Positions 1-64,000 of a DNA stretch of 64,000 nt are shown piece after piece; the stretch's first letter is position 1; each line of letters begins with the position of its first letter. The notes under the pieces were generated by a model. The model was not told the DNA's origin. It searched no databases and was given only the letters and a program-made list of their open reading frames with translations. Source of the DNA: Bacteroidota bacterium. Lineage in GTDB: Bacteria > Bacteroidota > Ignavibacteria > Ignavibacteriales > Ignavibacteriaceae. Location of the stretch: assembly GCA_020161395.1 (NCBI GenBank), contig JAIUOE010000002.1:558001-622000 (forward strand), in the 5' to 3' direction. The position numbers and the translations under genes were made by a program.

Positions 1-1410
1 TCTGAACCCGTTAAGAAAGGTACTTCTGCGAAAATTGAAGTCAAATGGGAATTTACCATGCCCAAAAATCCCGATGACAGAATCGGAACTTATGGTGATT
101 CATCTTATTTCGTTGCATATTGGTACCCGCAAGTGGCAGTTTACGACGACATTTCAGGCTGGGATATGATCGGATATGAAGGTGAACACGAGTTTTACAC
201 CGACAACAACAGTTTTGAAGTGGAGCTGAATGTACCAAACGGGATACTTGTTTGGGCAACCGGTGACCTCAAAAATGGTGCAGAAATCTATTCCAAAGAG
301 TGCCTCAAGAAACTGGATGATCTCAAAAACCATGACAATGTAACCATCATTTGCGAACCCGGTCAGGTAAAGAATATTTTGTTGCCGGGTAAAACTCACA
401 CATGGAAGTATCTCGCAAAAGATGTGCCAGACTTCAGTTTTACAGTGGCAAATGCCGTTAGATGGGAAGCTGTGAATCTGAAACTTGAAAACGGGAAAAG
501 GAATATCCTTATCAACTCAGTTTATTCACCCGGCGACTCTCTCACTCCCGAAGTAACAGGGCTGTCGAAGCACATAATAAAATATTTTTCGGAAGTTTTT
601 CCGGCAGTCCCCTATCCTTACAATTACATGACTGTCTTCAACGGAAGTGGTGGTATGGAATTTCCGATGATGGTAAACCAGGACACCGAGAATGACCGTT
701 GGCTGACCACCTATGTTACCACACATGAAATCGCCCACATGTATTTCCCGTTTCTTACCGGTACAAATGAAAAACGGTTTTCATGGCTCGACGAAGGGAT
801 GGCTGTTTACCTCCCTCTGAGTGAACAGACAAATATCTTCCCAGGATTGAAATACGATGAAATCAGTGCGGCAAACCTAAGCAGAAACATGGGGACTCAA
901 AGTGATGTTCCTTTGATGGTGCCTTCCACATTTGTATATGGTCCGGCACATATGACGGGTGCCTATTCCAAATCGGGCATCGCATTCCTGATTCTTGAAG
1001 ATATCATTGGTAAAGATGCCATGCGTACTGCTCTGCAGTCTTTTATCAAAACCTGGACGCACAAACACCCGACTCCTTACGATTTTTTCTTCTCGATAAA
1101 TAAATCAACGGGTAAAAACCTCGACTGGTTTTGGAAACCATGGTTCTTCGAGTTTGGTTATCCTTCCCTGATCTTAAACGACAGCGAGGCAAACACCAAA
1201 AGAAAATTTGAGGTGATCAAAAAAGGTAACTGCCCTGTTCCGATCCACCTTGAAATTGAATACACCGACGGCTCAAAAGAAACTGTAACCAGAACTGCTG
1301 AAGTTTGGAAGAATGGAGAGAAATCAGTAACTTTCGATCTCAAAGGAAATAAAGAAGTCAAGAAAATTTCCCTTGGATCACCCAAAATACCAAATGCAGT
1401 AATCCAATAA
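1..1410 (+). CDS. M1-family (gluzincin) metallopeptidase, 5'-truncated
   Basis: The frame is open to the left window edge, so the true start lies outside; 469 residues are visible. Numbering from the first visible codon, HEIAH (242-246) is followed by exactly 18 residues and then Glu265. This is the HExxH-x18-E zinc site of M1 aminopeptidases. A GGMEF stretch at 217-221 matches the GxMEN substrate-binding loop of that family, with F in place of N. The C-terminal part (about 400-469) looks like the beta domain of M1 enzymes. The protein probably removes N-terminal residues from peptides. Its location cannot be judged without the N-terminus. The last codons and the stop lie inside an inverted-repeat array (1401-1478), so the final residues (NAVIQ) may be repeat-derived. 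The family assignment is secure; the substrate is unknown. Confidence 0.9.
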   Translation, partial: SEPVKKGTSAKIEVKWEFTMPKNPDDRIGTYGDSSYFVAYWYPQVAVYDDISGWDMIGYEGEHEFYTDNNSFEVELNVPNGILVWATGDLKNGAEIYSKECLKKLDDLKNHDNVTIICEPGQVKNILLPGKTHTWKYLAKDVPDFSFTVANAVRWEAVNLKLENGKRNILINSVYSPGDSLTPEVTGLSKHIIKYFSEVFPAVPYPYNYMTVFNGSGGMEFPMMVNQDTENDRWLTTYVTTHEIAHMYFPFLTGTNEKRFSWLDEGMAVYLPLSEQTNIFPGLKYDEISAANLSRNMGTQSDVPLMVPSTFVYGPAHMTGAYSKSGIAFLILEDIIGKDAMRTALQSFIKTWTHKHPTPYDFFFSINKSTGKNLDWFWKPWFFEFGYPSLILNDSEANTKRKFEVIKKGNCPVPIHLEIEYTDGSKETVTRTAEVWKNGEKSVTFDLKGNKEVKKISLGSPKIPNAVIQ

Positions 1411-1478
1411 TGCAGTAATGCAGTAATATTTCTCGATTATTGAATTATTGGATTATTGCATTATTGCATTATTGGATT
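1401..1478. repeat. Imperfect inverted repeat of ATTATTGG/ATTATTGC octamers
   Basis: The left arm (about 1401-1427) and right arm (about 1452-1478) are complementary over 27 bases, with two positions that would be G-U pairs in RNA. The right side continues as tandem ATTATTG-N octamers up to 1494. The stop codon of the upstream peptidase is inside the left arm and the aminotransferase ATG is 23 bp past the right arm. It may form a long hairpin that ends or attenuates transcription, but there is no T-tract. Confidence 0.7.
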
Positions 1479-1500
1479 ATTGAATTATTGGATTAAAAAA

Positions 1501-2643
1501 ATGAAAAGTAAACTTCCCGGCGCACCCGTGTCAATTTTTGCAGTGATGTCAGCTTTGGCACGGGAGCATAATGCCATCAATTTATCGCAGGGTTTCCCTG
1601 ATTTTGATCTCGATCCTGAGCTTATTGAGTTGATGGACAGGAATATGCACGCCGGGAACAATCAGTATGCACCGATGACGGGGGTGCAGCAATTGCGGGA
1701 AGTGATCTCGGAAAAGATATTCAGAGACTATGGTCGGCATTATGACCCCAACAGTGAGATAAACATCACTTCAGGTGCCACACAGGCACTCTTTACTTCA
1801 TTTAATTCGTTCGTTTTTCCGGGCGATGAGGTTATTGTAATTGAACCGGCATACGATTCATACATCCCGTCCATTATATTGAATGGCGGAATCCCCGTTG
1901 CAATACCCCTTTATGACAATTTCAGATATGACTGGGACAGAATAAAATCAGCGGTCACTCCGAAAACAAGGATGATCGTGCTGAACTCTCCTCACAATCC
2001 TCTCGGTACCGTTTTTCACGATGACGATATTTCTGCGCTTGTTGAGATCACAAAAGATAGTGATATCATGATTCTCTCCGATGAGGTTTATGAGCATATA
2101 ATTTTTGACGGACGAAAACATTTAAGTATGGCGAGGTATCCGGAACTTGCGGAGAGGTCAATTGTAATTTCATCATTCGGCAAAACTTTTCACGCAACTG
2201 GGTGGAAAGTGGGATATATAGCTGCTCCCGCAAAATTTATTTCGGAATTTAGAAAAATTCATCAGTTTACAGTGTTTGCGGTGAATACTCCGGCACAAAT
2301 GTCCTATGCAGAATTTCTCAAAGACCCCGATCATTACCTCCATCTGAACGAATTTTATCAGAAAAAGCGGGATTATCTTAACAGCTTCTTCCGGAATTCC
2401 GGATTAAAATTCACCCCGGCGGAAGGAACCTACTTTCAGATTTATGACTATTCCGAATATTCAGAAGATGACGATTTCACTTTTGCAAAGAAATTGACAG
2501 CAGATGCAGGTACTGCGGTTATTCCACTTTCACCGTTTTATTCAACCGGAAGTGATGCAAAAATGATCCGTGTTTGTTTTGCAAAAAAAGATGAGATTCT
2601 TGAGGAGGGTGCAAAAAGAATTCTGAATTATTTAAAAAAGTAG
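1501..2643 (+). CDS. PLP-dependent aminotransferase, class I/II (YbdL / kynurenine aminotransferase-like)
   Basis: Fold-type I aminotransferase of 380 residues, close to the usual length for YbdL-type methionine aminotransferases. The N-terminus carries NLSQGFPDF, which forms the substrate-pocket lid in this subgroup. NSPHNPLG provides the Asn that contacts the PLP ring. SFGKTFHATGWKVGY contains the Schiff-base lysine (Lys228). It probably transfers the amino group of methionine or an aromatic amino acid to a 2-oxo acid. The frame can be extended to a TTG at 1456, but that stretch is translated repeat DNA (MHYCIIGLLNYW) and the family begins near SKLPGAPVS, so ATG 1501 is chosen. No Shine-Dalgarno is visible because the A-rich leader abuts the octamer repeat. 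Substrate specificity cannot be read from sequence. Confidence 0.9.
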   Translation: MKSKLPGAPVSIFAVMSALAREHNAINLSQGFPDFDLDPELIELMDRNMHAGNNQYAPMTGVQQLREVISEKIFRDYGRHYDPNSEINITSGATQALFTSFNSFVFPGDEVIVIEPAYDSYIPSIILNGGIPVAIPLYDNFRYDWDRIKSAVTPKTRMIVLNSPHNPLGTVFHDDDISALVEITKDSDIMILSDEVYEHIIFDGRKHLSMARYPELAERSIVISSFGKTFHATGWKVGYIAAPAKFISEFRKIHQFTVFAVNTPAQMSYAEFLKDPDHYLHLNEFYQKKRDYLNSFFRNSGLKFTPAEGTYFQIYDYSEYSEDDDFTFAKKLTADAGTAVIPLSPFYSTGSDAKMIRVCFAKKDEILEEGAKRILNYLKK

Positions 2644-2716
2644 ATTACACTTAAATTTCAATGTGGTTTTGGGTTCTGTCGGCAGGCCAATCGGGACGAT
2701 TGTCGCTCCTTTTCCC

Positions 2717-2788
2717 AAATTTCAAACTTCATACCTCAAACTTCTGACTTCAAAATTTCAAACTTCATACCTCAAACTTCTGACTTCA
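2717..2788. repeat. Two perfect tandem copies of a 36-bp unit
   Basis: The unit starting AAATTTCAAACTTC occurs at 2717-2752 and again, identical, at 2753-2788. It then decays into related TTCATCC repeats up to about 2815. It sits between the convergent aminotransferase and secreted-hydrolase genes. The ORF readable across it (2663-2860) consists of the repeat translated twice and is not considered a gene. Confidence 0.85.
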
Positions 2789-2822
2789 AACATCAGTAAT
2801 TCATCCTTCATCCTTCAAAATT

Positions 2823-3716
2823 TCATTTTATTTCAAGCAGATCCAGCATACTTGTTTTGAGGAATTTTGTGAAGTTGCCCGTAAGAAAAACGAGATCACT
2901 GTGGGTGAGTGGTGTTTTAATAACTACTATTCGATTGTAAATCAGGTCATCCTTTGTGAGATTTTCCTCATCGGTATTCAGATGGGGGATCTGAGCATCC
3001 TGAAGCCGTTGCAGCATCCTCATTGTCCCGTCACGGGTGCCCGATCCTTCGGTCCAAATGCTTATCAGCTTGCCATCGAAAGTCATCAACCAGTCCAGAT
3101 ATTCATCCACATAGCCATAAGTGGCATCAAAAAGGTAAACATCCCGTATCTGGTGGGTTACACCTCCCTGACGGAGAATTTTGGAGAGCACTCTGACACC
3201 ACCCGAGTGGCACGCGATTACGATTTTGCCAGGGATTGTCTCTTCGATCTCTTTCCGCCCCTTCAGAGAATCCATTATTTCAGTTAACAGACTGAGAAAA
3301 CCGTTTTCCCGCTCAAGCTTTCCATAATAAGAATCGGCTGCATTCTTGGGTCCTTCGGGTATCACAAAAATCGCATTTTTTCGGGCTTCCAAAAACTGGT
3401 CAAGCATTCGGAAACCGCCCAAAACTCCATCAACGGTATTGTACCAGCCGTGAAAATAGAATACAAAATCGACACTGTTCGTAAATTTATAGCCGGGGGG
3501 AACATAAACCGCAACTGTATTGTCGTCATAGTGCCCCGAGTATGGAAGTCCGTTGTATCCGTTGGCTCTCCCCTCTTCGGGGAATGGTGCATTTTCCAGA
3601 CGGAATTTGTACAGTCTTCCTGGTTCACTTTGTGCAAAAAACGGGTTCGATGCAAGAGTAAAAAGAGATAATACAAAATAAAGCGTTAATGCTACAGTAG
3701 ATTTTCTTCTTGTCAC
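2823..3716 (-). CDS. Secreted alpha/beta-hydrolase-like protein
   Basis: 297 residues with a clear Sec signal peptide (basic MTRRK, then a hydrophobic stretch ending near FFAQ). FYFHGW around residue 88 resembles the oxyanion HG motif. CHSGGV with Ser171 resembles a nucleophile elbow, though it departs from strict GxSxG. FDATYG and a late THSDL could supply the Asp and His of a triad. These points suggest a serine hydrolase acting outside the cytoplasm. The start is a GTG whose G is shared with the bshC stop (TAGTG), so it is translationally coupled to bshC on the same strand. It has no T9SS tail. The substrate is unknown and the triad is inferred from order only. Confidence 0.7.
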   Translation of the reverse strand: MTRRKSTVALTLYFVLSLFTLASNPFFAQSEPGRLYKFRLENAPFPEEGRANGYNGLPYSGHYDDNTVAVYVPPGYKFTNSVDFVFYFHGWYNTVDGVLGGFRMLDQFLEARKNAIFVIPEGPKNAADSYYGKLERENGFLSLLTEIMDSLKGRKEIEETIPGKIVIACHSGGVRVLSKILRQGGVTHQIRDVYLFDATYGYVDEYLDWLMTFDGKLISIWTEGSGTRDGTMRMLQRLQDAQIPHLNTDEENLTKDDLIYNRIVVIKTPLTHSDLVFLTGNFTKFLKTSMLDLLEIK

Positions 3717-5344
3717 TACAGGAACACCACCTGGTGATCGAATGATTCGCCGTCCAGTTTTTCCATCAGATATTCGTAAAAACCAAGGCCATATTTATTT
3801 GCAAAATAGAAGTAGTTAATCTCTCTTTCCTGCAAATTGTCATTTGGCAGTATCATGGAATAACTTTTTTGTAACTGGTTCATTGTACTCTCATGCTTCC
3901 GTAATCTGGCAGCCTCAGCCTTACCTTTTAGCTCAACCAGATATTGCAGAGTCCTTTGCTTGTTCTTTTCGACAGGATCACCCAGAGTCTTTTCGATTTC
4001 AGAAAGATAATCTTTCAGATCATCAAAAATATTTGCCATCCTGTTTTCGGCAACTTCAAACTTCCCTTCTATGTCGTACTCGGAGATCATGGAAGCAACT
4101 TTGTTGAATATCTCTCCTTTTAACTCGAAATAATCATTGATGGTTAAATCAAATTTCTGTGAAAGAGTCTGAACACTTTTTTCCACTATAGTCGCACTTA
4201 TTCTGGGCCAGGCCATCGGGGTTGCCAGATTGAATGCTTTGTAAAGTTGTACAATCTGTGCAAAATAGGATATCTCGGCAGGTCCACCGACATAAAAAGC
4301 CGTCGGGAAGAGCCAGTCCTGACATACAGGTCTTAAGATCACATTTGCACTAAACATCTCAGGTGAACTTTCAAGAAGCTGTAACAGCTCATCTTTTGAA
4401 AATTTGACCTTTTTCCGTTTCAATCTGAATTCGTTGTTCTCAAGAGGATCAAGGAGGTATCGCCCGTTTTCATTATTCACAAAAAGATTGATCGGACGGA
4501 TTTTCACCTGGGCATGATATTCTTCGTCGAGTCCGGCGCTTATGGTTATAAGTTTGGTGGCGTGTGCCCTGTAGTTTTCAAGCTCATGTTTGAATACCGG
4601 AATTAAAAGTTTCTTGACATCATTTGCCTGAGGATTAAATATTAAAAGCCCGTACTTGTCAAAAAACTTGAACATCATTTCACTGAACGCCTCAGCGACA
4701 GATTTACCGGGACGGTAAATTGATGAGATGTAGTGGATAACATCCTGAGTAAATTCTGTCGGTCGCAGTGCCCCTTCCAGACCGGATATAAAGTCCTCTA
4801 TCTCCTTCTCAAGGCGTATTCCGCCAACGCTTCCCGCTTCTTTTTCACCTTCTTCCTCAACCTTGTAGGCGATGGTTTCAACTTTGTTTTCGTTGTTAAG
4901 AAGGTTGATCGAACTGATTTCCTCGAAGTCGTGATCGTCTCCGGCAAGCCAGAAGACAGGAACAAAATTGAAATCAGGGTATTTTGCTGTGAGATGTGCA
5001 GCCAGTTTGATTGCTGTAATGGTTTTGTAAATCGTGTAGAGTGGCCCTCCGGCAAGTCCCAGTTGCTGCCCGGTGACTATCGCAAGCGTGTTCCGCTCTT
5101 CCAAAAGTTTAATATTTTGCGAAGTTTTGGCGGATATTCTCTTGCTGATATACTGATTTTTTATCGTCTGTGTGACCTGTTTGCGGTCAGAAGGATACTT
5201 GGAGAGAACATCTCTGAAATGTGGCTCATAAATTGCTTCGTTTCTGAAGTCCTTGATGTAATATTTGGCAACTTTTTTGAAGTTGTAAAGATAATCAAGA
5301 AACAGAGGCGATTGCCCGGGAATCTCTTTAAAATTGATTTTCAT
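3716..5344 (-). CDS. bshC: Putative cysteine ligase BshC (bacillithiol biosynthesis)
   Basis: 542 residues, matching the roughly 540-residue BshC family. VTGQQLGLAGGPLYTIYK and FWLAGDDHDFEEI are hallmark stretches of the Rossmann-like core, and a central coiled-coil region is present. In Bacillus, BshC joins L-cysteine to GlcN-malate in the last step of bacillithiol synthesis, so this organism probably uses bacillithiol or a derivative as its low-molecular-weight thiol. The partners bshA and bshB are not in the window. It overlaps the downstream secreted hydrolase by one base. The upstream 180 bp separate it from a divergent T9SS cargo gene. Family assignment is strong; the ligase activity itself is inferred from the family. 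Confidence 0.93.
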   Translation of the reverse strand: MKINFKEIPGQSPLFLDYLYNFKKVAKYYIKDFRNEAIYEPHFRDVLSKYPSDRKQVTQTIKNQYISKRISAKTSQNIKLLEERNTLAIVTGQQLGLAGGPLYTIYKTITAIKLAAHLTAKYPDFNFVPVFWLAGDDHDFEEISSINLLNNENKVETIAYKVEEEGEKEAGSVGGIRLEKEIEDFISGLEGALRPTEFTQDVIHYISSIYRPGKSVAEAFSEMMFKFFDKYGLLIFNPQANDVKKLLIPVFKHELENYRAHATKLITISAGLDEEYHAQVKIRPINLFVNNENGRYLLDPLENNEFRLKRKKVKFSKDELLQLLESSPEMFSANVILRPVCQDWLFPTAFYVGGPAEISYFAQIVQLYKAFNLATPMAWPRISATIVEKSVQTLSQKFDLTINDYFELKGEIFNKVASMISEYDIEGKFEVAENRMANIFDDLKDYLSEIEKTLGDPVEKNKQRTLQYLVELKGKAEAARLRKHESTMNQLQKSYSMILPNDNLQEREINYFYFANKYGLGFYEYLMEKLDGESFDHQVVFL

Positions 5345-5524
5345 TTTAAAAACTTTAAATTTTATGATTACTAAAATAGCTATTTAAGTGGTAAATGTTT
5401 CCTCTCCCGAAATATGTGCATTTAATCACCTCCATGTCTACATTTATTTTTGCTCACAATTTTTAAAATGCTTAATTTAGGTTAACATTTCACTTCAATT
5501 ATTTATGGAAGGAGCCAACAAAAC

Positions 5525-8500
5525 ATGGCCTTTTTACGCACTTCTCTGCTATCCATACTGCTCACCGGCATGATTCTTGCCCAGGGTACAGGTGGAGAAA
5601 CAGAAAGAGACTTGTCAAAATACTGGACGAGATTAGCTCTTGACCAGAATTTTGCAACGGCTGCAGGAGATAATTCGTTTATCTATGTCCCTGCTCCAAA
5701 TATTAACCGCTATGTCCGTGTAACCGGTGCAGAAGCGACTTTATACCCCAATTTCAGACCTTTTCCAACTACCAACTCAACTCAATCCGAGCTTAGTATT
5801 GATGTTCATCCGTTAAATATGAATATCCTGCTTCTTTCTGCAAACTCCACTTCATGGTCGGGTTCATCGGTTGGTACATTATATGGTACCGGTACCTACC
5901 TGACTACCAATGGTGGAACAAACTGGCAGGGCTGGGATGATCCTCCATACGGAAGAAACTCAGGTGATCCTGTTTCAGTAATTGCTCCTAATGGTTACAT
6001 GCATGTTGGCTACATTCACAACAGTGGCGGCCAGGGTGTTGCCACTTCATCAAACAACGGTGTTAACTGGACTACCTCACAAGCCGGTGCAAACCCTTCA
6101 AGCTCAGCAGACCTTCTTGATAAAAACCATATGACTGCTGATAAAGTACCCGGAAGCCCCTATGCTAACAGACTTTATGATGCATGGACTGCCTTCCTGA
6201 CCGGAAGCCCGAATAACAACAATATCGAACTTGTTTACTCAAGCAACAACGGTACAAGCTGGAGCACTCCAAAAAACATCTCCGGAAACCTTAACGCCGG
6301 CAGCCATTGCCAGGGTGTTAATCTTTCCACAGGTCCCAATGGTGAAGTTTACGCTACTTTTGCAGTTTACGACCAATGGGGTGCCGGTGTTTATGGTGAG
6401 GATGCCATTGGATTCGCCAAGTCAACTGATGGCGGCGTTACATGGACACCTGCTACCAAAGCCTACCAGGCTGCCAATTTTGGTATCCGCGGAAACTTGA
6501 AACCGACATCAATCAGAGTTTCATCTTTCCCATCCATGGCTGTTGACAGAAGTAACGGACCGGGAAGAGGAAACATCTACATCACCTGGCCACAAAAAGG
6601 TGTAGCACCTGCCGGCAGTGATCCTGATATCGTGATGATAAAGTCAACCAACGGTGGTACCACATGGTCAACCCCTGTTCGCGTTAACAATGATCCGATG
6701 AACAATGCAAAAGATCAGTATTATCCATGGGCTACAGTTGATCAGACCACAGGTCATGTTTATGCAGTTTGGTACGACAGCCGCGACATGAGCAATGACT
6801 CCGCAACTGTTTACATGGGAAGATCAATGGATTTCGGAGCAACCTTCGAAAACATTAAAATCTCAGACTCAAAATTCAAACCTAAAGCCATCAGCGGTCT
6901 CGCAGGCGGCTACCAGGGTGACTACATCGGTATCGCTGCAAAAGACAATACCGTTTGGGCTTACTGGGCTGACGACAGAACCAATGTTTATCAGGGTTGG
7001 GTTGGTAAAGCCACTTTTGGTCCTACAATCAACCATACAGCTCTCGGTAACACAGAAAATCTTGCCGGTCCTTATGTAGTAAATGCAGTAATCGAATCAA
7101 CCATCCCTCTTACAACCAATGGCGTGAAAGTTTATTGGGGAAGAGGAACCGCCGGTGAAATTACAGATTCACTTATAATGACCAACCCTTCAGGTAACAA
7201 CTGGACAGGTTCCATCCCCGGAAACGGCCAGCCTGCTACCTACAACTATTACATCAAAGCTGAAGACAACACTGGTGGCGTCTCCACATTCCCAGCAGGC
7301 GCACCTTCAAATAAACTTAGCTTTGTTGTTGCAACTGACACTGAAGCTCCCGTGGTTACACACTCGGTTATCGGTGACCAGTACAGAGAAACATGGCCTG
7401 TTACTTTGAATGCCACCATCAATGACAATATCGGAATCGACAGTGCTTATGTTGTTTACAAGATAAACACATCAGGCACAATGAGAAGATTCAACCTCTC
7501 GGCAGGAACCGGTAATGCCTACTCGGGTGCTTTCAATATTGACACTTCACAAATTGTTCTCGGTGATACTCTCTACTATAGAATCGTTGCCAAAGATGCC
7601 GGTGCCGCTCATACCGCAGGTTACCATCCATCATCGACAACTTTCAATTCATTCAAATTCGTTCCTGACAACACTCTTCCTGTAGTTAATCATACTCCTC
7701 TTAGAGATGTTGCAAAAGTAAGATGGCCTGCAAAGGTTTCTGCTTCAGCAACTGATAACCTGGGTATCTTTTCTGCAACTGTTGAATACGCAAAAAATAA
7801 TGGTACCCTAAATCAGTTCACATTGACCAACACTTCAGGCAGTCTTTATGAAGGATTCTTCAATCTTGACAGCACTCAGGTAGCGGTTGGCGACAGTATC
7901 CAGTACAGAATCAAAGTTGTGGACAATTCTACAAACAGAAATACTGTTTACTTCCCTGCTTCAGGAACATTACAGTTTAAGGTAATTAACACACTCGGCA
8001 TTATTCTCGTTCTTGATGATGATGTTGTTATGGCAGAAAGAACCACTTCATCCAAAGGAAAAGGTGACGAAATCACACCTCTTGGTGCTTCAGGAAACAT
8101 TATCAGCACTACTCTTACCAGCGAAGGTTACCTCGTTGACAAGATCAATTTTGCATCACTCGATACAACCACTTTGAATAATTACGATGTAGTAGTTCTT
8201 ACTTCCGGTGCAAAAACCGGTGCCATGTTCGATGATCTGGCAAAGAGAACTGCGATTGTTAACTACTCACTTCGTGGTGGAAAGACCCTCATTGAAGGTG
8301 GTGAAGTCGGATACATCTATCGTTCATCAGGAACGACAACTGACAAGGATCCTTATTTCAGAACCAATCTTCTCCAGTGCTCAACCTGGGTTTCTGATAT
8401 GTCAGGTACAGGTCTTCTTCGCAAGATTGACCCGAATCACCAGATGTTCACAGTTCCAAACTTGATCGCCGACTCACTCGCTTTCACAGGTACCTCTTAT

Positions 8501-9295
8501 GGAGACCGTGATGCCATGAGAATCATTCCTAACAAGCCGGGTGTCTACAAAATTGCAGGATGGTATCCAACTTATCGCGATACTGCCGGTATCATTCTTT
8601 ATTCACCATCAAACAACCCGTCAAATGTAAGAAATGCATTCTTTACCTTCTCTCTCGGTACTATGGTAAACCAGACCATGGCTGCGAAGTTGATCGTAAA
8701 TACTCTGAATTTCATGATGAGTGGTGGTGGAAATATTCCTGTTGAACTTACATCATTCAATGCAAATGCAGATGCAAATTCTGTACTGCTTACTTGGACA
8801 ACAGCTACCGAGCTCAATAACCAGGGATTCAGCGTTGAAAGAAAGAAAGCAGGCGGTTCATTTACCAGTGCCGGATTTATTGCCGGTAGAGGAAATACCC
8901 TTGAACCAAGTGCTTATTCATTTGTTGATAAATCACTCGAAGCAGGCAAATATACCTACAGACTGAAACAAGTGGATTTCGATGGTACAATCAAATATTC
9001 AAATGAAATTGAAGTGGAAGTTGGTTCTCCTTCAGTATTCGCTTTGGAACAGAACTATCCTAATCCTTTCAACCCCTCAACCGTAATCAAATATTCGATT
9101 CCTGTTGACGGATTTGTAAATCTCACAATCTACAACACTATTGGTGAGAAGATCAAAACAATCGTTTCCTCTGTACAGAAAGCCGGAAGCTATGAAGTTT
9201 CATTTGATGCCTCAAAACTCGCTTCAGGTGTTTATATCTACAGACTTGAATCAGGTTCCTTCTCATCAGTAAAGAAAATGATTCTCAACAAATAG
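5525..9295 (+). CDS. Large T9SS-secreted protein: sialidase-like propeller, Ig-like repeats, GATase-like domain
   Basis: 1256 residues with an N-terminal signal peptide (MAFLRTSLLSILLTGMILAQ). Residues about 30-500 hold Asp-box/BNR motifs (SSNNGTSW, STDGGVTW, STNGGTTW), as in exo-alpha-sialidase propellers. Three Ig-like units start near 501, 607 and 717 with related openings (TINHTALG, APVVTHSV, LPVVNHTPL). From about 826 a GATase/flavodoxin-like domain (ILVLDDDVVM, then LRGGKTLIEGG) follows. At about 1072 there is a fibronectin-like segment (PVELTSFNA), and the last 85 residues form the T9SS sorting domain (NYPNPFNPST, ending VKKMILNK). It is probably exported through the outer membrane and either anchored or released. 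GGAAGGAG about 10 bp upstream supports the ATG. No neighbour indicates its substrate. Confidence 0.85.
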   Translation: MAFLRTSLLSILLTGMILAQGTGGETERDLSKYWTRLALDQNFATAAGDNSFIYVPAPNINRYVRVTGAEATLYPNFRPFPTTNSTQSELSIDVHPLNMNILLLSANSTSWSGSSVGTLYGTGTYLTTNGGTNWQGWDDPPYGRNSGDPVSVIAPNGYMHVGYIHNSGGQGVATSSNNGVNWTTSQAGANPSSSADLLDKNHMTADKVPGSPYANRLYDAWTAFLTGSPNNNNIELVYSSNNGTSWSTPKNISGNLNAGSHCQGVNLSTGPNGEVYATFAVYDQWGAGVYGEDAIGFAKSTDGGVTWTPATKAYQAANFGIRGNLKPTSIRVSSFPSMAVDRSNGPGRGNIYITWPQKGVAPAGSDPDIVMIKSTNGGTTWSTPVRVNNDPMNNAKDQYYPWATVDQTTGHVYAVWYDSRDMSNDSATVYMGRSMDFGATFENIKISDSKFKPKAISGLAGGYQGDYIGIAAKDNTVWAYWADDRTNVYQGWVGKATFGPTINHTALGNTENLAGPYVVNAVIESTIPLTTNGVKVYWGRGTAGEITDSLIMTNPSGNNWTGSIPGNGQPATYNYYIKAEDNTGGVSTFPAGAPSNKLSFVVATDTEAPVVTHSVIGDQYRETWPVTLNATINDNIGIDSAYVVYKINTSGTMRRFNLSAGTGNAYSGAFNIDTSQIVLGDTLYYRIVAKDAGAAHTAGYHPSSTTFNSFKFVPDNTLPVVNHTPLRDVAKVRWPAKVSASATDNLGIFSATVEYAKNNGTLNQFTLTNTSGSLYEGFFNLDSTQVAVGDSIQYRIKVVDNSTNRNTVYFPASGTLQFKVINTLGIILVLDDDVVMAERTTSSKGKGDEITPLGASGNIISTTLTSEGYLVDKINFASLDTTTLNNYDVVVLTSGAKTGAMFDDLAKRTAIVNYSLRGGKTLIEGGEVGYIYRSSGTTTDKDPYFRTNLLQCSTWVSDMSGTGLLRKIDPNHQMFTVPNLIADSLAFTGTSYGDRDAMRIIPNKPGVYKIAGWYPTYRDTAGIILYSPSNNPSNVRNAFFTFSLGTMVNQTMAAKLIVNTLNFMMSGGGNIPVELTSFNANADANSVLLTWTTATELNNQGFSVERKKAGGSFTSAGFIAGRGNTLEPSAYSFVDKSLEAGKYTYRLKQVDFDGTIKYSNEIEVEVGSPSVFALEQNYPNPFNPSTVIKYSIPVDGFVNLTIYNTIGEKIKTIVSSVQKAGSYEVSFDASKLASGVYIYRLESGSFSSVKKMILNK

Positions 9296-9342
9296 TTTTC
9301 AGTTCGAACTAATAATTCATAACTAAAAACTAATAATTTTAA

Positions 9343-9376
9343 AAAGGCTGCTCATTTGGTTGGGCAGCCTTTTTTA
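9343..9376. terminator. Rho-independent terminator after the T9SS cargo gene
   Basis: AAGGCTGC (9344-9351) pairs perfectly with GCAGCCTT (9364-9371) and is followed by a T-run. It lies about 48 bp past the stop at 9295. Confidence 0.9.
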
Positions 9377-9455
9377 TTGTCAAATATCCTCCGGAATTAT
9401 TCACTCATCATTTAATACTTTCATTTAATTATTAATAATGCTGCCGGTCAAGATC

Positions 9456-9489
9456 TTTGCGGACTAATTGAAAATTTTTCATAATTTTG
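9456..9489 (+). promoter_or_regulatory. Candidate Bacteroidota-type promoter upstream of the cytochrome gene
   Basis: TAATTTTG at 9482-9489 fits the TAnnTTTG -7 element known from Bacteroidetes, and TTTG at 9456-9459 could be the -33 element. The 22-bp gap is longer than the usual 19-20, so this is tentative. The rest of the 260-bp gap (9377-9635) shows no gene, only AT-rich DNA and a good AGGAGAG ribosome-binding site before 9636. Confidence 0.25.
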
Positions 9490-9635
9490 TAATCGAAAAA
9501 CGATGTATCCGGGAGAAAGGCAATAATCAGTTTTAATATACCAGTTGAACCACCCATTACCGGATTCAATCGTCAGTTTAATCATTATTACATCATCAAC
9601 TTTCTTTTCAAAGAAAAATTTCAGGAGAGATTCTT

Positions 9636-10223
9636 ATGAAGAAAAGTCTTTATTCACTCCTTGCCGTCGCCATGTTGACTACAGTTGTCATAACAGGATG
9701 CAAAGCCAAGGAAGAAAAATCACCGGCAGCACCAACACCAACCTCCCAGGAAGACCTCGTAAAAAGAGGAAAATACCTCGTAGACATTGCAGGATGCAAC
9801 GACTGCCACAGTCCCAAAGTTTTTGGCCCGAAAGGTCCCTCACCCGATCCAAACCTTCTCCTTTCAGGACACCCCGAAAATGTACCTCTTGATGCAATCG
9901 ACAAGAATGCTCTAAAATCATGGGTACTGTTCAACGGAATGAACACGGCAGCGGTAGGACCGTGGGGAGTTTCATTTGCAGCAAACATTACTTCGGACGA
10001 GACAGGAATAGGTACCTGGACAGAACAACAGTTTATCAAAGCGATGAGAGAAGGAAAATACAAAGGACTTGACAACACGAGACCGCTCCTTCCCCCAATG
10101 CCATGGCCATCGTATGCCAACATGACAGATGAAGACTTAAAAGCGGTATTTGCATTTCTGAAGACAACAAAACCCGTCAGAAATTCTGTACCTGCCCCAA
10201 TTGCAATAAAGGATATAAAATAA
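9636..10223 (+). CDS. Monohaem c-type cytochrome lipoprotein
   Basis: 195 residues. The N-terminus is a lipoprotein signal with lipobox VITGC (Cys22), followed by a Pro/Thr-rich linker. A single CxxCH haem site (CNDCH, near residue 50) and a late PMPW segment, with a Met suitable as the distal haem ligand, mark a class I cytochrome c domain. It is expected to be exported, lipidated and loaded with haem outside the cytoplasm, where it would carry electrons. A good Shine-Dalgarno (AGGAGAG) supports the start. It is monocistronic: terminators lie on both sides and the next gene is convergent. Its redox partner is not evident from the context. Confidence 0.88.
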   Translation: MKKSLYSLLAVAMLTTVVITGCKAKEEKSPAAPTPTSQEDLVKRGKYLVDIAGCNDCHSPKVFGPKGPSPDPNLLLSGHPENVPLDAIDKNALKSWVLFNGMNTAAVGPWGVSFAANITSDETGIGTWTEQQFIKAMREGKYKGLDNTRPLLPPMPWPSYANMTDEDLKAVFAFLKTTKPVRNSVPAPIAIKDIK

Positions 10224-10227
10224 ACCG

Positions 10228-10262
10228 AAAAGGGCTGCCTGATAACCGGGCAGCCCTTTTTC
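10228..10262. terminator. Bidirectional terminator between convergent genes
   Basis: GGGCTGCC (10232-10239) pairs with GGCAGCCC (10249-10256). A4 and T4 flanks extend the stem and serve as U-tracts on both strands. It serves the cytochrome gene and the convergent amidase-like gene. Confidence 0.9.
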
Positions 10263-10281
10263 TTATCTCCAAACCAACCCG

Positions 10282-13236
10282 CTACATCCCGAGATATTCC
10301 AACACGAGCTTCATGAATTTGTCCCTCTGCTCAGGAATAATAATTGTTTCAAAGGGAAAGCCAGATACAATAGATTTACGCAAACCTCGATAGCCCACCA
10401 CTGCGCTGTTTGTATTTTCCGCATATCGAAGAAGTGTTTCCCCCTCCTTTTCCGGATTTATCGCTTCAGGGGCTTCGACCCGGTAAATTTTATCTGAGTG
10501 AAGTGTATTAAATTCGAACTTCTCCCCAGCAAAAATACCGGCGTTGCTCACTCCAAATACCCTGCCCGATGTCGATGCGAAATGAGTGCCGAGTTTTGAT
10601 TTGAGCACTTCTGATCCAAATTTAACAGTCATTGAATCCACCTCCAGTTCAGAACCAGTATACGCCCCGCTGATAAAAAGCGATTTCCCCCCCGCAAGGT
10701 AAGTGGTCAGAAGATTCATCATGTTTGGTGTAAACAATCTGAAATTTTCAGATTTTACCGGTTCCAGTCCCAGCGATATTTCTGATCTTTTCTCTTCTCC
10801 TGCAATTATATCGACCAGATCGAATTTTTGCAGATCCACTTCACCCGATTCAACAGATTCATCACTTGTGCCGCTGAAAGAGAAACCCGCATTCAGAATT
10901 GATTCACCGTGAATTGCGGGATAATCGAATGTATTTCCGGCAATTACTTTGCATTCCATATTCGACTTGGAGGCTCCGAACCCGGGTGCATCATTCGATT
11001 TGAAATCGGATGCCCGATCAAAATCAACCTGCTCTCCGGTGAAGGCAACATCTTTGTTCAGTTGAACACCCTCGTCAAAATTAAACTGAAATCCCTCAAA
11101 ACCCGGTTTTTCGATTATCTTTGGCGCATCAAGCCTGTCAAAAGAGTTGACCACGAGAATTTTTCGGGACTTGTTTTTCCCCAAACCCGCAGCCAGAATT
11201 TCTGAAGGGAAACTCTCTCCGCCACTGTTGACTGCACAAACCTTGTAGCTGACAACCTGACCGACAGGGATCTGTTTGTCCGTGAATTGTGGTTCATAAG
11301 TGAACCTGCCATTGTCAAATCCGCCATTTCCGACTCTGCGGTAAACTACATATCCCGTTGGCGTTGCGGTTGGTTCAAGAGGGTCTTCCACAGGTTTCCA
11401 GCTTAACTTCACATCTTCACCGTCAAGTATCGCAGAAAAATTATTCACAGGAAGCGGTTGAACTGCAAAACGGCTTGAATTTGACGAACTGATAAATCTC
11501 AGCATTCCTTTGTAAATTGCCCTGGCTACAGCAAACTTGAATGAAGGCTGCCAGAAAAATTTCATTTCTGCAAAATTTTGGTGTGACAACAGTTCGAGCA
11601 GAATACCGGGTACATTCCCTCTTACTGCTTCTGCGTAATTGGCATCCATAAGTTCTCTGCGGGTCCACTTCCTGTCGAACAGTAATTTAATGTCATCAAC
11701 AATCTGACTTTGCACGATGTCTGCCAGGTCGCGGTTTGCCATCCTCGATCTTCCACCGGGGAAATATGTCGTATCCATCCCGACAGAACTGTAGATCATC
11801 AAGGTGCCTACAACCGAGTCACTTCCGAGAACACCCGCATCAGTATGCCATGCAAGTGACAAATCGACGGGTATTTTTAATCCCTCTTCACTCCTGTTTT
11901 TGTTCGGTCCTGCCGGACTTCCGCTAAGCCAATTGACATATTCACTTCTGGCTCTGTAATCATCAGTATAATCATCAATGTTCTTGTGAAGATTATACAC
12001 AAGAGTATCGTTCACACCGAGGTACTGGAGATAATACCGCGCAGCTTCAGCAAATTTAGGTCTGCCACTCGTTTTTCCATTCCTTTTAATTACTCCCGTG
12101 CCGCCACCAAACCGTACCGCGTCTGAAGTTACAACTCCCTGCTCATTACTTTTATCTGAAACTTTTACACACGCACCGTTTTTGTCTTTACCCTGTTTAA
12201 ATTTGAATGTCCCCAGATATACCCATGTGCCCCAACCTGCAGTCTGGTCAACTTTAAACGAAGTGCTCCCGCCGGCATGATTGACTGTATAGGTGGCATC
12301 CGAAACATTTTTACCGTCAGCGTCTTTTCCATATGATACATAAACTGCATATTCTCCCGTTTCGGGTATTGACGGTACATAAAACAAAGGATTTGACTCT
12401 TCCTTTTTTGTCCCGGCTCTTTGATAACTTCCGAGGCTGAATGGGTTAACATTTGCTTCGTAACCTTCTTTTTGAAAAAGAAATCCCTTGCCGGTTTTTT
12501 CCCACTCGGAACTGTTCTCAACAATGACATCACCGGTGCCACCATCGGCATCAACCACCACTTCATTTGTCTGAAAATCCCGTTCCCGGGGTAAAAAGAC
12601 TCCCGCTCCTGCATTCTCGAGCATCGGTACCAGATATGGAATCACTATCGAAGTGGTTAGCAGGTCTTCCACAGTTCCCCAGAGCCTTGCCCTCTGCCAC
12701 TGCCAGCGATCATCTTCGTGGCTGTAGTACCACCCGTGCGAATTCCAGACAACTACATTTCGACCAAAAAGCCCGTTCTCAATTATAAAAGGTTGATCGA
12801 GTTTTTTAACCAGTTGAAATGGTGGTCGCACTGCAGGCAGTCTGCTCTTATCAATGTCACTCTTCACTCTGTAATAATTCGGTACCATTTCCTTTAATTC
12901 AAAAGGACCGAGATAAATCTTCAATCCGTTCTTTGCATAACCGTTGGCATCCTTAAAATCCATAAACGACTTTGTCATGGTCGTTATATTTTCCTCTCTG
13001 ATGACTTTACCTGATGCCCGGCGATTCAGACCAATTACGAGTTCGCCGCCGGCAGTTAAATAAACAGTATCCACTCTCGCCGCTGCAGGCAGATTATATT
13101 TGGCAAAATCTTTTTTCAGCTCGGCAACAAGTTTTTTTCTAAATTCAGCAACTCCATTGTCACCCTGATTTTGTGCTCTCAAAGGCAGAATTAAAAACAA
13201 CAGGAGAGAAAAAACTATAATTTTTACACATTTCAT
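10282..13236 (-). CDS. Secreted N-acetylmuramoyl-L-alanine amidase-like protein with golvesin-type insert and FN3 domain
   Basis: 984 residues with a signal peptide (MKCVKIIVFSLLLFLILPLRAQ). Three stretches match the zinc/catalytic signature of Amidase_3 enzymes in order: NSHGW with His167, LAWHTDAG with His464, and GILLELLSHQNF with Glu548. The second zinc-ligand Glu could be one of the residues after His167. Between His167 and His464 lies a domain (about 225-378; YAVYVSY, VTSDAVRFGGG) typical of golvesin C-terminal-like carbohydrate-binding modules. A fibronectin-type segment follows (about 600-690). The tail has a GATase-like look and lacks a T9SS signature. It probably cleaves peptidoglycan or a related amide bond in the periplasm. 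Proteins of this layout are sometimes annotated as xanthan lyase, a name not supported by the motifs seen. Confidence 0.72.
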   Translation of the reverse strand: MKCVKIIVFSLLLFLILPLRAQNQGDNGVAEFRKKLVAELKKDFAKYNLPAAARVDTVYLTAGGELVIGLNRRASGKVIREENITTMTKSFMDFKDANGYAKNGLKIYLGPFELKEMVPNYYRVKSDIDKSRLPAVRPPFQLVKKLDQPFIIENGLFGRNVVVWNSHGWYYSHEDDRWQWQRARLWGTVEDLLTTSIVIPYLVPMLENAGAGVFLPRERDFQTNEVVVDADGGTGDVIVENSSEWEKTGKGFLFQKEGYEANVNPFSLGSYQRAGTKKEESNPLFYVPSIPETGEYAVYVSYGKDADGKNVSDATYTVNHAGGSTSFKVDQTAGWGTWVYLGTFKFKQGKDKNGACVKVSDKSNEQGVVTSDAVRFGGGTGVIKRNGKTSGRPKFAEAARYYLQYLGVNDTLVYNLHKNIDDYTDDYRARSEYVNWLSGSPAGPNKNRSEEGLKIPVDLSLAWHTDAGVLGSDSVVGTLMIYSSVGMDTTYFPGGRSRMANRDLADIVQSQIVDDIKLLFDRKWTRRELMDANYAEAVRGNVPGILLELLSHQNFAEMKFFWQPSFKFAVARAIYKGMLRFISSSNSSRFAVQPLPVNNFSAILDGEDVKLSWKPVEDPLEPTATPTGYVVYRRVGNGGFDNGRFTYEPQFTDKQIPVGQVVSYKVCAVNSGGESFPSEILAAGLGKNKSRKILVVNSFDRLDAPKIIEKPGFEGFQFNFDEGVQLNKDVAFTGEQVDFDRASDFKSNDAPGFGASKSNMECKVIAGNTFDYPAIHGESILNAGFSFSGTSDESVESGEVDLQKFDLVDIIAGEEKRSEISLGLEPVKSENFRLFTPNMMNLLTTYLAGGKSLFISGAYTGSELEVDSMTVKFGSEVLKSKLGTHFASTSGRVFGVSNAGIFAGEKFEFNTLHSDKIYRVEAPEAINPEKEGETLLRYAENTNSAVVGYRGLRKSIVSGFPFETIIIPEQRDKFMKLVLEYLGM

Positions 13237-13307
13237 TTATATCGGCTCGTTTTATATTTAAGAACTCAATTTTCAAAATTTAATCACCAAAACTTACAAA
13301 AACCCTG

Positions 13308-14060
13308 ATGAAGAAAAACAAAAACCTCGCCATTTTTTTATTTTTTGCTGCACTTGTTCAGATCTATGTCATCTACCACTATTACGAGAAGGGGAAGGAA
13401 AATGACAGAAAGGAAATATTTGTTCTAAGATCACAGGCTTTTGAGAAACTGACAACAGGCTACTTCGACTCGGCTGTAAAAATATATTCCAAAATTCTTG
13501 ATATCGACTCCAAAGACAGTTCTGCCCACCTCTTCAGAGGTCTTGCCTATCAGGGACAGAAAAAATATGACGAGGCAATTGCTGATTTTAATGAAGTGTT
13601 GTCAGAAGACCCGAACAAAGTTGATGCAATTATCCTGCTCGGGAATCTCTATTCAGAGAAAGGTGATGACAAAAAAGCAATCGAACATTATCTGAAGGCG
13701 GAGAAAATTGAACCGGGCAATCCACTTGTTCCTGTCTACAAATCGGCATATTTCCTGAAAATGAAGCAACCGGATGAGGCAATAACTGAACTGGAAAAAA
13801 TTCAAAAGATAAAACCCGATTTCGAAAGTCTGCAGGCATTTTTTGGTGAGGCGTATTTTTTAAAGGGTGAAATGAAACAGGCAGAAATATATCTTCAAAA
13901 TGCCTCTCAAATGAGCAGTGCAACCTCAAAAACCTGGCTGATGCTCGGAAGTGTGCTACAAGCGAAAGGAGATAAAAAGGGGGGGTGTGATGCTTTTAAT
14001 GAAGCAAACCGCAGCAATTCGAAAACTGCTGCGGATTCGCTTAAAAAATATTGTGAATAA
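13308..14060 (+). CDS. Membrane-anchored TPR protein
   Basis: 250 residues. An N-terminal hydrophobic segment (residues 8-25, AIFLFFAALVQIYVIY) preceded by lysines looks like an uncleaved anchor, leaving the rest outside the cytoplasm. From residue about 45 there are at least five tetratricopeptide repeats (for example AHLFRGLAYQGQKKYDEAI and AIILLGNLYSEKGDDKKAI). They make a protein-protein interaction scaffold. It is divergent from the amidase-like gene, with a shared 70-bp upstream region. No partner can be named. Its stop codon lies inside a terminator hairpin. Confidence 0.85.
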   Translation: MKKNKNLAIFLFFAALVQIYVIYHYYEKGKENDRKEIFVLRSQAFEKLTTGYFDSAVKIYSKILDIDSKDSSAHLFRGLAYQGQKKYDEAIADFNEVLSEDPNKVDAIILLGNLYSEKGDDKKAIEHYLKAEKIEPGNPLVPVYKSAYFLKMKQPDEAITELEKIQKIKPDFESLQAFFGEAYFLKGEMKQAEIYLQNASQMSSATSKTWLMLGSVLQAKGDKKGGCDAFNEANRSNSKTAADSLKKYCE

Positions 14061-14080
14061 AGGGAGTTACTTTATTTTTT
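14056..14080. terminator. Compact bidirectional terminator overlapping two stop codons
   Basis: AATAAAG (14056-14062) pairs with CTTTATT (14070-14076) around a 7-base loop, followed by T4. The left arm contains the TAA of the TPR gene, and the T-tract runs into the stop of the convergent gene at 14072. Confidence 0.75.
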
Positions 14081-15310
14081 GAGAGCAAACATTAAATTGC
14101 TTCTCCCCTGCTCCCAGTAATACCCGATACCAAAAGGCAAAGGTTTCACATTCCCTTTTTTGCGGTATTCTGCCTGAAGATCACCCTGCACTCTTCCTGC
14201 AAACATTGGTATCGGAGCAGTATAGGTTCCGTAGAATCTTCTCTCCCACTTCTTTTCATCGAAATATCTGAGGGGAATTCCGCTGTCTTCCTGAACCATA
14301 TATTTTGCGTTTTCAACAACAAAATTTCTGATTCCGTCGAATCCGCCCTGATGCATCAGATATGAAGCTGCCTTTGCCATCGAAGCGAAAGGTTGCATTT
14401 CCTTCACGAAAGCCTGGAAATCAGTTTTCTTTGGAAATCCACCATCTGAAAGATCTGTGCTGAAAAAGAAAAGTTTTTTCACGACCTTCTCTTCTTTGTC
14501 GGTGAATTTAATCATCACACCATCATATTTGGTCTTTGTTTTTCCTGATGAAGAGTCAGACTTTTCGTAGGTGAGCTTTCCCGTTTTGTCCAATTTGATA
14601 TACTCGATATCAAGCACTTTATGGTCTGTCTTTGCAAGAAACACCATCAGAACAGGTACAATACCGTTTACTCTGCCCGGCTGAAAATCGGATGCCATAT
14701 CGATGGTCTTGAAAAATCCGCCCGAGATGAGTGTTGCAAGAGAATTCTGAAGACTTGCGAGATAACCACTCAGGACATTTTTATCAAGTTTTTTCAAATC
14801 AGGCAACTGCCCTACCGGCTCAAGACCTATAAGTACATAATTGTTGAACGAAGGGAAAAATGTGTTTGCGAAAAGGAAATCAGGACCGCCGAACGGGTAG
14901 AAGAGGGTTTTACAGTCGGCAGAGATGTCTTTAAGCTCTGTTGCCACCCACTCTCTTATTGGAGCAAGTCTTTTCTTTTCCAAACCTGCCCACTTTGAAT
15001 CAAAGCTTTTTGCATGATTTTTCCATGTGTTTGCCTTAAAGAGTGGAGCGAGTTCACTGGTCGAGTCAACTTCGATGCCCGCAAAAAATTTCGCCATGTC
15101 GTCATACTTTGAGCCGTACTTTGTGGCATCGTATGCTTCTGTTGCGGTAACTGATTCAGCCTTTTTAGGGGTTTCTGCTTTTAATGTATCTTTTCCAGCA
15201 GGAGGAATGTCTCCGGCGTTTGCACTTTTATTGCAGGCTGCGAAAGAGAAGGAAGCCGTCATAACAGTGATTAAAAAGAGTACGGGGAATGATCTGATGA
15301 TTTTTTTCAT
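14072..15310 (-). CDS. Uncharacterised lipoprotein
   Basis: 412 residues. The N-terminus is a signal sequence with a lipobox-like FAAC (Cys25), followed by a low-complexity Ala/Lys/Thr linker up to about residue 60. The remainder is a soluble domain with YPFGGPDFLFANTFFP and FNNYVLIGLEPVGQLP as its most distinctive stretches. I do not recognise a catalytic motif or named family. It is the second gene in a minus-strand run, downstream of the NlpC/P60 gene with an 11-bp gap, so co-transcription with that cell-wall hydrolase is likely. A role in the envelope is therefore an inference from context and lipidation only. Confidence 0.75.
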   Translation of the reverse strand: MKKIIRSFPVLFLITVMTASFSFAACNKSANAGDIPPAGKDTLKAETPKKAESVTATEAYDATKYGSKYDDMAKFFAGIEVDSTSELAPLFKANTWKNHAKSFDSKWAGLEKKRLAPIREWVATELKDISADCKTLFYPFGGPDFLFANTFFPSFNNYVLIGLEPVGQLPDLKKLDKNVLSGYLASLQNSLATLISGGFFKTIDMASDFQPGRVNGIVPVLMVFLAKTDHKVLDIEYIKLDKTGKLTYEKSDSSSGKTKTKYDGVMIKFTDKEEKVVKKLFFFSTDLSDGGFPKKTDFQAFVKEMQPFASMAKAASYLMHQGGFDGIRNFVVENAKYMVQEDSGIPLRYFDEKKWERRFYGTYTAPIPMFAGRVQGDLQAEYRKKGNVKPLPFGIGYYWEQGRSNLMFALKK

Positions 15311-15321
15311 TTTCTATCCGT

Positions 15322-15888
15322 TTATTTTAGAATTCTTGTCGCTCTAATGAATCTTTTTTTGTAATACTGATTTTCCAGGGGGGTAATTACTACTCCAGTT
15401 TTTCTTCCTTCGGCATGGATGAACTTTATTTCACCGTTCGAATCCCTTTCGTATGCCATCCCGACATGGCCTATCCAGTTGGAGTTGACATTGCCGCCTC
15501 TGAAGAAGATTAAATCTCCCGGTTGAATTTTTGAATATGGAATATCTTGTCCGAGGATACACTGATCTGCTGGCATCCTGGGGATTGGTTTGCCGATTTT
15601 ATTATAAAGAAAATACATAAACCCCGAACAGTCAAAACCCCGTTCTGTTGTACCACCCCAGACATAAGGGTATCCTAAATATTTTCTTGCCAGCGACAAC
15701 AAATTATTTACGGTAGCCTGATCTGTGAAATAATCGGGTACTTTATATTCGTCATTTATGACCACCCCGGCGGGCAGCTTGTAAACATTTTCTAGATAAT
15801 CCCTGTGAAGTGTAATGAAATTTTGGTTTGGTAATGCTGAATTAAGTGAACTCATTATCGATAAAATATATATCAGATATGGTGCCAT
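15322..15888 (-). CDS. NlpC/P60 family endopeptidase
   Basis: 188 residues. The domain occupies about residues 65-185. YVWGGTTERGFDCSGF provides the catalytic Cys, IGHVGMA the first His, and FIHAEG the second polar/His position. PGDLIFF is the usual strand between them. The N-terminal hydrophobic stretch (MAPYLIYILSIMSSLNSA) is compatible with a weak signal peptide. Family members cut D-Glu to DAP or D-Ala type bonds in peptidoglycan stem peptides. A strong AGGAGG seven bases before the ATG fixes the start. It is followed at 11 bp by the orphan lipoprotein. Confidence 0.9.
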   Translation of the reverse strand: MAPYLIYILSIMSSLNSALPNQNFITLHRDYLENVYKLPAGVVINDEYKVPDYFTDQATVNNLLSLARKYLGYPYVWGGTTERGFDCSGFMYFLYNKIGKPIPRMPADQCILGQDIPYSKIQPGDLIFFRGGNVNSNWIGHVGMAYERDSNGEIKFIHAEGRKTGVVITPLENQYYKKRFIRATRILK

Positions 15889-15904
15889 AATCCTCCTGTT
15901 ATGT

Positions 15905-15956
15905 TATAAAAAAGGTCCGGTATTTCAATAATTAAGAGTGAATCACCGGACCGTTA
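15905..15956 (-). terminator. Terminator after the arginine decarboxylase gene
   Basis: On the minus strand GGTCCGGT (15952-15945) pairs perfectly with ACCGGACC (15921-15914). It is followed by T6 (15913-15908). It separates the decarboxylase from the NlpC/P60 gene. Confidence 0.85.
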
Positions 15957-15963
15957 ATTTCTT

Positions 15964-16509
15964 TTACGGAAGCAGAATTGCCGCTGCAATTACCGTCGTC
16001 CAAAGGCCGTTTTTATGACCTTCTGCAGACTGGGTTACATTAAACGAGCGAACAATTTTGCCCGACATTTTGTAAATATTTTCTCTTTCGCTCCAGTCAA
16101 CCTCGGGGTTAAAATCGATTCCCAGAGTGGTTGCAAGCATTGTGGCAGCAAGGTCTTCCGCATATTCGCCGCACACTTTTTCCGTCTCACCGTAAGGATG
16201 GTGTTCTGATAGATATCCATAAAGACTTTTATCGGCAGGTATGGCTACACCAATCGAAGAGGCGATCAGTCTGTTCGGTTCATTTGTCTGGTTACGGGCC
16301 ATAACACAAAAAGTAACCTGACCGGGTTTTAAATATTTGAGACCCTCTTCCTTCGAAATTCTTTTGCAATCGGGGGGATAGATACTGCTGACTGTAACCA
16401 GGTTACACATCTCAATTCCGGCACCTCTTAATGCAAGCTCGAAAGAAGCTAAATAATCTTTATGTCTGCCAACGCCTTTGGTAAAAAACATCCGAGAAGG
16501 TACGAACAC
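15964..16509 (-). CDS. pdaD: Pyruvoyl-dependent arginine decarboxylase
   Basis: 181 residues, the normal length for the PvlArgDC family. [14 protein letters not shown] (36-49) contains the Ser-Ser pair (41-42) where family members self-cleave; the second Ser becomes the pyruvoyl cofactor. [11 protein letters not shown] at the N-terminus and the late [14 protein letters not shown] stretch are also typical. The enzyme makes agmatine from arginine as the entry to polyamine synthesis. The start is a GTG preceded by AGGAAGGAG at a good distance. It lies between smpB (upstream, 43-bp gap) and its own terminator, so it may be read with smpB. No agmatinase or other polyamine gene is nearby. Confidence 0.9.
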
Positions 16510-16552
16510 CTTTTTTCTCCTTCCTGTTTTTATTTAAAAAAATAAAAATGAA

Positions 16553-17005
16553 CTAATATTTGCTCCTCTTTCTTTCTCTTTCCATCTCTCTTTTCGCAAT
16601 CGACTCTCTCTTGTCATAAAGTTTTTTACCTTTGGCAAGGGCAATTTCAACTTTAACTTTGCCATTTTTGAAATAGAGAGCAAGAGGAATAATCGTGTAC
16701 CCTTTTTCTTTGACTTTCTGATTCAACTTCTTTATTTCAACCGCATTGAGGAGAAGTTTTCTGTCTCTGAAAGGATCATGATTATTAATGTTTCCCTGAG
16801 AATATTCGGAGATGTGGGCACTTTTCAACCAGGCTTCATTGTTTACAATTTCCACAAATCCGTCGGTCAGATTGCACTTCCCGGCACGAAGTGATTTAAC
16901 TTCGGTTCCGTGGAGCACAATTCCAGCTTCAAACGATTGTATAATACTGTATTCAAAGTGAGCTTTTCGATTTCTCACTATTATTTTGATATTTGCCTGT
17001 TCCAC
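16553..17005 (-). CDS. smpB: SsrA-binding protein SmpB
   Basis: 150 residues from GTG 17005. [32 protein letters not shown] and [10 protein letters not shown] are diagnostic of SmpB. The protein binds tmRNA and takes the place of the codon-anticodon helix when stalled ribosomes are rescued. The C-terminal tail is basic and helical, as needed for the mRNA channel. An ATG at 17044 would add 14 residues ([13 protein letters not shown]) not found in the family, so the internal GTG is preferred, though its Shine-Dalgarno is weak. No ssrA RNA gene was recognised nearby. Confidence 0.93.
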
Positions 17006-17048
17006 TTGCCTAATCTTGAATATTCGAACTTTAAATATATGCAATAAA

Positions 17049-17124
17049 AGTCACAGAGTAACGAATTTGTAAAACAGGGAAAAAAAATTACTTCCCGGGG
17101 TTACGGTTTCGGTACTCTGTGACT
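17049..17124. repeat. Inverted repeat with CACAGAG core, 3' of a T9SS gene
   Basis: AGTCACAGAGTA (17049-17060) and TACTCTGTGACT (17113-17124) are perfect 12-bp inverted copies 52 bp apart. They begin 26 bp past the stop of the T9SS cargo gene. They share the CACAGAG core with the larger repeat clusters at 27665 and 32066. Confidence 0.75.
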
Positions 17125-17149
17125 CTTTACAATGAAGCTGATAAACGGA

Positions 17150-19537
17150 TTATTTCAAAATATTCAACTTCCTGACTGCCGAAAAATCACCTGATTCAAG
17201 TCGATAAAAATAGACCCCTGAAACAAGTCCTGTTCCATCAAATGAAACCTTGTGGTAACCTGCTTCGAGGAATCCGTCTGCCAGCAGAGCAACAGCCTCA
17301 CCGAGTGCGTTGTAAACTGTTAATCTGACATTCCCGGCTTTTGGAGTGGTAAAAGATATTACCGTCGATGGATTAAACGGATTGGGGTAATTCTGCTCAA
17401 GAGAATATTGTGAAGGTGCACCAATCTCCACCTCGATTTCATTCGAATATGCGAACGACCCGTCGTTATCCATCTGTTTCAAGCGATAATATACTTTTTG
17501 TCCGGTTACATTTTTATCTGTATATGAATAAAAAACGGGAGAAGTGGTGGTTCCACTACCATTCACAAAAGCAACCGTTTCCCAGTTTTTCCCTGTTTTT
17601 CTCTCTATGTTAAAGCCTTTGTTGTTTGTCTCGGTGGCTGTCTGCCAGTTGAGGGATACACTGTTGGCTTCAACAATACCTTTGAAAGAGACCAGCTCAA
17701 CAGGAACAATTTCAGAGGAAACCTTGTAAACCATTCCGCCGGTTCCAACCAGAACGAACTGACTGCTGTTAATTTTATGTGCGGCTAAAAAGTCAACATT
17801 TTTCATTGAGGTATCAATAAGAGTGACATTACCAACTCTCCGCATCAGAACACCAGACCTGCCGACTGCCCAGACATCATCAGGTCCCATTATAACGATG
17901 TCGTGCATCACCTTGCCCTGAAGAGCAACTGTATCGGAAAGAAGTGTAACCGTCTGGAAACCGTCTGTTGTCTTGTAAAAGGCACCATTTTCACCGCAGA
18001 TGTAGCCGGTATTGGCATCAATCATCGCAACTCCGGTAACCTGTCCGGCAGGAACAGCCATGGTTCCATGTGCAAAATTAACCCCGTCTGTCGTTTTGAA
18101 CAGTCTCTCACCGGAACCGACGGCATAACCCGTAGTGCCGCTGACCATTTTAATGTCATACAAAGTTGTCAGCGGAATTGTGGTTTGGGCTGTCCATGTA
18201 ACTCCCTGATTTGTGGTGAAAAGAATTCCACCTTCATTATTAACCATGTAACCGGTATTGGGATCAGAGAATGCAAGTTTGTAGTTTCGGGTTGTCGATG
18301 TACCGTTTGACCTGTTTAACCAGTTCAGTCCATTGTCAGTTGAAACAAAAAATGCGCCAAGCCTTCCACAGGTGTACAGGTTTGAACCCGATGTGTATGC
18401 ATCGTAAAGCATATCACCCACCATGAAAGATGATTTTCTCCAGGTCAACCCGCCGTCTGTGGTCTGGTGGAGTTCGCCTCTGTCACCTGCAACAGTATAT
18501 TTTTGGTTTGATTCCGCATATACTCCGTACATGTCTCTTGAAGTGGAACCTGTGGTTTTCCAGGTGGCTCCGGCATCGGTGGATATTGCAAGATTGGCGA
18601 GATATCCCCCGGCAAGAATTTTAATTCCATCTTTCAGGGAGGTTCTGATAACTTCTGTTGAGAAAAGAGGGATGTTTGTCCAGGTTGCACCACCGTCAGT
18701 GGTCCTTATTACCACACCGTTGGAGCCGAGAAATACACCATTGGAGGCATCATTAAATTCGAGGGTGTAAAGCGCAACCGTCGTTGGAGTAGTTACTGCT
18801 GCAAAAGTCACTCCGTTGTCAGTACTCTTGAAAGCTCTTCCTGCAGTGCCGACCACGAAATATGTGGTTGCATCTGCTTTCCGGATTCTGTAAAGAGTCG
18901 TCGAGAGACCCGGCATGGTGCCCGCCGTCCAGTTGGTGCCACCGTCAGTCGTGTACATATACTGACTGCCGCTGCCCACAACCACCGCTTCAGACTGACT
19001 GGTCCAGTGGATGTCATACAGCGTTCTGGTGGGGATTGCATTTGATACAGCACTCCAGGTTGCACCACCGTCAGTGGTTTTTATCATATTCACCGAACCA
19101 ACAGAACCCCCTGCTATATATCCGGTGGTTGCATTGAAGAAGTGAATAAAATTAATACTTCCTGTGTAAACAGCCGGTGCACTGATGTTCGTCCACGAAA
19201 CCCCTCCGTTGGTAGTTTTGTAGATCACTCCTCCGTTGCCACCGATGTAACCTGTCTGCTCATCCACGAATGAGATGGCATTCAGATTGTCCCCCGCAGC
19301 AAAGGATGAAGGGAGAGTCTGCCAGGAATTGCCGCCGTCGGTTGATTTGCTGAAATTGCTCGCAACACTGAGTGAGTAACTCACGGCAAAAATTGTGTTC
19401 CCGGCTTTGCTGAAAGCTCTGAAATCATCGGGAATGAGCGGTTTTTTAATAACCTGCAAATTGCTGCTGAGTGGCTGGGCAATAAGAGGAATGGAAACTA
19501 AAAACGATATAATAAAGTAGACAAAACTTCTTTTCAC
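17150..19537 (-). CDS. T9SS-secreted YCF48/BNR-repeat propeller protein
   Basis: 795 residues from GTG 19537, with a signal peptide (MKRSFVYFIISFLVSIPLIAQ). Residues about 30-610 contain many Asp-box units (KSTDGGNSW, KTTNGGVSW, KTTDGGATW, STDNGLNW), as in YCF48-like beta-propellers. VELVSFKGIVEANSVSLNW opens a fibronectin-like segment. The last 80 residues are the T9SS sorting domain (LEQNYPNPFNPST, GVYFYRLESG). It is expected on the cell surface or outside the cell. A longer frame reaches ATG 19570, but GGAG sits five bases before GTG 19537 and the residues after that GTG give the proper signal peptide. The Asp-box repeats do not identify a ligand. It is related in layout to the three paralogues at 28-37 kb but not part of that near-identical set. 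Confidence 0.88.
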   Translation of the reverse strand: MKRSFVYFIISFLVSIPLIAQPLSSNLQVIKKPLIPDDFRAFSKAGNTIFAVSYSLSVASNFSKSTDGGNSWQTLPSSFAAGDNLNAISFVDEQTGYIGGNGGVIYKTTNGGVSWTNISAPAVYTGSINFIHFFNATTGYIAGGSVGSVNMIKTTDGGATWSAVSNAIPTRTLYDIHWTSQSEAVVVGSGSQYMYTTDGGTNWTAGTMPGLSTTLYRIRKADATTYFVVGTAGRAFKSTDNGVTFAAVTTPTTVALYTLEFNDASNGVFLGSNGVVIRTTDGGATWTNIPLFSTEVIRTSLKDGIKILAGGYLANLAISTDAGATWKTTGSTSRDMYGVYAESNQKYTVAGDRGELHQTTDGGLTWRKSSFMVGDMLYDAYTSGSNLYTCGRLGAFFVSTDNGLNWLNRSNGTSTTRNYKLAFSDPNTGYMVNNEGGILFTTNQGVTWTAQTTIPLTTLYDIKMVSGTTGYAVGSGERLFKTTDGVNFAHGTMAVPAGQVTGVAMIDANTGYICGENGAFYKTTDGFQTVTLLSDTVALQGKVMHDIVIMGPDDVWAVGRSGVLMRRVGNVTLIDTSMKNVDFLAAHKINSSQFVLVGTGGMVYKVSSEIVPVELVSFKGIVEANSVSLNWQTATETNNKGFNIERKTGKNWETVAFVNGSGTTTSPVFYSYTDKNVTGQKVYYRLKQMDNDGSFAYSNEIEVEIGAPSQYSLEQNYPNPFNPSTVISFTTPKAGNVRLTVYNALGEAVALLADGFLEAGYHKVSFDGTGLVSGVYFYRLESGDFSAVRKLNILK

Positions 19538-19634
19538 AGTAACTCCAAAATGTAAATAATCTTTCTGCAAGTTAAGAAAAAAGAGGAATTATATATTTAT
19601 TTATGCCTGTTTCAGAAAAATAATTAGCCGCCTT

Positions 19635-21452
19635 CTACCAGGTGAAACCAACCGGCATAATCATCATAACTCCACTCATGTTACTTACTCTTTCCACTTC
19701 CCTAATATAAAATTCAAGTTTCCTGGCGGTTTCACTTTTGATAAAAAATGTACTGACCTTCGCTTCAAGATTACGCATCAGTTTCTGGAAAAATGTTTCA
19801 GATGTGCTGCTGTAGCTAACCGTGTAATCTTTTAATTTGGCTTTTTTCGCTGCAATCTCTACAGCATCATACAAACCACCCAAAGTGTCGACAAGTTTTT
19901 TATCCATCGCTGCAGGCGCAAACCAGATTCTCCCCTGTCCGATTTCATTCACTTCGTCTCTGCTGATTTTCCTCCCTTTGGCTACTATTCCGAGGAAGGT
20001 CTCGTAAGTGGTGTCCACATTCATCTGCATTACCGACAATTCATAATTCGTCATCGGACGACTGCCGGTGAAAAAGTCGGCGTAAGGATTGGTCTTCACT
20101 GTATCAAAGTTTATTCCAAGCTTGTCACGCATCAGTTTTTGGGTGTTCATCACGAGTCCAAAGACGCCAATCGACCCTGTGAGTGTGTTCGGTGACGCAA
20201 CTACCACATCACCCGGAGCGGAAATGTAGTAACCTCCCGAAGCAGCGTAATTCCCCATTGAAACAATCAAAGGCTTTTTACTTTTCAAAAGTTGAAGTTC
20301 ACGGTACATAATATCGCTTGCCATCGCACTTCCACCGGGAGAATTGACCCTAAGGACAACAGCTTTTACCGACTCATCTTCAGCAGCAGCCTTTACCGCT
20401 TTTACGAATGTTTCGCTGCCTATATTGTCGTCATTGCTTTTGCCCATGACGATATCACCTTCAGCATATATTATTCTTACTTCGTCACTGGTTTTGTATT
20501 TAAACTTTCCTGCACCGGTCTTAAGATAGCTCTCGAACGAGATGTACTCCGGTTTTTCGGAGAGTTTCAAACTTTTCTTGACAACTGAATCAATTTCGTG
20601 ATTATAGACGAGTTCATCCACTATTCCGGCATTTTTTGCAGAAACTGCATCGAAGACTGACAGTGAATCCGCAATCGAGTTTAATTTTTTTAGATCAAGC
20701 GTCGTTTTTTGAGAAATCTTTGCAAGTATCGAGCCCCAAAGTCCGGCAAGATATTCCCGCATCTGTGTCTTGTTCTCTTCACTCATGCTGTTTGCAATAA
20801 ATGGCTCGACAGCACTTTTATACTTGCCTGCTCTGATCACCTGAACATCAAGCCCGATGGAATTGAGGAGATTTTTAAACATCGGCACTTCGGCACTCAA
20901 TCCTTTCAACATTACCCCGCCCCGCGGATTAAGATAGATGCTGTCTGCCACCGATGCCATGTACAGTCCTCTCAAACTGTAAAAATCGGAAAAAGCTATT
21001 ATCTTTTTACCGCTCTTTCTGAAATCAGCAAGTGCATTCCAGATTTCCTCAAGATTTGCCAGATTTCCGTTTGCATCCCCGACTTCGAGGTAAATAGCTT
21101 TGATATTGGCATCTTCCCCGGCACTTTTTATGGCGTTCACATACTCCTGAAGGCTTGTCTTTTTACCGCTTTCCTCCGCAAAAAGATTGGCGAAAGGGTC
21201 ATCCTCCTGTTTCGGTGAATCAATAATCGACTGTCGCATGGTTATCTTTAGAATTGAACCGGGTGCAACCGTTACCGTCTCACTGCTCGAAAGTCCGGCA
21301 ACGAGGATAACGATAAATCCAACCGAGACAAGGAGTATTCCAAAACCTGCTATCAAAAATCCAAGCATCGATGCAAAAAGCATCATGAAAAAATCTTTAA
21401 CTCCTCGCTTTGGAGGTGGATAGTATGGACTGTAGGGTTTAGTGTCTGACAT
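19635..21452 (-). CDS. sppA: Signal peptide peptidase SppA, 67-kDa type
   Basis: 605 residues from ATG 21452 (a TTG at 21476 would add eight). A Pro/Tyr-rich N-terminus precedes one transmembrane segment (about residues 28-55). Two tandem ClpP-like domains follow. The first holds the general-base lysine in AGKYKSAVEPF (Lys212), the second the nucleophile in GNYAASGGYYIS (Ser405). This split Lys/Ser arrangement is that of E. coli SppA, which forms a bowl-shaped tetramer degrading released signal peptides in the membrane. With many signal-peptide cargo genes around, a housekeeping role fits. Divergent from the sensor kinase gene, with an 80-bp shared upstream region. Confidence 0.93.
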   Translation of the reverse strand: MSDTKPYSPYYPPPKRGVKDFFMMLFASMLGFLIAGFGILLVSVGFIVILVAGLSSSETVTVAPGSILKITMRQSIIDSPKQEDDPFANLFAEESGKKTSLQEYVNAIKSAGEDANIKAIYLEVGDANGNLANLEEIWNALADFRKSGKKIIAFSDFYSLRGLYMASVADSIYLNPRGGVMLKGLSAEVPMFKNLLNSIGLDVQVIRAGKYKSAVEPFIANSMSEENKTQMREYLAGLWGSILAKISQKTTLDLKKLNSIADSLSVFDAVSAKNAGIVDELVYNHEIDSVVKKSLKLSEKPEYISFESYLKTGAGKFKYKTSDEVRIIYAEGDIVMGKSNDDNIGSETFVKAVKAAAEDESVKAVVLRVNSPGGSAMASDIMYRELQLLKSKKPLIVSMGNYAASGGYYISAPGDVVVASPNTLTGSIGVFGLVMNTQKLMRDKLGINFDTVKTNPYADFFTGSRPMTNYELSVMQMNVDTTYETFLGIVAKGRKISRDEVNEIGQGRIWFAPAAMDKKLVDTLGGLYDAVEIAAKKAKLKDYTVSYSSTSETFFQKLMRNLEAKVSTFFIKSETARKLEFYIREVERVSNMSGVMMIMPVGFTW

Positions 21453-21532
21453 TTTAGCTCTGATTTTATTCTTCAAAAATAAGACGGTAATATATTAAAT
21501 TGCAGTTTGTTTTTTCATATACCGGCAATTCA

Positions 21533-24500
21533 ATGATCCCACGATCGGGAATATTTTTTTCTATTCTGTTATTTCTCTTCCTGCACAATTACAATTATTG
21601 TTCTTCAACGACTTCTCATATCTCCGGTCTGCCAATAATCTTTAATTATGCTCCTTCCACCTACGGTTACGAACCTCAAAACTGGGGAGCTTCGCAGGAT
21701 TCGCGCGGCATAATGTATTTCGCGAATACTGAAGGCATCCTCGAATACGATGGAGTATCGTGGCGTGTAATCCGTCTGCCAAAGGGTGAAACCTGCCGCG
21801 CTCTCCACCGCGCCTCTGACGGCACACTTTATGTCGCCGGTTTCAATGAAATAGGCAAACTCCAGCTCAATTCCTCAGGAAATGCTGAATACCACTCTCT
21901 AAAATCTAAAATACCGGCAGAAAGCAACAACTTTTCGGATGTCTGGTTGATCGCAGAGTTAAACGGTAAAATATACTTCTCCACTTACGACCGGATCTTT
22001 GTTTACGACGGAAACACATTTACAGTAATCAACTCATTAAGATATATAATCTCAATGAGGACCATAAATGGCAGTCTGGTGATACTTCGTAAAGATGAAC
22101 AACCCCGGACGCTTTCCGGTTCACAATTCATACCGCTTCAAAGTGAGGAATTTACTCTTCCGGGTGAATTTTACATGTCTCTCCCTTCTGATGATGGCGG
22201 TTTCATTTTTATTACAAAAACCGGTGTTTTTTATAAATTATTAAACTCAGGATATGAAGAACTTTCAGACGGATTTACGCATCAGGGTTACGGCTCCTCA
22301 TTTTACGATGCTCTCGTGCTTTCAAACGGTGATTTTGCAATTGCTTCTCTGGAGTCAGGACTGATTCTGACCGACAAAAAGGGACAGCTAAAACAGGTAA
22401 TCAAGCAGGAAACAGGGCTCGGACGTAATACGATTTATGCCCTTTTTGAGGACAAGGAAGGCAACCTCTGGATGATGCTTGAAAACGGCATTTCCAGAAT
22501 CAACATCAATTCTCCAATCTCAATTTTTGACAGCAGAACCGGTCTGCCCGGGGCAGCCTTCAGCTCCGTATTCTACAAAGACAGGTTGTTCGTCGGTACA
22601 AATTTTGGTGTCTATACCTCGAAGCTAGAGGGAACAAATTTTGGCACTCCGTTCGAAAAAGTCTCAAAAAACATAAGCGATTCCTGGGATTTCCTCAGCT
22701 ATCGAAACAATATCTACCTGAATACCGGCTCCGGTTTCTTTCTGATTGATGATAATCGAGAAATCCTGATCGATTCGTCATACTGTTTCACAGCAACCTC
22801 AGTTTCCGATGATTCGTCTCTTATCCTGCTGGGTACTGATTCAGGTGTCAAACTGATTCAAATGGATCAAAAAGGTGAAAGGGCTGTGGTTTCCCGGATT
22901 ATTGAAGGTATCTCGGGACAGCTAAAAAAAATCGTTCAGCACGGTCCGCGGGAGTTTTGGATTCAGATTGAACCGCGCACAGTAATCAGAATGCGGTTTG
23001 TTAATGGATATTTAAATCCTCCAAAAGTGGATTTTTTTGAAGATGATTTTACGGGTACAGGTTTCAACCCGACATTGATGGAACTGAACAACGAACTTTA
23101 TGCAGTGACAGTGAAGGGCATATATTATCTCGATTCACAGAAAGATACATTCCTGAGTCTGAATAATACCGGACTGCAACAAGTCAAAAATCTCTATACA
23201 GTCCCTCTTTTCAGCGTTATAAACAATCAGAATATAATTCTTTACCTCGAAGGCATTATCTATTCTGTCGAGATCAGCCCGACTGATTTTTCGTGCAAAT
23301 TCTCTCAGCTTGGGAGAGTAAGAACTGCTTCAATCTACGGAATCAGCACCAATTTTCATGCTCCAAACCGTGAAATCTGGCTCTCATCGACAACCGGACT
23401 GATAAAGTTTGACGCCGGTACAAATAAATTCAAAAGCGACATCAGTGCCATTTTTCGCAGTTTTCAAATTGGTGATTCACTCTATTTCTCGGGTGTTACC
23501 CGTGACGGTGATTTAAAAGACATCCCTCCGGGGAGCAATATTACTGTTAATTTTGCCGCTCCCGGTTTCCAGGATGAATTTAACATAATGTATCAGACCT
23601 GGGTACAGGGGCTCGATACAAACTGGACACAACCCGGCAGAAACAGTTTCAGGGAATTTTATAATATGCAGCCGGGCAATTACCTTATCAAAGTGAGAGC
23701 CATACTCTCCTCGGGACAGGTATCTTCGGAAGCTGTTTATTCTCTGGAAGTTGACTCATTCTGGTATGCCAATTTCTTTGCATATCTCCTTTACACCTTG
23801 ATTTTAATTGGACTCATTATCCTTTTTATCAAGATAAGAACTGCTGAAATACTCAAAGAAAGAGATGATCTCGAAGGTCTGGTCTCCGAGAGTGCAGCCG
23901 AGCTTAAGAAAGCGAACCAGGAATTAAGTTTTAAAAATGTTCAGTTGCAGAGAATAAACAGCCAGCTTGAAAAACTTGACAGGGAAAAAAATGAATACCT
24001 CGGAATTGTGGCTCACGATTTGAGAAATCCAATTTCGGGTATTATGGGCTTTGCTGAAATTATCACTGATGAGGAGGAAGAACTCGAGAAAACCGATATC
24101 ACCCGTTTCGCTGAAAATATAAGAGTCAGTTGTGCTTCAATGCTCGAAACGCTGAACAAAATTCTCAACATGAATCTTGTGGAACAGGGAAAGCTTGACC
24201 TTCATCCTGAAAATTTTGACCTTGTAGAGCTGATTAACGAACTGAAAGACAGAAATCACCCTGCCTCAGAGAGAAAGAACATTAAATTGAAGGCAGAATT
24301 GCCTGACAATCTGTTCAGTTTCTCGGATCGTAATTTTACGGGGCAGATAATTGACAATCTGATTTCCAATGCGATAAAATATTCATTTCACGGAAGTTCG
24401 ATAGACATACGGCTTAATGAATCGGATGGATTTGCGATTGTTGAGGTCGAAGATCACGGTCAGGGGATTCCCGAGGAAGAGGTACCAAATGTATTCAAAC

Positions 24501-24673
24501 GGTTCGCTAAAATAAGCAGCTCCCCTACCGCAGGTGAATCTTCCGCCGGTATGGGGCTTTCTATCGTTCAGATGCTTGTGAATCTCTTAAAAGGAACTAT
24601 CGAGTGTGAAAGCAGGGTGGGATTCGGCACTCTTTTTACAGTAAGACTGCCATTGAAAATTGAGGATTTATGA
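21533..24673 (+). CDS. Sensor histidine kinase with periplasmic two-component-regulator propeller and Y_Y_Y domain
   Basis: 1046 residues from ATG 21533 (a TTG at 21500 is less likely). The order is: signal peptide (FFSILLFLFLHNYNY); Reg_prop-type propeller (about 35-650; GIMYFANTEGILEYDG, ALFEDKEGNLWMML); Y_Y_Y domain (YNMQPGNYLIKVRA); one transmembrane helix (about 746-768); coiled coil; HisKA with VAHDLRNP (His near 827); and HATPase with NLISNAIKYS, DHGQGIPEE and GMGLSIVQM. It should sense an extracytoplasmic ligand and autophosphorylate. Unlike Bacteroides hybrid systems it carries no receiver or AraC domain, and no response-regulator gene is adjacent, so its partner lies elsewhere. Three bases separate it from the NYN gene. 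Confidence 0.88.
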   Translation: MIPRSGIFFSILLFLFLHNYNYCSSTTSHISGLPIIFNYAPSTYGYEPQNWGASQDSRGIMYFANTEGILEYDGVSWRVIRLPKGETCRALHRASDGTLYVAGFNEIGKLQLNSSGNAEYHSLKSKIPAESNNFSDVWLIAELNGKIYFSTYDRIFVYDGNTFTVINSLRYIISMRTINGSLVILRKDEQPRTLSGSQFIPLQSEEFTLPGEFYMSLPSDDGGFIFITKTGVFYKLLNSGYEELSDGFTHQGYGSSFYDALVLSNGDFAIASLESGLILTDKKGQLKQVIKQETGLGRNTIYALFEDKEGNLWMMLENGISRININSPISIFDSRTGLPGAAFSSVFYKDRLFVGTNFGVYTSKLEGTNFGTPFEKVSKNISDSWDFLSYRNNIYLNTGSGFFLIDDNREILIDSSYCFTATSVSDDSSLILLGTDSGVKLIQMDQKGERAVVSRIIEGISGQLKKIVQHGPREFWIQIEPRTVIRMRFVNGYLNPPKVDFFEDDFTGTGFNPTLMELNNELYAVTVKGIYYLDSQKDTFLSLNNTGLQQVKNLYTVPLFSVINNQNIILYLEGIIYSVEISPTDFSCKFSQLGRVRTASIYGISTNFHAPNREIWLSSTTGLIKFDAGTNKFKSDISAIFRSFQIGDSLYFSGVTRDGDLKDIPPGSNITVNFAAPGFQDEFNIMYQTWVQGLDTNWTQPGRNSFREFYNMQPGNYLIKVRAILSSGQVSSEAVYSLEVDSFWYANFFAYLLYTLILIGLIILFIKIRTAEILKERDDLEGLVSESAAELKKANQELSFKNVQLQRINSQLEKLDREKNEYLGIVAHDLRNPISGIMGFAEIITDEEEELEKTDITRFAENIRVSCASMLETLNKILNMNLVEQGKLDLHPENFDLVELINELKDRNHPASERKNIKLKAELPDNLFSFSDRNFTGQIIDNLISNAIKYSFHGSSIDIRLNESDGFAIVEVEDHGQGIPEEEVPNVFKRFAKISSSPTAGESSAGMGLSIVQMLVNLLKGTIECESRVGFGTLFTVRLPLKIEDL

Positions 24674-24676
24674 TTT

Positions 24677-25132
24677 ATGAAAATATACTTTATTGACGGA
24701 AACAACCTGATCGGTAAAATTCCCGATCTTAAAAATAAACTAAAGACTGACAAAACTTTTGTCAGGGAACAACTTGCATTACGCCTTGACACGATTTTTC
24801 TGAATTCCAGCAATGCTGCAACGGTTTTTTTTGATGGATTTATGAATGGTGTGATCAATACTAACAAGTTAAAAATTATCTACTCCGACTCCAGACCCGC
24901 TGATCTGGTGATCAAAGAAGAAATAGACAGATCAAAAAACCCGCGAAATATCGTGGTCGTCTCTTCAGATAATGAAGTGTATAACTATGGCAAGAAGTGC
25001 TCCTGCGATGTATTGAAATCGGAAGAATTTTTTACACGGTTCTTTGGAACTGCTGTCGAAAAAGAAGAATCGGAGAAAATCAGCCTTCTCCAAAAACAAA
25101 ATGATGAATTCAAAAAACTGTTCGGACTATAA
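24677..25132 (+). CDS. NYN-domain (PIN-like) putative ribonuclease, YacP-like
   Basis: 151 residues. FIDGNNLIGKIPDL at the N-terminus and VVVSSDNEVYNYGKKCSC in the second half provide the conserved Asp and Asn residues of NYN/PIN-like metal-dependent nucleases. FFDGF gives the middle acidic strand. The closest named group is YacP/Rae1, which acts on RNA. The C-terminal 25 residues are charged and helical. Its ATG is three bases past the stop of the sensor kinase gene, and the GH18 gene starts two bases after its own stop, so the three form one operon. The functional connection between them is not obvious. Confidence 0.8.
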   Translation: MKIYFIDGNNLIGKIPDLKNKLKTDKTFVREQLALRLDTIFLNSSNAATVFFDGFMNGVINTNKLKIIYSDSRPADLVIKEEIDRSKNPRNIVVVSSDNEVYNYGKKCSCDVLKSEEFFTRFFGTAVEKEESEKISLLQKQNDEFKKLFGL

Positions 25133-25134
25133 CC

Positions 25135-26571
25135 ATGAAAATCCACCTGTTCTTTCTTTTAATAATTCTTGCTGTACCGGTTCTCTCACAAGAACCGTCT
25201 TCCGTGCATAAGAATGAACTTGACCACTATAATAAGTATTTCACTCGAACCCCCGTTTCAGAAGCGGAAAACATTATCCCTCTTCAGTTTGACAAATCCC
25301 CTGCAGGTTCCAAGGTTGTATATGGCTTCCTCCCCTACTGGGAGTATCCGGGTGCCCTGTCTTATCTCCGGTATAATCTCCTTACACACATATCGGCATT
25401 CGATTTCCAGATAGATTCCCTGGGAAATGTAACCAATCCTTCAGGCTGGCCTTGGACAAATCTTATCAATGCTGCACATCAGAATGGCGTAAAAGTTATT
25501 ATGACTGCAGTTAATTTCACTCCTTCACAGATTCGTCACATTATCACCAACAGTGCTGCTAAGCAGAACTTCTTTTCAAAAGTAAAAGCCACACTGACCC
25601 AATACTCTCTCGATGGTGTCAACATAGATTTTGAAGGTCTTTACACGGCCGACCGCGGAAGTGTCATTAACGGTTTCATGACCGATCTTACTGCATATAT
25701 TCATACTGAGCTGCCGGGAAAGGAAGTCTCCTTCGCCGGTCCTGCAGTAAACTGGAGCGGCTGGAATCTGGCAGGGCTCGCAGCAGCATGTGATTATATT
25801 TTTATCATGGGATATGACTTCTCAGGTTCCTGGAGCACTGTCACCGCACCCACAGCTCCTCTTACGGGTGGGACTTACAATATCACCAACACAATCACAG
25901 TTCAGTATGGTGCCTGCCCTCCGGAAAAACTTGTTCTTGGTGTGCCTTATTATGGTTGTGAGTGGGTTGCGAATACCAACCAGCCCGGTGCCACCATAAG
26001 TTCTTATCTTGGTCACCCGCGGTTTTATGCAGCCATGGATCAGTCGCAATACTATGGACTTCAGTGGCACACTGCTTCACAGACCGTTTATTATACGATT
26101 CCTGTTAACAACAAATACAACCAGGTCTGGTTCGATGACGGAAGAAGCACCGGCTTGAAATTTTCACTTGCCAAACAGTATAATCTTAAAGGTGTCGGAA
26201 TGTGGGCTCTTGGTTATGACAGGGACAGACAGGAGCTTTGGACAGAATTGAACAAATATCTGAATCCATCATCGATAGGTGAAGATGATAATTCACCGGA
26301 ATCGTTTCAGTTGGCGGCATATCCAAATCCTTTTAACCCTTCGACAACTGTAGCGTTCACGCATTCGGGAGAAGGGAATGTAAAAATCTCGATGTTCGAT
26401 CTCCTCGGCAGAACAGTTATGGAGAAAGAATATGAAAACCTGCCACAGGGTGAGCATAAAGAATTTATCGATGCCCGGACATTAAATTCAGGAGTTTATT
26501 TCGTCAGGGTCTCCGGTTACACCAAATCCGGTATACAAACCTCAATTGTAAAACTTGTACTGACAAAATAG
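25135..26571 (+). CDS. Glycoside hydrolase family 18 protein with T9SS sorting domain
   Basis: 478 residues with a signal peptide (MKIHLFFLLIILAVPVLSQ). The GH18 barrel spans about 60-385. VVYGFLPYWEY is the first strand, DGVNIDFEGL (about 160-169) carries the DxxxDxE catalytic signature with Glu as acid, FIMGYDF is the Tyr-containing strand, and GVGMWALGYD the last strand. The final 85 residues form a T9SS tail (YPNPFNPST, then GVYFVRVSG). It should hydrolyse beta-1,4-GlcNAc linkages such as chitin or related glycans outside the cell. The layout also resembles spore-cortex lytic GH18 enzymes, so the polymer is uncertain. Third gene of the kinase-NYN-GH18 unit. Confidence 0.88.
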   Translation: MKIHLFFLLIILAVPVLSQEPSSVHKNELDHYNKYFTRTPVSEAENIIPLQFDKSPAGSKVVYGFLPYWEYPGALSYLRYNLLTHISAFDFQIDSLGNVTNPSGWPWTNLINAAHQNGVKVIMTAVNFTPSQIRHIITNSAAKQNFFSKVKATLTQYSLDGVNIDFEGLYTADRGSVINGFMTDLTAYIHTELPGKEVSFAGPAVNWSGWNLAGLAAACDYIFIMGYDFSGSWSTVTAPTAPLTGGTYNITNTITVQYGACPPEKLVLGVPYYGCEWVANTNQPGATISSYLGHPRFYAAMDQSQYYGLQWHTASQTVYYTIPVNNKYNQVWFDDGRSTGLKFSLAKQYNLKGVGMWALGYDRDRQELWTELNKYLNPSSIGEDDNSPESFQLAAYPNPFNPSTTVAFTHSGEGNVKISMFDLLGRTVMEKEYENLPQGEHKEFIDARTLNSGVYFVRVSGYTKSGIQTSIVKLVLTK

Positions 26572-26585
26572 TATTTCCCACAAAT

Positions 26586-26630
26586 AAAAAAGCCATGATC
26601 ATTTTTCATCTGACCATGGCTTTTTTTCTT
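26586..26630. terminator. Bidirectional terminator between the GH18 and DUF4835 genes
   Basis: An A-rich arm plus GCCATG (26592-26597) pairs with CATGGC (26615-26620) and a T7 tract. The A-tract on the other side gives a U-tract for the opposite strand. Confidence 0.85.
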
Positions 26631-26641
26631 TTTTTAATCTT

Positions 26642-27517
26642 CTATTCGGCTCTTAAAATCTCATCATATTTTGCCAGCCTTGGTGGATCGACACTTTTCA
26701 GCGTTTTAAAGATCGATTTTTCAGGGTAATCCTTCAAATATTCGATAATTTCACCACTTTTTGCATCAAAAAACACTTTTAAGTAGACACTTCTGATATC
26801 GATTTTCGATTTCATCTGCTCAAGTACCTTAATCATCTTGACGATAAGTTCCTGACCCTTCGCTTTGTTTTTTGCAAAAATGTCAATACCTCTGTGGTAC
26901 TCCGAGGTTGCATCGCGAAATGCTCTGTATTTATCATCAAGTATGTTCTGTATAAAATCCGCTTTGCTGTATGCAGCTCCGGCTTCCCATCCTGTCGCTC
27001 TTCTTCCCGCTGCGAGATTAACAACATCGAATGCCTTTTGGAAATATGGTGTGCCCGCGCCCTTCTCCCATGAATCCTGCTCGAGACCAATTATCACATA
27101 TGCGTAAAAATCGAGAAATGAAGTCAATCCGTTAAACAGATTTGCATCGTAATAAATTGTCTGATTTTTTTCATAAACGAATGCCCAGTTCACATCATTT
27201 ACAAGAAGCATCGGTGAAAATTTTTCACTTTTGTAAACTTTTCTCATGCTGGTTACCACTACTTGAGCGGTGTAGTTTGACTCATCAGCTCCTGTATTAA
27301 AGAAAATATTAAAGCTGCATTTAATCCGGTCGTATTCCCAGGGAGATCCGCTAAATTTTGTGGTGTTTAAGTAAGTCTGCACCATTGGTCCAAAATCGGC
27401 GAGTATCTCTCTGTACTTAATCGAAACTTTTTCTGCATTAACATTCACCGTCGCATCCAGTTCCTGACTGAACAGTATGTTGAATGATAAAAAGAATAAA
27501 ACAATCAGCTTCTTCAT
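26642..27517 (-). CDS. DUF4835 family protein (secreted, Bacteroidota-type)
   Basis: 291 residues from ATG 27517 (a further in-frame start at 27559 adds 14 residues lacking signal-peptide character). The signal peptide is MKKLIVLFFLSFNILFSQ. The mature part begins ELDATVNVNAEKV and contains TYLNTTKFSG, IKCSFNIFF and LEQDSWEKGAG. This order matches my memory of the DUF4835 family, which is widespread in Bacteroidota. I recall a database label linking it to type IX secretion (PorD), but could not verify this. It sits between T9SS cargo genes, which is at least compatible. No catalytic motif is seen. A terminator lies directly downstream. Confidence 0.75.
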   Translation of the reverse strand: MKKLIVLFFLSFNILFSQELDATVNVNAEKVSIKYREILADFGPMVQTYLNTTKFSGSPWEYDRIKCSFNIFFNTGADESNYTAQVVVTSMRKVYKSEKFSPMLLVNDVNWAFVYEKNQTIYYDANLFNGLTSFLDFYAYVIIGLEQDSWEKGAGTPYFQKAFDVVNLAAGRRATGWEAGAAYSKADFIQNILDDKYRAFRDATSEYHRGIDIFAKNKAKGQELIVKMIKVLEQMKSKIDIRSVYLKVFFDAKSGEIIEYLKDYPEKSIFKTLKSVDPPRLAKYDEILRAE

Positions 27518-27664
27518 TTTTTGTCCAAATTTCTTATTTCCTGAGTGCAATTTATGCATATCAGTTTTACGGGCAAATTAAAAATATGTTCCTTCCTCTT
27601 TCGTTGCCCGTTACCCCTGTTCTAAATTCCAAAAACACCCCGGAACTCACCGGGAGGAGAATAA

Positions 27665-27925
27665 AACCACAGAGAACACAGAGTACACAGAGGGGAGGAT
27701 TGGAACCACAGAGAACACAGAGGGGTATTGGAACCACAGAGAACACAGAGGGGGTATTGGAACCACAGAGAACACAGAGAACACAGAGGGCAGTATTGGA
27801 ACCACAGAGATTAAAGAGATCGCAGAGAAAGAGTTTAAGGAAAGTATCTCTGTGCTCTCTGTGTGCTCTGTGGTTGATAACAGTTTAACAAAACATTCTC
27901 TGCGCTCTCTGTGGGCTCTGTGGTT
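27665..27925. repeat. AACCACAGAG tandem/inverted repeat cluster
   Basis: AACCACAGAG starts at 27665, 27704, 27732, 27761 and 27800 in forward orientation, each followed by ACACAGAGG-type repeats with TATTGG spacers. Two inverted copies (CTCTGTGGTT) end at about 27875 and 27924. The copies could fold into long hairpins. The cluster fills most of the 418-bp gap between the DUF4835 gene start and the stop of the next T9SS gene. An ORF readable through it (27484-27888) is the repeat translated and is rejected as a gene. Confidence 0.9.
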
Positions 27926-27935
27926 TATTAGTCTT

Positions 27936-30341
27936 TCATTTCATCAAAGCCATTTTAATGGTCAAAGATTTCGTTCTGCCCGAAATTGTGTTTGTACACA
28001 AAACCTGACAGAAATATATCCCTGAAGGTGAATCCCCCATCTCGATATCCTGATCAAAATTGCCGTGTGGGAGGATGCCTCGATTGATCTCTTTTACCAG
28101 TTCTCCCATCGCATTAAATACCCTGATAACAACCTCGTTCTCCTCGGGGAGTGAGAATGAAACCTGTGTACTTGGGTTGAAGGGGTTCGGGTAGTTCTGG
28201 TTGATTGAATAATTCTCAGGAACTTCGCCCAGCAATACTTCCACTTCGTTTGAATACTCGAATTCTCCGTTGTAATCAATCTGTTTCAGTCGGTAGTAAA
28301 GTATTGCCGGGGCTTTTGCTTCAAGATCGTCGTAACCGTAGTATATTCTCCTGGTGGATGTCCCTGATCCCTTTGAAAAAGCAATGGTTTTCCAGTCACC
28401 GTATTTGTAGCGTCTTTCAATCTCGAAGCCCATATTGTTGGTTTCGGTTTCGGTCGTCCACTGAAGTGCAACTTTGTTCCCAAGCGAAACTGCTGAAAAT
28501 CCCGACAATTCAACAGGGGTGTTGCCGCGGTTGGAGGTAACAAACAGGGATCCTTTAGAATCGCCAATAACAATTCCGTCAAAGTGATCGAACAGATACA
28601 TCCACTTGAATGTTTTGTATTGAACCGGTATGCTGAACTCGTTGACCTTCCACATCCATCCGCCGTCGTAGGTAGTGTAAAGTTCATTCGCGGAGAGCAT
28701 AAAGTTAAGTGAATCCTGACACTGTATCTTTTGAGGCGCTGACATTCCCGGGATCACCAATTTTTGGAAACTCATCCCGCCGTCGGTAGTCCGGTAATAA
28801 GCCTCACCCTTATTGCCTATATAACCGTTACTGCCATTGTAAAAATCAATATCATTGGCTATCGTGAGGGGAATATTAAGCCTCACCCACGAATTGCCGT
28901 TATCGGTTGATTTTAGCACTTCTCCATTTACCGCGTATACAGTACCATCATCAAATATCTGAAGATCCTCGTAACGGTATGTACCTGTTGAGGTGTAGCG
29001 GGTTTGCCAGGTGTGTCCATTGTCGGTACTTGTAATTATACTTGTACCTCTACAGAGCCATATCTCCCCGTTCTCTCTAACCCTTACATTCCTTATCAGG
29101 TCCATTCCAAAATCGGCGATTGTATCGATGGTTGAGAAAAGGTCTTCTGTCTTGTAAAGTTTATACATGTCAGTAAAATAAACGGTTGAATCACCGGTGA
29201 TGAAGACTGAGGTCGGGATATCGATCGAGCTGCTTTTCAAAGTCCATTTCTTCCCCTTGTCCCGTGAAATATATACCCTTCCACCGTAAGTATTGGCGAC
29301 CACGAGTCCCGCCCCGGTAAAATCCGCTGCCATGAATTGAGAAAACGCCGCATCGAGCCTGAGATCCCAAGGAGTGGAGATATCCGGATTTGAAACAACA
29401 AAATTGACTCCCTTGCCGGTTGCGTAAACCCTGCCGTTCAGCACCTTAAAGTCGCTGTACTCTTTCTGATTCTCCGGTGCGTTCCCCCTGCTCCAGGTTA
29501 AACCTTTGTCAGTAGTGTACAGAATTCCTTTATATGGAAGAACCATTACAGTATTTGGATTAACGAATTTTATTTTCGTTGGAAATCCCTCAACAGTCGA
29601 ACCATGGTCTTTCACTGCCCAAGAGGTTCCACCGTCTGAAGAGATGGCGGTTTGAACGATATGCGAATTGTAGTAGGGAGGGATTGAGTAATATCTGAAA
29701 CCACCGAGGACAATATTGTTACCCAGAATGTCAACAGATCTGACATTTGTAATTCCTGCCGGGGTTGGGAATACGGTAAATGTGGCACCACCATCAGTGG
29801 TTCTATAGACACTGTTGCCAAATACCCATCCATTATTTACATCATCGAACTGTATTCCGTAGATGTCGTTAAAAGTTGTATCAAGGGTTCTCCAATCTAC
29901 CCCTCCATTTGTGGTTTTCAGAAGCCTGTGTTGATTACCGGAGGTGGTTTGTTGATCCACAAAGAGATAACCCGTTTCCGGAGTTACAAAATTATGGCTC
30001 GATATTCTGATAACCCCTGCGGGTAAATTAACTTCTGACCATGAAGCACCTCCATCAGTCGTTTTATGGAGTGTACTAAAATCTACTGTAAAAATATTTA
30101 ATGTATCAACGAAATAGACTGGAATTCTAAGGTTTGAAGGCATATTATGTTTGATCTGCCAGGTCCTTCCTCCGTCATGGCTTCTGACAATGCATGGTCC
30201 GTCGAAACCCGCCAATACATTCATTGAGTCTATCATATAAATGCTGTACAACGAACCACTCATAGGGCTTACATCAACAGCATTCCATTGAGCAAAGATA
30301 GAAAGATTAAAAACCAAAAAAATAATTGATATTTGTTTCAT
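27936..30341 (-). CDS. T9SS-secreted YCF48/BNR propeller protein, paralogue A
   Basis: 801 residues from ATG 30341 (an ATG at 30371 adds ten non-signal residues). The signal peptide is MKQISIIFLVFNLSIFAQ. Asp-box units (RSHDGGRTW, KTTDGGASW, KTTNGGVDW, RTTDGGATF) run through about residue 600 and imply one or two beta-propellers. PVELSGFSAVSLGNKVALQW starts a fibronectin-like domain, and the end is a T9SS sorting domain (NQNYPNPFNPST) closing with SLTIKMALMK. The last 200 or so residues are nearly identical to those of the paralogues at 32192 and 34651, while the propeller parts are much more divergent. The start is preceded by AGGGAATTTTATT, shared with the paralogue at 37071. Function on the surface is unknown. 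Confidence 0.88.
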   Translation of the reverse strand: MKQISIIFLVFNLSIFAQWNAVDVSPMSGSLYSIYMIDSMNVLAGFDGPCIVRSHDGGRTWQIKHNMPSNLRIPVYFVDTLNIFTVDFSTLHKTTDGGASWSEVNLPAGVIRISSHNFVTPETGYLFVDQQTTSGNQHRLLKTTNGGVDWRTLDTTFNDIYGIQFDDVNNGWVFGNSVYRTTDGGATFTVFPTPAGITNVRSVDILGNNIVLGGFRYYSIPPYYNSHIVQTAISSDGGTSWAVKDHGSTVEGFPTKIKFVNPNTVMVLPYKGILYTTDKGLTWSRGNAPENQKEYSDFKVLNGRVYATGKGVNFVVSNPDISTPWDLRLDAAFSQFMAADFTGAGLVVANTYGGRVYISRDKGKKWTLKSSSIDIPTSVFITGDSTVYFTDMYKLYKTEDLFSTIDTIADFGMDLIRNVRVRENGEIWLCRGTSIITSTDNGHTWQTRYTSTGTYRYEDLQIFDDGTVYAVNGEVLKSTDNGNSWVRLNIPLTIANDIDFYNGSNGYIGNKGEAYYRTTDGGMSFQKLVIPGMSAPQKIQCQDSLNFMLSANELYTTYDGGWMWKVNEFSIPVQYKTFKWMYLFDHFDGIVIGDSKGSLFVTSNRGNTPVELSGFSAVSLGNKVALQWTTETETNNMGFEIERRYKYGDWKTIAFSKGSGTSTRRIYYGYDDLEAKAPAILYYRLKQIDYNGEFEYSNEVEVLLGEVPENYSINQNYPNPFNPSTQVSFSLPEENEVVIRVFNAMGELVKEINRGILPHGNFDQDIEMGDSPSGIYFCQVLCTNTISGRTKSLTIKMALMK

Positions 30342-30444
30342 AATAAAATTCCCTATTAGTTTCTTAAACATATGAAAAAAATGAAAAAAAAAAAAAAATC
30401 GGGAGTGATTAGTCGGATAGCAAGGACTCGTTACATGGACGGCT

Positions 30445-30463
30445 TACTTACCCGGCAGGCGGG
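30445..30463 (+). repeat. 19-bp repeat, copy 1 (TACTTACCCGGCAGG core)
   Basis: Matches 37213-37231 at 18 of 19 positions on the same strand. It contains the stop codon of the truncated paralogue. Confidence 0.6.
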
Positions 30464-30696
30464 ATATTCTGAGAATAAATCCACGATCTCCCCCCGTCAC
30501 TGCTCCTTATGATTGCTGATTTACCATTATCATCATAGTACCGCCGAAACACCGCAGAAATATTCGATGAGTCTTCCAAGTTGAAATCATAAATTGCCCC
30601 ATACAAGGGTAATAAATCGACTTTGGTCCACTGCGAGAATAAAACCGAATTAAACACTAAAAGTATGATAAACAATCTTTTCATAATGATTTTCAT
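30448..30696 (-). pseudogene. Truncated N-terminal copy of the YCF48/BNR T9SS paralogues
   Basis: An 82-codon ORF begins like its neighbours: signal peptide MKRLFIILLVFNSVLFSQ (from ATG 30684), then SQWTKVDLLPLYGAIYDF and one Asp-box (RSSDGGRSW). It ends at a TAA after NIPPAG, where the full paralogues run on for over 700 residues. No continuation is seen in any frame in the 100 bp that follow, only a 15-base A-run (30384-30398) and low-complexity DNA. With signal peptide but no sorting domain it is probably a dead remnant rather than a short secreted protein. The stop codon sits inside a 19-bp sequence repeated at 37213. Confidence 0.75.
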
Positions 30697-30755
30697 TTTT
30701 TACTCTCAAGAAAAGTTTTTTAACCTGATACATTATGTACAATTTCATCAGGAGG

Positions 30756-32042
30756 CTATTTGGTTACTAATATTTTTATATGCTCTGTACCGGATTTTGT
30801 TGTTAATCTAAAAACATACACACCGGAAGTAAGCCCCGCGGTAACAAATTTTATTGAATTTTCGCCGACTGGGAAGTTATCATCAAGAATGTCGGCTACG
30901 GGTCTGCCAAGGATGTCATAAAGTGTCCCTTTAGCATGACCGGCAGATGGCATATTAAATCGTATTGTCGCAGATTGGTTTCCCAAATTGTTGTTCAGAG
31001 ATACCGGATTAGGAAATGACTTCAGATCTATCGAGACCGGGATTTGGGGATCATCCTCTATTAATCCAACGCTTGGGTCGTAACTTAAGGTGTTAAAGCC
31101 AATCGATGATGGCTGGGAGGCTAATTTTGGTCTGTAAAATTTATCGCGCAAAGTAAATCTGTATTTAAACTTGTATCCTGCTTTCATTTTTGTGCTATCG
31201 AGATTCACAGTAATGTTTGTTTTAGGCTTATCGGCAGATACTTTCTCAACCACTGTTGTAGTAGAATCTACTCCGTTTGTATAGAAATAACGAATGAAGA
31301 GTGAATCGTTAAAATTTATTCCGGGTATAGAATTTGAAAGTTGAGAGTTCAGGTCATGATTGGTGTTAACAGAAAAGGTTTTTACAAATTCCGCGGTCGT
31401 AATCTCAGGAGAAAATGAGATTCTCGGAATCCAATTTGTTGTATTGTATATTGTATCACCATTTTGGTTGAAACGAATCTGATCGAATGAGGAAAAACTC
31501 TCACTATCTCCACCGGTGTGTGATTGCCAACCGCTACGATGAAATGTAAAACCTCGACCTCTTTCAACAGTAAATGCTTCTTCGCTGCTTCCTGAGATTG
31601 TAATCTCACCAAAACTGTAGTGTCTCAGAGAATCTGTGCCCCAGACAGTAATTTCAACAGGGGAAGATCCACCCACATATCCTAAAAAAGTTTGATAGGG
31701 AGGGATGTTAAAATCTAACATCATATATTTATTACCATCTTTGAGATAATATAACTTGTTGTTTTCTTCATCCATCCCAAAGTACCAGCTTCGTGAAACG
31801 AAATAACCCTTATAGAATTTTATACCATCATGAATCACCATTGAATCAACTGATGCTTCATGTATGGATTTAACAGATGTGTAAAGTCCACCTGACCAAG
31901 AATTTAATTCTTTAATGTACTTATCCTTGTCTTGAAGGTTCATCACAAAAAATGGAGTGGTTTGAGCATAGATATTCAAAAAGGGAACCAGCAATAATGT
32001 AAATGTGCTGATTAACAGGTGGAGTAATACTTTTCTTTTCAT
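30756..32042 (-). CDS. T9SS-sorted secreted protein of unknown function
   Basis: 428 residues with a signal peptide (basic MKRK, hydrophobic core, NIYAQ). Residues about 27-330 are rich in beta-strand-like sequence with no Asp-boxes and no catalytic motif I can recognise. GYFVSRSWYFGMDEENNKLY and RGFTFHRSGWQSHTGG are distinctive. The last 85 residues form a T9SS sorting domain (SFPNPVS, LYDILGRPV, GVYVFRLTTKSG). It is unrelated to the flanking paralogues and lies between the truncated copy and paralogue B, all on the minus strand. It is probably a surface or secreted protein. Confidence 0.8.
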   Translation of the reverse strand: MKRKVLLHLLISTFTLLLVPFLNIYAQTTPFFVMNLQDKDKYIKELNSWSGGLYTSVKSIHEASVDSMVIHDGIKFYKGYFVSRSWYFGMDEENNKLYYLKDGNKYMMLDFNIPPYQTFLGYVGGSSPVEITVWGTDSLRHYSFGEITISGSSEEAFTVERGRGFTFHRSGWQSHTGGDSESFSSFDQIRFNQNGDTIYNTTNWIPRISFSPEITTAEFVKTFSVNTNHDLNSQLSNSIPGINFNDSLFIRYFYTNGVDSTTTVVEKVSADKPKTNITVNLDSTKMKAGYKFKYRFTLRDKFYRPKLASQPSSIGFNTLSYDPSVGLIEDDPQIPVSIDLKSFPNPVSLNNNLGNQSATIRFNMPSAGHAKGTLYDILGRPVADILDDNFPVGENSIKFVTAGLTSGVYVFRLTTKSGTEHIKILVTK

Positions 32043-32065
32043 CTTTTTTATTCTCGTTTATTTAA

Positions 32066-32183
32066 CCTCAGAGCACACAGAGATTGTATCGGGACGCAGA
32101 TTCACGCAGATTCAACGGATGAACGCAGAGCGAATTTGAATACCCAAAACCTTCTCTGTGTGCTCTGCGTGCTCTGTGGTTGT
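32066..32183. repeat. CAGAGCACACAGAG inverted-repeat cluster
   Basis: CAGAGCACACAGAGA at about 32066-32080 is an inverted partner of TCTCTGTGTGCTCTG at about 32153-32167. A CTCTGTGGTT end lies at about 32174-32183, and degenerate ACGCAGATTCACGCAG units lie between. It fills the gap between the T9SS gene at 30756-32042 and the stop of paralogue B. Confidence 0.8.
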
Positions 32184-32191
32184 TATTTCAT

Positions 32192-34624
32192 TTATTTCAA
32201 CAAAGCCATTTTAACCGTAAGTGATTTTGTTCTGCCGGAAATTGTATTTGTACACAAAACCTGACAGAAGTAGATACCTGAGGATTCAGTTCCCATATCG
32301 ATATCCTGTTCAAAATATCCATGACTTAGAACCCCTCTATCAATCTCCTTTACCTGTTCCCCCATAGCGTTAAAAACTTTTATCACAACTCTATTTTCTT
32401 CGGGAAGTGAAAAAGTCACCTTTGTTGAAGGATTGAAAGGATTGGGATAGTTCTGTTGAATTGAATAATTCTCAGGTACTTCGCCCAGCAATACTTCCAC
32501 TTCGTTTGAATACTCGAATTCTCCGTTATAATCGATCTGCTTGAGGCGGTAGTATAGTATTGCAGGGGCTTTTGCTTCAAGGTCGTCGTAACCGTAGTAT
32601 ATTCTCCTGGTGGAAGTCCCTGATCCCTTTGAGAAAGCAATGGTTTTCCAGTCACCGTGTTTGTAGCGTCTTTCTATCTCGAAGCCCATGTTGTTAGTTT
32701 CCGTTTCGGTAGTCCATTGAAGAACCACTTTGTTTCCGAAGGGGAGTGCTGAGAACAATGAGAGTTCAACAGGTGTGTTGCCGCGATTGCGGGTTTTCCA
32801 TATTCCGGATCCCCCGGAATTAACTATTGTGACACCAATTCCTTCAAATAAATCATACATTCCCATCCATGAAAATTTGCTACTGTATGTAGGCAGGAAT
32901 TCGTTTACTTTCCATGAAAAACCACCATCATAAGTTGAGTATAGTTTATTCGCACTAACATATATGCTAAGTGAATCTTTCATATAGATATAGGATGCGT
33001 TTCCCATTCCCGGGATGATCATTTCCGAAATCGTCGCTCCACCATCAGTCGTTTTATAAATTTTACTGTTAGAGGTTAAGAAGATGCCAAAATTGCTGTT
33101 AATGAAAATAATTTCCCGAAGGGTTAAACCAAGATTACTGAGTTGGTTCCAGGTGTTTCCATTGTCTGTGGTTTTATAAAGTGAAACATTACAAGCATAG
33201 CCTGTTCCGTCTTCGAACATGATTACTTGATCGAAGTTAATTCCTGAGACTGACAACTTTGTGTCCCAATTCCTGCCACCGTTGCTACTTGATAAGATAG
33301 TGGTTCCAGATGCAATCCAAATGGTGCCGTCTTCTTGGGTATATATATCATAGATCTTGCCTGTTGGTGATTGTGAAATAGAGTCCATAGTCAAGCAAAG
33401 GTCTTCAGATTTAGAGAAGACTTTATCGCTTGCCAGATAGACAAGGGAATCATTCACTATACTAATTTTTGTAGCTTTTCCTTTTTGCATTCTTCTTGTA
33501 GCCCAGTGGTTCCCCCGATCGGTAGAAACATAAAGCCTGCCACCTTCATCAGCAATTATCGCATAACCCGGATCGAGAAATGCAGCAGCAGAGTGATTTA
33601 AAAAAGTCTGGTCTGTTCTTATTTCCCATGGTTCATTGATATTGGGTCGGGAAACGACAAAAAATATTCCGTCTCCGAGGAGATAAACGCGATTTTCAAA
33701 AATTTTGACATCTTTATATTGGCGAGATACTCCAATCTGCGACACATATCGCCATGTAACTCCGGTATCTGTAGTATATAATAGTCCGTTTTCAAATTGG
33801 AGTGGGGATATCGCGGTTGTGGGATTTAAAAATTTAATATTAAAGGGAATACCTGCGAAATTAACCTCACCTAAGTCTTTGAATATCCATGTCAAACCTT
33901 TGTTTGTAGATGTTGCTAACAATGGGGCATAGTAACCTCGCCAAGGGTCAACCTGAATCCAACGGGCACTTCCCACAACCAGGATACTATCACTAATCTC
34001 ATCAATGGTTTTTGGGGAAGAGATTCCTGGCGGATTGTACATGTTGGTGAAGGTAATTCCTCCGTCAGTTGTGTGGTGGATTTCTCCAGATGCAAAAACC
34101 CATCCTTTAAGAGCGTTTTTAAAATAAAACCCGCCAATATACTGCGCCGAGTCAATAATATTCCAGTTCACTCCCTTGTCAGTGGATTTTAACAAATAAT
34201 AAACCACAGCTTCACCAGAACCATAATCGACAGAAGCATAAACGGTTGTGCTGCTGAGGAATTGGATTTTCTTCAAGTTTTGATATTGGGTTGGGAGATT
34301 GATCTCCGACCATGTTGACCCACCATCAGATGTAAAAATCATTTGGCTCGGGGAATTCAATCTGGCGAAAATATGGTTCTCATCAATAACAGATGCTTCT
34401 GTCAAACTGAGTATAGGGATTTGTTGTGCACGAAACCAGTTTCTACCCCCATCAGTGGTTTTTATTACATAACAACTATCGTCCGAATAGGCTGCAGTAA
34501 AATTCAATGAGTCGGTCATATGGAAGCTAAATACCTGCCCACTCAATGGGTTGATTACTACACTTTCCCACTGCGAAAGCAGCAGGGAATTTATAGCAAA
34601 CAGAAAAATTATCAATCGTTTCAT
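32192..34624 (-). CDS. T9SS-secreted YCF48/BNR propeller protein, paralogue B
   Basis: 810 residues. The signal peptide is MKRLIIFLFAINSLLLSQ. Asp-box units (KTTDGGRNW, TSDGGSTW, HTTDGGITF, KTTDNGNTW) fill residues about 20-610. PVELSLFSALPFGNKVVLQW leads into the fibronectin-like segment and the T9SS sorting domain (QQNYPNPFNPST) that ends SLTVKMALLK. The protein differs from paralogue A over the propeller but matches it almost residue for residue over the last 200. GAAGGA about nine bases before the ATG serves as Shine-Dalgarno. It ends eight bases past a CACAGAG repeat cluster and starts 26 bp after the stop of paralogue C, so B and C are probably co-transcribed. Confidence 0.88.
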   Translation of the reverse strand: MKRLIIFLFAINSLLLSQWESVVINPLSGQVFSFHMTDSLNFTAAYSDDSCYVIKTTDGGRNWFRAQQIPILSLTEASVIDENHIFARLNSPSQMIFTSDGGSTWSEINLPTQYQNLKKIQFLSSTTVYASVDYGSGEAVVYYLLKSTDKGVNWNIIDSAQYIGGFYFKNALKGWVFASGEIHHTTDGGITFTNMYNPPGISSPKTIDEISDSILVVGSARWIQVDPWRGYYAPLLATSTNKGLTWIFKDLGEVNFAGIPFNIKFLNPTTAISPLQFENGLLYTTDTGVTWRYVSQIGVSRQYKDVKIFENRVYLLGDGIFFVVSRPNINEPWEIRTDQTFLNHSAAAFLDPGYAIIADEGGRLYVSTDRGNHWATRRMQKGKATKISIVNDSLVYLASDKVFSKSEDLCLTMDSISQSPTGKIYDIYTQEDGTIWIASGTTILSSSNGGRNWDTKLSVSGINFDQVIMFEDGTGYACNVSLYKTTDNGNTWNQLSNLGLTLREIIFINSNFGIFLTSNSKIYKTTDGGATISEMIIPGMGNASYIYMKDSLSIYVSANKLYSTYDGGFSWKVNEFLPTYSSKFSWMGMYDLFEGIGVTIVNSGGSGIWKTRNRGNTPVELSLFSALPFGNKVVLQWTTETETNNMGFEIERRYKHGDWKTIAFSKGSGTSTRRIYYGYDDLEAKAPAILYYRLKQIDYNGEFEYSNEVEVLLGEVPENYSIQQNYPNPFNPSTKVTFSLPEENRVVIKVFNAMGEQVKEIDRGVLSHGYFEQDIDMGTESSGIYFCQVLCTNTISGRTKSLTVKMALLK

Positions 34625-34650
34625 TTTTATTTTTCCTTCGAAAATTATGT

Positions 34651-37071
34651 TTATTTCATCAAAACCATCTTAACCGTAAGCGATTTTGTCCTGCCGGAAA
34701 TTGTATTTGTGCAAAGCACCTGACAGAAATACATACCCGAGGATTCGTTACCCATCTCAAAATCCTGTTCATAATATCCATGACTGAGAACCCCTCTATC
34801 AATCTCTTTTACCAGTTCTCCCATCGCGTTATATACCCTGATAACAACCTCGTTCTCCTCGGGAAGTGAGAATGAAACTTTCGTATTTGGGTTGAACGGG
34901 TTCGGGTAGTTCTGGTTGATAGAGTAATTTTCAGGTACCTCGCCGAGGATCACCTCAACTTCACTGGAGTAGGAGAATCTGCCGTCATAATCGATCTGCT
35001 TGAGGCGGTAGTAGAGTATCGCCGGGGCTTTTGCTTCATAATCATCATATCCGTAGAAAATCTTACGGGTGGAAGTACCGGACCCTTTTGAGAAAGCAAT
35101 GGTTTTCCAGTCACCGTGTTTGTAGCGTCTTTCAATCTCGAAGCCCATGTTGTTGGTTTCGGTTTCGGTAATCCACTGAAGTGCAACTTTGTTTCCGGAT
35201 TGTGTTGCCGTGAACGCAGAGAGTTCGACGGGGGTGTTGCCGCGGTTGGAGGTTTTCCATATACTGCCGTATCGTGTGACAGCTATCCCTTCAAAGCGAT
35301 TGTACATTTTCATGAAATCGATTTCCGGGGGAGTCGATTGAGTTACAAATTCATTTACTCTCCACCACTTCCCGCCATCCTCAGTTGAATAAAACCTGTT
35401 CGCACTCAAAAAGTGATTTAGCGAATCACTACAATGAATTTTATACAAATTGGAAACTCCCGGGACAAAAACCTGTTCGAATGATATCCCGCCATTTTGC
35501 GTTCGGTATAGGTAGTTATTGTCAACGATAGCATAGCCATTTTCACTGTCATAAAATTCGATATCTGTGATATTGAGTGGTGACAAAACGACCTCATTCC
35601 AGGTGTTTCCGAAGTCCGTGGTTTTAAGCAGTTTGCCGTTACAGGTGTAACCCGTACCATGTTCAAAAAACTCCAGCTCTTTGAAAATTTCTGACGAAGA
35701 CAGTTTTGTGGTCCAGGTATGACCGTGATCACTGCTCATATTGAGAGTTTTTCCCGAGGAAATCCAAATATGCCCGTTTCCGGTCGGCAGAATATCCCGT
35801 ATAAATGCTGAGGGGAAATACGCGATGGAATCAAATGTCGCCCCCATATCATCCGACCGAAAAATTGTATTTAAAGTGGTCACATAAATTATCGAATCCT
35901 TATCAATGGCAGAGTTTAACAGAGACCCGTTGTACAACCATTTTGTGTCCCAGTTTATCCCCCGGTTACCTGAGATGTATATCTTGCCCTCTCTGGTGGG
36001 CATCACGATAATGCCCGGATCAAGGAACGAGGCAGCCGAAGGCGCATGGTTGAACTGTTCGGTCCTCATTGCCCAAGGTTGTGCAACATCTTCACCTGAT
36101 ACCACAAAAGATATTCCCAGACCTGCAGCATACAACCTGTTATGCACTAATTTGATATCTGTGTATTTCAGGAGTGCTTCGGGCCGGTTTCCAAAACTCC
36201 AGGTAAGCCCAAAGTCTTTTGTAATAATCAATCCGGGTTCATCTTTTATTGTGGTGACAGCAGTTGTTTCATTGATGAATTGAATATTATCCGGTTTTCC
36301 CCGGAGAAAATCAGAGTCAAAATCTCTTAGTCTCCAAGTCGAACCTCTGTCTGTTGAAATGGCGATCTGAGGTGCCTGATATGTCGACACAGGGGGTACA
36401 AAAATCTCTCTGACTCCACCGACTATAATAATGCTGTCATTGATCTGACCGGCAGTGTTTGCGCTCAACATTCCCGGCGGGTTAACGATGATCGAAAAGG
36501 TGCTTCCGGCATTTGTGGTACGAAAAATGTGCCCGCCAAAAATCCAACCCGATTGTGTATTTTCGAAGTGGAAGTTGTTTACAGGATTGATAAGCGAATC
36601 CATAATTTCCCAGGAAGTTCCTCCGTCACCGGTCTTTATCATCATCTGTTTTGTTGCGACACCACTGTTATATGATACAGAAGCATATCCGGTCAAAGGA
36701 TTAATAAATTGAAACTTATGAATTCTGAAGTAACGCTGCGGTATCTGAACAGTCGTCCATGATGATCCACCATTGGTCGATTTTAGAAGTGTAAGCAAAT
36801 CAGACTTCAACACAAAAATATTATTCTGATCGGCGATTGCTGCATAGGCAGGTGAATTGGCAGGGATTCCGTAACTTTTTGTCCATTCTCTTCCCCCGTC
36901 ACTGCTTTTGATCACAAATGATGAATCACCTGAATAAACCGCCGTTATGTTAAGTGTATCAGTCATATGGAAACAATGGATCGTGCCGGAAAAAGGGTGT
37001 ATCTTCACCTGAGTCCACTGAGCGTATGAACAAAAATTTAATACCAGTATAATAATCTTTAAATACTTCAT
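34651..37071 (-). CDS. T9SS-secreted YCF48/BNR propeller protein, paralogue C
   Basis: 806 residues from ATG 37071 (an in-frame ATG at 37122 would add 17 residues that spoil the signal peptide). The signal peptide is MKYLKIIILVLNFCSYAQ. Asp-box units (KSSDGGREW, KSTNGGSSW, KTGDGGTSW, RTTNAGSTF) run to about residue 600. PVELSAFTATQSGNKVALQW, a fibronectin-like segment and a T9SS tail (NQNYPNPFNPNT, ending SLTVKMVLMK) follow. AAGGGAATATTATT precedes the ATG, like paralogue A. The first gene of the minus-strand paralogue run; its upstream gap to ftsZ holds a bulged 15-bp hairpin and one 19-bp repeat copy. Ligand and role unknown. Confidence 0.88.
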   Translation of the reverse strand: MKYLKIIILVLNFCSYAQWTQVKIHPFSGTIHCFHMTDTLNITAVYSGDSSFVIKSSDGGREWTKSYGIPANSPAYAAIADQNNIFVLKSDLLTLLKSTNGGSSWTTVQIPQRYFRIHKFQFINPLTGYASVSYNSGVATKQMMIKTGDGGTSWEIMDSLINPVNNFHFENTQSGWIFGGHIFRTTNAGSTFSIIVNPPGMLSANTAGQINDSIIIVGGVREIFVPPVSTYQAPQIAISTDRGSTWRLRDFDSDFLRGKPDNIQFINETTAVTTIKDEPGLIITKDFGLTWSFGNRPEALLKYTDIKLVHNRLYAAGLGISFVVSGEDVAQPWAMRTEQFNHAPSAASFLDPGIIVMPTREGKIYISGNRGINWDTKWLYNGSLLNSAIDKDSIIYVTTLNTIFRSDDMGATFDSIAYFPSAFIRDILPTGNGHIWISSGKTLNMSSDHGHTWTTKLSSSEIFKELEFFEHGTGYTCNGKLLKTTDFGNTWNEVVLSPLNITDIEFYDSENGYAIVDNNYLYRTQNGGISFEQVFVPGVSNLYKIHCSDSLNHFLSANRFYSTEDGGKWWRVNEFVTQSTPPEIDFMKMYNRFEGIAVTRYGSIWKTSNRGNTPVELSAFTATQSGNKVALQWITETETNNMGFEIERRYKHGDWKTIAFSKGSGTSTRKIFYGYDDYEAKAPAILYYRLKQIDYDGRFSYSSEVEVILGEVPENYSINQNYPNPFNPNTKVSFSLPEENEVVIRVYNAMGELVKEIDRGVLSHGYYEQDFEMGNESSGMYFCQVLCTNTISGRTKSLTVKMVLMK

Positions 37072-37212
37072 AATAATATTCCCTTTTAGATTCAGAAAAA
37101 TACAAAAAAATGTAATACACAAGCAATCGTTATTTTTTGTTTTTCGAAAATGAATGTTGGAGCAAGGAGGTAAGGATTCAAACTTTAACTCCCGTCGGTT
37201 GTATGAAGGGAA

Positions 37213-37231
37213 TACTTACCCGGCAGGTGGG
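37213..37231 (+). repeat. 19-bp repeat, copy 2
   Basis: Same sequence as 30445-30463 with one C/T difference, located in the gap between ftsZ and paralogue C. Confidence 0.6.
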
Positions 37232-37252
37232 CAAACTAAGGGGAGAAATAAT

Positions 37253-37293
37253 GTTTGGAGCGGTGTGCCGGCTGAATTGCACACCGTCCAAAC
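37253..37293. other. Strong bulged hairpin between ftsZ and the T9SS array
   Basis: GTTTGGA (37253-37259) and CGGTGTGC (37261-37268), split by one unpaired G, pair perfectly with GCACACCG (37279-37286) and TCCAAAC (37287-37293) around a 10-base loop. It lies 30 bp past the ftsZ stop. It could end ftsZ transcription, but no clear U-tract follows on the minus strand. It is the only structure seen in this 250-bp gap besides the 19-bp repeat. Confidence 0.75.
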
Positions 37294-37322
37294 GGAGGTA
37301 TTTAGCGTGTGTAAGTAGAAAA

Positions 37323-38627
37323 TCAGTCCATTATATTACGCAGAAATGCAGCACTTCTGTCTTCTTCTTCCTCTTTCGGTACTGAATTCGGATTGCTCTT
37401 GAACTTAAGTTCATTGATATTCTCTTTTCGTGTTTCAGAGAAACTGAAGGTTTTCTGCTCGGGAACACCTGTTGTAACACCCAGTCTGCCGTCACGAAGT
37501 ATCGCAGGAATATTGATATCATCACTGTTGATTTGAACCTGTGGCATCTGTGGCGCCCTTGAAGTCTCCACCTGTGGGACAACAGGGGCTGCGGGCATTG
37601 CAACCACGGGGTTCTGAACCGCTGTACGGATCATCTCGGGATTGCTGGTCGGTTTTGCAACTGCTGAATCAAATCCTGTGGCAATTACTGTAAATGAAAC
37701 ATAATCCTTCATCTCTTCTTTTTCCACCAGCCCAAAAATTACATTAACATCTTCGCCTGTGGCTTCAAGTATGGTGGCCATCCCCTCTTCCACTTCGTGC
37801 ATGGTCAAATTCGAGGATGCAGTGATATTTACAAGCATCGCCTTGGCACCTCTGATATCCATGCCTTCGAGAAGCGGACTTGAAATTGCTTTCTGTGCAG
37901 CTTCTATTGCACGGTTATCACCCGTGGCGGTTCCGGTACCCATAAGAGCCATTCCGCTCGATTCCATAACGGTCTTTACATCTGCAAAGTCGACATTTAT
38001 CTTTCCTTCGAAAGTGATGATCTCTGCGATTCCTTTTGTCGCTTCGTACAAAATTTCGTTTGGCTTGTCATAGCCTGAAAAAGCGGGAAGATTTTTATCC
38101 AGCAGCTCGTGCAGCTTTGAGTTTTTGATGATGATCAAACTGTCAACATGCTTCTTCAATTCCACCAAACCCGACTCGGCATTTTTCTTTCTGGTCGGTC
38201 CTTCGTAGTTGAATGGTTTGGTAACAATCGAAACAACAAGTGCACCGTTTTGCTTCGCTATCTGAGCCACGATCGGTGCAGCACCCGTTCCGGTGCCACC
38301 GCCCATTCCTGCCGTAATGAAAACCATGTTGGCTCCGACGAGTGCCTCCTCAATCCGGGCACGGTCTTCCTCAGCGGCAGCTTTCCCGACTTCAGGATTC
38401 GCTCCGGCGCCAAGACCTTTGGTGATCTTGGTTCCAACAGTTATCTTCTTTGTGGCAAGATTTGAGTCAAGGCTCTGAGCATCCGTGTTGATGGCGATGA
38501 ACTCGACGCCTGAAATTCCCTGTTTGATCATGGAATTTATTGCGTTGCATCCTCCACCACCGACACCGACTACTTTAAGATTGGCGCGCAGAACTGGTAC
38601 TTGTGTTTCTAATGTTGCAAATGGCAT
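37323..38627 (-). CDS. ftsZ: Cell division protein FtsZ
   Basis: 434 residues. It carries the GTP-binding elements of bacterial tubulin: KVVGVGGGGCNA near the N-terminus, FIAINTDAQSL (43-53), the signature loop GGGTGTG (109-115) and the catalytic T7 loop with NVDFADV. A Pro/Val-rich linker (about 320-415) follows. The tail DRSAAFLRNIMD is the conserved C-terminal peptide that binds FtsA and other partners. FtsZ polymerises at mid-cell as the division ring. GGAGGT lies just before the ATG. Last gene of the dcw cluster, 12 bp after the FtsZ-like gene on the same strand. Confidence 0.97.
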   Translation of the reverse strand: MPFATLETQVPVLRANLKVVGVGGGGCNAINSMIKQGISGVEFIAINTDAQSLDSNLATKKITVGTKITKGLGAGANPEVGKAAAEEDRARIEEALVGANMVFITAGMGGGTGTGAAPIVAQIAKQNGALVVSIVTKPFNYEGPTRKKNAESGLVELKKHVDSLIIIKNSKLHELLDKNLPAFSGYDKPNEILYEATKGIAEIITFEGKINVDFADVKTVMESSGMALMGTGTATGDNRAIEAAQKAISSPLLEGMDIRGAKAMLVNITASSNLTMHEVEEGMATILEATGEDVNVIFGLVEKEEMKDYVSFTVIATGFDSAVAKPTSNPEMIRTAVQNPVVAMPAAPVVPQVETSRAPQMPQVQINSDDINIPAILRDGRLGVTTGVPEQKTFSFSETRKENINELKFKSNPNSVPKEEEEDRSAAFLRNIMD

Positions 38628-38639
38628 AATACCTCCGTA

Positions 38640-39218
38640 CTATAAGTTTTTTAATTCAGCCTGTTTAAAACTTTTGACTAAAGAATTGATAACACTCATC
38701 ATCAATTCATTTTTTGACTTTTCTTCATTAGCTTTCAGCAAAAAATCACCGTTGTTTTTCTCGAGCATATAAAGTCTATACCCGTTTTTAAGAAAGAATT
38801 CGAGATTCTCTGTTGTTACTTTGTCTTCATGGCTCTGCAGTTTCACTGCGATAAAACTTGGGTCTGTTCCTGTCTCCTCTGATGCCCTTACCAGCATCGG
38901 GGTGACAGATAATGCAAGGGGATCTTCTGCGGTAAACAGAACAATCATCGAAGCAGATTCACCCAACAAAAAGAGGATGGCTTTCTGCAGGTTATCAAAT
39001 TCCTTCTGATTCAGAAAGAGTATCGAATCATCAACATAAAAGTCTCTGATTCCCTCATTCACAATAAGTTTCTTCCCGGCACTGTACTTCTTCAATTCAT
39101 TTTCATCGGTTCCGACAAAAACGAACTTTACTTTGTCAAGAAATTTTTCACTGACGCTCTCGAGATGATCCGAGAGGAGCTTTCCAATTACAAAGATTAC
39201 CGGTTGTTTAGAGATCAT
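38640..39218 (-). CDS. Putative degenerate FtsZ-like protein between ftsA and ftsZ
   Basis: 192 residues from ATG 39218, overlapping the ftsA stop by 11 bp. Not a family I can name. Aligned by eye with the adjacent FtsZ, the same elements occur in the same order. VIFVIG matches the first strand. KVKFVFVGTDENEL (29-42) matches VEFIAINTDAQSL, with the shared TD. SMIVLFTA (90-97) and PMLVRASEETG match the strand and helix that flank the FtsZ signature loop. FIAVKL and GYRLYMLEKN match VVSIVTKP and HVDSLIIIKN. The GGGTGTG loop is replaced by EDPLALSV, and the glycine-rich N-terminal loop and the whole C-terminal half with T7 are missing. It would therefore not hydrolyse GTP. It could cap or modulate FtsZ, or be an unrelated Rossmann-like protein. 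Confidence 0.6.
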   Translation of the reverse strand: MISKQPVIFVIGKLLSDHLESVSEKFLDKVKFVFVGTDENELKKYSAGKKLIVNEGIRDFYVDDSILFLNQKEFDNLQKAILFLLGESASMIVLFTAEDPLALSVTPMLVRASEETGTDPSFIAVKLQSHEDKVTTENLEFFLKNGYRLYMLEKNNGDFLLKANEEKSKNELMMSVINSLVKSFKQAELKNL

Positions 39219-40512
39219 CAAACTGACTTTTTATTTGAGAGAGAAAATCTTTGAATTTGCTCCTGCTTTTTGTCTTCGAGTCTTGTTTCACGGGTTTTTC
39301 GGCTTTGTTTCTGGTGAAGAATCCCTTCTTTTTCTTCGGTTCCTCGCCTTCATCGTCCGAAGAAAAATCTTCCTCGATCGGCAAAAGAAGTCCGAGAACA
39401 GATGAATAATCGGGTTTGTTCAGCTTTCCGAATTCTCCCTCGAAATGACTCTCATCAGGAAGCCCTATTCTTGCGGGAGCACCAAAAACCTGCTCCGCCA
39501 GATCGGTTATTCCTTTTAACCATGCTCCACCACCGGTGATTACAATTCCCGCCCTGATCTTGTTCTTTACATCAGCTTTTTCAAGTTCGTTGTTAATCAT
39601 TTTAAAGAGTTCTGCCACTCTGCTTTTTATTATTTGTGTGAGCAGACTTACAGGTATCTTGGTGCTTGGTCTGGGACCCACACCCTTCACTGTGATCAGA
39701 TCGTCTTTTATAATTGCGGACTCGGTCGCATATCCGTAATCCAGTTTCAACAACTCGGCTTCTTCCTCAATAACGCTTAAAAACTCTTTGATATCGAGGG
39801 TAACGCGGTTACCTGCGATGCCAAAAACTCTCGAAAACCGTATCGCATTCCCCTGATAAATAAGTACATCTGTGCATCCCGATCCGATATCGATCATCAG
39901 GATTCCAAGATCCTTTTCCGCAGGTTCGAGTACTGCCGAGGCTGAAGCAAGTGACTGCATCTTCAGGTCAGAGACCTCATATCCGGCTTTTTTAACCGCT
40001 TTTCGAATATTATGGATAGCTCCTGAAGAACCCATCACCACATAATTTGCTGCTTCCAGTCTTGAGCATGCAACTCCCAGCGGTTTGGAAACACTTCCCT
40101 GCCTGTCAACAAAAAATTCTTCGTGAAGAATATGGAGTATCGTCATATCCTTCGAAAATGAAATGCTCTGTATGTCCGATTTCAGGCGGCGAAGATCGTC
40201 AACCGTTACAACCTGCTCATCGTTTGTAATGCTTACATAGTTTCTCGACCTTATACTGCTCAGATTTTCACCGGAAATACCGGTCACTATGTTGGTCGCT
40301 TCCACCTCAGCTTCAGCTTCTGCCGCTTTTATGGCATTTTTAATCGATTCTGCGGTGCTGATGATGTTACTTACTTCTCCTTTGAGCAATCCGTCACAAT
40401 CTGCCTCGCCACTACCAAGAATCTTGAACCTGTTTCGGTCAATTTTTTCGGCTATTACGGCACGAACTTTGGTAGAACCGATGTCAAGCCCTGTTATTAT
40501 CTCGTTTTTCAT
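39208..40512 (-). CDS. ftsA: Cell division protein FtsA
   Basis: 434 residues of the actin/Hsp70 ATPase fold. TGLDIGSTKVRAVIAE is the phosphate-1 motif, ILMIDIGSGCTDVLIY the phosphate-2 motif, and GIVITGGGAWLKGI the adenosine motif. The SHS2/1C domain lies between the first two. The C-terminus (KFKDFLSQIKSQFDDL) is the amphipathic helix that tethers FtsA, and through it FtsZ, to the membrane. A charged linker (about 375-415) precedes it. The gene overlaps ftsQ by 29 bp upstream and the FtsZ-like gene downstream, so translation is coupled. Confidence 0.96.
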   Translation of the reverse strand: MKNEIITGLDIGSTKVRAVIAEKIDRNRFKILGSGEADCDGLLKGEVSNIISTAESIKNAIKAAEAEAEVEATNIVTGISGENLSSIRSRNYVSITNDEQVVTVDDLRRLKSDIQSISFSKDMTILHILHEEFFVDRQGSVSKPLGVACSRLEAANYVVMGSSGAIHNIRKAVKKAGYEVSDLKMQSLASASAVLEPAEKDLGILMIDIGSGCTDVLIYQGNAIRFSRVFGIAGNRVTLDIKEFLSVIEEEAELLKLDYGYATESAIIKDDLITVKGVGPRPSTKIPVSLLTQIIKSRVAELFKMINNELEKADVKNKIRAGIVITGGGAWLKGITDLAEQVFGAPARIGLPDESHFEGEFGKLNKPDYSSVLGLLLPIEEDFSSDDEGEEPKKKKGFFTRNKAEKPVKQDSKTKSRSKFKDFLSQIKSQFDDL

Positions 40513-41266
40513 CTTTCTTTTCCATTTTCTTCGTCTTGCCCAAAAATATTTTTCCGGAATACCTCAGGTCTATATATTCAATTTCTTTATTAAGGGAGAG
40601 CTGCTCACTCATGTCTCTGATTTGCTTCAGAATCAGAATCTGCTCGGCAACCCCTTTTTTCTTGCAAATGACAGGCGGCTTCATATCGGAAAACACCAGA
40701 ACGATGTCGCCACCCTGTCTTAAATCAATCTCGGAGAGACTTGTAGCCATCGTACCGCCAATTAAACGGCAGGCTTTGGCTATTTTATACCCCGGTAAAA
40801 TAGTGGAATCCGGAAATATCCTGAAATAACCGGCTTTATTCACTTTCGTATTCCGAATTACAGGCCAGTCAAAGTTTTTTAACTCGCTCATCAAAGGGAG
40901 CAATTCAAGCTCTTTTGAGATGAGCATCAGTTTATCACCGGAATAAACAGACAGAACAATCTCTTTTTCAACAACTGTTATCTTTACAATCCCCTCTTCT
41001 CCAAGCTGCATCTCCACACTTTTTAAATACGGGTGGTTCAGCAGTCTGTCGTAAAGGACATTAAGCGGTGGAAATTCACCCTTTTCAGGTGACGATTTTG
41101 TAAACCTGATATAATCTTCAGGTGTGAGCATTGATGCTCCCGTCAACTGATACCCCGTAATCTTCTGTTCTATCTCCTTCTTCATAAAGAGCCCCGGCAG
41201 AGCCGTTGCTCCGGCTGCCAGAATGACAAGAAGAATGAGTGCGGGGATAATCCTGCTTTTTTTCAT
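40484..41266 (-). CDS. ftsQ: Cell division protein FtsQ/DivIB
   Basis: 260 residues, bitopic: a short cytoplasmic N-terminus, one transmembrane helix (about 7-27), then a POTRA domain (ITGYQLTGASMLTPEDYI, followed by HPYLKSVEMQLGEEGIVKITVVEKE) and a beta domain. Sequence conservation of FtsQ is low, so the call leans on this layout and on position between murC and ftsA. FtsQ links cytoplasmic ring assembly with the septal synthase FtsWI through FtsB/FtsL. A highly charged tail (KKMEKKDEKRDNN) overlaps the ftsA start. Confidence 0.88.
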   Translation of the reverse strand: MKKSRIIPALILLVILAAGATALPGLFMKKEIEQKITGYQLTGASMLTPEDYIRFTKSSPEKGEFPPLNVLYDRLLNHPYLKSVEMQLGEEGIVKITVVEKEIVLSVYSGDKLMLISKELELLPLMSELKNFDWPVIRNTKVNKAGYFRIFPDSTILPGYKIAKACRLIGGTMATSLSEIDLRQGGDIVLVFSDMKPPVICKKKGVAEQILILKQIRDMSEQLSLNKEIEYIDLRYSGKIFLGKTKKMEKKDEKRDNNRA

Positions 41267-41269
41267 CGC

Positions 41270-42652
41270 TTATTTCTGACCGGAAGTGTACAGTTCAACA
41301 AATTTTTCACCATACTTCCAGATGTCGCCCGCTCCAAGAGTAACCACTATATCTTCGGGTTCTGTAATTTTCTGAAGTACAGCCGGTACATCCTCTTTGT
41401 TTGGAACATAGATAACATTTTTGTGTCCCATTTTCCTGGCAGCATCTGCGACCAGTTGACCTGTCACCCCTTCAACGGGTTCTTCCCGGGCGGGGTATAT
41501 ATCGGTACAAATGAAAATATCAGAGTTGAGGAAAGACCTGCCGAATTCCTGATAAAAATCACGCGTTCTTGAATAGAGGTGTGGCTGAAAAACTGAAACG
41601 AGTCGTCTTTGCCAGCCGGCTCTGATTCCTTCCAATGTGGCAGTTGTCTCAGTAGGATGATGTCCGTAATCATCAACTACCATAATTTCCTTGTCATATT
41701 TCACTTCAAAACGACGGTAAACTCCGTTAAAACGCTCCAAGGCAGTTTTAATAACATCAAAAGGGACTTCCAGTTCAAGAGCGATGGTTACCGCAACAAG
41801 TGAATTTTTAACATTATGCAGTCCCGGTACCTTAATGGTTATATCGCCAAGCACTTTTTTGTTGTAAACAACCGTATATTTTGTTTTGTAACCGTCATGC
41901 ACGATGTTAACTGCACGAAGGTCCGCCTGCGGTGTGATGCCGTAGGTAATAACTCTTTTGTTGATGTATGGTCTGATATCCAAAAGTGCAGGTTCATCCA
42001 TACACAGAACAACAAATCCGTAGAAAGGCACCTTGTTTGCAAACTCAATAAATGCACCTTTGATATCATCAAGATCTCTGTAGGTATCAAGGTGCTCCCT
42101 TTCGAGAGTTGTAATGGCTGCTATTGCCGGCATTAATTTCAAAAAAGTCCTGTCGAATTCGTCGGCTTCAACCACGATGAAGTCACCTGCTCCGAGTCGT
42201 GCGTTTGTTCCGCCAAGACCTGAAAGTTTGCCACCAACTATGATGGTAGGGTCAATCCCGGCTTCAGTGAGCACAAGTCCTGTCATTGAAGTGGTGGTTG
42301 TTTTACCGTGTGTACCGGCGATTCCGATGCCATATTTTTGCATTCTCATAGTTTCGGCGAGCATTTCAGATCTTTTAATCACAGGAATATTTCTGTGAAT
42401 TGCTTCCTGAACTTCGGGATTCGATTCCACTACGGCAGAAGAATAGACTACCACATCCACATCTTTGATATTGGATGCACTGTGTCCCTCATAGACTGTA
42501 GCACCGATTGATTCAAGTCTTTCTGTAATGTCACTTTTATTTTTGTCGGAACCCGAAACCTCAAATCCCTTCGAAATCAGAATCTCCGCGATGCTGCTCA
42601 TTCCGATTCCACCGATACCAACAAAATGCACTTTAGTAAATTTTGAAAACAT
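41270..42652 (-). CDS. murC: UDP-N-acetylmuramate--L-alanine ligase
   Basis: 460 residues. VHFVGIGGIGMSSIAEIL is the N-terminal Rossmann domain that binds the UDP-sugar, GIAGTHGKTTTTSM the ATP loop, and VVDDYGHHPTE the C-terminal domain motif characteristic of MurC. The enzyme adds L-Ala to UDP-MurNAc in the cytoplasm. It is three bases upstream of ftsQ. In many genomes murB and ddl lie at this place; both are absent here. Confidence 0.96.
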   Translation of the reverse strand: MFSKFTKVHFVGIGGIGMSSIAEILISKGFEVSGSDKNKSDITERLESIGATVYEGHSASNIKDVDVVVYSSAVVESNPEVQEAIHRNIPVIKRSEMLAETMRMQKYGIGIAGTHGKTTTTSMTGLVLTEAGIDPTIIVGGKLSGLGGTNARLGAGDFIVVEADEFDRTFLKLMPAIAAITTLEREHLDTYRDLDDIKGAFIEFANKVPFYGFVVLCMDEPALLDIRPYINKRVITYGITPQADLRAVNIVHDGYKTKYTVVYNKKVLGDITIKVPGLHNVKNSLVAVTIALELEVPFDVIKTALERFNGVYRRFEVKYDKEIMVVDDYGHHPTETTATLEGIRAGWQRRLVSVFQPHLYSRTRDFYQEFGRSFLNSDIFICTDIYPAREEPVEGVTGQLVADAARKMGHKNVIYVPNKEDVPAVLQKITEPEDIVVTLGAGDIWKYGEKFVELYTSGQK

Positions 42653-42664
42653 TCAATCCTCTAA

Positions 42665-43753
42665 CTAAATAATTCCGGATCTGCAGGCATTTACCACTCT
42701 GCCGGCGATCTCTTTTGCGGCGTCAATTCCGCCAATTCTTTCCTGATTTTTTCTGATCTCTCCCAGTCTTGCTGAATCAGAAATCAGCATTACAATTTCT
42801 TCTGCAAGCTGGAGGGAAATTTCTTTTTCCTCAATCAAAACCGCGGCACCCTCGTCCGACATCGACCGGGCATTCTTATACTGATGATTTTCAGCAGCAT
42901 AAGGAAACGGAACAAGTATAGCCGGCTTCCTCAAATAGACAAGTTCCGCAATTGTTGTGGCTCCCGCTCTGGCTGTCACCAGATCTGCAGCGGCATAAAC
43001 TTCGTTTACATCATCAATAAATGAGAGAACCTTTACATTTTCCGATTCATATTTCCTGTACTCCTCGAAAGATAATGCTCCCGTCTGCCACAATAAAAAT
43101 ATTCCCGCTTCTTTGAATTTCTCCAGAGAACCAGCAATTGCATTATTAATTGCCTTTGCACCCAGACTTCCACCCATTACCAGCAAAACTTTCCTGTCGA
43201 GTCCGATTCCCAGTTTTTTACGGGATTCTTCACGGGATACTGAAGTCAGATCCTTCCTTACCGGATTACCCGTTACAAAAATTCTTTCCTTCAACCGCAG
43301 ATAAGAGGCTGCATCCTTAAACATCAGGTGTATTTCGGTTGCCTTTTTTTCAAGAAGCCGTGTCGTAATTCCCGGATAACTGTTTGGCTCAATTAAAAAT
43401 ACTTTTGCACCCATAATGTGAGCACCTGTTACCGATGGTCCCGAAACATATCCACCCGTCGCAACTATTGCCTGTGGTTTAAATTTCATCGCAATTGCTA
43501 TCGACTGAATTATGCTCACCACCAGTTTCACAGGGAAAAGCAGATTCTCTTTTATGCTTTTTCTCGCAAAACCTGAAATCCAGATACTTTTAAATTTAAA
43601 TCCGGCTTCAGGAACAACTTTTCCCTCTATTTTATCCCTGGTGCCCAGGAAAAGAATATCGCAATCGGGAACCATGTCCCTGACCCGTTCAGCGACAGCA
43701 ATCGCCGGAAAAATATGTCCCCCGGTTCCTCCGCCCGTGAACATGATTCTCAT
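42665..43753 (-). CDS. murG: UDP-GlcNAc transferase MurG
   Basis: 362 residues of GT-B fold. FTGGGTGGHIFPAIAVAE is the N-terminal glycine loop; ATGGYVSGPSV follows. VMGGSLGAKAIN and the PFPYAAENHQYKNA stretch form the UDP-GlcNAc site in the C-terminal half. It attaches GlcNAc to lipid I to make lipid II at the inner membrane face. Its first four bases overlap the ftsW stop (ATGA type), and murC begins 12 bp after its own stop. Confidence 0.97.
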   Translation of the reverse strand: MRIMFTGGGTGGHIFPAIAVAERVRDMVPDCDILFLGTRDKIEGKVVPEAGFKFKSIWISGFARKSIKENLLFPVKLVVSIIQSIAIAMKFKPQAIVATGGYVSGPSVTGAHIMGAKVFLIEPNSYPGITTRLLEKKATEIHLMFKDAASYLRLKERIFVTGNPVRKDLTSVSREESRKKLGIGLDRKVLLVMGGSLGAKAINNAIAGSLEKFKEAGIFLLWQTGALSFEEYRKYESENVKVLSFIDDVNEVYAAADLVTARAGATTIAELVYLRKPAILVPFPYAAENHQYKNARSMSDEGAAVLIEEKEISLQLAEEIVMLISDSARLGEIRKNQERIGGIDAAKEIAGRVVNACRSGII

Positions 43754-44889
43754 ACTGTCTGTTCCTGCCAGGTTTTGGCTTCTTTTGGTTCCTTTACTTT
43801 GGCTTCTTTGGGAACTGCTGTCCAGCCGATATTAAGGAGAATGCCAAGTGATGCACATACAATAATAATCGCTGTTCCACCGTGACTTATTAGCGGCAGC
43901 GGCAGACCCGTAACGGGAAATACACCAATTGCCACGGCTGCATTTACGAAAGCGTAAAGTGCAATGGAAAATGAAATTGAAAACGCGAGAAGTTTTCCAA
44001 ATTTGTCTTTTGCGTTTTTGGCGATAAGTATTCCGAAAACCAGAATTGTACCGTAGCCAAGCAACACAAGCACTGTGCCCAAAAGACCCGCTTCCTCACC
44101 CACGATTGCAAAAATAAAATCTCCATAAGCTTCGGGCAGAAACAGATTTCTCTGTGCACTGTTTCCCAATCCCACTCCAAAAAAACCACCGCTTCCAAGT
44201 CCATAAAGTGACTGCAGTACCTGTGGATGAAAATCCCCGTTTCCAAACACCGCACCAACATGCGAAGCAATCCTCTTCAAAGAGTGAGGTCTTATGAGTG
44301 CATAGGCAAGAGCCAGTGTGGCAGCCGAGGCAGCAAACGACAAAAAGTGTTTGCTCTGGATGCCTGCAACAAAAAGTACGGTAATCCCGATCGCAAGAAT
44401 CAGAACACCGTTACTGACATTGGGCTGAAGAAAAACAAGACCCGCTACTGTCATAATCCAGATCATTGGATTGATGACCCCCTTTTTCAAATCAGTGATG
44501 TCGTCTCCGACTTTTTCAAGCATTGCAGCCAAGTGGATGAAAAGTGCGAGCTTCACAAGTTCCACGGGTTGAAATGACACACCTGCAATACTGATTGATC
44601 TGAGTGATCCCTTGATCGACGGAGCAAACATGAATGTCATTATCAGCAGTCCGATTCCCCCGATTAGCACCCATTTGCTGTATTTTTTGTACCAGTGATA
44701 ATCAACAAGCATCAAAATCAGCATTATCACGATGCCACCGATTGCCTTGCCAATGTGTCCCCAAAACAGATGCTGGGGATTGTCAAACTTCATGTCTGAA
44801 AAGGTGCTGCTTGCACTAAGAACGAGCATGGATCCAAAAAGGACCAGTGCTATCGATACTATCAGAATCATGAAGGCATAAAATTTCAA
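43750..44889 (-). CDS. ftsW: Septal peptidoglycan glycosyltransferase FtsW (SEDS family)
   Basis: 379 residues with about ten transmembrane helices. QSLYGLGSGGFFGVGLGNS and LPEAYGDFIFAIVGEE are the conserved periplasmic-loop and helix motifs of SEDS proteins, and PVTGLPLPLISHGGTA is the C-terminal signature. FtsW polymerises lipid II at the septum together with the transpeptidase FtsI, whose gene is upstream in the same cluster. Four-base overlaps on both sides (with murD and murG) indicate tight translational coupling. A short charged tail is cytoplasmic. Confidence 0.96.
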   Translation of the reverse strand: MKFYAFMILIVSIALVLFGSMLVLSASSTFSDMKFDNPQHLFWGHIGKAIGGIVIMLILMLVDYHWYKKYSKWVLIGGIGLLIMTFMFAPSIKGSLRSISIAGVSFQPVELVKLALFIHLAAMLEKVGDDITDLKKGVINPMIWIMTVAGLVFLQPNVSNGVLILAIGITVLFVAGIQSKHFLSFAASAATLALAYALIRPHSLKRIASHVGAVFGNGDFHPQVLQSLYGLGSGGFFGVGLGNSAQRNLFLPEAYGDFIFAIVGEEAGLLGTVLVLLGYGTILVFGILIAKNAKDKFGKLLAFSISFSIALYAFVNAAVAIGVFPVTGLPLPLISHGGTAIIIVCASLGILLNIGWTAVPKEAKVKEPKEAKTWQEQTV

Positions 44890-46238
44890 CCGGCAATCTC
44901 CTTCACTGCAGATTTAAAAACTTCACCGCGGTGTTCATAGCTCTTGAACATGTCAAAACTTGCACACGCCGGGGAGAGAAGCACCACTTCCCCTTTTTCG
45001 GCTTCTGCATGTCCCTTTTTCACACAGTCTTGCAGACTTCCAACGATTTCGACTTCGACAATTTTTGAGAAATAGTCATATATTTTTGATGCAGAGTCAC
45101 CAATCGCATAGATCTTTTTGACATTTTTTTGGACAAGATCATGGATCAAATCGTAGTTGTTCCCTTTATCAAGTCCGCCAAGTATCAGAAAAACCGGGGA
45201 ATCAAAGCTTCTAAGAGCGTAAACAACCGAGTCGACATTAGTCGCTTTGGAATCGTTGATATACACTATTCCATCACCGGAGGGAACGGGTTCCAGTCTG
45301 TGTTCAACAGCCTTAAACGACTTCAGAGCCTCTTCAATTACTTTTTTGTCAATACCGGCATCTATCGCCATCGTAATTGCCGCGGCAGCATTTGCGAGAT
45401 TGTGCTCACCTTTGATCTGCAGGTCGTTAATTTCAAATGAGCAGATAAAATTTCCGCCAATTCTTGTGACCAGTCGCGGATGCGAAAGATAAGTACCGTT
45501 TTCCACTTCCTTTTTTGTGGAAAAAAATCTGAGCGATGCACCCTTGTAACCATTTTCCTTCAAAACTTCATCGTCAGCATTATATAATGAAATATCGCTT
45601 CCGGTCTGATTCTCCACAATCCGGTATTTCGAGGAAATGTAATTTTCGAACCTGTTTTCATACCTGTTCAGATGATCCGGCGTGATATTCAGAATTGCAG
45701 CCCCGTTTGGTTTGAATTTTTCAATCAGATCCAGTTGAAAACTGGAGACCTCAAGAGCCACCAGACTCTCTTCATCGCATTCGAGAGCTATTTCCGAAAA
45801 TGCTATGCCGATATTCCCCGCTGAAAAAGATTTTTTGCCGGAAAGAGAAAAGATATGGTACAACAGGGAAGTGGTTGTGGTTTTTCCGTTTGTGCCGGTG
45901 ATTGCGTAAATTTTTCCTTTGCATAATGATGCTGCAAATTCAATCTCGCTGATCATCCTGATGTTTCTCTTTTTCCCCTCGAGAATAACTGCCGATTCGA
46001 GCGGCACGCCGGGCGATACAATCATCAAATCACAATCAAAAACTCTCTCACTGTTGCTTCCCGTTTCAAATTCGATTCCCGCAGATTTCAACCTGGAGGT
46101 GACATCAGCAGTTTTTTCAGGTGCTCCGCTGTCACTGACGAAAGGAATTGCACCCGACTTTGCAGCCAGATATGCCGCCGCCTCACCACTTCTTGCAGCT
46201 CCGATAATTGAGATTTTCATTCCTTTGTAACTTGTCAC
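44886..46238 (-). CDS. murD: UDP-N-acetylmuramoyl-L-alanine--D-glutamate ligase
   Basis: 450 residues. ISIIGAARSGEAAAYLA is the N-terminal UDP-binding motif, YAITGTNGKTTTTSLLY the ATP loop, and YINDSKATNVDSV the MurD-specific C-terminal motif. It adds D-Glu to UDP-MurNAc-L-Ala. The annotated start is GTG 46238, with an AGG-type Shine-Dalgarno at fitting distance; ATG 46220 (MKISIIG) is an alternative whose ribosome-binding site would be too close. It is five bases from mraY and overlaps ftsW by four. Confidence 0.96.
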   Translation of the reverse strand: MTSYKGMKISIIGAARSGEAAAYLAAKSGAIPFVSDSGAPEKTADVTSRLKSAGIEFETGSNSERVFDCDLMIVSPGVPLESAVILEGKKRNIRMISEIEFAASLCKGKIYAITGTNGKTTTTSLLYHIFSLSGKKSFSAGNIGIAFSEIALECDEESLVALEVSSFQLDLIEKFKPNGAAILNITPDHLNRYENRFENYISSKYRIVENQTGSDISLYNADDEVLKENGYKGASLRFFSTKKEVENGTYLSHPRLVTRIGGNFICSFEINDLQIKGEHNLANAAAAITMAIDAGIDKKVIEEALKSFKAVEHRLEPVPSGDGIVYINDSKATNVDSVVYALRSFDSPVFLILGGLDKGNNYDLIHDLVQKNVKKIYAIGDSASKIYDYFSKIVEVEIVGSLQDCVKKGHAEAEKGEVVLLSPACASFDMFKSYEHRGEVFKSAVKEIAG

Positions 46239-46242
46239 GGAC

Positions 46243-47352
46243 TTACCTGATCTTAAACGATGTTAAACTGATGATCGCCAGAATGATTCCAATTATATAG
46301 AATCTGACGACTATTTTAGGTTCTGCCCATCCAATTTCTTCAAAATGATGGTGAATTGGTGCCATCTTGAAAACTCTTTTTCCAGTTCCTGTTTTTTTCT
46401 TCGTGTATTTGAAATATGATGTCTGGATAATTACCGAGATGGTCTCGAAGAAAAACACACCGGCAAGAAACGGAAGCAGAAGTTCTTTGCGTACCATGAC
46501 TGAAATAATTCCCAAAGCACCACCGAGTGCAAGACTCCCCGTGTCTCCCATGAATACCTGTGCGGGATAAAAATTGAACCATAAAAAGCCCAGGCCCGCT
46601 CCGATAAGAGCCGCTATAAAGACTGTCAGCTCACCTGAACCCGGCAGATAAAGGATATTCAAATAATCGGAGTAAATCGCATTCCCCGAGATGTAGCTTA
46701 TCAGACCGAGTGCCAGCATCGCAATTATTGTCAAACCGATTGCCAGTCCGTCGAGTCCATCCGTAAGATTGACTGCATTTGAGGTGGCTGTGATAATAAA
46801 AATGATCGCCGGAATGTAGAGATACGACAAATCAAGATTTAAATCCTTAAAGAAAGGGATGGTCGTCAGTCCCTGCACATCAGCAAACTCGGGTGAAAAA
46901 TACATTACAGCACCGACAAGCAACCCGACTGAAACCTGACCTGCAAGTTTATAACGGGCAATCAGTCCGTTTCGCATTTTCTTTACTACTTTTAAGTAGT
47001 CATCCAGAAATCCTACACCGCCGAGCAAAAGCGTCCCCAGCAACAACAGCCAGATGTAGGTGCTTTTCAAATCTCCCCAAAGTATCACAGGAATAAACAC
47101 ACATACCAGAATAATCAGCCCGCCCATGGTTGGTGTACCGGCTTTACTGAGATGCGACTGTGGACCAAAATCCTTTATTTTCTCGCCAATCTGATGCTTT
47201 TGCAGTGCCTTTATAATTTTCGGAGCAAAATAAAATGCCATGAAAAGCCCCGTAATGGCTGCAATTGCTGATCTGAAAGTCAGAAATTTAATCATGTCCA
47301 GACCGGGAGGATTAAAAGTTTTGTTCAGGTAATCCAGTAAATAATAAAGCAT
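46243..47352 (-). CDS. mraY: Phospho-N-acetylmuramoyl-pentapeptide transferase
   Basis: 369 residues with about ten transmembrane helices. GFLDDYLKVVKK holds the DD pair of the active site, NLTDGLDGLAIG the central motif, and MAPIHHHFEEIGW the histidine motif typical of MraY. It forms lipid I from UDP-MurNAc-pentapeptide and undecaprenyl phosphate in the cytoplasmic membrane. Its ATG follows directly after the murF stop (TAGATG), with no intergenic base. Confidence 0.97.
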   Translation of the reverse strand: MLYYLLDYLNKTFNPPGLDMIKFLTFRSAIAAITGLFMAFYFAPKIIKALQKHQIGEKIKDFGPQSHLSKAGTPTMGGLIILVCVFIPVILWGDLKSTYIWLLLLGTLLLGGVGFLDDYLKVVKKMRNGLIARYKLAGQVSVGLLVGAVMYFSPEFADVQGLTTIPFFKDLNLDLSYLYIPAIIFIITATSNAVNLTDGLDGLAIGLTIIAMLALGLISYISGNAIYSDYLNILYLPGSGELTVFIAALIGAGLGFLWFNFYPAQVFMGDTGSLALGGALGIISVMVRKELLLPFLAGVFFFETISVIIQTSYFKYTKKKTGTGKRVFKMAPIHHHFEEIGWAEPKIVVRFYIIGIILAIISLTSFKIR

Positions 47353-48735
47353 CTAATTGCCTTTTTCTTTCAGGAAATTAACAATTACCTCCATTTGCAT
47401 TCCTCGCGAACCTTTTACGAGAACAAGGGAGTTTCTGAATTCATAATTTCTCAGGTATTCAATCATTTTCTCTTTGGAAGTGAAGTATGTCGAATTAATA
47501 CCTTCAGCTTTTGCTGCGGAGTGGAGGTGCTTCATATTCTTCCCGGTAAGAAAGAGGGTTTTTATCCTCCCTTTCTTTAGTGAGTGTACCAGGTCAATAT
47601 GCATCTGCACAGCGTTTTCACCAAGTTCGAACATGTCTCCAAGAATCACGATTTTTCTCTCATGGATGATATCTTTTTTCATCGCTTCGAAAGCACTTTT
47701 CATACTCTCAGGATTTGCATTATAGGTATCATCGATTACATCAAAACCGTCAAGTGTGCTTCTGTTCATTCTTCCCTTGGGAGCCTTTACCAGACTGAAT
47801 GCCTCCCCGATCTCCTGAAGAGTCATTCCGCACTCAAGTGCAATTGCAGAAGCCATGAGTGCATTATCACAATTTTTTTTGCCGTACAAAGGAAGTTCAA
47901 ATCTGACTGAGTTGTTACCTGCTTCTATTTTCATGACCGGCAAACCGGACTCGGAATAGTTTAAGACTGTGCCGGAAACATCCATCCGGTTTTTCATCGA
48001 AATTTTTGTTGCGTCAGGATATTCCCTTATCATCCTCTTGAGGAAAGGATCATCGCAGTTTAGAATAACCTTTCCACCTCTGGCAGCAGTTACCTCGAGC
48101 AGTGCTTCCTTCTCTTTTCTGACTCCCTTTCTGTTGATAAGGAACTCCAAATGGGAGTCGCCAATATTTGTTATGGTCGCAATGTCAGGTTGAGCAATAT
48201 TCGCCGAATATCTTATTTCCCCGAAATGATTTGTGCCTGTCTCACAAACCACAAACCGTGTGTCCCTGTTTGCATCAAGCAAAGTAAGCGGTACGCCGAT
48301 GTGATTGTTGTTATTAGCCACTGTGGCTACTGTCGGATATTTCGTCCGAAGAAGTGTTGCCACCATATCCTTGGTAGTTGTTTTACCATTGCTTCCGGTA
48401 ATCCCGATTACGGTGGCACCAAGCTTTGCTCTCCATGCTCCCGCAATGCTCCCTAATGCTCCCACGGTGTCGGGAGCACCGATAACGGGAGCACCAGACC
48501 GTGCCCCCGGAGCATAGCGTGACTTTTTCACAACTACACAACCTGCTCCCTTTTCAAGAACCTCACTTATAAAATCGTGACCGTCGAACTTATCTCCCTT
48601 AATCGCGATAAAAAGACAACCATGAGTAACCTTCCTTGAATCAATCACAACGGATGAAAAATGCGTATTTTCATCAATATTCGCAGATTTGAATTCACGG
48701 TTGCTTGCTTCAAGAATATCTTTTACTGTGATCAT
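47353..48735 (-). CDS. murF: UDP-MurNAc-tripeptide--D-Ala-D-Ala ligase
   Basis: 460 residues. SRKVTHGCLFIAIKG is the N-terminal domain, VIGITGSNGKTTTKDM the ATP loop, and VIDDTYNANPESMKSAF the MurF signature in the C-terminal half. It adds D-Ala-D-Ala to finish the UDP-MurNAc-pentapeptide. An oddity is the Gly/Ala/Pro-rich segment just before the ATP loop (APGARSGAPVIGAPDTVGAL), which is encoded by repeated GGGAGCA/TGCTCCC DNA (48435-48515). The frame is intact across it. The gene lies 9 bp after murE and abuts mraY. Confidence 0.96.
   Translation of the reverse strand: MITVKDILEASNREFKSANIDENTHFSSVVIDSRKVTHGCLFIAIKGDKFDGHDFISEVLEKGAGCVVVKKSRYAPGARSGAPVIGAPDTVGALGSIAGAWRAKLGATVIGITGSNGKTTTKDMVATLLRTKYPTVATVANNNNHIGVPLTLLDANRDTRFVVCETGTNHFGEIRYSANIAQPDIATITNIGDSHLEFLINRKGVRKEKEALLEVTAARGGKVILNCDDPFLKRMIREYPDATKISMKNRMDVSGTVLNYSESGLPVMKIEAGNNSVRFELPLYGKKNCDNALMASAIALECGMTLQEIGEAFSLVKAPKGRMNRSTLDGFDVIDDTYNANPESMKSAFEAMKKDIIHERKIVILGDMFELGENAVQMHIDLVHSLKKGRIKTLFLTGKNMKHLHSAAKAEGINSTYFTSKEKMIEYLRNYEFRNSLVLVKGSRGMQMEVIVNFLKEKGN
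48435..48515. repeat. Intragenic TGCTCCC/GGGAGCA repeat cluster in murF
   Basis: ATGCTCCC occurs at 48435-48442, 48446-48453 and 48456-48463. Its inverse GGGAGCAC occurs at 48472-48479 and 48487-48494, and GGAGCAT at 48509-48515. Six copies within 81 bp, in both orientations, lie inside the coding region in frame. Confidence 0.85.
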
Positions 48736-48744
48736 CTTGTTTTA

Positions 48745-50211
48745 TCAGATTTGAGACAAATATTTATTTGCAATTTCGCGGTCTGAGAAATGACTCTTGA
48801 CACCTTTAATTATCTGGTAATCTTCGTGTCCCTTTCCCGCTACCAGAATGATCGCATTATCAGGGCTTTCGATTATCGCTCTTTTGATAGCCTCTTCACG
48901 ATCGGCATAAACAACAAAATTATCCTTTTTGATACCCGCTGTAACCTCATCTATGATAGCTACCGGATCTTCATCTCTCGGATTGTCACTTGTTATTACT
49001 GCCCTGGTGGACATGTCAGAGGCTATTTTGCCCATTACCGGACGCTTTGTTCTGTCACGGTTTCCGCCACATCCAACAACTGTATAAATCGGGGAATCTC
49101 CCGCAAGTTTGTTGATACTGATCAGTACCTGCTCGAGAGCACCGGGACTGTGCGCATAGTCAATTAAAACTTTTTTGTTTCCTTTTTGAATAAGCTCAAA
49201 CCTTCCATCCACTTGAGGTGCCTCCAGTATTCCGGCAGTGACAAGTTCCCTGTCAAATCCTGCCTCGACCATAAGAACATAAGCTGCAGCGGCATTGTAG
49301 GCATTAAATTCACCTACGAGGGAAGTTCTCAAATCGACTCTTGTCCCGTTGTGAAGCAGAGTAAATGAGGTACCTGAAAAATCGTAACTGATATTTTCGA
49401 TTGTGTATCTACCGCCGCTTTTGCCGAATCCAATTTTTCTTCCATCAGTATCCTTAGATATAAAGCAGCCGTATTCGTCATCGATATTATAAACAGCCGG
49501 TGCTCCGCTCTTCAAACCGTCAAACAATATCTTCTTTGCAGATGCATAATCTTCCATAGTCTCGTGAAAATCACGGTGTTCGCTGGAAAGATTTGTAAAG
49601 ACAGCACCGTCATAATCGAGACCGAATGTCCTTTTCAGGTAAAGGGAATGTGATGAAGCTTCCATCACGGCAGCGGTACACCCCTCTGCTCTCATTCTTG
49701 CAAAAAGTGCATTTAACTCCACGGATTCGGGAGTTGTAAGGTCTGTTGGAATTTTTTCATCCCCAATCATATTGGCGATGGTACCGATCATTCCGGTTTT
49801 ATGTCCCGCTTTTTCAAGGATATGCTTTATGATAAACGATGTAGTGGTTTTTCCTTTTGTGCCTGTTACACCGAACAACAGGAGGTTTTTTGAAGGAAAT
49901 CCATAGTATGCATTTGCGAGTTGAGCAAGTGCTTTTCTTGAATCTGCCACAACAATCTTTGCCTGACCGCTCCTTCTGAATATTTCATCAGGGATAGAGT
50001 GCAGGTCTTCAACAATCACCGCTGCCGCTCCTTTGCTGTAGGCATCAAGGGCGTAAAGGTGACCATCGGTCTTGTATCCCTTTACAGCCACAAAGATGGA
50101 GTCTTTGGTAACTTTGGCGGAGTTATAATAAATCCCTGTGATCTCTTTGGCAAAAAAATCACCGGTTAATTGAATTACTGAAAGATGGTCTAATATTTCG
50201 TTTAATCTCAT
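48745..50211 (-). CDS. murE: UDP-MurNAc-L-Ala-D-Glu--meso-2,6-diaminopimelate ligase
   Basis: 488 residues from ATG 50211, one base after the ftsI stop; a GTG at 50229 would overlap ftsI by 17 bp and add six residues. The N-terminal UDP-binding domain is followed by GVTGTKGKTTTSF (ATP loop). TSDNPRDEDP in the C-terminal domain is the DNPR motif that selects meso-diaminopimelate rather than lysine. This predicts DAP-type Gram-negative peptidoglycan. It is directly followed by murF. Confidence 0.96.
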   Translation of the reverse strand: MRLNEILDHLSVIQLTGDFFAKEITGIYYNSAKVTKDSIFVAVKGYKTDGHLYALDAYSKGAAAVIVEDLHSIPDEIFRRSGQAKIVVADSRKALAQLANAYYGFPSKNLLLFGVTGTKGKTTTSFIIKHILEKAGHKTGMIGTIANMIGDEKIPTDLTTPESVELNALFARMRAEGCTAAVMEASSHSLYLKRTFGLDYDGAVFTNLSSEHRDFHETMEDYASAKKILFDGLKSGAPAVYNIDDEYGCFISKDTDGRKIGFGKSGGRYTIENISYDFSGTSFTLLHNGTRVDLRTSLVGEFNAYNAAAAYVLMVEAGFDRELVTAGILEAPQVDGRFELIQKGNKKVLIDYAHSPGALEQVLISINKLAGDSPIYTVVGCGGNRDRTKRPVMGKIASDMSTRAVITSDNPRDEDPVAIIDEVTAGIKKDNFVVYADREEAIKRAIIESPDNAIILVAGKGHEDYQIIKGVKSHFSDREIANKYLSQI

Positions 50212-50212
50212 A

Positions 50213-52219
50213 TCAATAAATGTTTGCACCGTAAACCGGTTTTTCCTGCAATATCAGGTTGATTTTCAAATTTTTTCGTATGGCTGAACCGGGTTTAATA
50301 CTCTGCTCGATCACTCTGCCCGAACCCGTCCAGGTGACTGCAAGATCAAGTCTCTTCGCCACGGCAATTGCTTCCTTCAAGGAAACTCCTTTTAAATCAG
50401 GCATCTCTTTTGTGTCAAGCTTCCCGGCATCCACTCTTTTTATTCTAACTTCTTCTTTAATTTCTGTTTCCGGTTCATCTGTCTCACCTTCAGGACTGAT
50501 GATCTCGATATCATTCTCTTCCGGAGTGCTGTCGAGTTTCAGGTTACCCCCGATTGACTTGTCAAGAACGAGTATTCTTCTCGCGACATTTTTAAAGACC
50601 GGAGCCGCCACTTCACCACCTGTGATTCCGATGCTCTTGGGTGAATTCACAAGGATCAGACAAATGTACTTTGGATTATCAGCAGGGAAAAATCCAATAA
50701 AAGAAGAGTTGTAGCGTTCTTTCGAATATTCGCCATTAACTATCTTCCTTGATGTTCCCGTTTTCCCGCCGATTTTTATTCCTTCAATCCGTGCTTTTTT
50801 CCCTGTTCCGTTCTCAACAACATCAGCAAGGAGTGAACGGATAATTTGAGAAGTCTCTGCTGTGATCACTTCCCTGATTTTAACCGGATTGTTAAATTCT
50901 TTTATGTTTCCCCTAACATCCTTAATCTCTCTTACAAGAAGCGGTTTGTAGAGCACTCCACCATTTATAAGAGCCGAGTAGGCAGTAATCAACTGAATCG
51001 GAGTGAGAGAGATTCCATATCCGTAGGCAATTGAACCTTTAGTCGTGCCGGACCATTCAGCGGGCAGCCCGAGCCGTCCTTTAACTTCACCCGGTAACCC
51101 TGCATAGGTATAATTTCCGAAACCAAAACTTCTCAAATACTGATAAAAATCGTTCTTTTCCATTTTCTGAGAGAGTTTTAGCATTCCGATGTTACTCGAA
51201 TACCTTATTATCTCTTTCACCGTCATTGAAGCCTGTCCGTGATGATCTTTTATTTCCTTCCCCATGAAATTGTATCTGCCGTTTTCAGTATTAACCACTG
51301 TGGAAACGGTAGCCAGCTTTTTATCGAGTATTCCGGCGAGTGCAATACCTTTAAATGTCGATCCCGGTTCATAAACATCGGAGATGGCTCTGTTTCTTCT
51401 TGTATCATCCGAGAATTTCATATATTGTTCAGGATCATACGAAGGATAATTAGCCAGTGCAAGAACTTCCCCGGTATTTGGATCCATCACAATACCGGTG
51501 GCATTCTCGGCTCTGGCAGCTTTCACCCCGGCTTCAAGCTCCATTTCGAGAGCTCTTTGAATTGCCCTGTCGATGGTTAATCCTATGTTGTCACCCGGGA
51601 CAGCATCTTTGTAATTTTCCTCGAGCACCGACATAACAGCACCTGTCCCGTCCTTAAGTACGAATCTGCTTCCTTCTTTCCCTTTTAACAGGTCGTTGAA
51701 ACTCGATTCGATACCGTCAGTTCCTTTCCCCTCCCGATTCACAAATCCCGTTATGTGGGATGCCAGCGATTTGTACTCGTAAACCCGTGTTGGATCGGGC
51801 TCGTAAAAAAGTCCGTCCTTCACAACATTTTTTAGCTTTAATGCTTTCTTCGCATCGACCTTCTTTAAAATGCAAAAAGTTTTCTTCGACGAATCGATCT
51901 TCGCTTTCAGTTCAGTGTAATTCAACTCGAGAGAATCTGCAAGAATTTTGGCGATGACTGAATCCTTTTTATATTTTCTTGCAAGCTTTGGATCGACAAA
52001 AAACGAAACTTCATTTTTAGTATAGACCAGAATGGTACCATTCCTGTCAAAAATCGAGCCTCGTTCGGGCAGAAGTGGTTCAATACCAACCTGCTGTTTG
52101 TTTGCAAAATAGGAATAGTCCTCAGCCTTCACCACTTGAATAAAAATCAGTCTGGTGAGCAAAACCCCCAGAAACAGGGTCATTACCCCGATTATGAGAA
52201 GGATTCTGTTAGTGCTCAT
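50213..52219 (-). CDS. ftsI: Septal peptidoglycan transpeptidase FtsI (class B PBP) with PASTA domain
   Basis: 668 residues. One N-terminal membrane helix (about 6-28), the class B dimerisation domain (ERGSIFDRNG near 52), then the transpeptidase with STFK (Ser287 nucleophile, Lys290), SSN (341-343) and KTGT (486-489). The C-terminus holds an acidic linker and one PASTA domain (MPDLKGVSLKEAI and onward), as in Spo-VD/PBP2x-like enzymes. It crosslinks septal peptidoglycan with FtsW. It overlaps ftsL by 11 bp and ends one base before murE. Confidence 0.95.
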   Translation of the reverse strand: MSTNRILLIIGVMTLFLGVLLTRLIFIQVVKAEDYSYFANKQQVGIEPLLPERGSIFDRNGTILVYTKNEVSFFVDPKLARKYKKDSVIAKILADSLELNYTELKAKIDSSKKTFCILKKVDAKKALKLKNVVKDGLFYEPDPTRVYEYKSLASHITGFVNREGKGTDGIESSFNDLLKGKEGSRFVLKDGTGAVMSVLEENYKDAVPGDNIGLTIDRAIQRALEMELEAGVKAARAENATGIVMDPNTGEVLALANYPSYDPEQYMKFSDDTRRNRAISDVYEPGSTFKGIALAGILDKKLATVSTVVNTENGRYNFMGKEIKDHHGQASMTVKEIIRYSSNIGMLKLSQKMEKNDFYQYLRSFGFGNYTYAGLPGEVKGRLGLPAEWSGTTKGSIAYGYGISLTPIQLITAYSALINGGVLYKPLLVREIKDVRGNIKEFNNPVKIREVITAETSQIIRSLLADVVENGTGKKARIEGIKIGGKTGTSRKIVNGEYSKERYNSSFIGFFPADNPKYICLILVNSPKSIGITGGEVAAPVFKNVARRILVLDKSIGGNLKLDSTPEENDIEIISPEGETDEPETEIKEEVRIKRVDAGKLDTKEMPDLKGVSLKEAIAVAKRLDLAVTWTGSGRVIEQSIKPGSAIRKNLKINLILQEKPVYGANIY

Positions 52220-52541
52220 TTAACAGATTAATCCTTTCTTCCAGATCCTCAACCTGCTCCTTCGATATGGTGACGGGAGCAGTTGTATCATTTGCAACTG
52301 TGAGATTGAGTTTGGATTCAGCCAGAGGGACAAGAAATTCTTTTGACACAAGCTTGTCGAGGATCGCCTTGTTGGAATTGATTCCGGAGAGTTCAATTTT
52401 AATCTCCGACTTAAGGTCATCAATCTGTTTCGACAGTTTGTTGCTTTCGATGTTCATACTGATATAAAAATACGCCATCACCGCAATGACAATTGCAAAG
52501 GAGAGATATAATGCGATATTTTTTTTGTATGACTTCTTCAT
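52209..52541 (-). CDS. ftsL: FtsL-like division protein
   Basis: 110 residues. A basic N-terminus (MKKSYKKN), a single transmembrane helix (about 9-28) and a heptad-type coiled coil (about 30-65 and again near the end) give the classic FtsL/DivIC outline. Sequence alone is weak because this family is poorly conserved. The position between rsmH and ftsI is the standard place of ftsL. It should form the FtsQLB complex that activates FtsWI. Two bases separate it from rsmH. Confidence 0.8.
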   Translation of the reverse strand: MKKSYKKNIALYLSFAIVIAVMAYFYISMNIESNKLSKQIDDLKSEIKIELSGINSNKAILDKLVSKEFLVPLAESKLNLTVANDTTAPVTISKEQVEDLEERINLLNEH

Positions 52542-52543
52542 TT

Positions 52544-53467
52544 TCAGATTTTTTCAGCCGCTCTGAGTTTTCCGCTTCTTGCTCTTCTGTTTGCTTCCAC
52601 TTCGGCAGCAGAAGGAGAAACGGGCTTTTTAGTCAAAATCTTCAAAGAGGGTTTTTTGTTGCAGATGCAAACCGGAAAGTTCGGTGGACATATACAACCC
52701 TTTTCCTCCTCTTTAAAAAATTCCTTAACAATTCTGTCCTCAAGAGAGTGATAGGTAAGTATCACGATTCTCCCGCCCGGTTTCAGAAGTGTAATCGATT
52801 CCTTCAAAAATTCTTTTAAGGAATCAAGCTCCCCGTTCACCTCAATACGAAGAGCTTGAAACACTCTGGACAATCTTTTAAACAAAAACCTTTGAGGTGT
52901 AACAGTTTCCAACAGTTTTGCGAGATCGGTTGTGGTTTTAAAAGGCTTAATTTGTCGCTGTTTAACGATCAGTTTTGCCAGAAATCCACTTTGTATCTCT
53001 TCGCCATATTCCCTGAAGATCCTTGCGAGTTCTTCCGGTTCGGCATTATTTACAATCGCAGAGGCAGGTTTTCCCTCTGACTTGCTCATCCTCAAATCGA
53101 GTGGTGCTGTAACTCTGTAGGAAAATCCCTCGTCACTTTCGTCGAGCTGGTAGGAAGATACACCAAGATCTGCAAAAATCCCGGAAAACTGATCGACCTG
53201 CTCCAGCCTGGCAGCTATCCCAATTTTAGTAAAATTAAAATTGTAAAGCCTGACCCGGCTGTCAGTAGAAAACTCTTCCAAAGATTTATTGAAGACTGTT
53301 TGATCGAGATCTGTTCCAATTAATATGGCATTCGGGTTCAGTTTCTCAAGAAACCTTTTCGTATGCCCGCCGAAACCGAATGTCCCGTCGAAATATGCTC
53401 CGTCTTTGTCTGTTATTAAATATTCTACAGACTCTTTGAGGAGTACAGGACTATGAAACTTGTCCAT
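52544..53467 (-). CDS. rsmH: 16S rRNA m4C1402 methyltransferase RsmH
   Basis: 307 residues. HSPVLLKESVEYL at the start, DGTFGFGGHTKRFLE (SAM-binding loop), GIFADLGVSSYQLD, and the late LTYHSLEDRIVKEFF are the diagnostic RsmH/MraW stretches. It N4-methylates C1402 in the ribosomal P site. CICPPNFPVCICNK near the C-terminus is a Cys-rich segment common in the family. The start overlaps mraZ by 17 bp. Confidence 0.97.
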   Translation of the reverse strand: MDKFHSPVLLKESVEYLITDKDGAYFDGTFGFGGHTKRFLEKLNPNAILIGTDLDQTVFNKSLEEFSTDSRVRLYNFNFTKIGIAARLEQVDQFSGIFADLGVSSYQLDESDEGFSYRVTAPLDLRMSKSEGKPASAIVNNAEPEELARIFREYGEEIQSGFLAKLIVKQRQIKPFKTTTDLAKLLETVTPQRFLFKRLSRVFQALRIEVNGELDSLKEFLKESITLLKPGGRIVILTYHSLEDRIVKEFFKEEEKGCICPPNFPVCICNKKPSLKILTKKPVSPSAAEVEANRRARSGKLRAAEKI

Positions 53468-53918
53468 TTATTTGCATCACATTTTCGGCAATGTTTTCAA
53501 AGCTGTCCACAGAAGCTCTTTCATATTGCTCGTAGATCGCAGGATTCCAGAACTCGATTCTGTTCAACGAACCCAATACCAGCACTTCCTTCTCAATTTT
53601 GGAATATTCGAGGAGATGCGGCGGGATAATTACTCTCGACTGACCGTCCATCGTCTGCTCTTCAGCGCTGTGAAGAAAGATTCGAATGAATCGTGCATGA
53701 CTTTTGTTGTACTGGTTCAACTTTGAGAGATTATCCTCGATCTTTGCAAATAAATCTTTAGGATACAGATCGATACAATGACCTACCTCATCCAGACCCA
53801 CACCTTTGGTTAGTACCAGGGTGTTCTCAGCAGCCGGACTGATAAACTTCTTCAGCTTCGAAGGAATACTGATTCGGTTTTTGGAATCTAGAGTATGTAA
53901 AAAGTGTCCTTTGAACAC
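53451..53918 (-). CDS. mraZ: Transcriptional regulator MraZ
   Basis: 155 residues made of two SpoVT/AbrB-like half-domains. The first has GHFLHTLDSKNRISIPSKL with the DxKxR motif. The second has MDGQSRVIIPPHLLEYSKI. MraZ forms a ring and represses the dcw promoter by binding repeated TGGGN boxes. Three such boxes lie 47-71 bp upstream of this ATG, so autoregulation is strongly suggested. First gene of the cluster. Confidence 0.96.
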   Translation of the reverse strand: MFKGHFLHTLDSKNRISIPSKLKKFISPAAENTLVLTKGVGLDEVGHCIDLYPKDLFAKIEDNLSKLNQYNKSHARFIRIFLHSAEEQTMDGQSRVIIPPHLLEYSKIEKEVLVLGSLNRIEFWNPAIYEQYERASVDSFENIAENVMQINGQVS

Positions 53919-53964
53919 TCAGGCGGTCCTTTTGTTTGTTTTTGGTTTGTTTTGTGGGCAGTTT

Positions 53965-53989
53965 ACCCACTTTTCCACACTTCACCCCA
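53965..53989 (-). promoter_or_regulatory. MraZ operator: three TGnGn boxes at 10-bp period
   Basis: Read on the minus strand, TGGGG (53989-53985), TGTGG (53979-53975) and TGGGT (53969-53965) are separated by exactly five bases each. Known MraZ boxes in E. coli and Mycoplasma are TGGGN repeats with five-base spacers. They lie just past the candidate -10 element and so would cover the transcription start. Confidence 0.75.
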
Positions 53990-53990
53990 A

Positions 53991-54019
53991 AACTTACTTA
54001 TTTTTTCGCAAATAGTCAA
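53991..54019 (-). promoter_or_regulatory. Candidate dcw (mraZ) promoter
   Basis: TTGACT (54019-54014) and TAAGTT (53996-53991) are 17 bp apart on the minus strand, directly upstream of the MraZ boxes. The -10 is a weak match and Bacteroidota sigma factors may use other elements. Confidence 0.4.
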
Positions 54020-54028
54020 GTAAATTTT

Positions 54029-54048
54029 AAATTATTTTAAAATAATTT
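54029..54048. repeat. Perfect 20-bp AT-only palindrome
   Basis: AAATTATTTT followed directly by AAAATAATTT, centred at 54038/54039, ten bases upstream of the candidate -35 of mraZ. It might be an UP-like element or a regulator site. Chance is possible in such AT-rich DNA. Confidence 0.5.
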
Positions 54049-54188
54049 TACAGACGAAACTTTTAATTGTACTCAGGATAATGATTTACGGGTTTTATCG
54101 AAGAACTTGTGGAGTGGACTGTTCTGATGTGGGGCAAATTCCCATGAAATCACGGGAATTTCAATATTGGAGTCTAATAATGCTTTTT

Positions 54189-55394
54189 TTACTTCTTTTT
54201 GAGCTTTGCCATAAAGAAACCGTCAAAACCTGTGTCTGCCGGTGAAATCGATTTTGACTCGATCAGTTCAAACTCATCTTTGCGGTTGGCAAGAAATTTC
54301 CTGATCTGGTGCTCATTTTCGGAAGGAAGGATGCTGCAGGTAACATACACGAGAGTGCCTCCCTTCTTCACCATTGTGGAATGGAGAGAAAGTATCTCCT
54401 CCTGCGTTTTTATCAGCTCTTCAATTCTCTCTTTTTTGAGTTTCCATTTGGCATCGGGGTTTCTTTTCAGAACACCAAGACCCGAACAGGGTACATCAAG
54501 CAAAACAAGATCAGCACTTTCAGAAAGCCTTTTGATTACTTTCGAACTGTCGATCAATCGTGTCTCAATTATTGAAACTCCGTTCCGCTTGGCTCTTTTC
54601 CTTAGCTCAAATAATTTTTTATCCTCTATATCTAGCGAAAGTATTTTCCCTTTGTTTTTCATTACTGCAGCCAGGTGAAGAGATTTGCCACCGGCTCCGG
54701 CACATGAATCGATCACTCTCATGCCCGGCTTTACTCCGGTGAAGTATGCCACCGTCTGAGATGATGCATCCTGAATCTCGAAAAACCCCTTTTTAAATTC
54801 ATCCGTCAGAAAAATGTTTTTTCTGCTTTCGAGGATAAGCGCATCAGGGAAAGCGGGATTTTCCTTCACAGGTATATCCTGTTCGGCAAGTTTTTCAGTC
54901 AGATATCTCTTGTTTGTCCTGAGTGAATTGACCCTGATTATCACCTCCGCCTGTTTGTTCAGGGCAATCAGCTCCTTTTCCCACCGTGCTCCCAGTTCCT
55001 GCTCCCCAAGTGCATCAAGCCAGTCAGGGACAGATTCCCTGATTTTTCTAATCTGTTTCCCCTCTTCGAACCGTTGAAGCAGTTTTTCCTTTTTCAGCCC
55101 GGTCCCGTCGAGCATTACCTCATCGATCTGGTGATTCAGGAAAAGCCAGGCAATCACGATTTTTCTTAATTGCTCCTCATTTTCTGTCCCTGTGGATGCT
55201 GCGTAAGCAATCAGTCTGAGATGCCTGATTATTTCATATGACGATTCTGCGATAAACTTCCTGTCTCTGCCGCCCCACTTTGGATTGGTTTTAAGTACAT
55301 AATAGATAACAGAATCACTGTATCTGTTCTCAAGAATGGTCATGGTCGTGATCTTAATTACAGCTTCAACAAGGTTTTTATGGATTTTTTTCAT
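54189..55394 (-). CDS. RsmB-type 16S rRNA (cytosine-C5) methyltransferase
   Basis: 401 residues of the NOP2/Sun family. An N-terminal helical region (1-130) resembles the NusB-like domain of RsmB. The catalytic domain has VIDSCAGAGGKSLHLA (SAM loop), SLDIE, and two cysteine motifs: LLDVPCSGLG (Cys303) and VTCSILPSENE (Cys353). Cys353 is the nucleophile and Cys303 helps release the product. It probably makes m5C in 16S rRNA; which position cannot be told from sequence. It is upstream of mraZ on the same strand but separated by a 270-bp regulatory gap. Confidence 0.9.
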   Translation of the reverse strand: MKKIHKNLVEAVIKITTMTILENRYSDSVIYYVLKTNPKWGGRDRKFIAESSYEIIRHLRLIAYAASTGTENEEQLRKIVIAWLFLNHQIDEVMLDGTGLKKEKLLQRFEEGKQIRKIRESVPDWLDALGEQELGARWEKELIALNKQAEVIIRVNSLRTNKRYLTEKLAEQDIPVKENPAFPDALILESRKNIFLTDEFKKGFFEIQDASSQTVAYFTGVKPGMRVIDSCAGAGGKSLHLAAVMKNKGKILSLDIEDKKLFELRKRAKRNGVSIIETRLIDSSKVIKRLSESADLVLLDVPCSGLGVLKRNPDAKWKLKKERIEELIKTQEEILSLHSTMVKKGGTLVYVTCSILPSENEHQIRKFLANRKDEFELIESKSISPADTGFDGFFMAKLKKK

Positions 55395-55495
55395 CTGGTG
55401 GGACTGTCCGGCTCCGGATTGATTCTAAAAAAGAGTGAGAAATAAAGTAAATTTGACATGACTAATTTAACAGATTAACAACAAGTAACCGAATT

Positions 55496-55663
55496 ATGAA
55501 AAAACCCGGAACGATTTTAGGATTAACTCTGACTCTTGGCATTCTGCTTGCCATGTTTCTTACGAAGATTGTAGTTGATGCTTTAGTAACAGGAGTAATT
55601 GTCATTGGACTGGCACTTCTGATCGGCATCTTTTTGGAATATTTTAAGTTTATGAGGAAGTGA
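55496..55663 (+). CDS. Small two-helix membrane protein (55 residues)
   Basis: The ATG at 55496 opens a 55-codon frame: a short basic N-terminus (MKKPGT), two hydrophobic segments (residues 7-22 and 28-47) linked by KIVVD, and a charged end (FKFMRK). The stop TGA overlaps the ATG of the M15 peptidase gene (TGATG), which argues for a real, translationally coupled gene. It was found by reading the gap between the RsmB-type gene and the peptidase. No family was recognised. It might hold or modulate the peptidase at the membrane. Confidence 0.65.
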   Translation: MKKPGTILGLTLTLGILLAMFLTKIVVDALVTGVIVIGLALLIGIFLEYFKFMRK

Positions 55664-56346
55664 TGGCATACTATCCCCTTTTCCTGCTGTCAGTATTTTT
55701 GCTTTCTATCACGATTTCACAGCAGCCGACAGTCGCAGTTGCGCAACCGGGCAAAGTTAAAACTCAGGCTGTAGATACCTCAGAGGTGTTCCTAAAGTCT
55801 GAACTGGAATCGATGGTAAAACTGAAACTTATCTCCAGCAAGCAGAAGGATAAGCTCTTCGATATCCTGAAAGCGGTGGAAGTTGATTATCTCGACACAA
55901 ACAATGAGCGAAAAAAAGGATGGTTGATTACCCACAAAGATGTAGCTCATACAATTACAAAAATATTCAAAACATTAGCCGATTCAGGATTTGTAATTGA
56001 AAGAATCGAGCCAATGAGTAAATACAAATGGTCAGACAGCAGCTCTATGGCACACAACAATACCTCCTGTTTTAATTACCGGCTTGTATCAGGAACCCGG
56101 AGCATCAGCAAACATGCGAATGGACTCGCCATAGATATAAATCCTTTCTGGAACCCCTTTGTTTCCGGAAAATACATTTCGCCGAAAGGTGCCAGGTATG
56201 ATATAAAGAGACCCGGCACCATCCATAAAAAGGCATTTATCTATAAAATATTTAAGGAAAACGGCTGGACCTGGGGTGGAGAATGGATCCCCTACCAGGA
56301 CTATCAGCACTTCTTTTATGACAAAATAAAAGTAAAAAGTTTTTAA
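55663..56346 (+). CDS. M15-family D-Ala-D-Ala carboxypeptidase / L,D-endopeptidase-like protein
   Basis: 227 residues from ATG 55663. The N-terminal hydrophobic stretch (AYYPLFLLSVFLLSITISQQ) is a signal peptide. The catalytic half has SKHANGLAIDINPFWNP, in which His and Asp are the first two zinc ligands. WTWGGEW and DYQHFFY supply the acidic residue and the last His. This is the M15 layout of VanY-like and L-Ala-D-Glu peptidases, acting on peptidoglycan stem peptides in the periplasm. The coupled small membrane protein upstream is the only partner seen. Start GTG 55660 is possible but would only add one Met. Confidence 0.85.
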   Translation: MAYYPLFLLSVFLLSITISQQPTVAVAQPGKVKTQAVDTSEVFLKSELESMVKLKLISSKQKDKLFDILKAVEVDYLDTNNERKKGWLITHKDVAHTITKIFKTLADSGFVIERIEPMSKYKWSDSSSMAHNNTSCFNYRLVSGTRSISKHANGLAIDINPFWNPFVSGKYISPKGARYDIKRPGTIHKKAFIYKIFKENGWTWGGEWIPYQDYQHFFYDKIKVKSF

Positions 56347-56452
56347 TTTTTTCTTAATGTATTACTTTTATCAAATTAGTTTAAGATTCAGTCAAAAAAG
56401 ATAAATAAACTGTTTTTAAGAAAGTAACACTTTAAATATTTTTTTATAAATT

Positions 56453-57046
56453 CTATTTAATTTTTACTTTGACCGATACGGCACCTCTCAGGTCTCCGGG
56501 TTTGAAATTTACAGCTTTATCATCGGGATATTTTTCAGATAAAATCTTTTTAATCCCTTCAGGTATCTGCTCCTCTGTGCCATGACAAACCACACACTCC
56601 TCCGAGAGTAAAATTGGTTTTACCAGATGAAGGGTTCTTTCACTACCATTCTTTTCCACTCTAAAGAGAACAGTGTCTTTATTGAAAGTGCTCCCTTTCA
56701 TCATGTTTTCAAATTCCTTCAGCCACATCATCTCACCTGCATCCGGAATATTCCTGTCATTTCTGTTCAGGAAAGCCACTCTCCGGATATCAATTGATTT
56801 CTCCCGTGAAAATTTGTTTGTAAACTCCTGTGCCGTGTCTGAACAGACAGTCAATGCGGCTTCAGTACCGCCGCTTTTCATCTCTTTTACGAGGATACCT
56901 TTCAACTCTTTTAAATATGTATTGGCAGCGGATAAAGCCTCTTTTTTTGCCGCTTCGAGCGCTGCATCCTTCTTTGGTTCAACTTTTCTGATGCACCCCG
57001 TCAGCAATAAAGCTGTCAGAACTGTCAGCACAATCAGGTTACGCAT
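56453..57046 (-). CDS. Tll0287-like (DUF3365) haem lipoprotein
   Basis: 197 residues. Lipoprotein signal with lipobox LLTGC (Cys18). The domain (about 40-195) matches DUF3365: CSDTAQEFTNKFS, then a segment with DIRRVAFLNRNDRN, and a c-type haem site CVVCHG near residue 158, followed by YPDDKAVNFKPGDLRGAVSV. Proteins of this fold bind one covalently attached haem outside the cytoplasm and often form sensor modules. Here it is free-standing. GGAG before the ATG is a good ribosome-binding site. It lies downstream of the hydrogenase genes on the same strand but beyond their terminator. Confidence 0.87.
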   Translation of the reverse strand: MRNLIVLTVLTALLLTGCIRKVEPKKDAALEAAKKEALSAANTYLKELKGILVKEMKSGGTEAALTVCSDTAQEFTNKFSREKSIDIRRVAFLNRNDRNIPDAGEMMWLKEFENMMKGSTFNKDTVLFRVEKNGSERTLHLVKPILLSEECVVCHGTEEQIPEGIKKILSEKYPDDKAVNFKPGDLRGAVSVKVKIK

Positions 57047-57088
57047 AATTTCTCCGTTGTTATGGTAATTGGATGTTTAAAAATAAAA

Positions 57089-57121
57089 GAGGTTGCTTTT
57101 ATTTTTCATAAAAACAACCTC
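57089..57121 (-). terminator. Terminator of the hydrogenase operon
   Basis: On the minus strand GAGGTTG (57121-57115) pairs with CAACCTC (57095-57089), with further A-T pairing inside the loop and a U-rich TTTTATTTTT tail after it. It separates hydA from the DUF3365 gene. Confidence 0.75.
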
Positions 57122-57140
57122 AAAATAATTAATTAATCAG

Positions 57141-59018
57141 TTAAACGATGAATTTGCCGCGCTTTGTATAGTGAGTATGCAACAATTCATGCGATTTGTG
57201 ACTGCAGGGACCCTCCGGAATAAACCTGGCATAGAACTCTGCCACATGAGTATTCTCGTGAGATTTCCTTATCGGGAGCTCTTCCTCTTCCTGATAGATT
57301 GCCTTGGCTCTTGCCTTACGAATCTTCTCATTGGTAGGTACGGGCATTCCACCACCACCAAGACAGCCACCGGGACATGCCATGATTTCGATGAAATGTA
57401 CATCGTAAAGTTCTCCGGCTTTCAGCATTTCCATCACCTTCTTGGCATTGGCAGTACCGTGTGCAACGAGGAATTTAAGCTCTACACCTTCAAGGAATGC
57501 CCAATCTGGCACACAGCCTTCAAGCACTACAGATGATTGCTTGATGCCTTCAAAGCCTCTGACGGCTTCTATACGAAGCTTGTCAAACGGTACTTCTCTG
57601 CCGGTAATGAGTTCGTAGGCGGTACGAAGTGCAGCTTCCATAACTCCACCGGTGGCACCGAAGATGAGTCCCGCTCCCGACCCGATTCCGAACGGATCAT
57701 CGAATTCAGATTTGGGAAGTGAAGGAACCATCATTCCTGCTTCCTTTATCATCTTCGCCATTTCACGGGCTGTGAGACCATAATCCACATCCTTGTAACC
57801 TGATGCATTCATCTCGGGACGGTTGCATTCAAACTTCTTTGCGGAGCATGGCATTAAGGCAACACTTACCACATCTGCAGGATCCACACCGGCTTGCTCG
57901 GCATAAAATGTTTTGATGATGGCACCAAACATTTGCTGAGGTGATTTTGCCGAGGAAAGGTGATCGAGATATTCAGGATAGAAATGCTCGATATACTTTA
58001 CCCAGCCGGGAGAACATGAAGTGAACTGAGGCAGTTTGACATCGGTGTCTCCGTCAACAATGGCTTTTTTAAGTCTGGTGAGGAGCTCTGTTCCCTCTTC
58101 CATGATCGTTAAATCGGCTGTAAAGTTGGTATCGAACACCTTGTCGAATCCTACCCGCTTCAATGCTGTATTCAACTGCTTCGTTACCGAAGTGCCGGGT
58201 TCCAATCCGAATTCTTCACCGATTGCAGCACGGGGGGAAGGAGCAGTCTGAATAACCACATGTTTTGTCGGATCCTCAATCGCTCTGAATATTTCATCTG
58301 ATGGATCATTTGCATATAATGCTCCGGTTGGACATCTGTTGATGCACTGCCCGCAGTTTATACAAACAACATCGGCAAGCGGTTTTTCCATAAAAGTGGA
58401 AATGTGTGTGTGTGGACCTCTTCCAATAACATCGAGTGTACCCACCTCCTGTAAATCGATACAGGTTCTTACACATCGGCGACAGTTCACACATTTGTCC
58501 ATATCCCTGACAACGGAAAATGATGATCTGTCGACATCAAACTTGCTGACTGTTTCATGTCCAAAGGTGAAGCTGTCAACGCCCATTTCTTTGGCAAGAG
58601 TCTGGAGTTCGCAGTTGCCATTCTTTATACAGGCGTAGCATTCACCCACATGCTCACTGAGAAGCAATTCCATAATGTGTTTTCTTGCTTTTCTGACAGC
58701 AATGGTTGATGTTTTAACTTTAAGGGGAGCAGTAATAGGGTATGAACACGATGCCTGCAAAGTCCTCATTCCCTCAACATCCACCAGACACAAACGGCAG
58801 TGACCACCGATTCCGAGATCATCATGATTACACAAGGTCGGGATATGAATGTCAGCCATTTGACATGCTTCGAGAATTGTCGTCCCAAATGGAACATTCA
58901 TCGTCTTGCTGTTTATTTGAACCGTTACGGTGCCACCAATGGTCTCGGTATTTTCCGGTGCCTTCGGAACAAAGGTCTTGTGACTCATCGGAGCACGGGA
59001 TGTCTTTAAATGTTTCAT
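57141..59018 (-). CDS. hydA: [FeFe]-hydrogenase large subunit HydA
   Basis: 625 residues from ATG 59018, which overlaps the hydB stop (ATGA) and has GAAGGAG upstream; a longer frame to 59114 would lie inside hydB. Modules in order: a plant-type [2Fe-2S] domain (CNHDDLGIGGHCRLC), a His-ligated [4Fe-4S] site (HVGECYACIKNGNC), two [4Fe-4S] sites (CVNCRRCVRTC, CINCGQCINRC), then the H-cluster domain. The latter has FTSCSPGWVKYIEHFYP (L1), LMPCSAKKFECNRPEM (L2) and EIMACPGGCLGGGG (L3). It makes or uses H2 in the cytoplasm with electrons passed from the NADH-binding HydB. Maturation genes hydE, hydF and hydG are not in the window. Confidence 0.95.
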   Translation of the reverse strand: MKHLKTSRAPMSHKTFVPKAPENTETIGGTVTVQINSKTMNVPFGTTILEACQMADIHIPTLCNHDDLGIGGHCRLCLVDVEGMRTLQASCSYPITAPLKVKTSTIAVRKARKHIMELLLSEHVGECYACIKNGNCELQTLAKEMGVDSFTFGHETVSKFDVDRSSFSVVRDMDKCVNCRRCVRTCIDLQEVGTLDVIGRGPHTHISTFMEKPLADVVCINCGQCINRCPTGALYANDPSDEIFRAIEDPTKHVVIQTAPSPRAAIGEEFGLEPGTSVTKQLNTALKRVGFDKVFDTNFTADLTIMEEGTELLTRLKKAIVDGDTDVKLPQFTSCSPGWVKYIEHFYPEYLDHLSSAKSPQQMFGAIIKTFYAEQAGVDPADVVSVALMPCSAKKFECNRPEMNASGYKDVDYGLTAREMAKMIKEAGMMVPSLPKSEFDDPFGIGSGAGLIFGATGGVMEAALRTAYELITGREVPFDKLRIEAVRGFEGIKQSSVVLEGCVPDWAFLEGVELKFLVAHGTANAKKVMEMLKAGELYDVHFIEIMACPGGCLGGGGMPVPTNEKIRKARAKAIYQEEEELPIRKSHENTHVAEFYARFIPEGPCSHKSHELLHTHYTKRGKFIV

Positions 59019-60226
59019 TGGTAAACTCCTTCTCCTTTGGAATGAAATATCTCGTCTTTGAAGTCTTCCAGAATTGACAAAAACGGGTTGGGACTGCTTT
59101 GCCCCAATCCACATTTTGACGCAACTCTCATCGTCTGGCCGAGTTCCTTCAGGTTGTTAATGTGGGCGAATGTATAATCGTTTTTCTCTATCATCTCCAC
59201 ACCTTCCAGGAGTTTCTGGTTGCCCAGTCTGCAGGGAGTACACTGCCCGCATGACTCTTCCACAAAAAATTCCATGAAATTTTTCAATACATGCAACATG
59301 TCACGGCTTTCATTAAAGATCATGATTGATCCGCCTGTGGCAACATCTTCGTAGGAAAGTTTTCTGTCAAATTTTGATTTGGGTATGCAAATGCCCGATG
59401 CTCCGCCAACCTGCACAGCCTTTGTGTTCTTTGCACCGACTTTTTCAAGCAGCTCATTTATGCTGATTCCCCAGTTGAGTTCGTAAACTCCGGGTTTGTC
59501 GCAGTCGCCTGAAACTGAAAAAAGTTTGGAGCCTGAAGATGCCGAAGTACCAAGCTGAGCATACTTTTCACCACCCTGGAGCACGATATGTGGCACAGCA
59601 GCGAGAGTCTCTACATTGTTAACAGTCGTGGGAGCACCGCAAAAACCTGTATTTACCGGATATGGAGGGCGGTTTCTCGGTTCACCTCTCTGACCTTCGA
59701 GTGACTCAATCAAAGCGGTTTCCTCACCGCAAACATATGCTCCTGCTCCCATCACAATTGCGATATCGAAGTTAAAACCTTCTTTTCCGAGAATATTTTC
59801 TCCAAGCAGATTGTTCTCACGCATCTCAGCGAGGCAGTCTTCCAGGAACTGTTTCATGTAGATGTATTCACCTCTAAGATAAATATATCCCTGAACCGCT
59901 CCCACAGTGTATCCTCCGATTACCATTCCGTCGAGGATCAGGAAAGGAGAATTCATAAGGAGCACACGGTCTTTGAATGTACCCGGTTCTCCTTCATCAG
60001 CATTGCAAACGATGAATTTATCTTCGCCCTTTGCGGCTGCCACAAGCATCCATTTGGTCGAAGTCGGGAATCCGGCTCCGCCTCTTCCCTTTAGTTTGGA
60101 GGTTTTAAGCTCAAAAAGAATATCTTCCCGGCTCATTTCGAGGGCTCTTTTTACTCCTGATCCGGCAATGTAATCCGAAAAAAGAAGACTGGAAGTATGT
60201 ATTGTATTTACTATGTCGTTATGCAT
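59015..60226 (-). CDS. hydB: NuoF-like NADH-binding hydrogenase subunit HydB (short form)
   Basis: 403 residues. GRGGAGFPTSTKW is the FMN/NADH motif, VCNADEGEPGTFKDR the nucleotide-binding loop, AYVCGEETALIESLEG the second FMN contact, and EESCGQCTPCRLG the [4Fe-4S] site near the C-terminus. An SLBB segment lies between. Bifurcating HydB proteins of Thermotoga type are about 600 residues, with extra [2Fe-2S] and ferredoxin domains; these are missing here. GGAGG precedes the ATG. Overlaps hydA by four bases and follows hydC by 13. Confidence 0.93.
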   Translation of the reverse strand: MHNDIVNTIHTSSLLFSDYIAGSGVKRALEMSREDILFELKTSKLKGRGGAGFPTSTKWMLVAAAKGEDKFIVCNADEGEPGTFKDRVLLMNSPFLILDGMVIGGYTVGAVQGYIYLRGEYIYMKQFLEDCLAEMRENNLLGENILGKEGFNFDIAIVMGAGAYVCGEETALIESLEGQRGEPRNRPPYPVNTGFCGAPTTVNNVETLAAVPHIVLQGGEKYAQLGTSASSGSKLFSVSGDCDKPGVYELNWGISINELLEKVGAKNTKAVQVGGASGICIPKSKFDRKLSYEDVATGGSIMIFNESRDMLHVLKNFMEFFVEESCGQCTPCRLGNQKLLEGVEMIEKNDYTFAHINNLKELGQTMRVASKCGLGQSSPNPFLSILEDFKDEIFHSKGEGVYQ

Positions 60227-60239
60227 TTTATCATCCTCC

Positions 60240-60713
60240 TCACTTGATCTCTCTTAAAATGGCACATGCTTTTTCAGGATCAAGTTTAGTGTAAACCCTG
60301 TCGTTTACAGTCATGGCAGGTCCTTGATCACACATACCAAGGCAATTGGTAAATTCGAGTGTGATTTTCTGGTCTTTACTGGTCTCACCAAACTTCAATC
60401 CGAGCTCTCTTTCGATCGCTTTCTCGATGTTGCATTTGCCTGCCATGTCGCAAATAATAGTGCGGCACAACCGTACAATGTTTCTGCCTTTTGGTTTGCA
60501 ATTGAAAAATGAGTAGAAGGAAACCACGCCAAATACTTCCACGGGATGGATATCCAGCACCCGTGCCACCTCCTGCTGAGCAAAATCGGGGATGTAATTA
60601 TACCTGTTCTGGATGTAATTGAGGAGTGGCATTAGAGCAGTGCGATGAAATTCATACTGCTTTGCGAAATCCTCAATTTCCTGAGTTAAACTGTTTTTTT
60701 CTAATTCTAACAT
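60240..60713 (-). CDS. hydC: NuoE-like [2Fe-2S] hydrogenase subunit HydC
   Basis: 157 residues, thioredoxin-like ferredoxin. The four cluster cysteines are in LCRTIICDMAG and in NCLGMCDQGPAM; the first pair has an unusual spacing (CRTIIC) compared with the CxxxxC of NuoE. The N-terminal helical bundle (HRTALMPLLNYIQNRYNYIP) is typical. It carries electrons between HydB and HydA. First structural gene after the receiver gene, 11 bp away, so both are in one transcript. Confidence 0.92.
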   Translation of the reverse strand: MLELEKNSLTQEIEDFAKQYEFHRTALMPLLNYIQNRYNYIPDFAQQEVARVLDIHPVEVFGVVSFYSFFNCKPKGRNIVRLCRTIICDMAGKCNIEKAIERELGLKFGETSKDQKITLEFTNCLGMCDQGPAMTVNDRVYTKLDPEKACAILREIK

Positions 60714-60724
60714 CTCTTTACCTC

Positions 60725-61096
60725 TTATTTCTTGTTCAAGAGTTTGAGAACTTTATCGATGAGCACATCGGCTGAGACAGGTTTTTCAACGAAATCGTCG
60801 ACAGGAACCATGTCGCTTTTTCCAAACTCAAATCCGAGTGCTTTGGATACAGATGTGTACATCAAAATGGGGGTTTTTACACCGTCGCGGCGTAACTTCT
60901 GGGCAAGGAAAAATCCGTCATCAGGCTCCTGCATCATTACATCAAGTATGATGAGGGATGGAGAATTTTCCTTTACTATTTTAAAACCATCGGTGGGGTT
61001 GTTTGCGGTTATCACTTCGAAACCGTTAGCCATCAGAACCAGGGTAGTGGCGTCTATAATATCCGGGTCGTCATCAATTATTGCTATGAGAGACAT
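60725..61096 (-). CDS. Single-domain response regulator (receiver only)
   Basis: 123 residues from ATG 61096, with AAAGGA at good distance; the longer frame to 61147 would run into the structured leader. AIIDDDPD gives the acidic pocket, LIILDVMMQEPDDGF the phospho-acceptor Asp, YTSVS the Thr/Ser, and VEKP the Lys. No output domain follows. The odd MMQEPDDGF after the acceptor resembles the second receiver (MMEEYDSGF) at 62775, so the two are paralogues. It is 11 bp from hydC and probably shares its transcript. Confidence 0.9.
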   Translation of the reverse strand: MSLIAIIDDDPDIIDATTLVLMANGFEVITANNPTDGFKIVKENSPSLIILDVMMQEPDDGFFLAQKLRRDGVKTPILMYTSVSKALGFEFGKSDMVPVDDFVEKPVSADVLIDKVLKLLNKK

Positions 61097-61146
61097 ATCA
61101 GTCCTTTGCATTAATTTGTTGCTTTGTTTTGTTCTATATCTTCCCA

Positions 61147-61244
61147 TCGGAATTTACCGACAAGTCACGGGAGACTTCTCCCGATTGGAACTGTCTGCTT
61201 GAAAGAGTATTAGTTCCGCAGTTATGATCTGTGCCCGGTGGCAC
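61147..61244 (-). other. Structured leader with four stem-loops before the receiver-hydCBA unit
   Basis: Four consecutive hairpins: GTGCC/GGCAC (61231-61244, CGGT loop), GGAACT/AGTTCC (61187-61217), CGGGAG/CTCCCG (61168-61183, ACTT loop) and TCGG/CCGA (61147-61160). They fill the 166-bp gap between the kinase stop and the receiver start. No frame is open through it. It could be a 5' leader RNA or a terminator/processing region. I do not recognise a known riboswitch class. Confidence 0.55.
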
Positions 61245-61262
61245 GCCCAACTTTATTGAAAT

Positions 61263-62759
61263 TTATTTGTTTACAACCTTCTCAGGAAGGAAAATCCTGA
61301 AGGTGCTCCCTTTTTCGTATTCACTTTCGGTCTCTATTTTACCTGAATAGTAATCGATCGTTTTCTTTACTATGGACAAACCGAGCCCTGTGCCATGAAT
61401 TGATTTTGTAAATTCGTTCTTCGCCCTGAAGAAATCGGAGAAGAGCCTGTTTTTCTCCTCAGGTTTTAGTCCGATTCCCGTATCTCTTATCTCCAATACT
61501 ATGTATGCTCCCCTCTTTTGGAGGGAGATGAAGACCTGACCATTTTCCTTGTTATACTTGATCGCATTGCTTGTCAGGTTGGTAATCACTCTTTCAATTT
61601 CAAGGCGGTCAGCTTCAATAGTGTAGGAAGTGTCTCCTTTTGAGTATTTAATCGATACATTTTTCTTCTTCGCTTCAAACTCCATCATCTGGATTGTTTC
61701 TGTCAGAAGTGAATCCAAATCAATTTTGATAATCTCCCTTTTCACAGTGTTCAACTCGATCCGCGAAATATCGAGCAGATCGTTCACCATGGTTAACAGA
61801 CTGCGAAGACGGCTTGTACTTCTGTTCAGGAAGTCCTGCCTCTGCTCATCTGTGATTTTCATTTTGGGATTGCTTAGAATGTCAAGGAAGCCGATTGTAG
61901 CCGCAACGGGAGCTTTAAGCTCATGCGATACCATCGAGACGAATTGCGATTTAAGGTTTTCTATCTGCTTGAACTGGGTAATGTTCTTTGCCACAACCAC
62001 AATTCCCGCCGTCTTTTTCTTTTCATTATCGGGAATTGGCGAACAGGAAACTTCGACGAACATTTCAGGCTGGGTGGAGAGTTTCAATTGTACTGACTCA
62101 CTCACATCTTCAAAAACCTCCCTGTTGATCATCCGTGTGGCGATTTCCCGCACTTCCTCCGGCAATACTTCAAGTATCCGTTCTGCAAGTAAAATTTCAT
62201 CCAGATCGAGTAACCGCAGAGCGGCAGGATTGTAATAAACCATTTCACCGAACTGGTTCATTACCAGTACACCGTCTGCAAGGAGATTAATTATGGTATT
62301 CAGCCTGCTTCTCTCGAATGCAAGCTCTAAAAGGCGGGCTTCACGGTCACGACGCAGTCTTTCGGCTTCAAGTATCAGCCTCCGTTTCTGCATCCCTTTT
62401 TCGATATTGTGTATCAGTTCGTCAGGGGTGAAAGGCTTCAAAATGTAACCTTCCGCTCCAAGTTTCGTGGCTTCGACTGCAGTTTCATAACTGGCGTAGG
62501 CAGTCGCCATAAAACAGATGGTGTTGGGTCTTGCGAGACGGATTTCGCGCAACACATCAATGCCGCTGACATCAGGCATTTTAAGGTCGAGGAGAGCGAT
62601 ATCGAAATCGCCCCCTGTCCCTTTTTTAATTCCTTCCATGCCATTCTCGGCAGTGTCCACTTCAAATCCTTCGATCTGAAGTATCCTTTTTACGCCGTTA
62701 CGAAGGTAATCTTCGTCATCAACCAGAAGTATCCTGGCAGGGCTGTCTGAATCTTCCAC
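61263..62759 (-). CDS. Receiver-PAS-histidine kinase hybrid
   Basis: 498 residues from GTG 62759, with GGAG eight bases before. An N-terminal receiver domain (ILLVDDEDYLR, LLDLKMPDVSG with the acceptor Asp, YILKPFTPDEL) is followed by a short coiled coil. A PAS domain follows (about 150-265; LLADGVLVMNQFGEMVYYN), then HisKA (MVSHELKAPVAATIGFLDIL) and HATPase (NLTSNAIKYN, DTGIGLKPEE, GTGLGLSIVKKTI). No membrane segment, so it is cytoplasmic. It could accept phosphate on its receiver and modulate its own kinase in response to a PAS ligand. It has no DNA-binding part. Confidence 0.9.
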   Translation of the reverse strand: MEDSDSPARILLVDDEDYLRNGVKRILQIEGFEVDTAENGMEGIKKGTGGDFDIALLDLKMPDVSGIDVLREIRLARPNTICFMATAYASYETAVEATKLGAEGYILKPFTPDELIHNIEKGMQKRRLILEAERLRRDREARLLELAFERSRLNTIINLLADGVLVMNQFGEMVYYNPAALRLLDLDEILLAERILEVLPEEVREIATRMINREVFEDVSESVQLKLSTQPEMFVEVSCSPIPDNEKKKTAGIVVVAKNITQFKQIENLKSQFVSMVSHELKAPVAATIGFLDILSNPKMKITDEQRQDFLNRSTSRLRSLLTMVNDLLDISRIELNTVKREIIKIDLDSLLTETIQMMEFEAKKKNVSIKYSKGDTSYTIEADRLEIERVITNLTSNAIKYNKENGQVFISLQKRGAYIVLEIRDTGIGLKPEEKNRLFSDFFRAKNEFTKSIHGTGLGLSIVKKTIDYYSGKIETESEYEKGSTFRIFLPEKVVNK

Positions 62760-62774
62760 CCTGTTATCTCCGGA

Positions 62775-63182
62775 TCAACCTGACTGTTTTTCGTAAAAAT
62801 CGGAGATCCTGCTTAAGATATCTTCGAGAACGACCGGTTTGTTCAGGATGTCATCTGCGTTGATCCACTCCTGCTCCTCCTGAGTCATCGAATCAAATTG
62901 CATTCCTGTCTGGTTTGCAACTGCTGTTACGATGTAAACAGGCATTTTTTTACCATGCGGATGCCGCTTGATCTTGTGAGCCAGAATAAAACCTGAATCA
63001 TACTCTTCCATCATCAAATCGATGACCGCACAGGCAGGTTTGAATGTCAGGAACTTTTCATAACCTTCGTTACTTGTTTCGGCTGTTTCAACTGTAAATC
63101 CTTCAGCCTCAAAAAGAAGTCTGTTCTGCTCAAGTATGTCTATATCGTCATCAACCAGTAATATTTTTTTTTCGTAGTCCAT
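62775..63182 (-). CDS. Single-domain response regulator
   Basis: 135 residues. ILLVDDDIDIL (acidic pocket), AVIDLMMEEYDSGF (acceptor Asp), IVTAVAN (Thr) and ILNKPVV (Lys) make a full receiver domain. A 20-residue insert (NQTGMQFDSMTQEEQEW) between the Thr and Lys motifs is unusual for a plain receiver. Nothing follows the domain, so it would signal by protein contact or pass phosphate on. It is nine bases after the partial kinase gene and 15 before the hybrid kinase gene. Confidence 0.9.
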   Translation of the reverse strand: MDYEKKILLVDDDIDILEQNRLLFEAEGFTVETAETSNEGYEKFLTFKPACAVIDLMMEEYDSGFILAHKIKRHPHGKKMPVYIVTAVANQTGMQFDSMTQEEQEWINADDILNKPVVLEDILSRISDFYEKQSG

Positions 63183-63191
63183 TTTATACCT

Positions 63192-64000
63192 TCATATGTT
63201 TAAGTACTGTTTTTTAGGGAGTCGAATATGAAATTCGGTTCCTTTTCCCTCTTCACTCGTAAAGTTGATATCGCCTTTATGCATTTTCATAATACCATAG
63301 GCGATCGCCAACCCGAGTCCGGTCCCTTTACCGGCTTCTTTCGTAGTGAAAAAAGGAGTAAACAGTTTGCTGTGATTCTCTTTTTTTATGCCTTCTCCGG
63401 TGTCAGCAACAAACAGTTTGATGCTATCACCCAGATCCTCAAATCTGATATTGATCTTTTTTGTTGACGCGTTTCTAAGCGCGTCCGTTGCATTAATCAG
63501 AAGATTGGTTAACACCTGCTCTATTTGATCCTTGTCTCCCTGTATTACCATGGCAGCCAAAGGAAGCTCCGCCTTAACTTCAACTCCATCCAGCTTCCCG
63601 GTTACCGATAATTTTTTAACAAGATTCTTTATCTCTGCAAATATATCGAAAGTTGAGACATTTAGTTTGCCTTGCCTTGCAAAATTCAAAAGATTGGCAA
63701 CAATATTTTTACATCTGTTTGCCTCACCCATAATCATTTCGAGGTCACCCGAAATATCAGCTTCTATTTTATGCTTGTCACAAAGTTTCTTCAACAATCC
63801 TGCATAAACCATAATAGTCCCCAGTGGATTATTGATCTCGTGAGCAACTCCGGCAGCCAACTGACCGATTGATGCGAGTTTTTCAGCCGAATGAAGTGCG
63901 GCTTCGGTCTCGTGAAGATTGTCGTATGCATCCCGTATCTCATCAAGGAGGTGCGGCAGACACATCTCTTTTTCGCTGAGTCCCTTGGCAATTGCAATCG
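63192..64000 (-). CDS. Histidine kinase, 5' part outside the window
   Basis: The frame is open to the right edge, so the protein is N-terminally truncated here; 269 residues can be read. A coiled coil (ETEAALHSAEKLASIGQLAA) leads into HisKA with GVAHEINNPLGTIMVY, where His is the phospho-site. HATPase motifs are NLLINATDAL, VADTGEGI, FTPFFTTK and GTGLGLAIAYGI. This is the NtrB-like HisKA subclass. The sensory part is off-window. It is the first visible gene of the run kinase-receiver-hybrid kinase-receiver-hydCBA. Confidence 0.9.
   Translation of the reverse strand, partial: IAIAKGLSEKEMCLPHLLDEIRDAYDNLHETEAALHSAEKLASIGQLAAGVAHEINNPLGTIMVYAGLLKKLCDKHKIEADISGDLEMIMGEANRCKNIVANLLNFARQGKLNVSTFDIFAEIKNLVKKLSVTGKLDGVEVKAELPLAAMVIQGDKDQIEQVLTNLLINATDALRNASTKKINIRFEDLGDSIKLFVADTGEGIKKENHSKLFTPFFTTKEAGKGTGLGLAIAYGIMKMHKGDINFTSEEGKGTEFHIRLPKKQYLNI

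Follow-up and report, generated by a model that had tools for sequence, protein, structure and literature searches.

A probable FtsZ-derived half-tubulin encoded between ftsA and ftsZ in one genus of Ignavibacteriaceae, and its possible role as a filament cap

INTRODUCTION

The closest known counterparts of the protein considered here are FtsZ itself, its diverged paralogues, and factors that act on its filaments. In an FtsZ filament, the nucleotide face of each subunit contacts the C-terminal domain and T7 loop of its neighbor (PMC8936486), and the longitudinal contact joins T3, T5, H1/H2, and the H6-H7 loop to the neighbor's H8, S9, T7, and H10. The same source argues that the T7-exposing end is the growing end, reports that mutations of the C-terminal/T7 face are toxic and those of the opposite face are not, and gives D46 of Staphylococcus aureus FtsZ as important for assembly (PMC8936486). 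Each of the two domains of FtsZ is reported to fold independently (PMC7327170), which makes a lone N-terminal domain plausible as a protein.

SulA and MciZ bind the C-terminal face of FtsZ, and MinC has been placed there by modeling (PMC11938149, accessible sections). In the chloroplasts of land plants, ARC3 is said to inhibit FtsZ1 assembly and has been proposed to replace MinC; a title cited by the same paper calls it a chimera of prokaryotic FtsZ (PMC8646090, available text). The FtsZl families and archaeal FtsZ paralogues are highly diverged, with some of the archaeal ones lacking functional motifs, and the accessible portion of that account holds no mention that we found of a half-length protein in the ftsA-ftsZ gap (PMC2875224). 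More broadly, we found no description of a protein like the one reported below in the open-licence literature, most subscription papers being outside that scope and some sources being available in part.

RESULTS

Gene X lies between ftsA and ftsZ. The window, i.e., the whole stretch of DNA analyzed, comprises 64,000 nucleotides from a member of the Ignavibacteriaceae. An initial annotation had proposed that a 192-residue open reading frame in its ftsA-ftsZ gap encodes a degenerate FtsZ paralogue. The frame is real, and the minus-strand order of the locus is ftsQ-like position, ftsA, gene X, and ftsZ:

40484-41266, minus strand: the ftsQ-like position, so named from its place preceding ftsA
39208-40512, minus strand: ftsA (Pfam FtsA, 2.9e-34)
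38640-39218, minus strand: gene X, 192 codons from ATG (ORF translation); product very probably a 192-aa FtsZ-derived N-terminal (GTPase-type) domain (fold search, hhalign, dN/dS)
38988-39077, minus strand: X residues 48-77, spanning S3, the T3-equivalent loop, and the start of H3; the most conserved 30-residue stretch (coordinates from residue count)
38904-38930, minus strand: X residues 97-105, AEDPLALSV, at the position of the FtsZ T4 loop GGGTGTG (alignments; coordinates from residue count)
37323-38627, minus strand: ftsZ, encoding a full-length FtsZ (Pfam Tubulin, 3.4e-49)

The start of gene X overlaps the last 11 nt of ftsA, and the gene ends 12 nt before the start of ftsZ. A GGAGG sequence directly precedes the ftsZ start in G000, G003, and G001, and a GGAGG-like site is absent before gene X in all four X-bearing genomes inspected. 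Judging from this arrangement, gene X is probably cotranscribed and translationally coupled with ftsA; since a GGAGG-like site precedes ftsZ but not X, coupled translation is suggested to yield less X than FtsZ. Directly downstream of ftsZ lie two adjacent genes (32192-34624 and 34651-37122). Their products, of 810 and 823 aa, resemble each other and combine YCF48/sortilin-like repeats with a Por_Secre_tail sorting domain.

X is confined to one genus. Among 59 relatives' genomes searched, X occurs in four, which are all four genomes examined of a single genus, and the same four are the only carriers among 80 genomes of the family. The three orthologues are 96, 53, and 48% identical to the window protein. 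X directly follows ftsA in each genome and precedes ftsZ in three; in the fourth (G002), the contig end falls within X, the frame being intact as far as the contig goes. A profile search of 391 genomes of the class brought no further convincing member. Matches in nine class genomes outside the genus (E 0.0008-0.007) are all partial, with internal stops in four, and those in 12 further relatives' genomes (E 0.013-0.78) are short or partial; we take both sets as chance. A broad scan of genome contigs gave zero matches with a single X protein and, with the X alignment, only two members of the same genus, both already known. The viral contigs searched yielded none at E <= 1e-3.

Gap lengths between ftsA and ftsZ were estimated for 175 distinct genomes having both genes: 58 relatives, 34 of 43 further family members, and sets of 16 and 67 other class members. 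Nine of the 80 family genomes, in which ftsZ was not located, fall outside this survey, and in the sets of 34, 16, and 67, ORFs were sought only in gaps of more than 150 nt, as the longest open frame of each. X occupies the gap in three of the 175, and G002, where ftsZ lies beyond the reach of the contig, would be the fourth. Another ORF, Y, occupies it in one genome (G027). Recurrence of the ORF at this place in other Ignavibacteria, a check proposed in the initial annotation, holds only for this genus (4/4) and, as a protein closer to FtsZ, for one further genome. Two side observations came from the survey. Three genomes from three genera (G321, G169, and G174; L168, L223, and L225) have a gene of the 23S_rRNA_IVP family (Pfam PF05635, E at most 1.5e-28) in the gap, pointing to repeated insertion at the same spot. 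One genome (G013; L076, contig G013:C9) has a second ftsA-ftsZ pair, whose FtsZ is 44% identical to that of the window; the pair may be foreign, because the genome is listed with 8% contamination.

The predicted fold is that of the FtsZ GTPase domain. The X protein has zero matches in Pfam and NCBIfam. Looser candidates for membership in a known family, namely TP6A_N (E 0.078, one orthologue) and two PHROGs (0.2 and 0.26), were rejected, and the search for a confident match to an unrelated family returned none above threshold. The tubulin signature loop GGGTG[ST]G is missing; in its place all four orthologues have xDPLxL, and the replacement of GGGTGTG by EDPLALSV in the window protein is as first described. 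The C-terminal half and T7 loop are likewise absent, as the initial annotation had it: FtsZ_C (PF12327) is present in the window FtsZ and not detected in X, which in the predicted model ends one helix past S6.

Structure prediction differed in quality between orthologues. The best AlphaFold model of the window protein scores a pLDDT of 64.8 and a pTM of 0.69, against pLDDT values of 35-43 for the remaining four. Its top Foldseek matches are TubZ and FtsZ (8.0e-4 and 1.0e-3), followed by sugar kinases (1.2e-3), Ran/Ras proteins (from 3.4e-3), and a TIR domain (6.1e-3), and VIA returns ties (CetZ 9.0, FtsZ 8.7, and a TIR domain 8.7). Such closeness of other proteins would be expected if X shared no ancestry with FtsZ and were a generic Rossmann-like protein brought into the gap by chance, and the 23S_rRNA_IVP genes show that unrelated genes do enter this gap. 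Against this, the better model, that of the 53% identical G001 orthologue (pLDDT 78.7, pTM 0.82, all five models at least 63.9), recovers FtsZ-like proteins alone among the 50 matches listed by each program. In Foldseek, the best 50 of 132 matches at E <= 0.001 are all FtsZ or TubZ (top E 8.7e-8); in VIA, the 50 listed are all FtsZ or CetZ, with a best Z of 13.7 to FtsZ 6unx over 150 residues (rmsd 2.8). In the viral library, the first ten matches comprise tubulin-like proteins, PhuZ, FtsZ, a cell division protein, one uncharacterized protein, and four unnamed ones. The elements of the G001 model run E H E h E h H E H E H E E H, which we take to be S1 H1 S2 T2 S3, a short helix, H3 S4 H4 S5 H5 S6, the second strand of a hairpin, and an H7-like helix. 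Strands and helices follow one another as in the FtsZ GTPase domain; a different order, which would have spoken for another fold, was not seen. The models thus assign X the fold of the FtsZ N-terminal domain. X is not FtsZ proper: it is a variant of the tubulin/FtsZ superfamily without the signature loop, T7, or the C-terminal domain. Because the phosphate-binding loop is lost, X is predicted neither to bind or hydrolyze GTP nor to polymerize.

Profile comparison places X on FtsZ in a single register. The hhalign profile of X has four rows (three after the program's own filter), and that of FtsZ about 71 distinct stretches. Compared with FtsZ alone, X residues 11-125 align on FtsZ 22-134 with a P of 0.016, a score attained by two of 200 column shuffles. 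The elements that had been matched to FtsZ by eye fall in the same register in this unsupervised alignment. The score itself is marginal, to that extent favoring the generic Rossmann-like protein; the profile-profile support becomes stronger with Y. Adding Y to the FtsZ side gives a P of 0.0012, and using Y as template lead gives 0.00054, values that are slightly generous because these profiles were made after the first result. Against the two Y-containing profiles, the X profile scores 31.3 and 31.5, and none of 500 shuffles attains either (best 28.0 and 25.9). As controls, 42 other window proteins run singly reach maxima of 23.7 (21 columns) and 23.6 (68 columns). The single X proteins score 27.2, 17.6, 27.6, and 25.5 on one profile and 25.9, 19.3, 28.7, and 24.5 on the other, all four in the same register (offsets 9-11), with the G001 protein (17.6 and 19.3) within the control range. 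The register holds across 119-146 columns with the Y-containing profiles. With Y added, the alignment is free of gaps over X residues 8-126, which makes the claim that the loop at the T4 place is two residues shorter dependent on the alignment chosen. T37-D38 is invariant in the four orthologues and aligns with the TD of the FtsZ NTD motif after S2, the position at which the S. aureus FtsZ aspartate D46 presumably lies.

A second degenerate FtsZ occupies the same gap in the same clade. Y (P0006) is a 253-aa ORF of G027 (L070:1184-1945) lying precisely in the ftsA-ftsZ gap. The protein lacks a Pfam match, aligns with FtsZ in hhalign at a P of 3.8e-8 (residues 3-129), and reads SSSSSVL at the position of the GGGTGTG loop. 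A 45-genome tree built on FtsA plus FtsZ groups G027, G005, and the four X genomes in one clade with 100% ultrafast bootstrap; the branching order within the clade is poorly supported (60%). Attraction is possible in this tree, because branches are long; in the genera g1, g3, g25, g7, and g8, FtsA plus FtsZ branches are far longer than in most of the family. G005 has neither X nor Y, and its ftsA-ftsZ gap measures 42 nt. The simplest story would be one ftsZ duplication in the clade, followed by unequal degradation in X and Y and loss in G005. A second Y was not found among the 80 family and 391 class genomes. At E <= 0.01, 63 of the 80 family genomes match Y; besides Y itself, the matches checked by position or sequence are ftsZ, and one (G074:C167, E 0.006) is something other than ftsZ. 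In the class, 16 of the 391 genomes match at E <= 1e-7, all with ftsA and ftsZ at that place.

Y, plainly a degenerate FtsZ and encoded at the corresponding position within the same clade, supports the descent of X from FtsZ. Together with the 119-146 columns in constant register, which no shuffle matched, and the fold searches with the G001 model, it outweighs the ambiguity of the weaker window model. We therefore reject an unrelated Rossmann-like origin, which we consider very unlikely. The original proposal of a degenerate FtsZ paralogue is supported in both fold and descent by the G001 model, the profiles including Y, and Y itself.

Gene X is under purifying selection. In the G000-G003 comparison, which involves the orthologue 96% identical to the window protein, X has 23 synonymous and seven nonsynonymous differences (dN/dS 0.070), and the corresponding ratios are 0.035 for ftsZ and 0.012 for ftsA. 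X is under purifying selection, less tight than that on ftsA and ftsZ. This bears on whether X might be a decaying ftsZ duplicate, a functionless pseudogene remnant, as its truncation, its missing motifs, and how quickly it has diverged among genus members (48-53% identity to two of the three orthologues) could suggest. The low dN/dS, however, goes with a frame intact in all four genomes (one cut by a contig end) and an orthologue alignment without internal gaps. The selection on the gene leads us to reject decay, which is scarcely credible.

Conservation is concentrated on one side of the model. In residues 48-77, 21 of 30 columns are invariant among the four orthologues (permutation P 0.0014, for a stretch length of our choosing). 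In the loops, 19 of 45 positions are invariant on the nucleotide side and three of 24 on the opposite side (Fisher P 0.015), with loop borders drawn by us from the model and conservation amounting to about three independent sequences. The T5 equivalent has no invariant position among five. The strongest conservation is a motif of X's own in the T3 region, IRDxYxDDS..NQKEFD, unlike the FtsZ sequence there. The denser conservation of the nucleotide side of the model would fit a retained docking face freed of any need for GTP. A motif that differs from FtsZ could also be expected if X, though FtsZ derived, now served FtsA or another divisome protein as an adaptor, nucleator, or chaperone rather than the filament end, and the 11-nt overlap of its start with ftsA would be in keeping with that. 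X is equally a neighbor of ftsZ, however, and the T3 region that bears the motif is the FtsZ docking side; we regard a role of this kind as unlikely, if worth serious consideration.

DISCUSSION

X very probably arose from an ftsZ duplicate that lost its GTP-binding loops and its entire C-terminal half. As to what it does, we infer dose, binding to FtsZ, and capping from geometry and conservation. If FtsZ filaments grow at the end exposing the T7 loop and the C-terminal domain, an incoming FtsZ would dock there, its N-terminal domain making the contact through the nucleotide face. X would retain a version of this docking face, minus the nucleotide, and, having neither C-terminal domain nor T7 loop, would offer nothing to receive the next subunit. 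X should cap filaments, because the docking side is kept and the side for the next subunit is gone; it would thus act as a chain terminator at the growing end. With no GTP at the contact between X and FtsZ, such a cap would not be released by hydrolysis. What counts against capping is that FtsZ contacts normally involve GTP, which X is probably unable to hold. The full account, in which an FtsZ-derived duplicate made at low dose caps the growing end of FtsZ, is therefore offered tentatively, with confidence a little short of even.

The same proposed docking face would also serve if X, as an FtsZ-derived half-tubulin, tied up FtsZ monomers in a 1:1 ratio instead of capping, in the manner of SulA, which binds the C-terminal face and sequesters (PMC11938149, accessible sections). 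Sequestration, however, usually needs high affinity, according to the same sections, and enough protein, and the missing GGAGG-like site of X, set against the one before ftsZ, suggests a lower dose; we consider it improbable. We also dropped the idea that X recently replaced MinC in the genus. A search at E <= 1e-5 detected MinC_C (PF03775) in six of 14 control genomes but in none of 41 relatives from the order, so that it is missing from all the relatives and not lost specifically in the genus.

If capping of FtsZ by X is correct, a natural half-FtsZ encoded beside ftsZ would illustrate how a filament former can yield its own regulator by losing an enzyme site and one interface. FtsZ polarity would then become directly testable, as one filament end alone should respond to a molecule that has nothing but the docking face. 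X would also be a candidate division regulator in bacteria in which MinC was not found (0/41 genomes). That it represents a tubulin-family protein reduced to its N-terminal domain, encoded in the ftsA-ftsZ gap and dedicated to terminating its parent filament independently of nucleotide, is a possibility that we entertain with more doubt than belief.

Compared with known proteins, X resembles the FtsZ N-terminal domain (PF00091) in strand and helix order, in the superposition of its model over about 150 residues, and in the TD after S2, but it differs in having neither GGGTG[ST]G nor a glycine-rich T1, in its distinct T3, and in the lack of a Pfam match. Y is like X in lying between ftsA and ftsZ, in its degenerate T4 loop, and in being shorter than FtsZ; unlike X, it has 253 aa and is recognizable as FtsZ by sequence, and the direct comparison of the two is not significant (hhalign P 0.23). 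ARC3 parallels X in its description as an FtsZ1 assembly inhibitor and FtsZ chimera, and it differs in being eukaryotic and in having extra parts (a MORN domain); its own GTP site is degenerate. The bacterial FtsZ antagonists known to us, such as SulA and MciZ, are not FtsZ derived. The FtsZl families were found, as far as the available text goes, through the GTP-binding loop GGGTG(S/T)G (PMC2875224), the very loop that X lacks. MciZ and SulA act on the C-terminal (T7) polymerization face of FtsZ (PMC11938149), the same face on which X is proposed to act.
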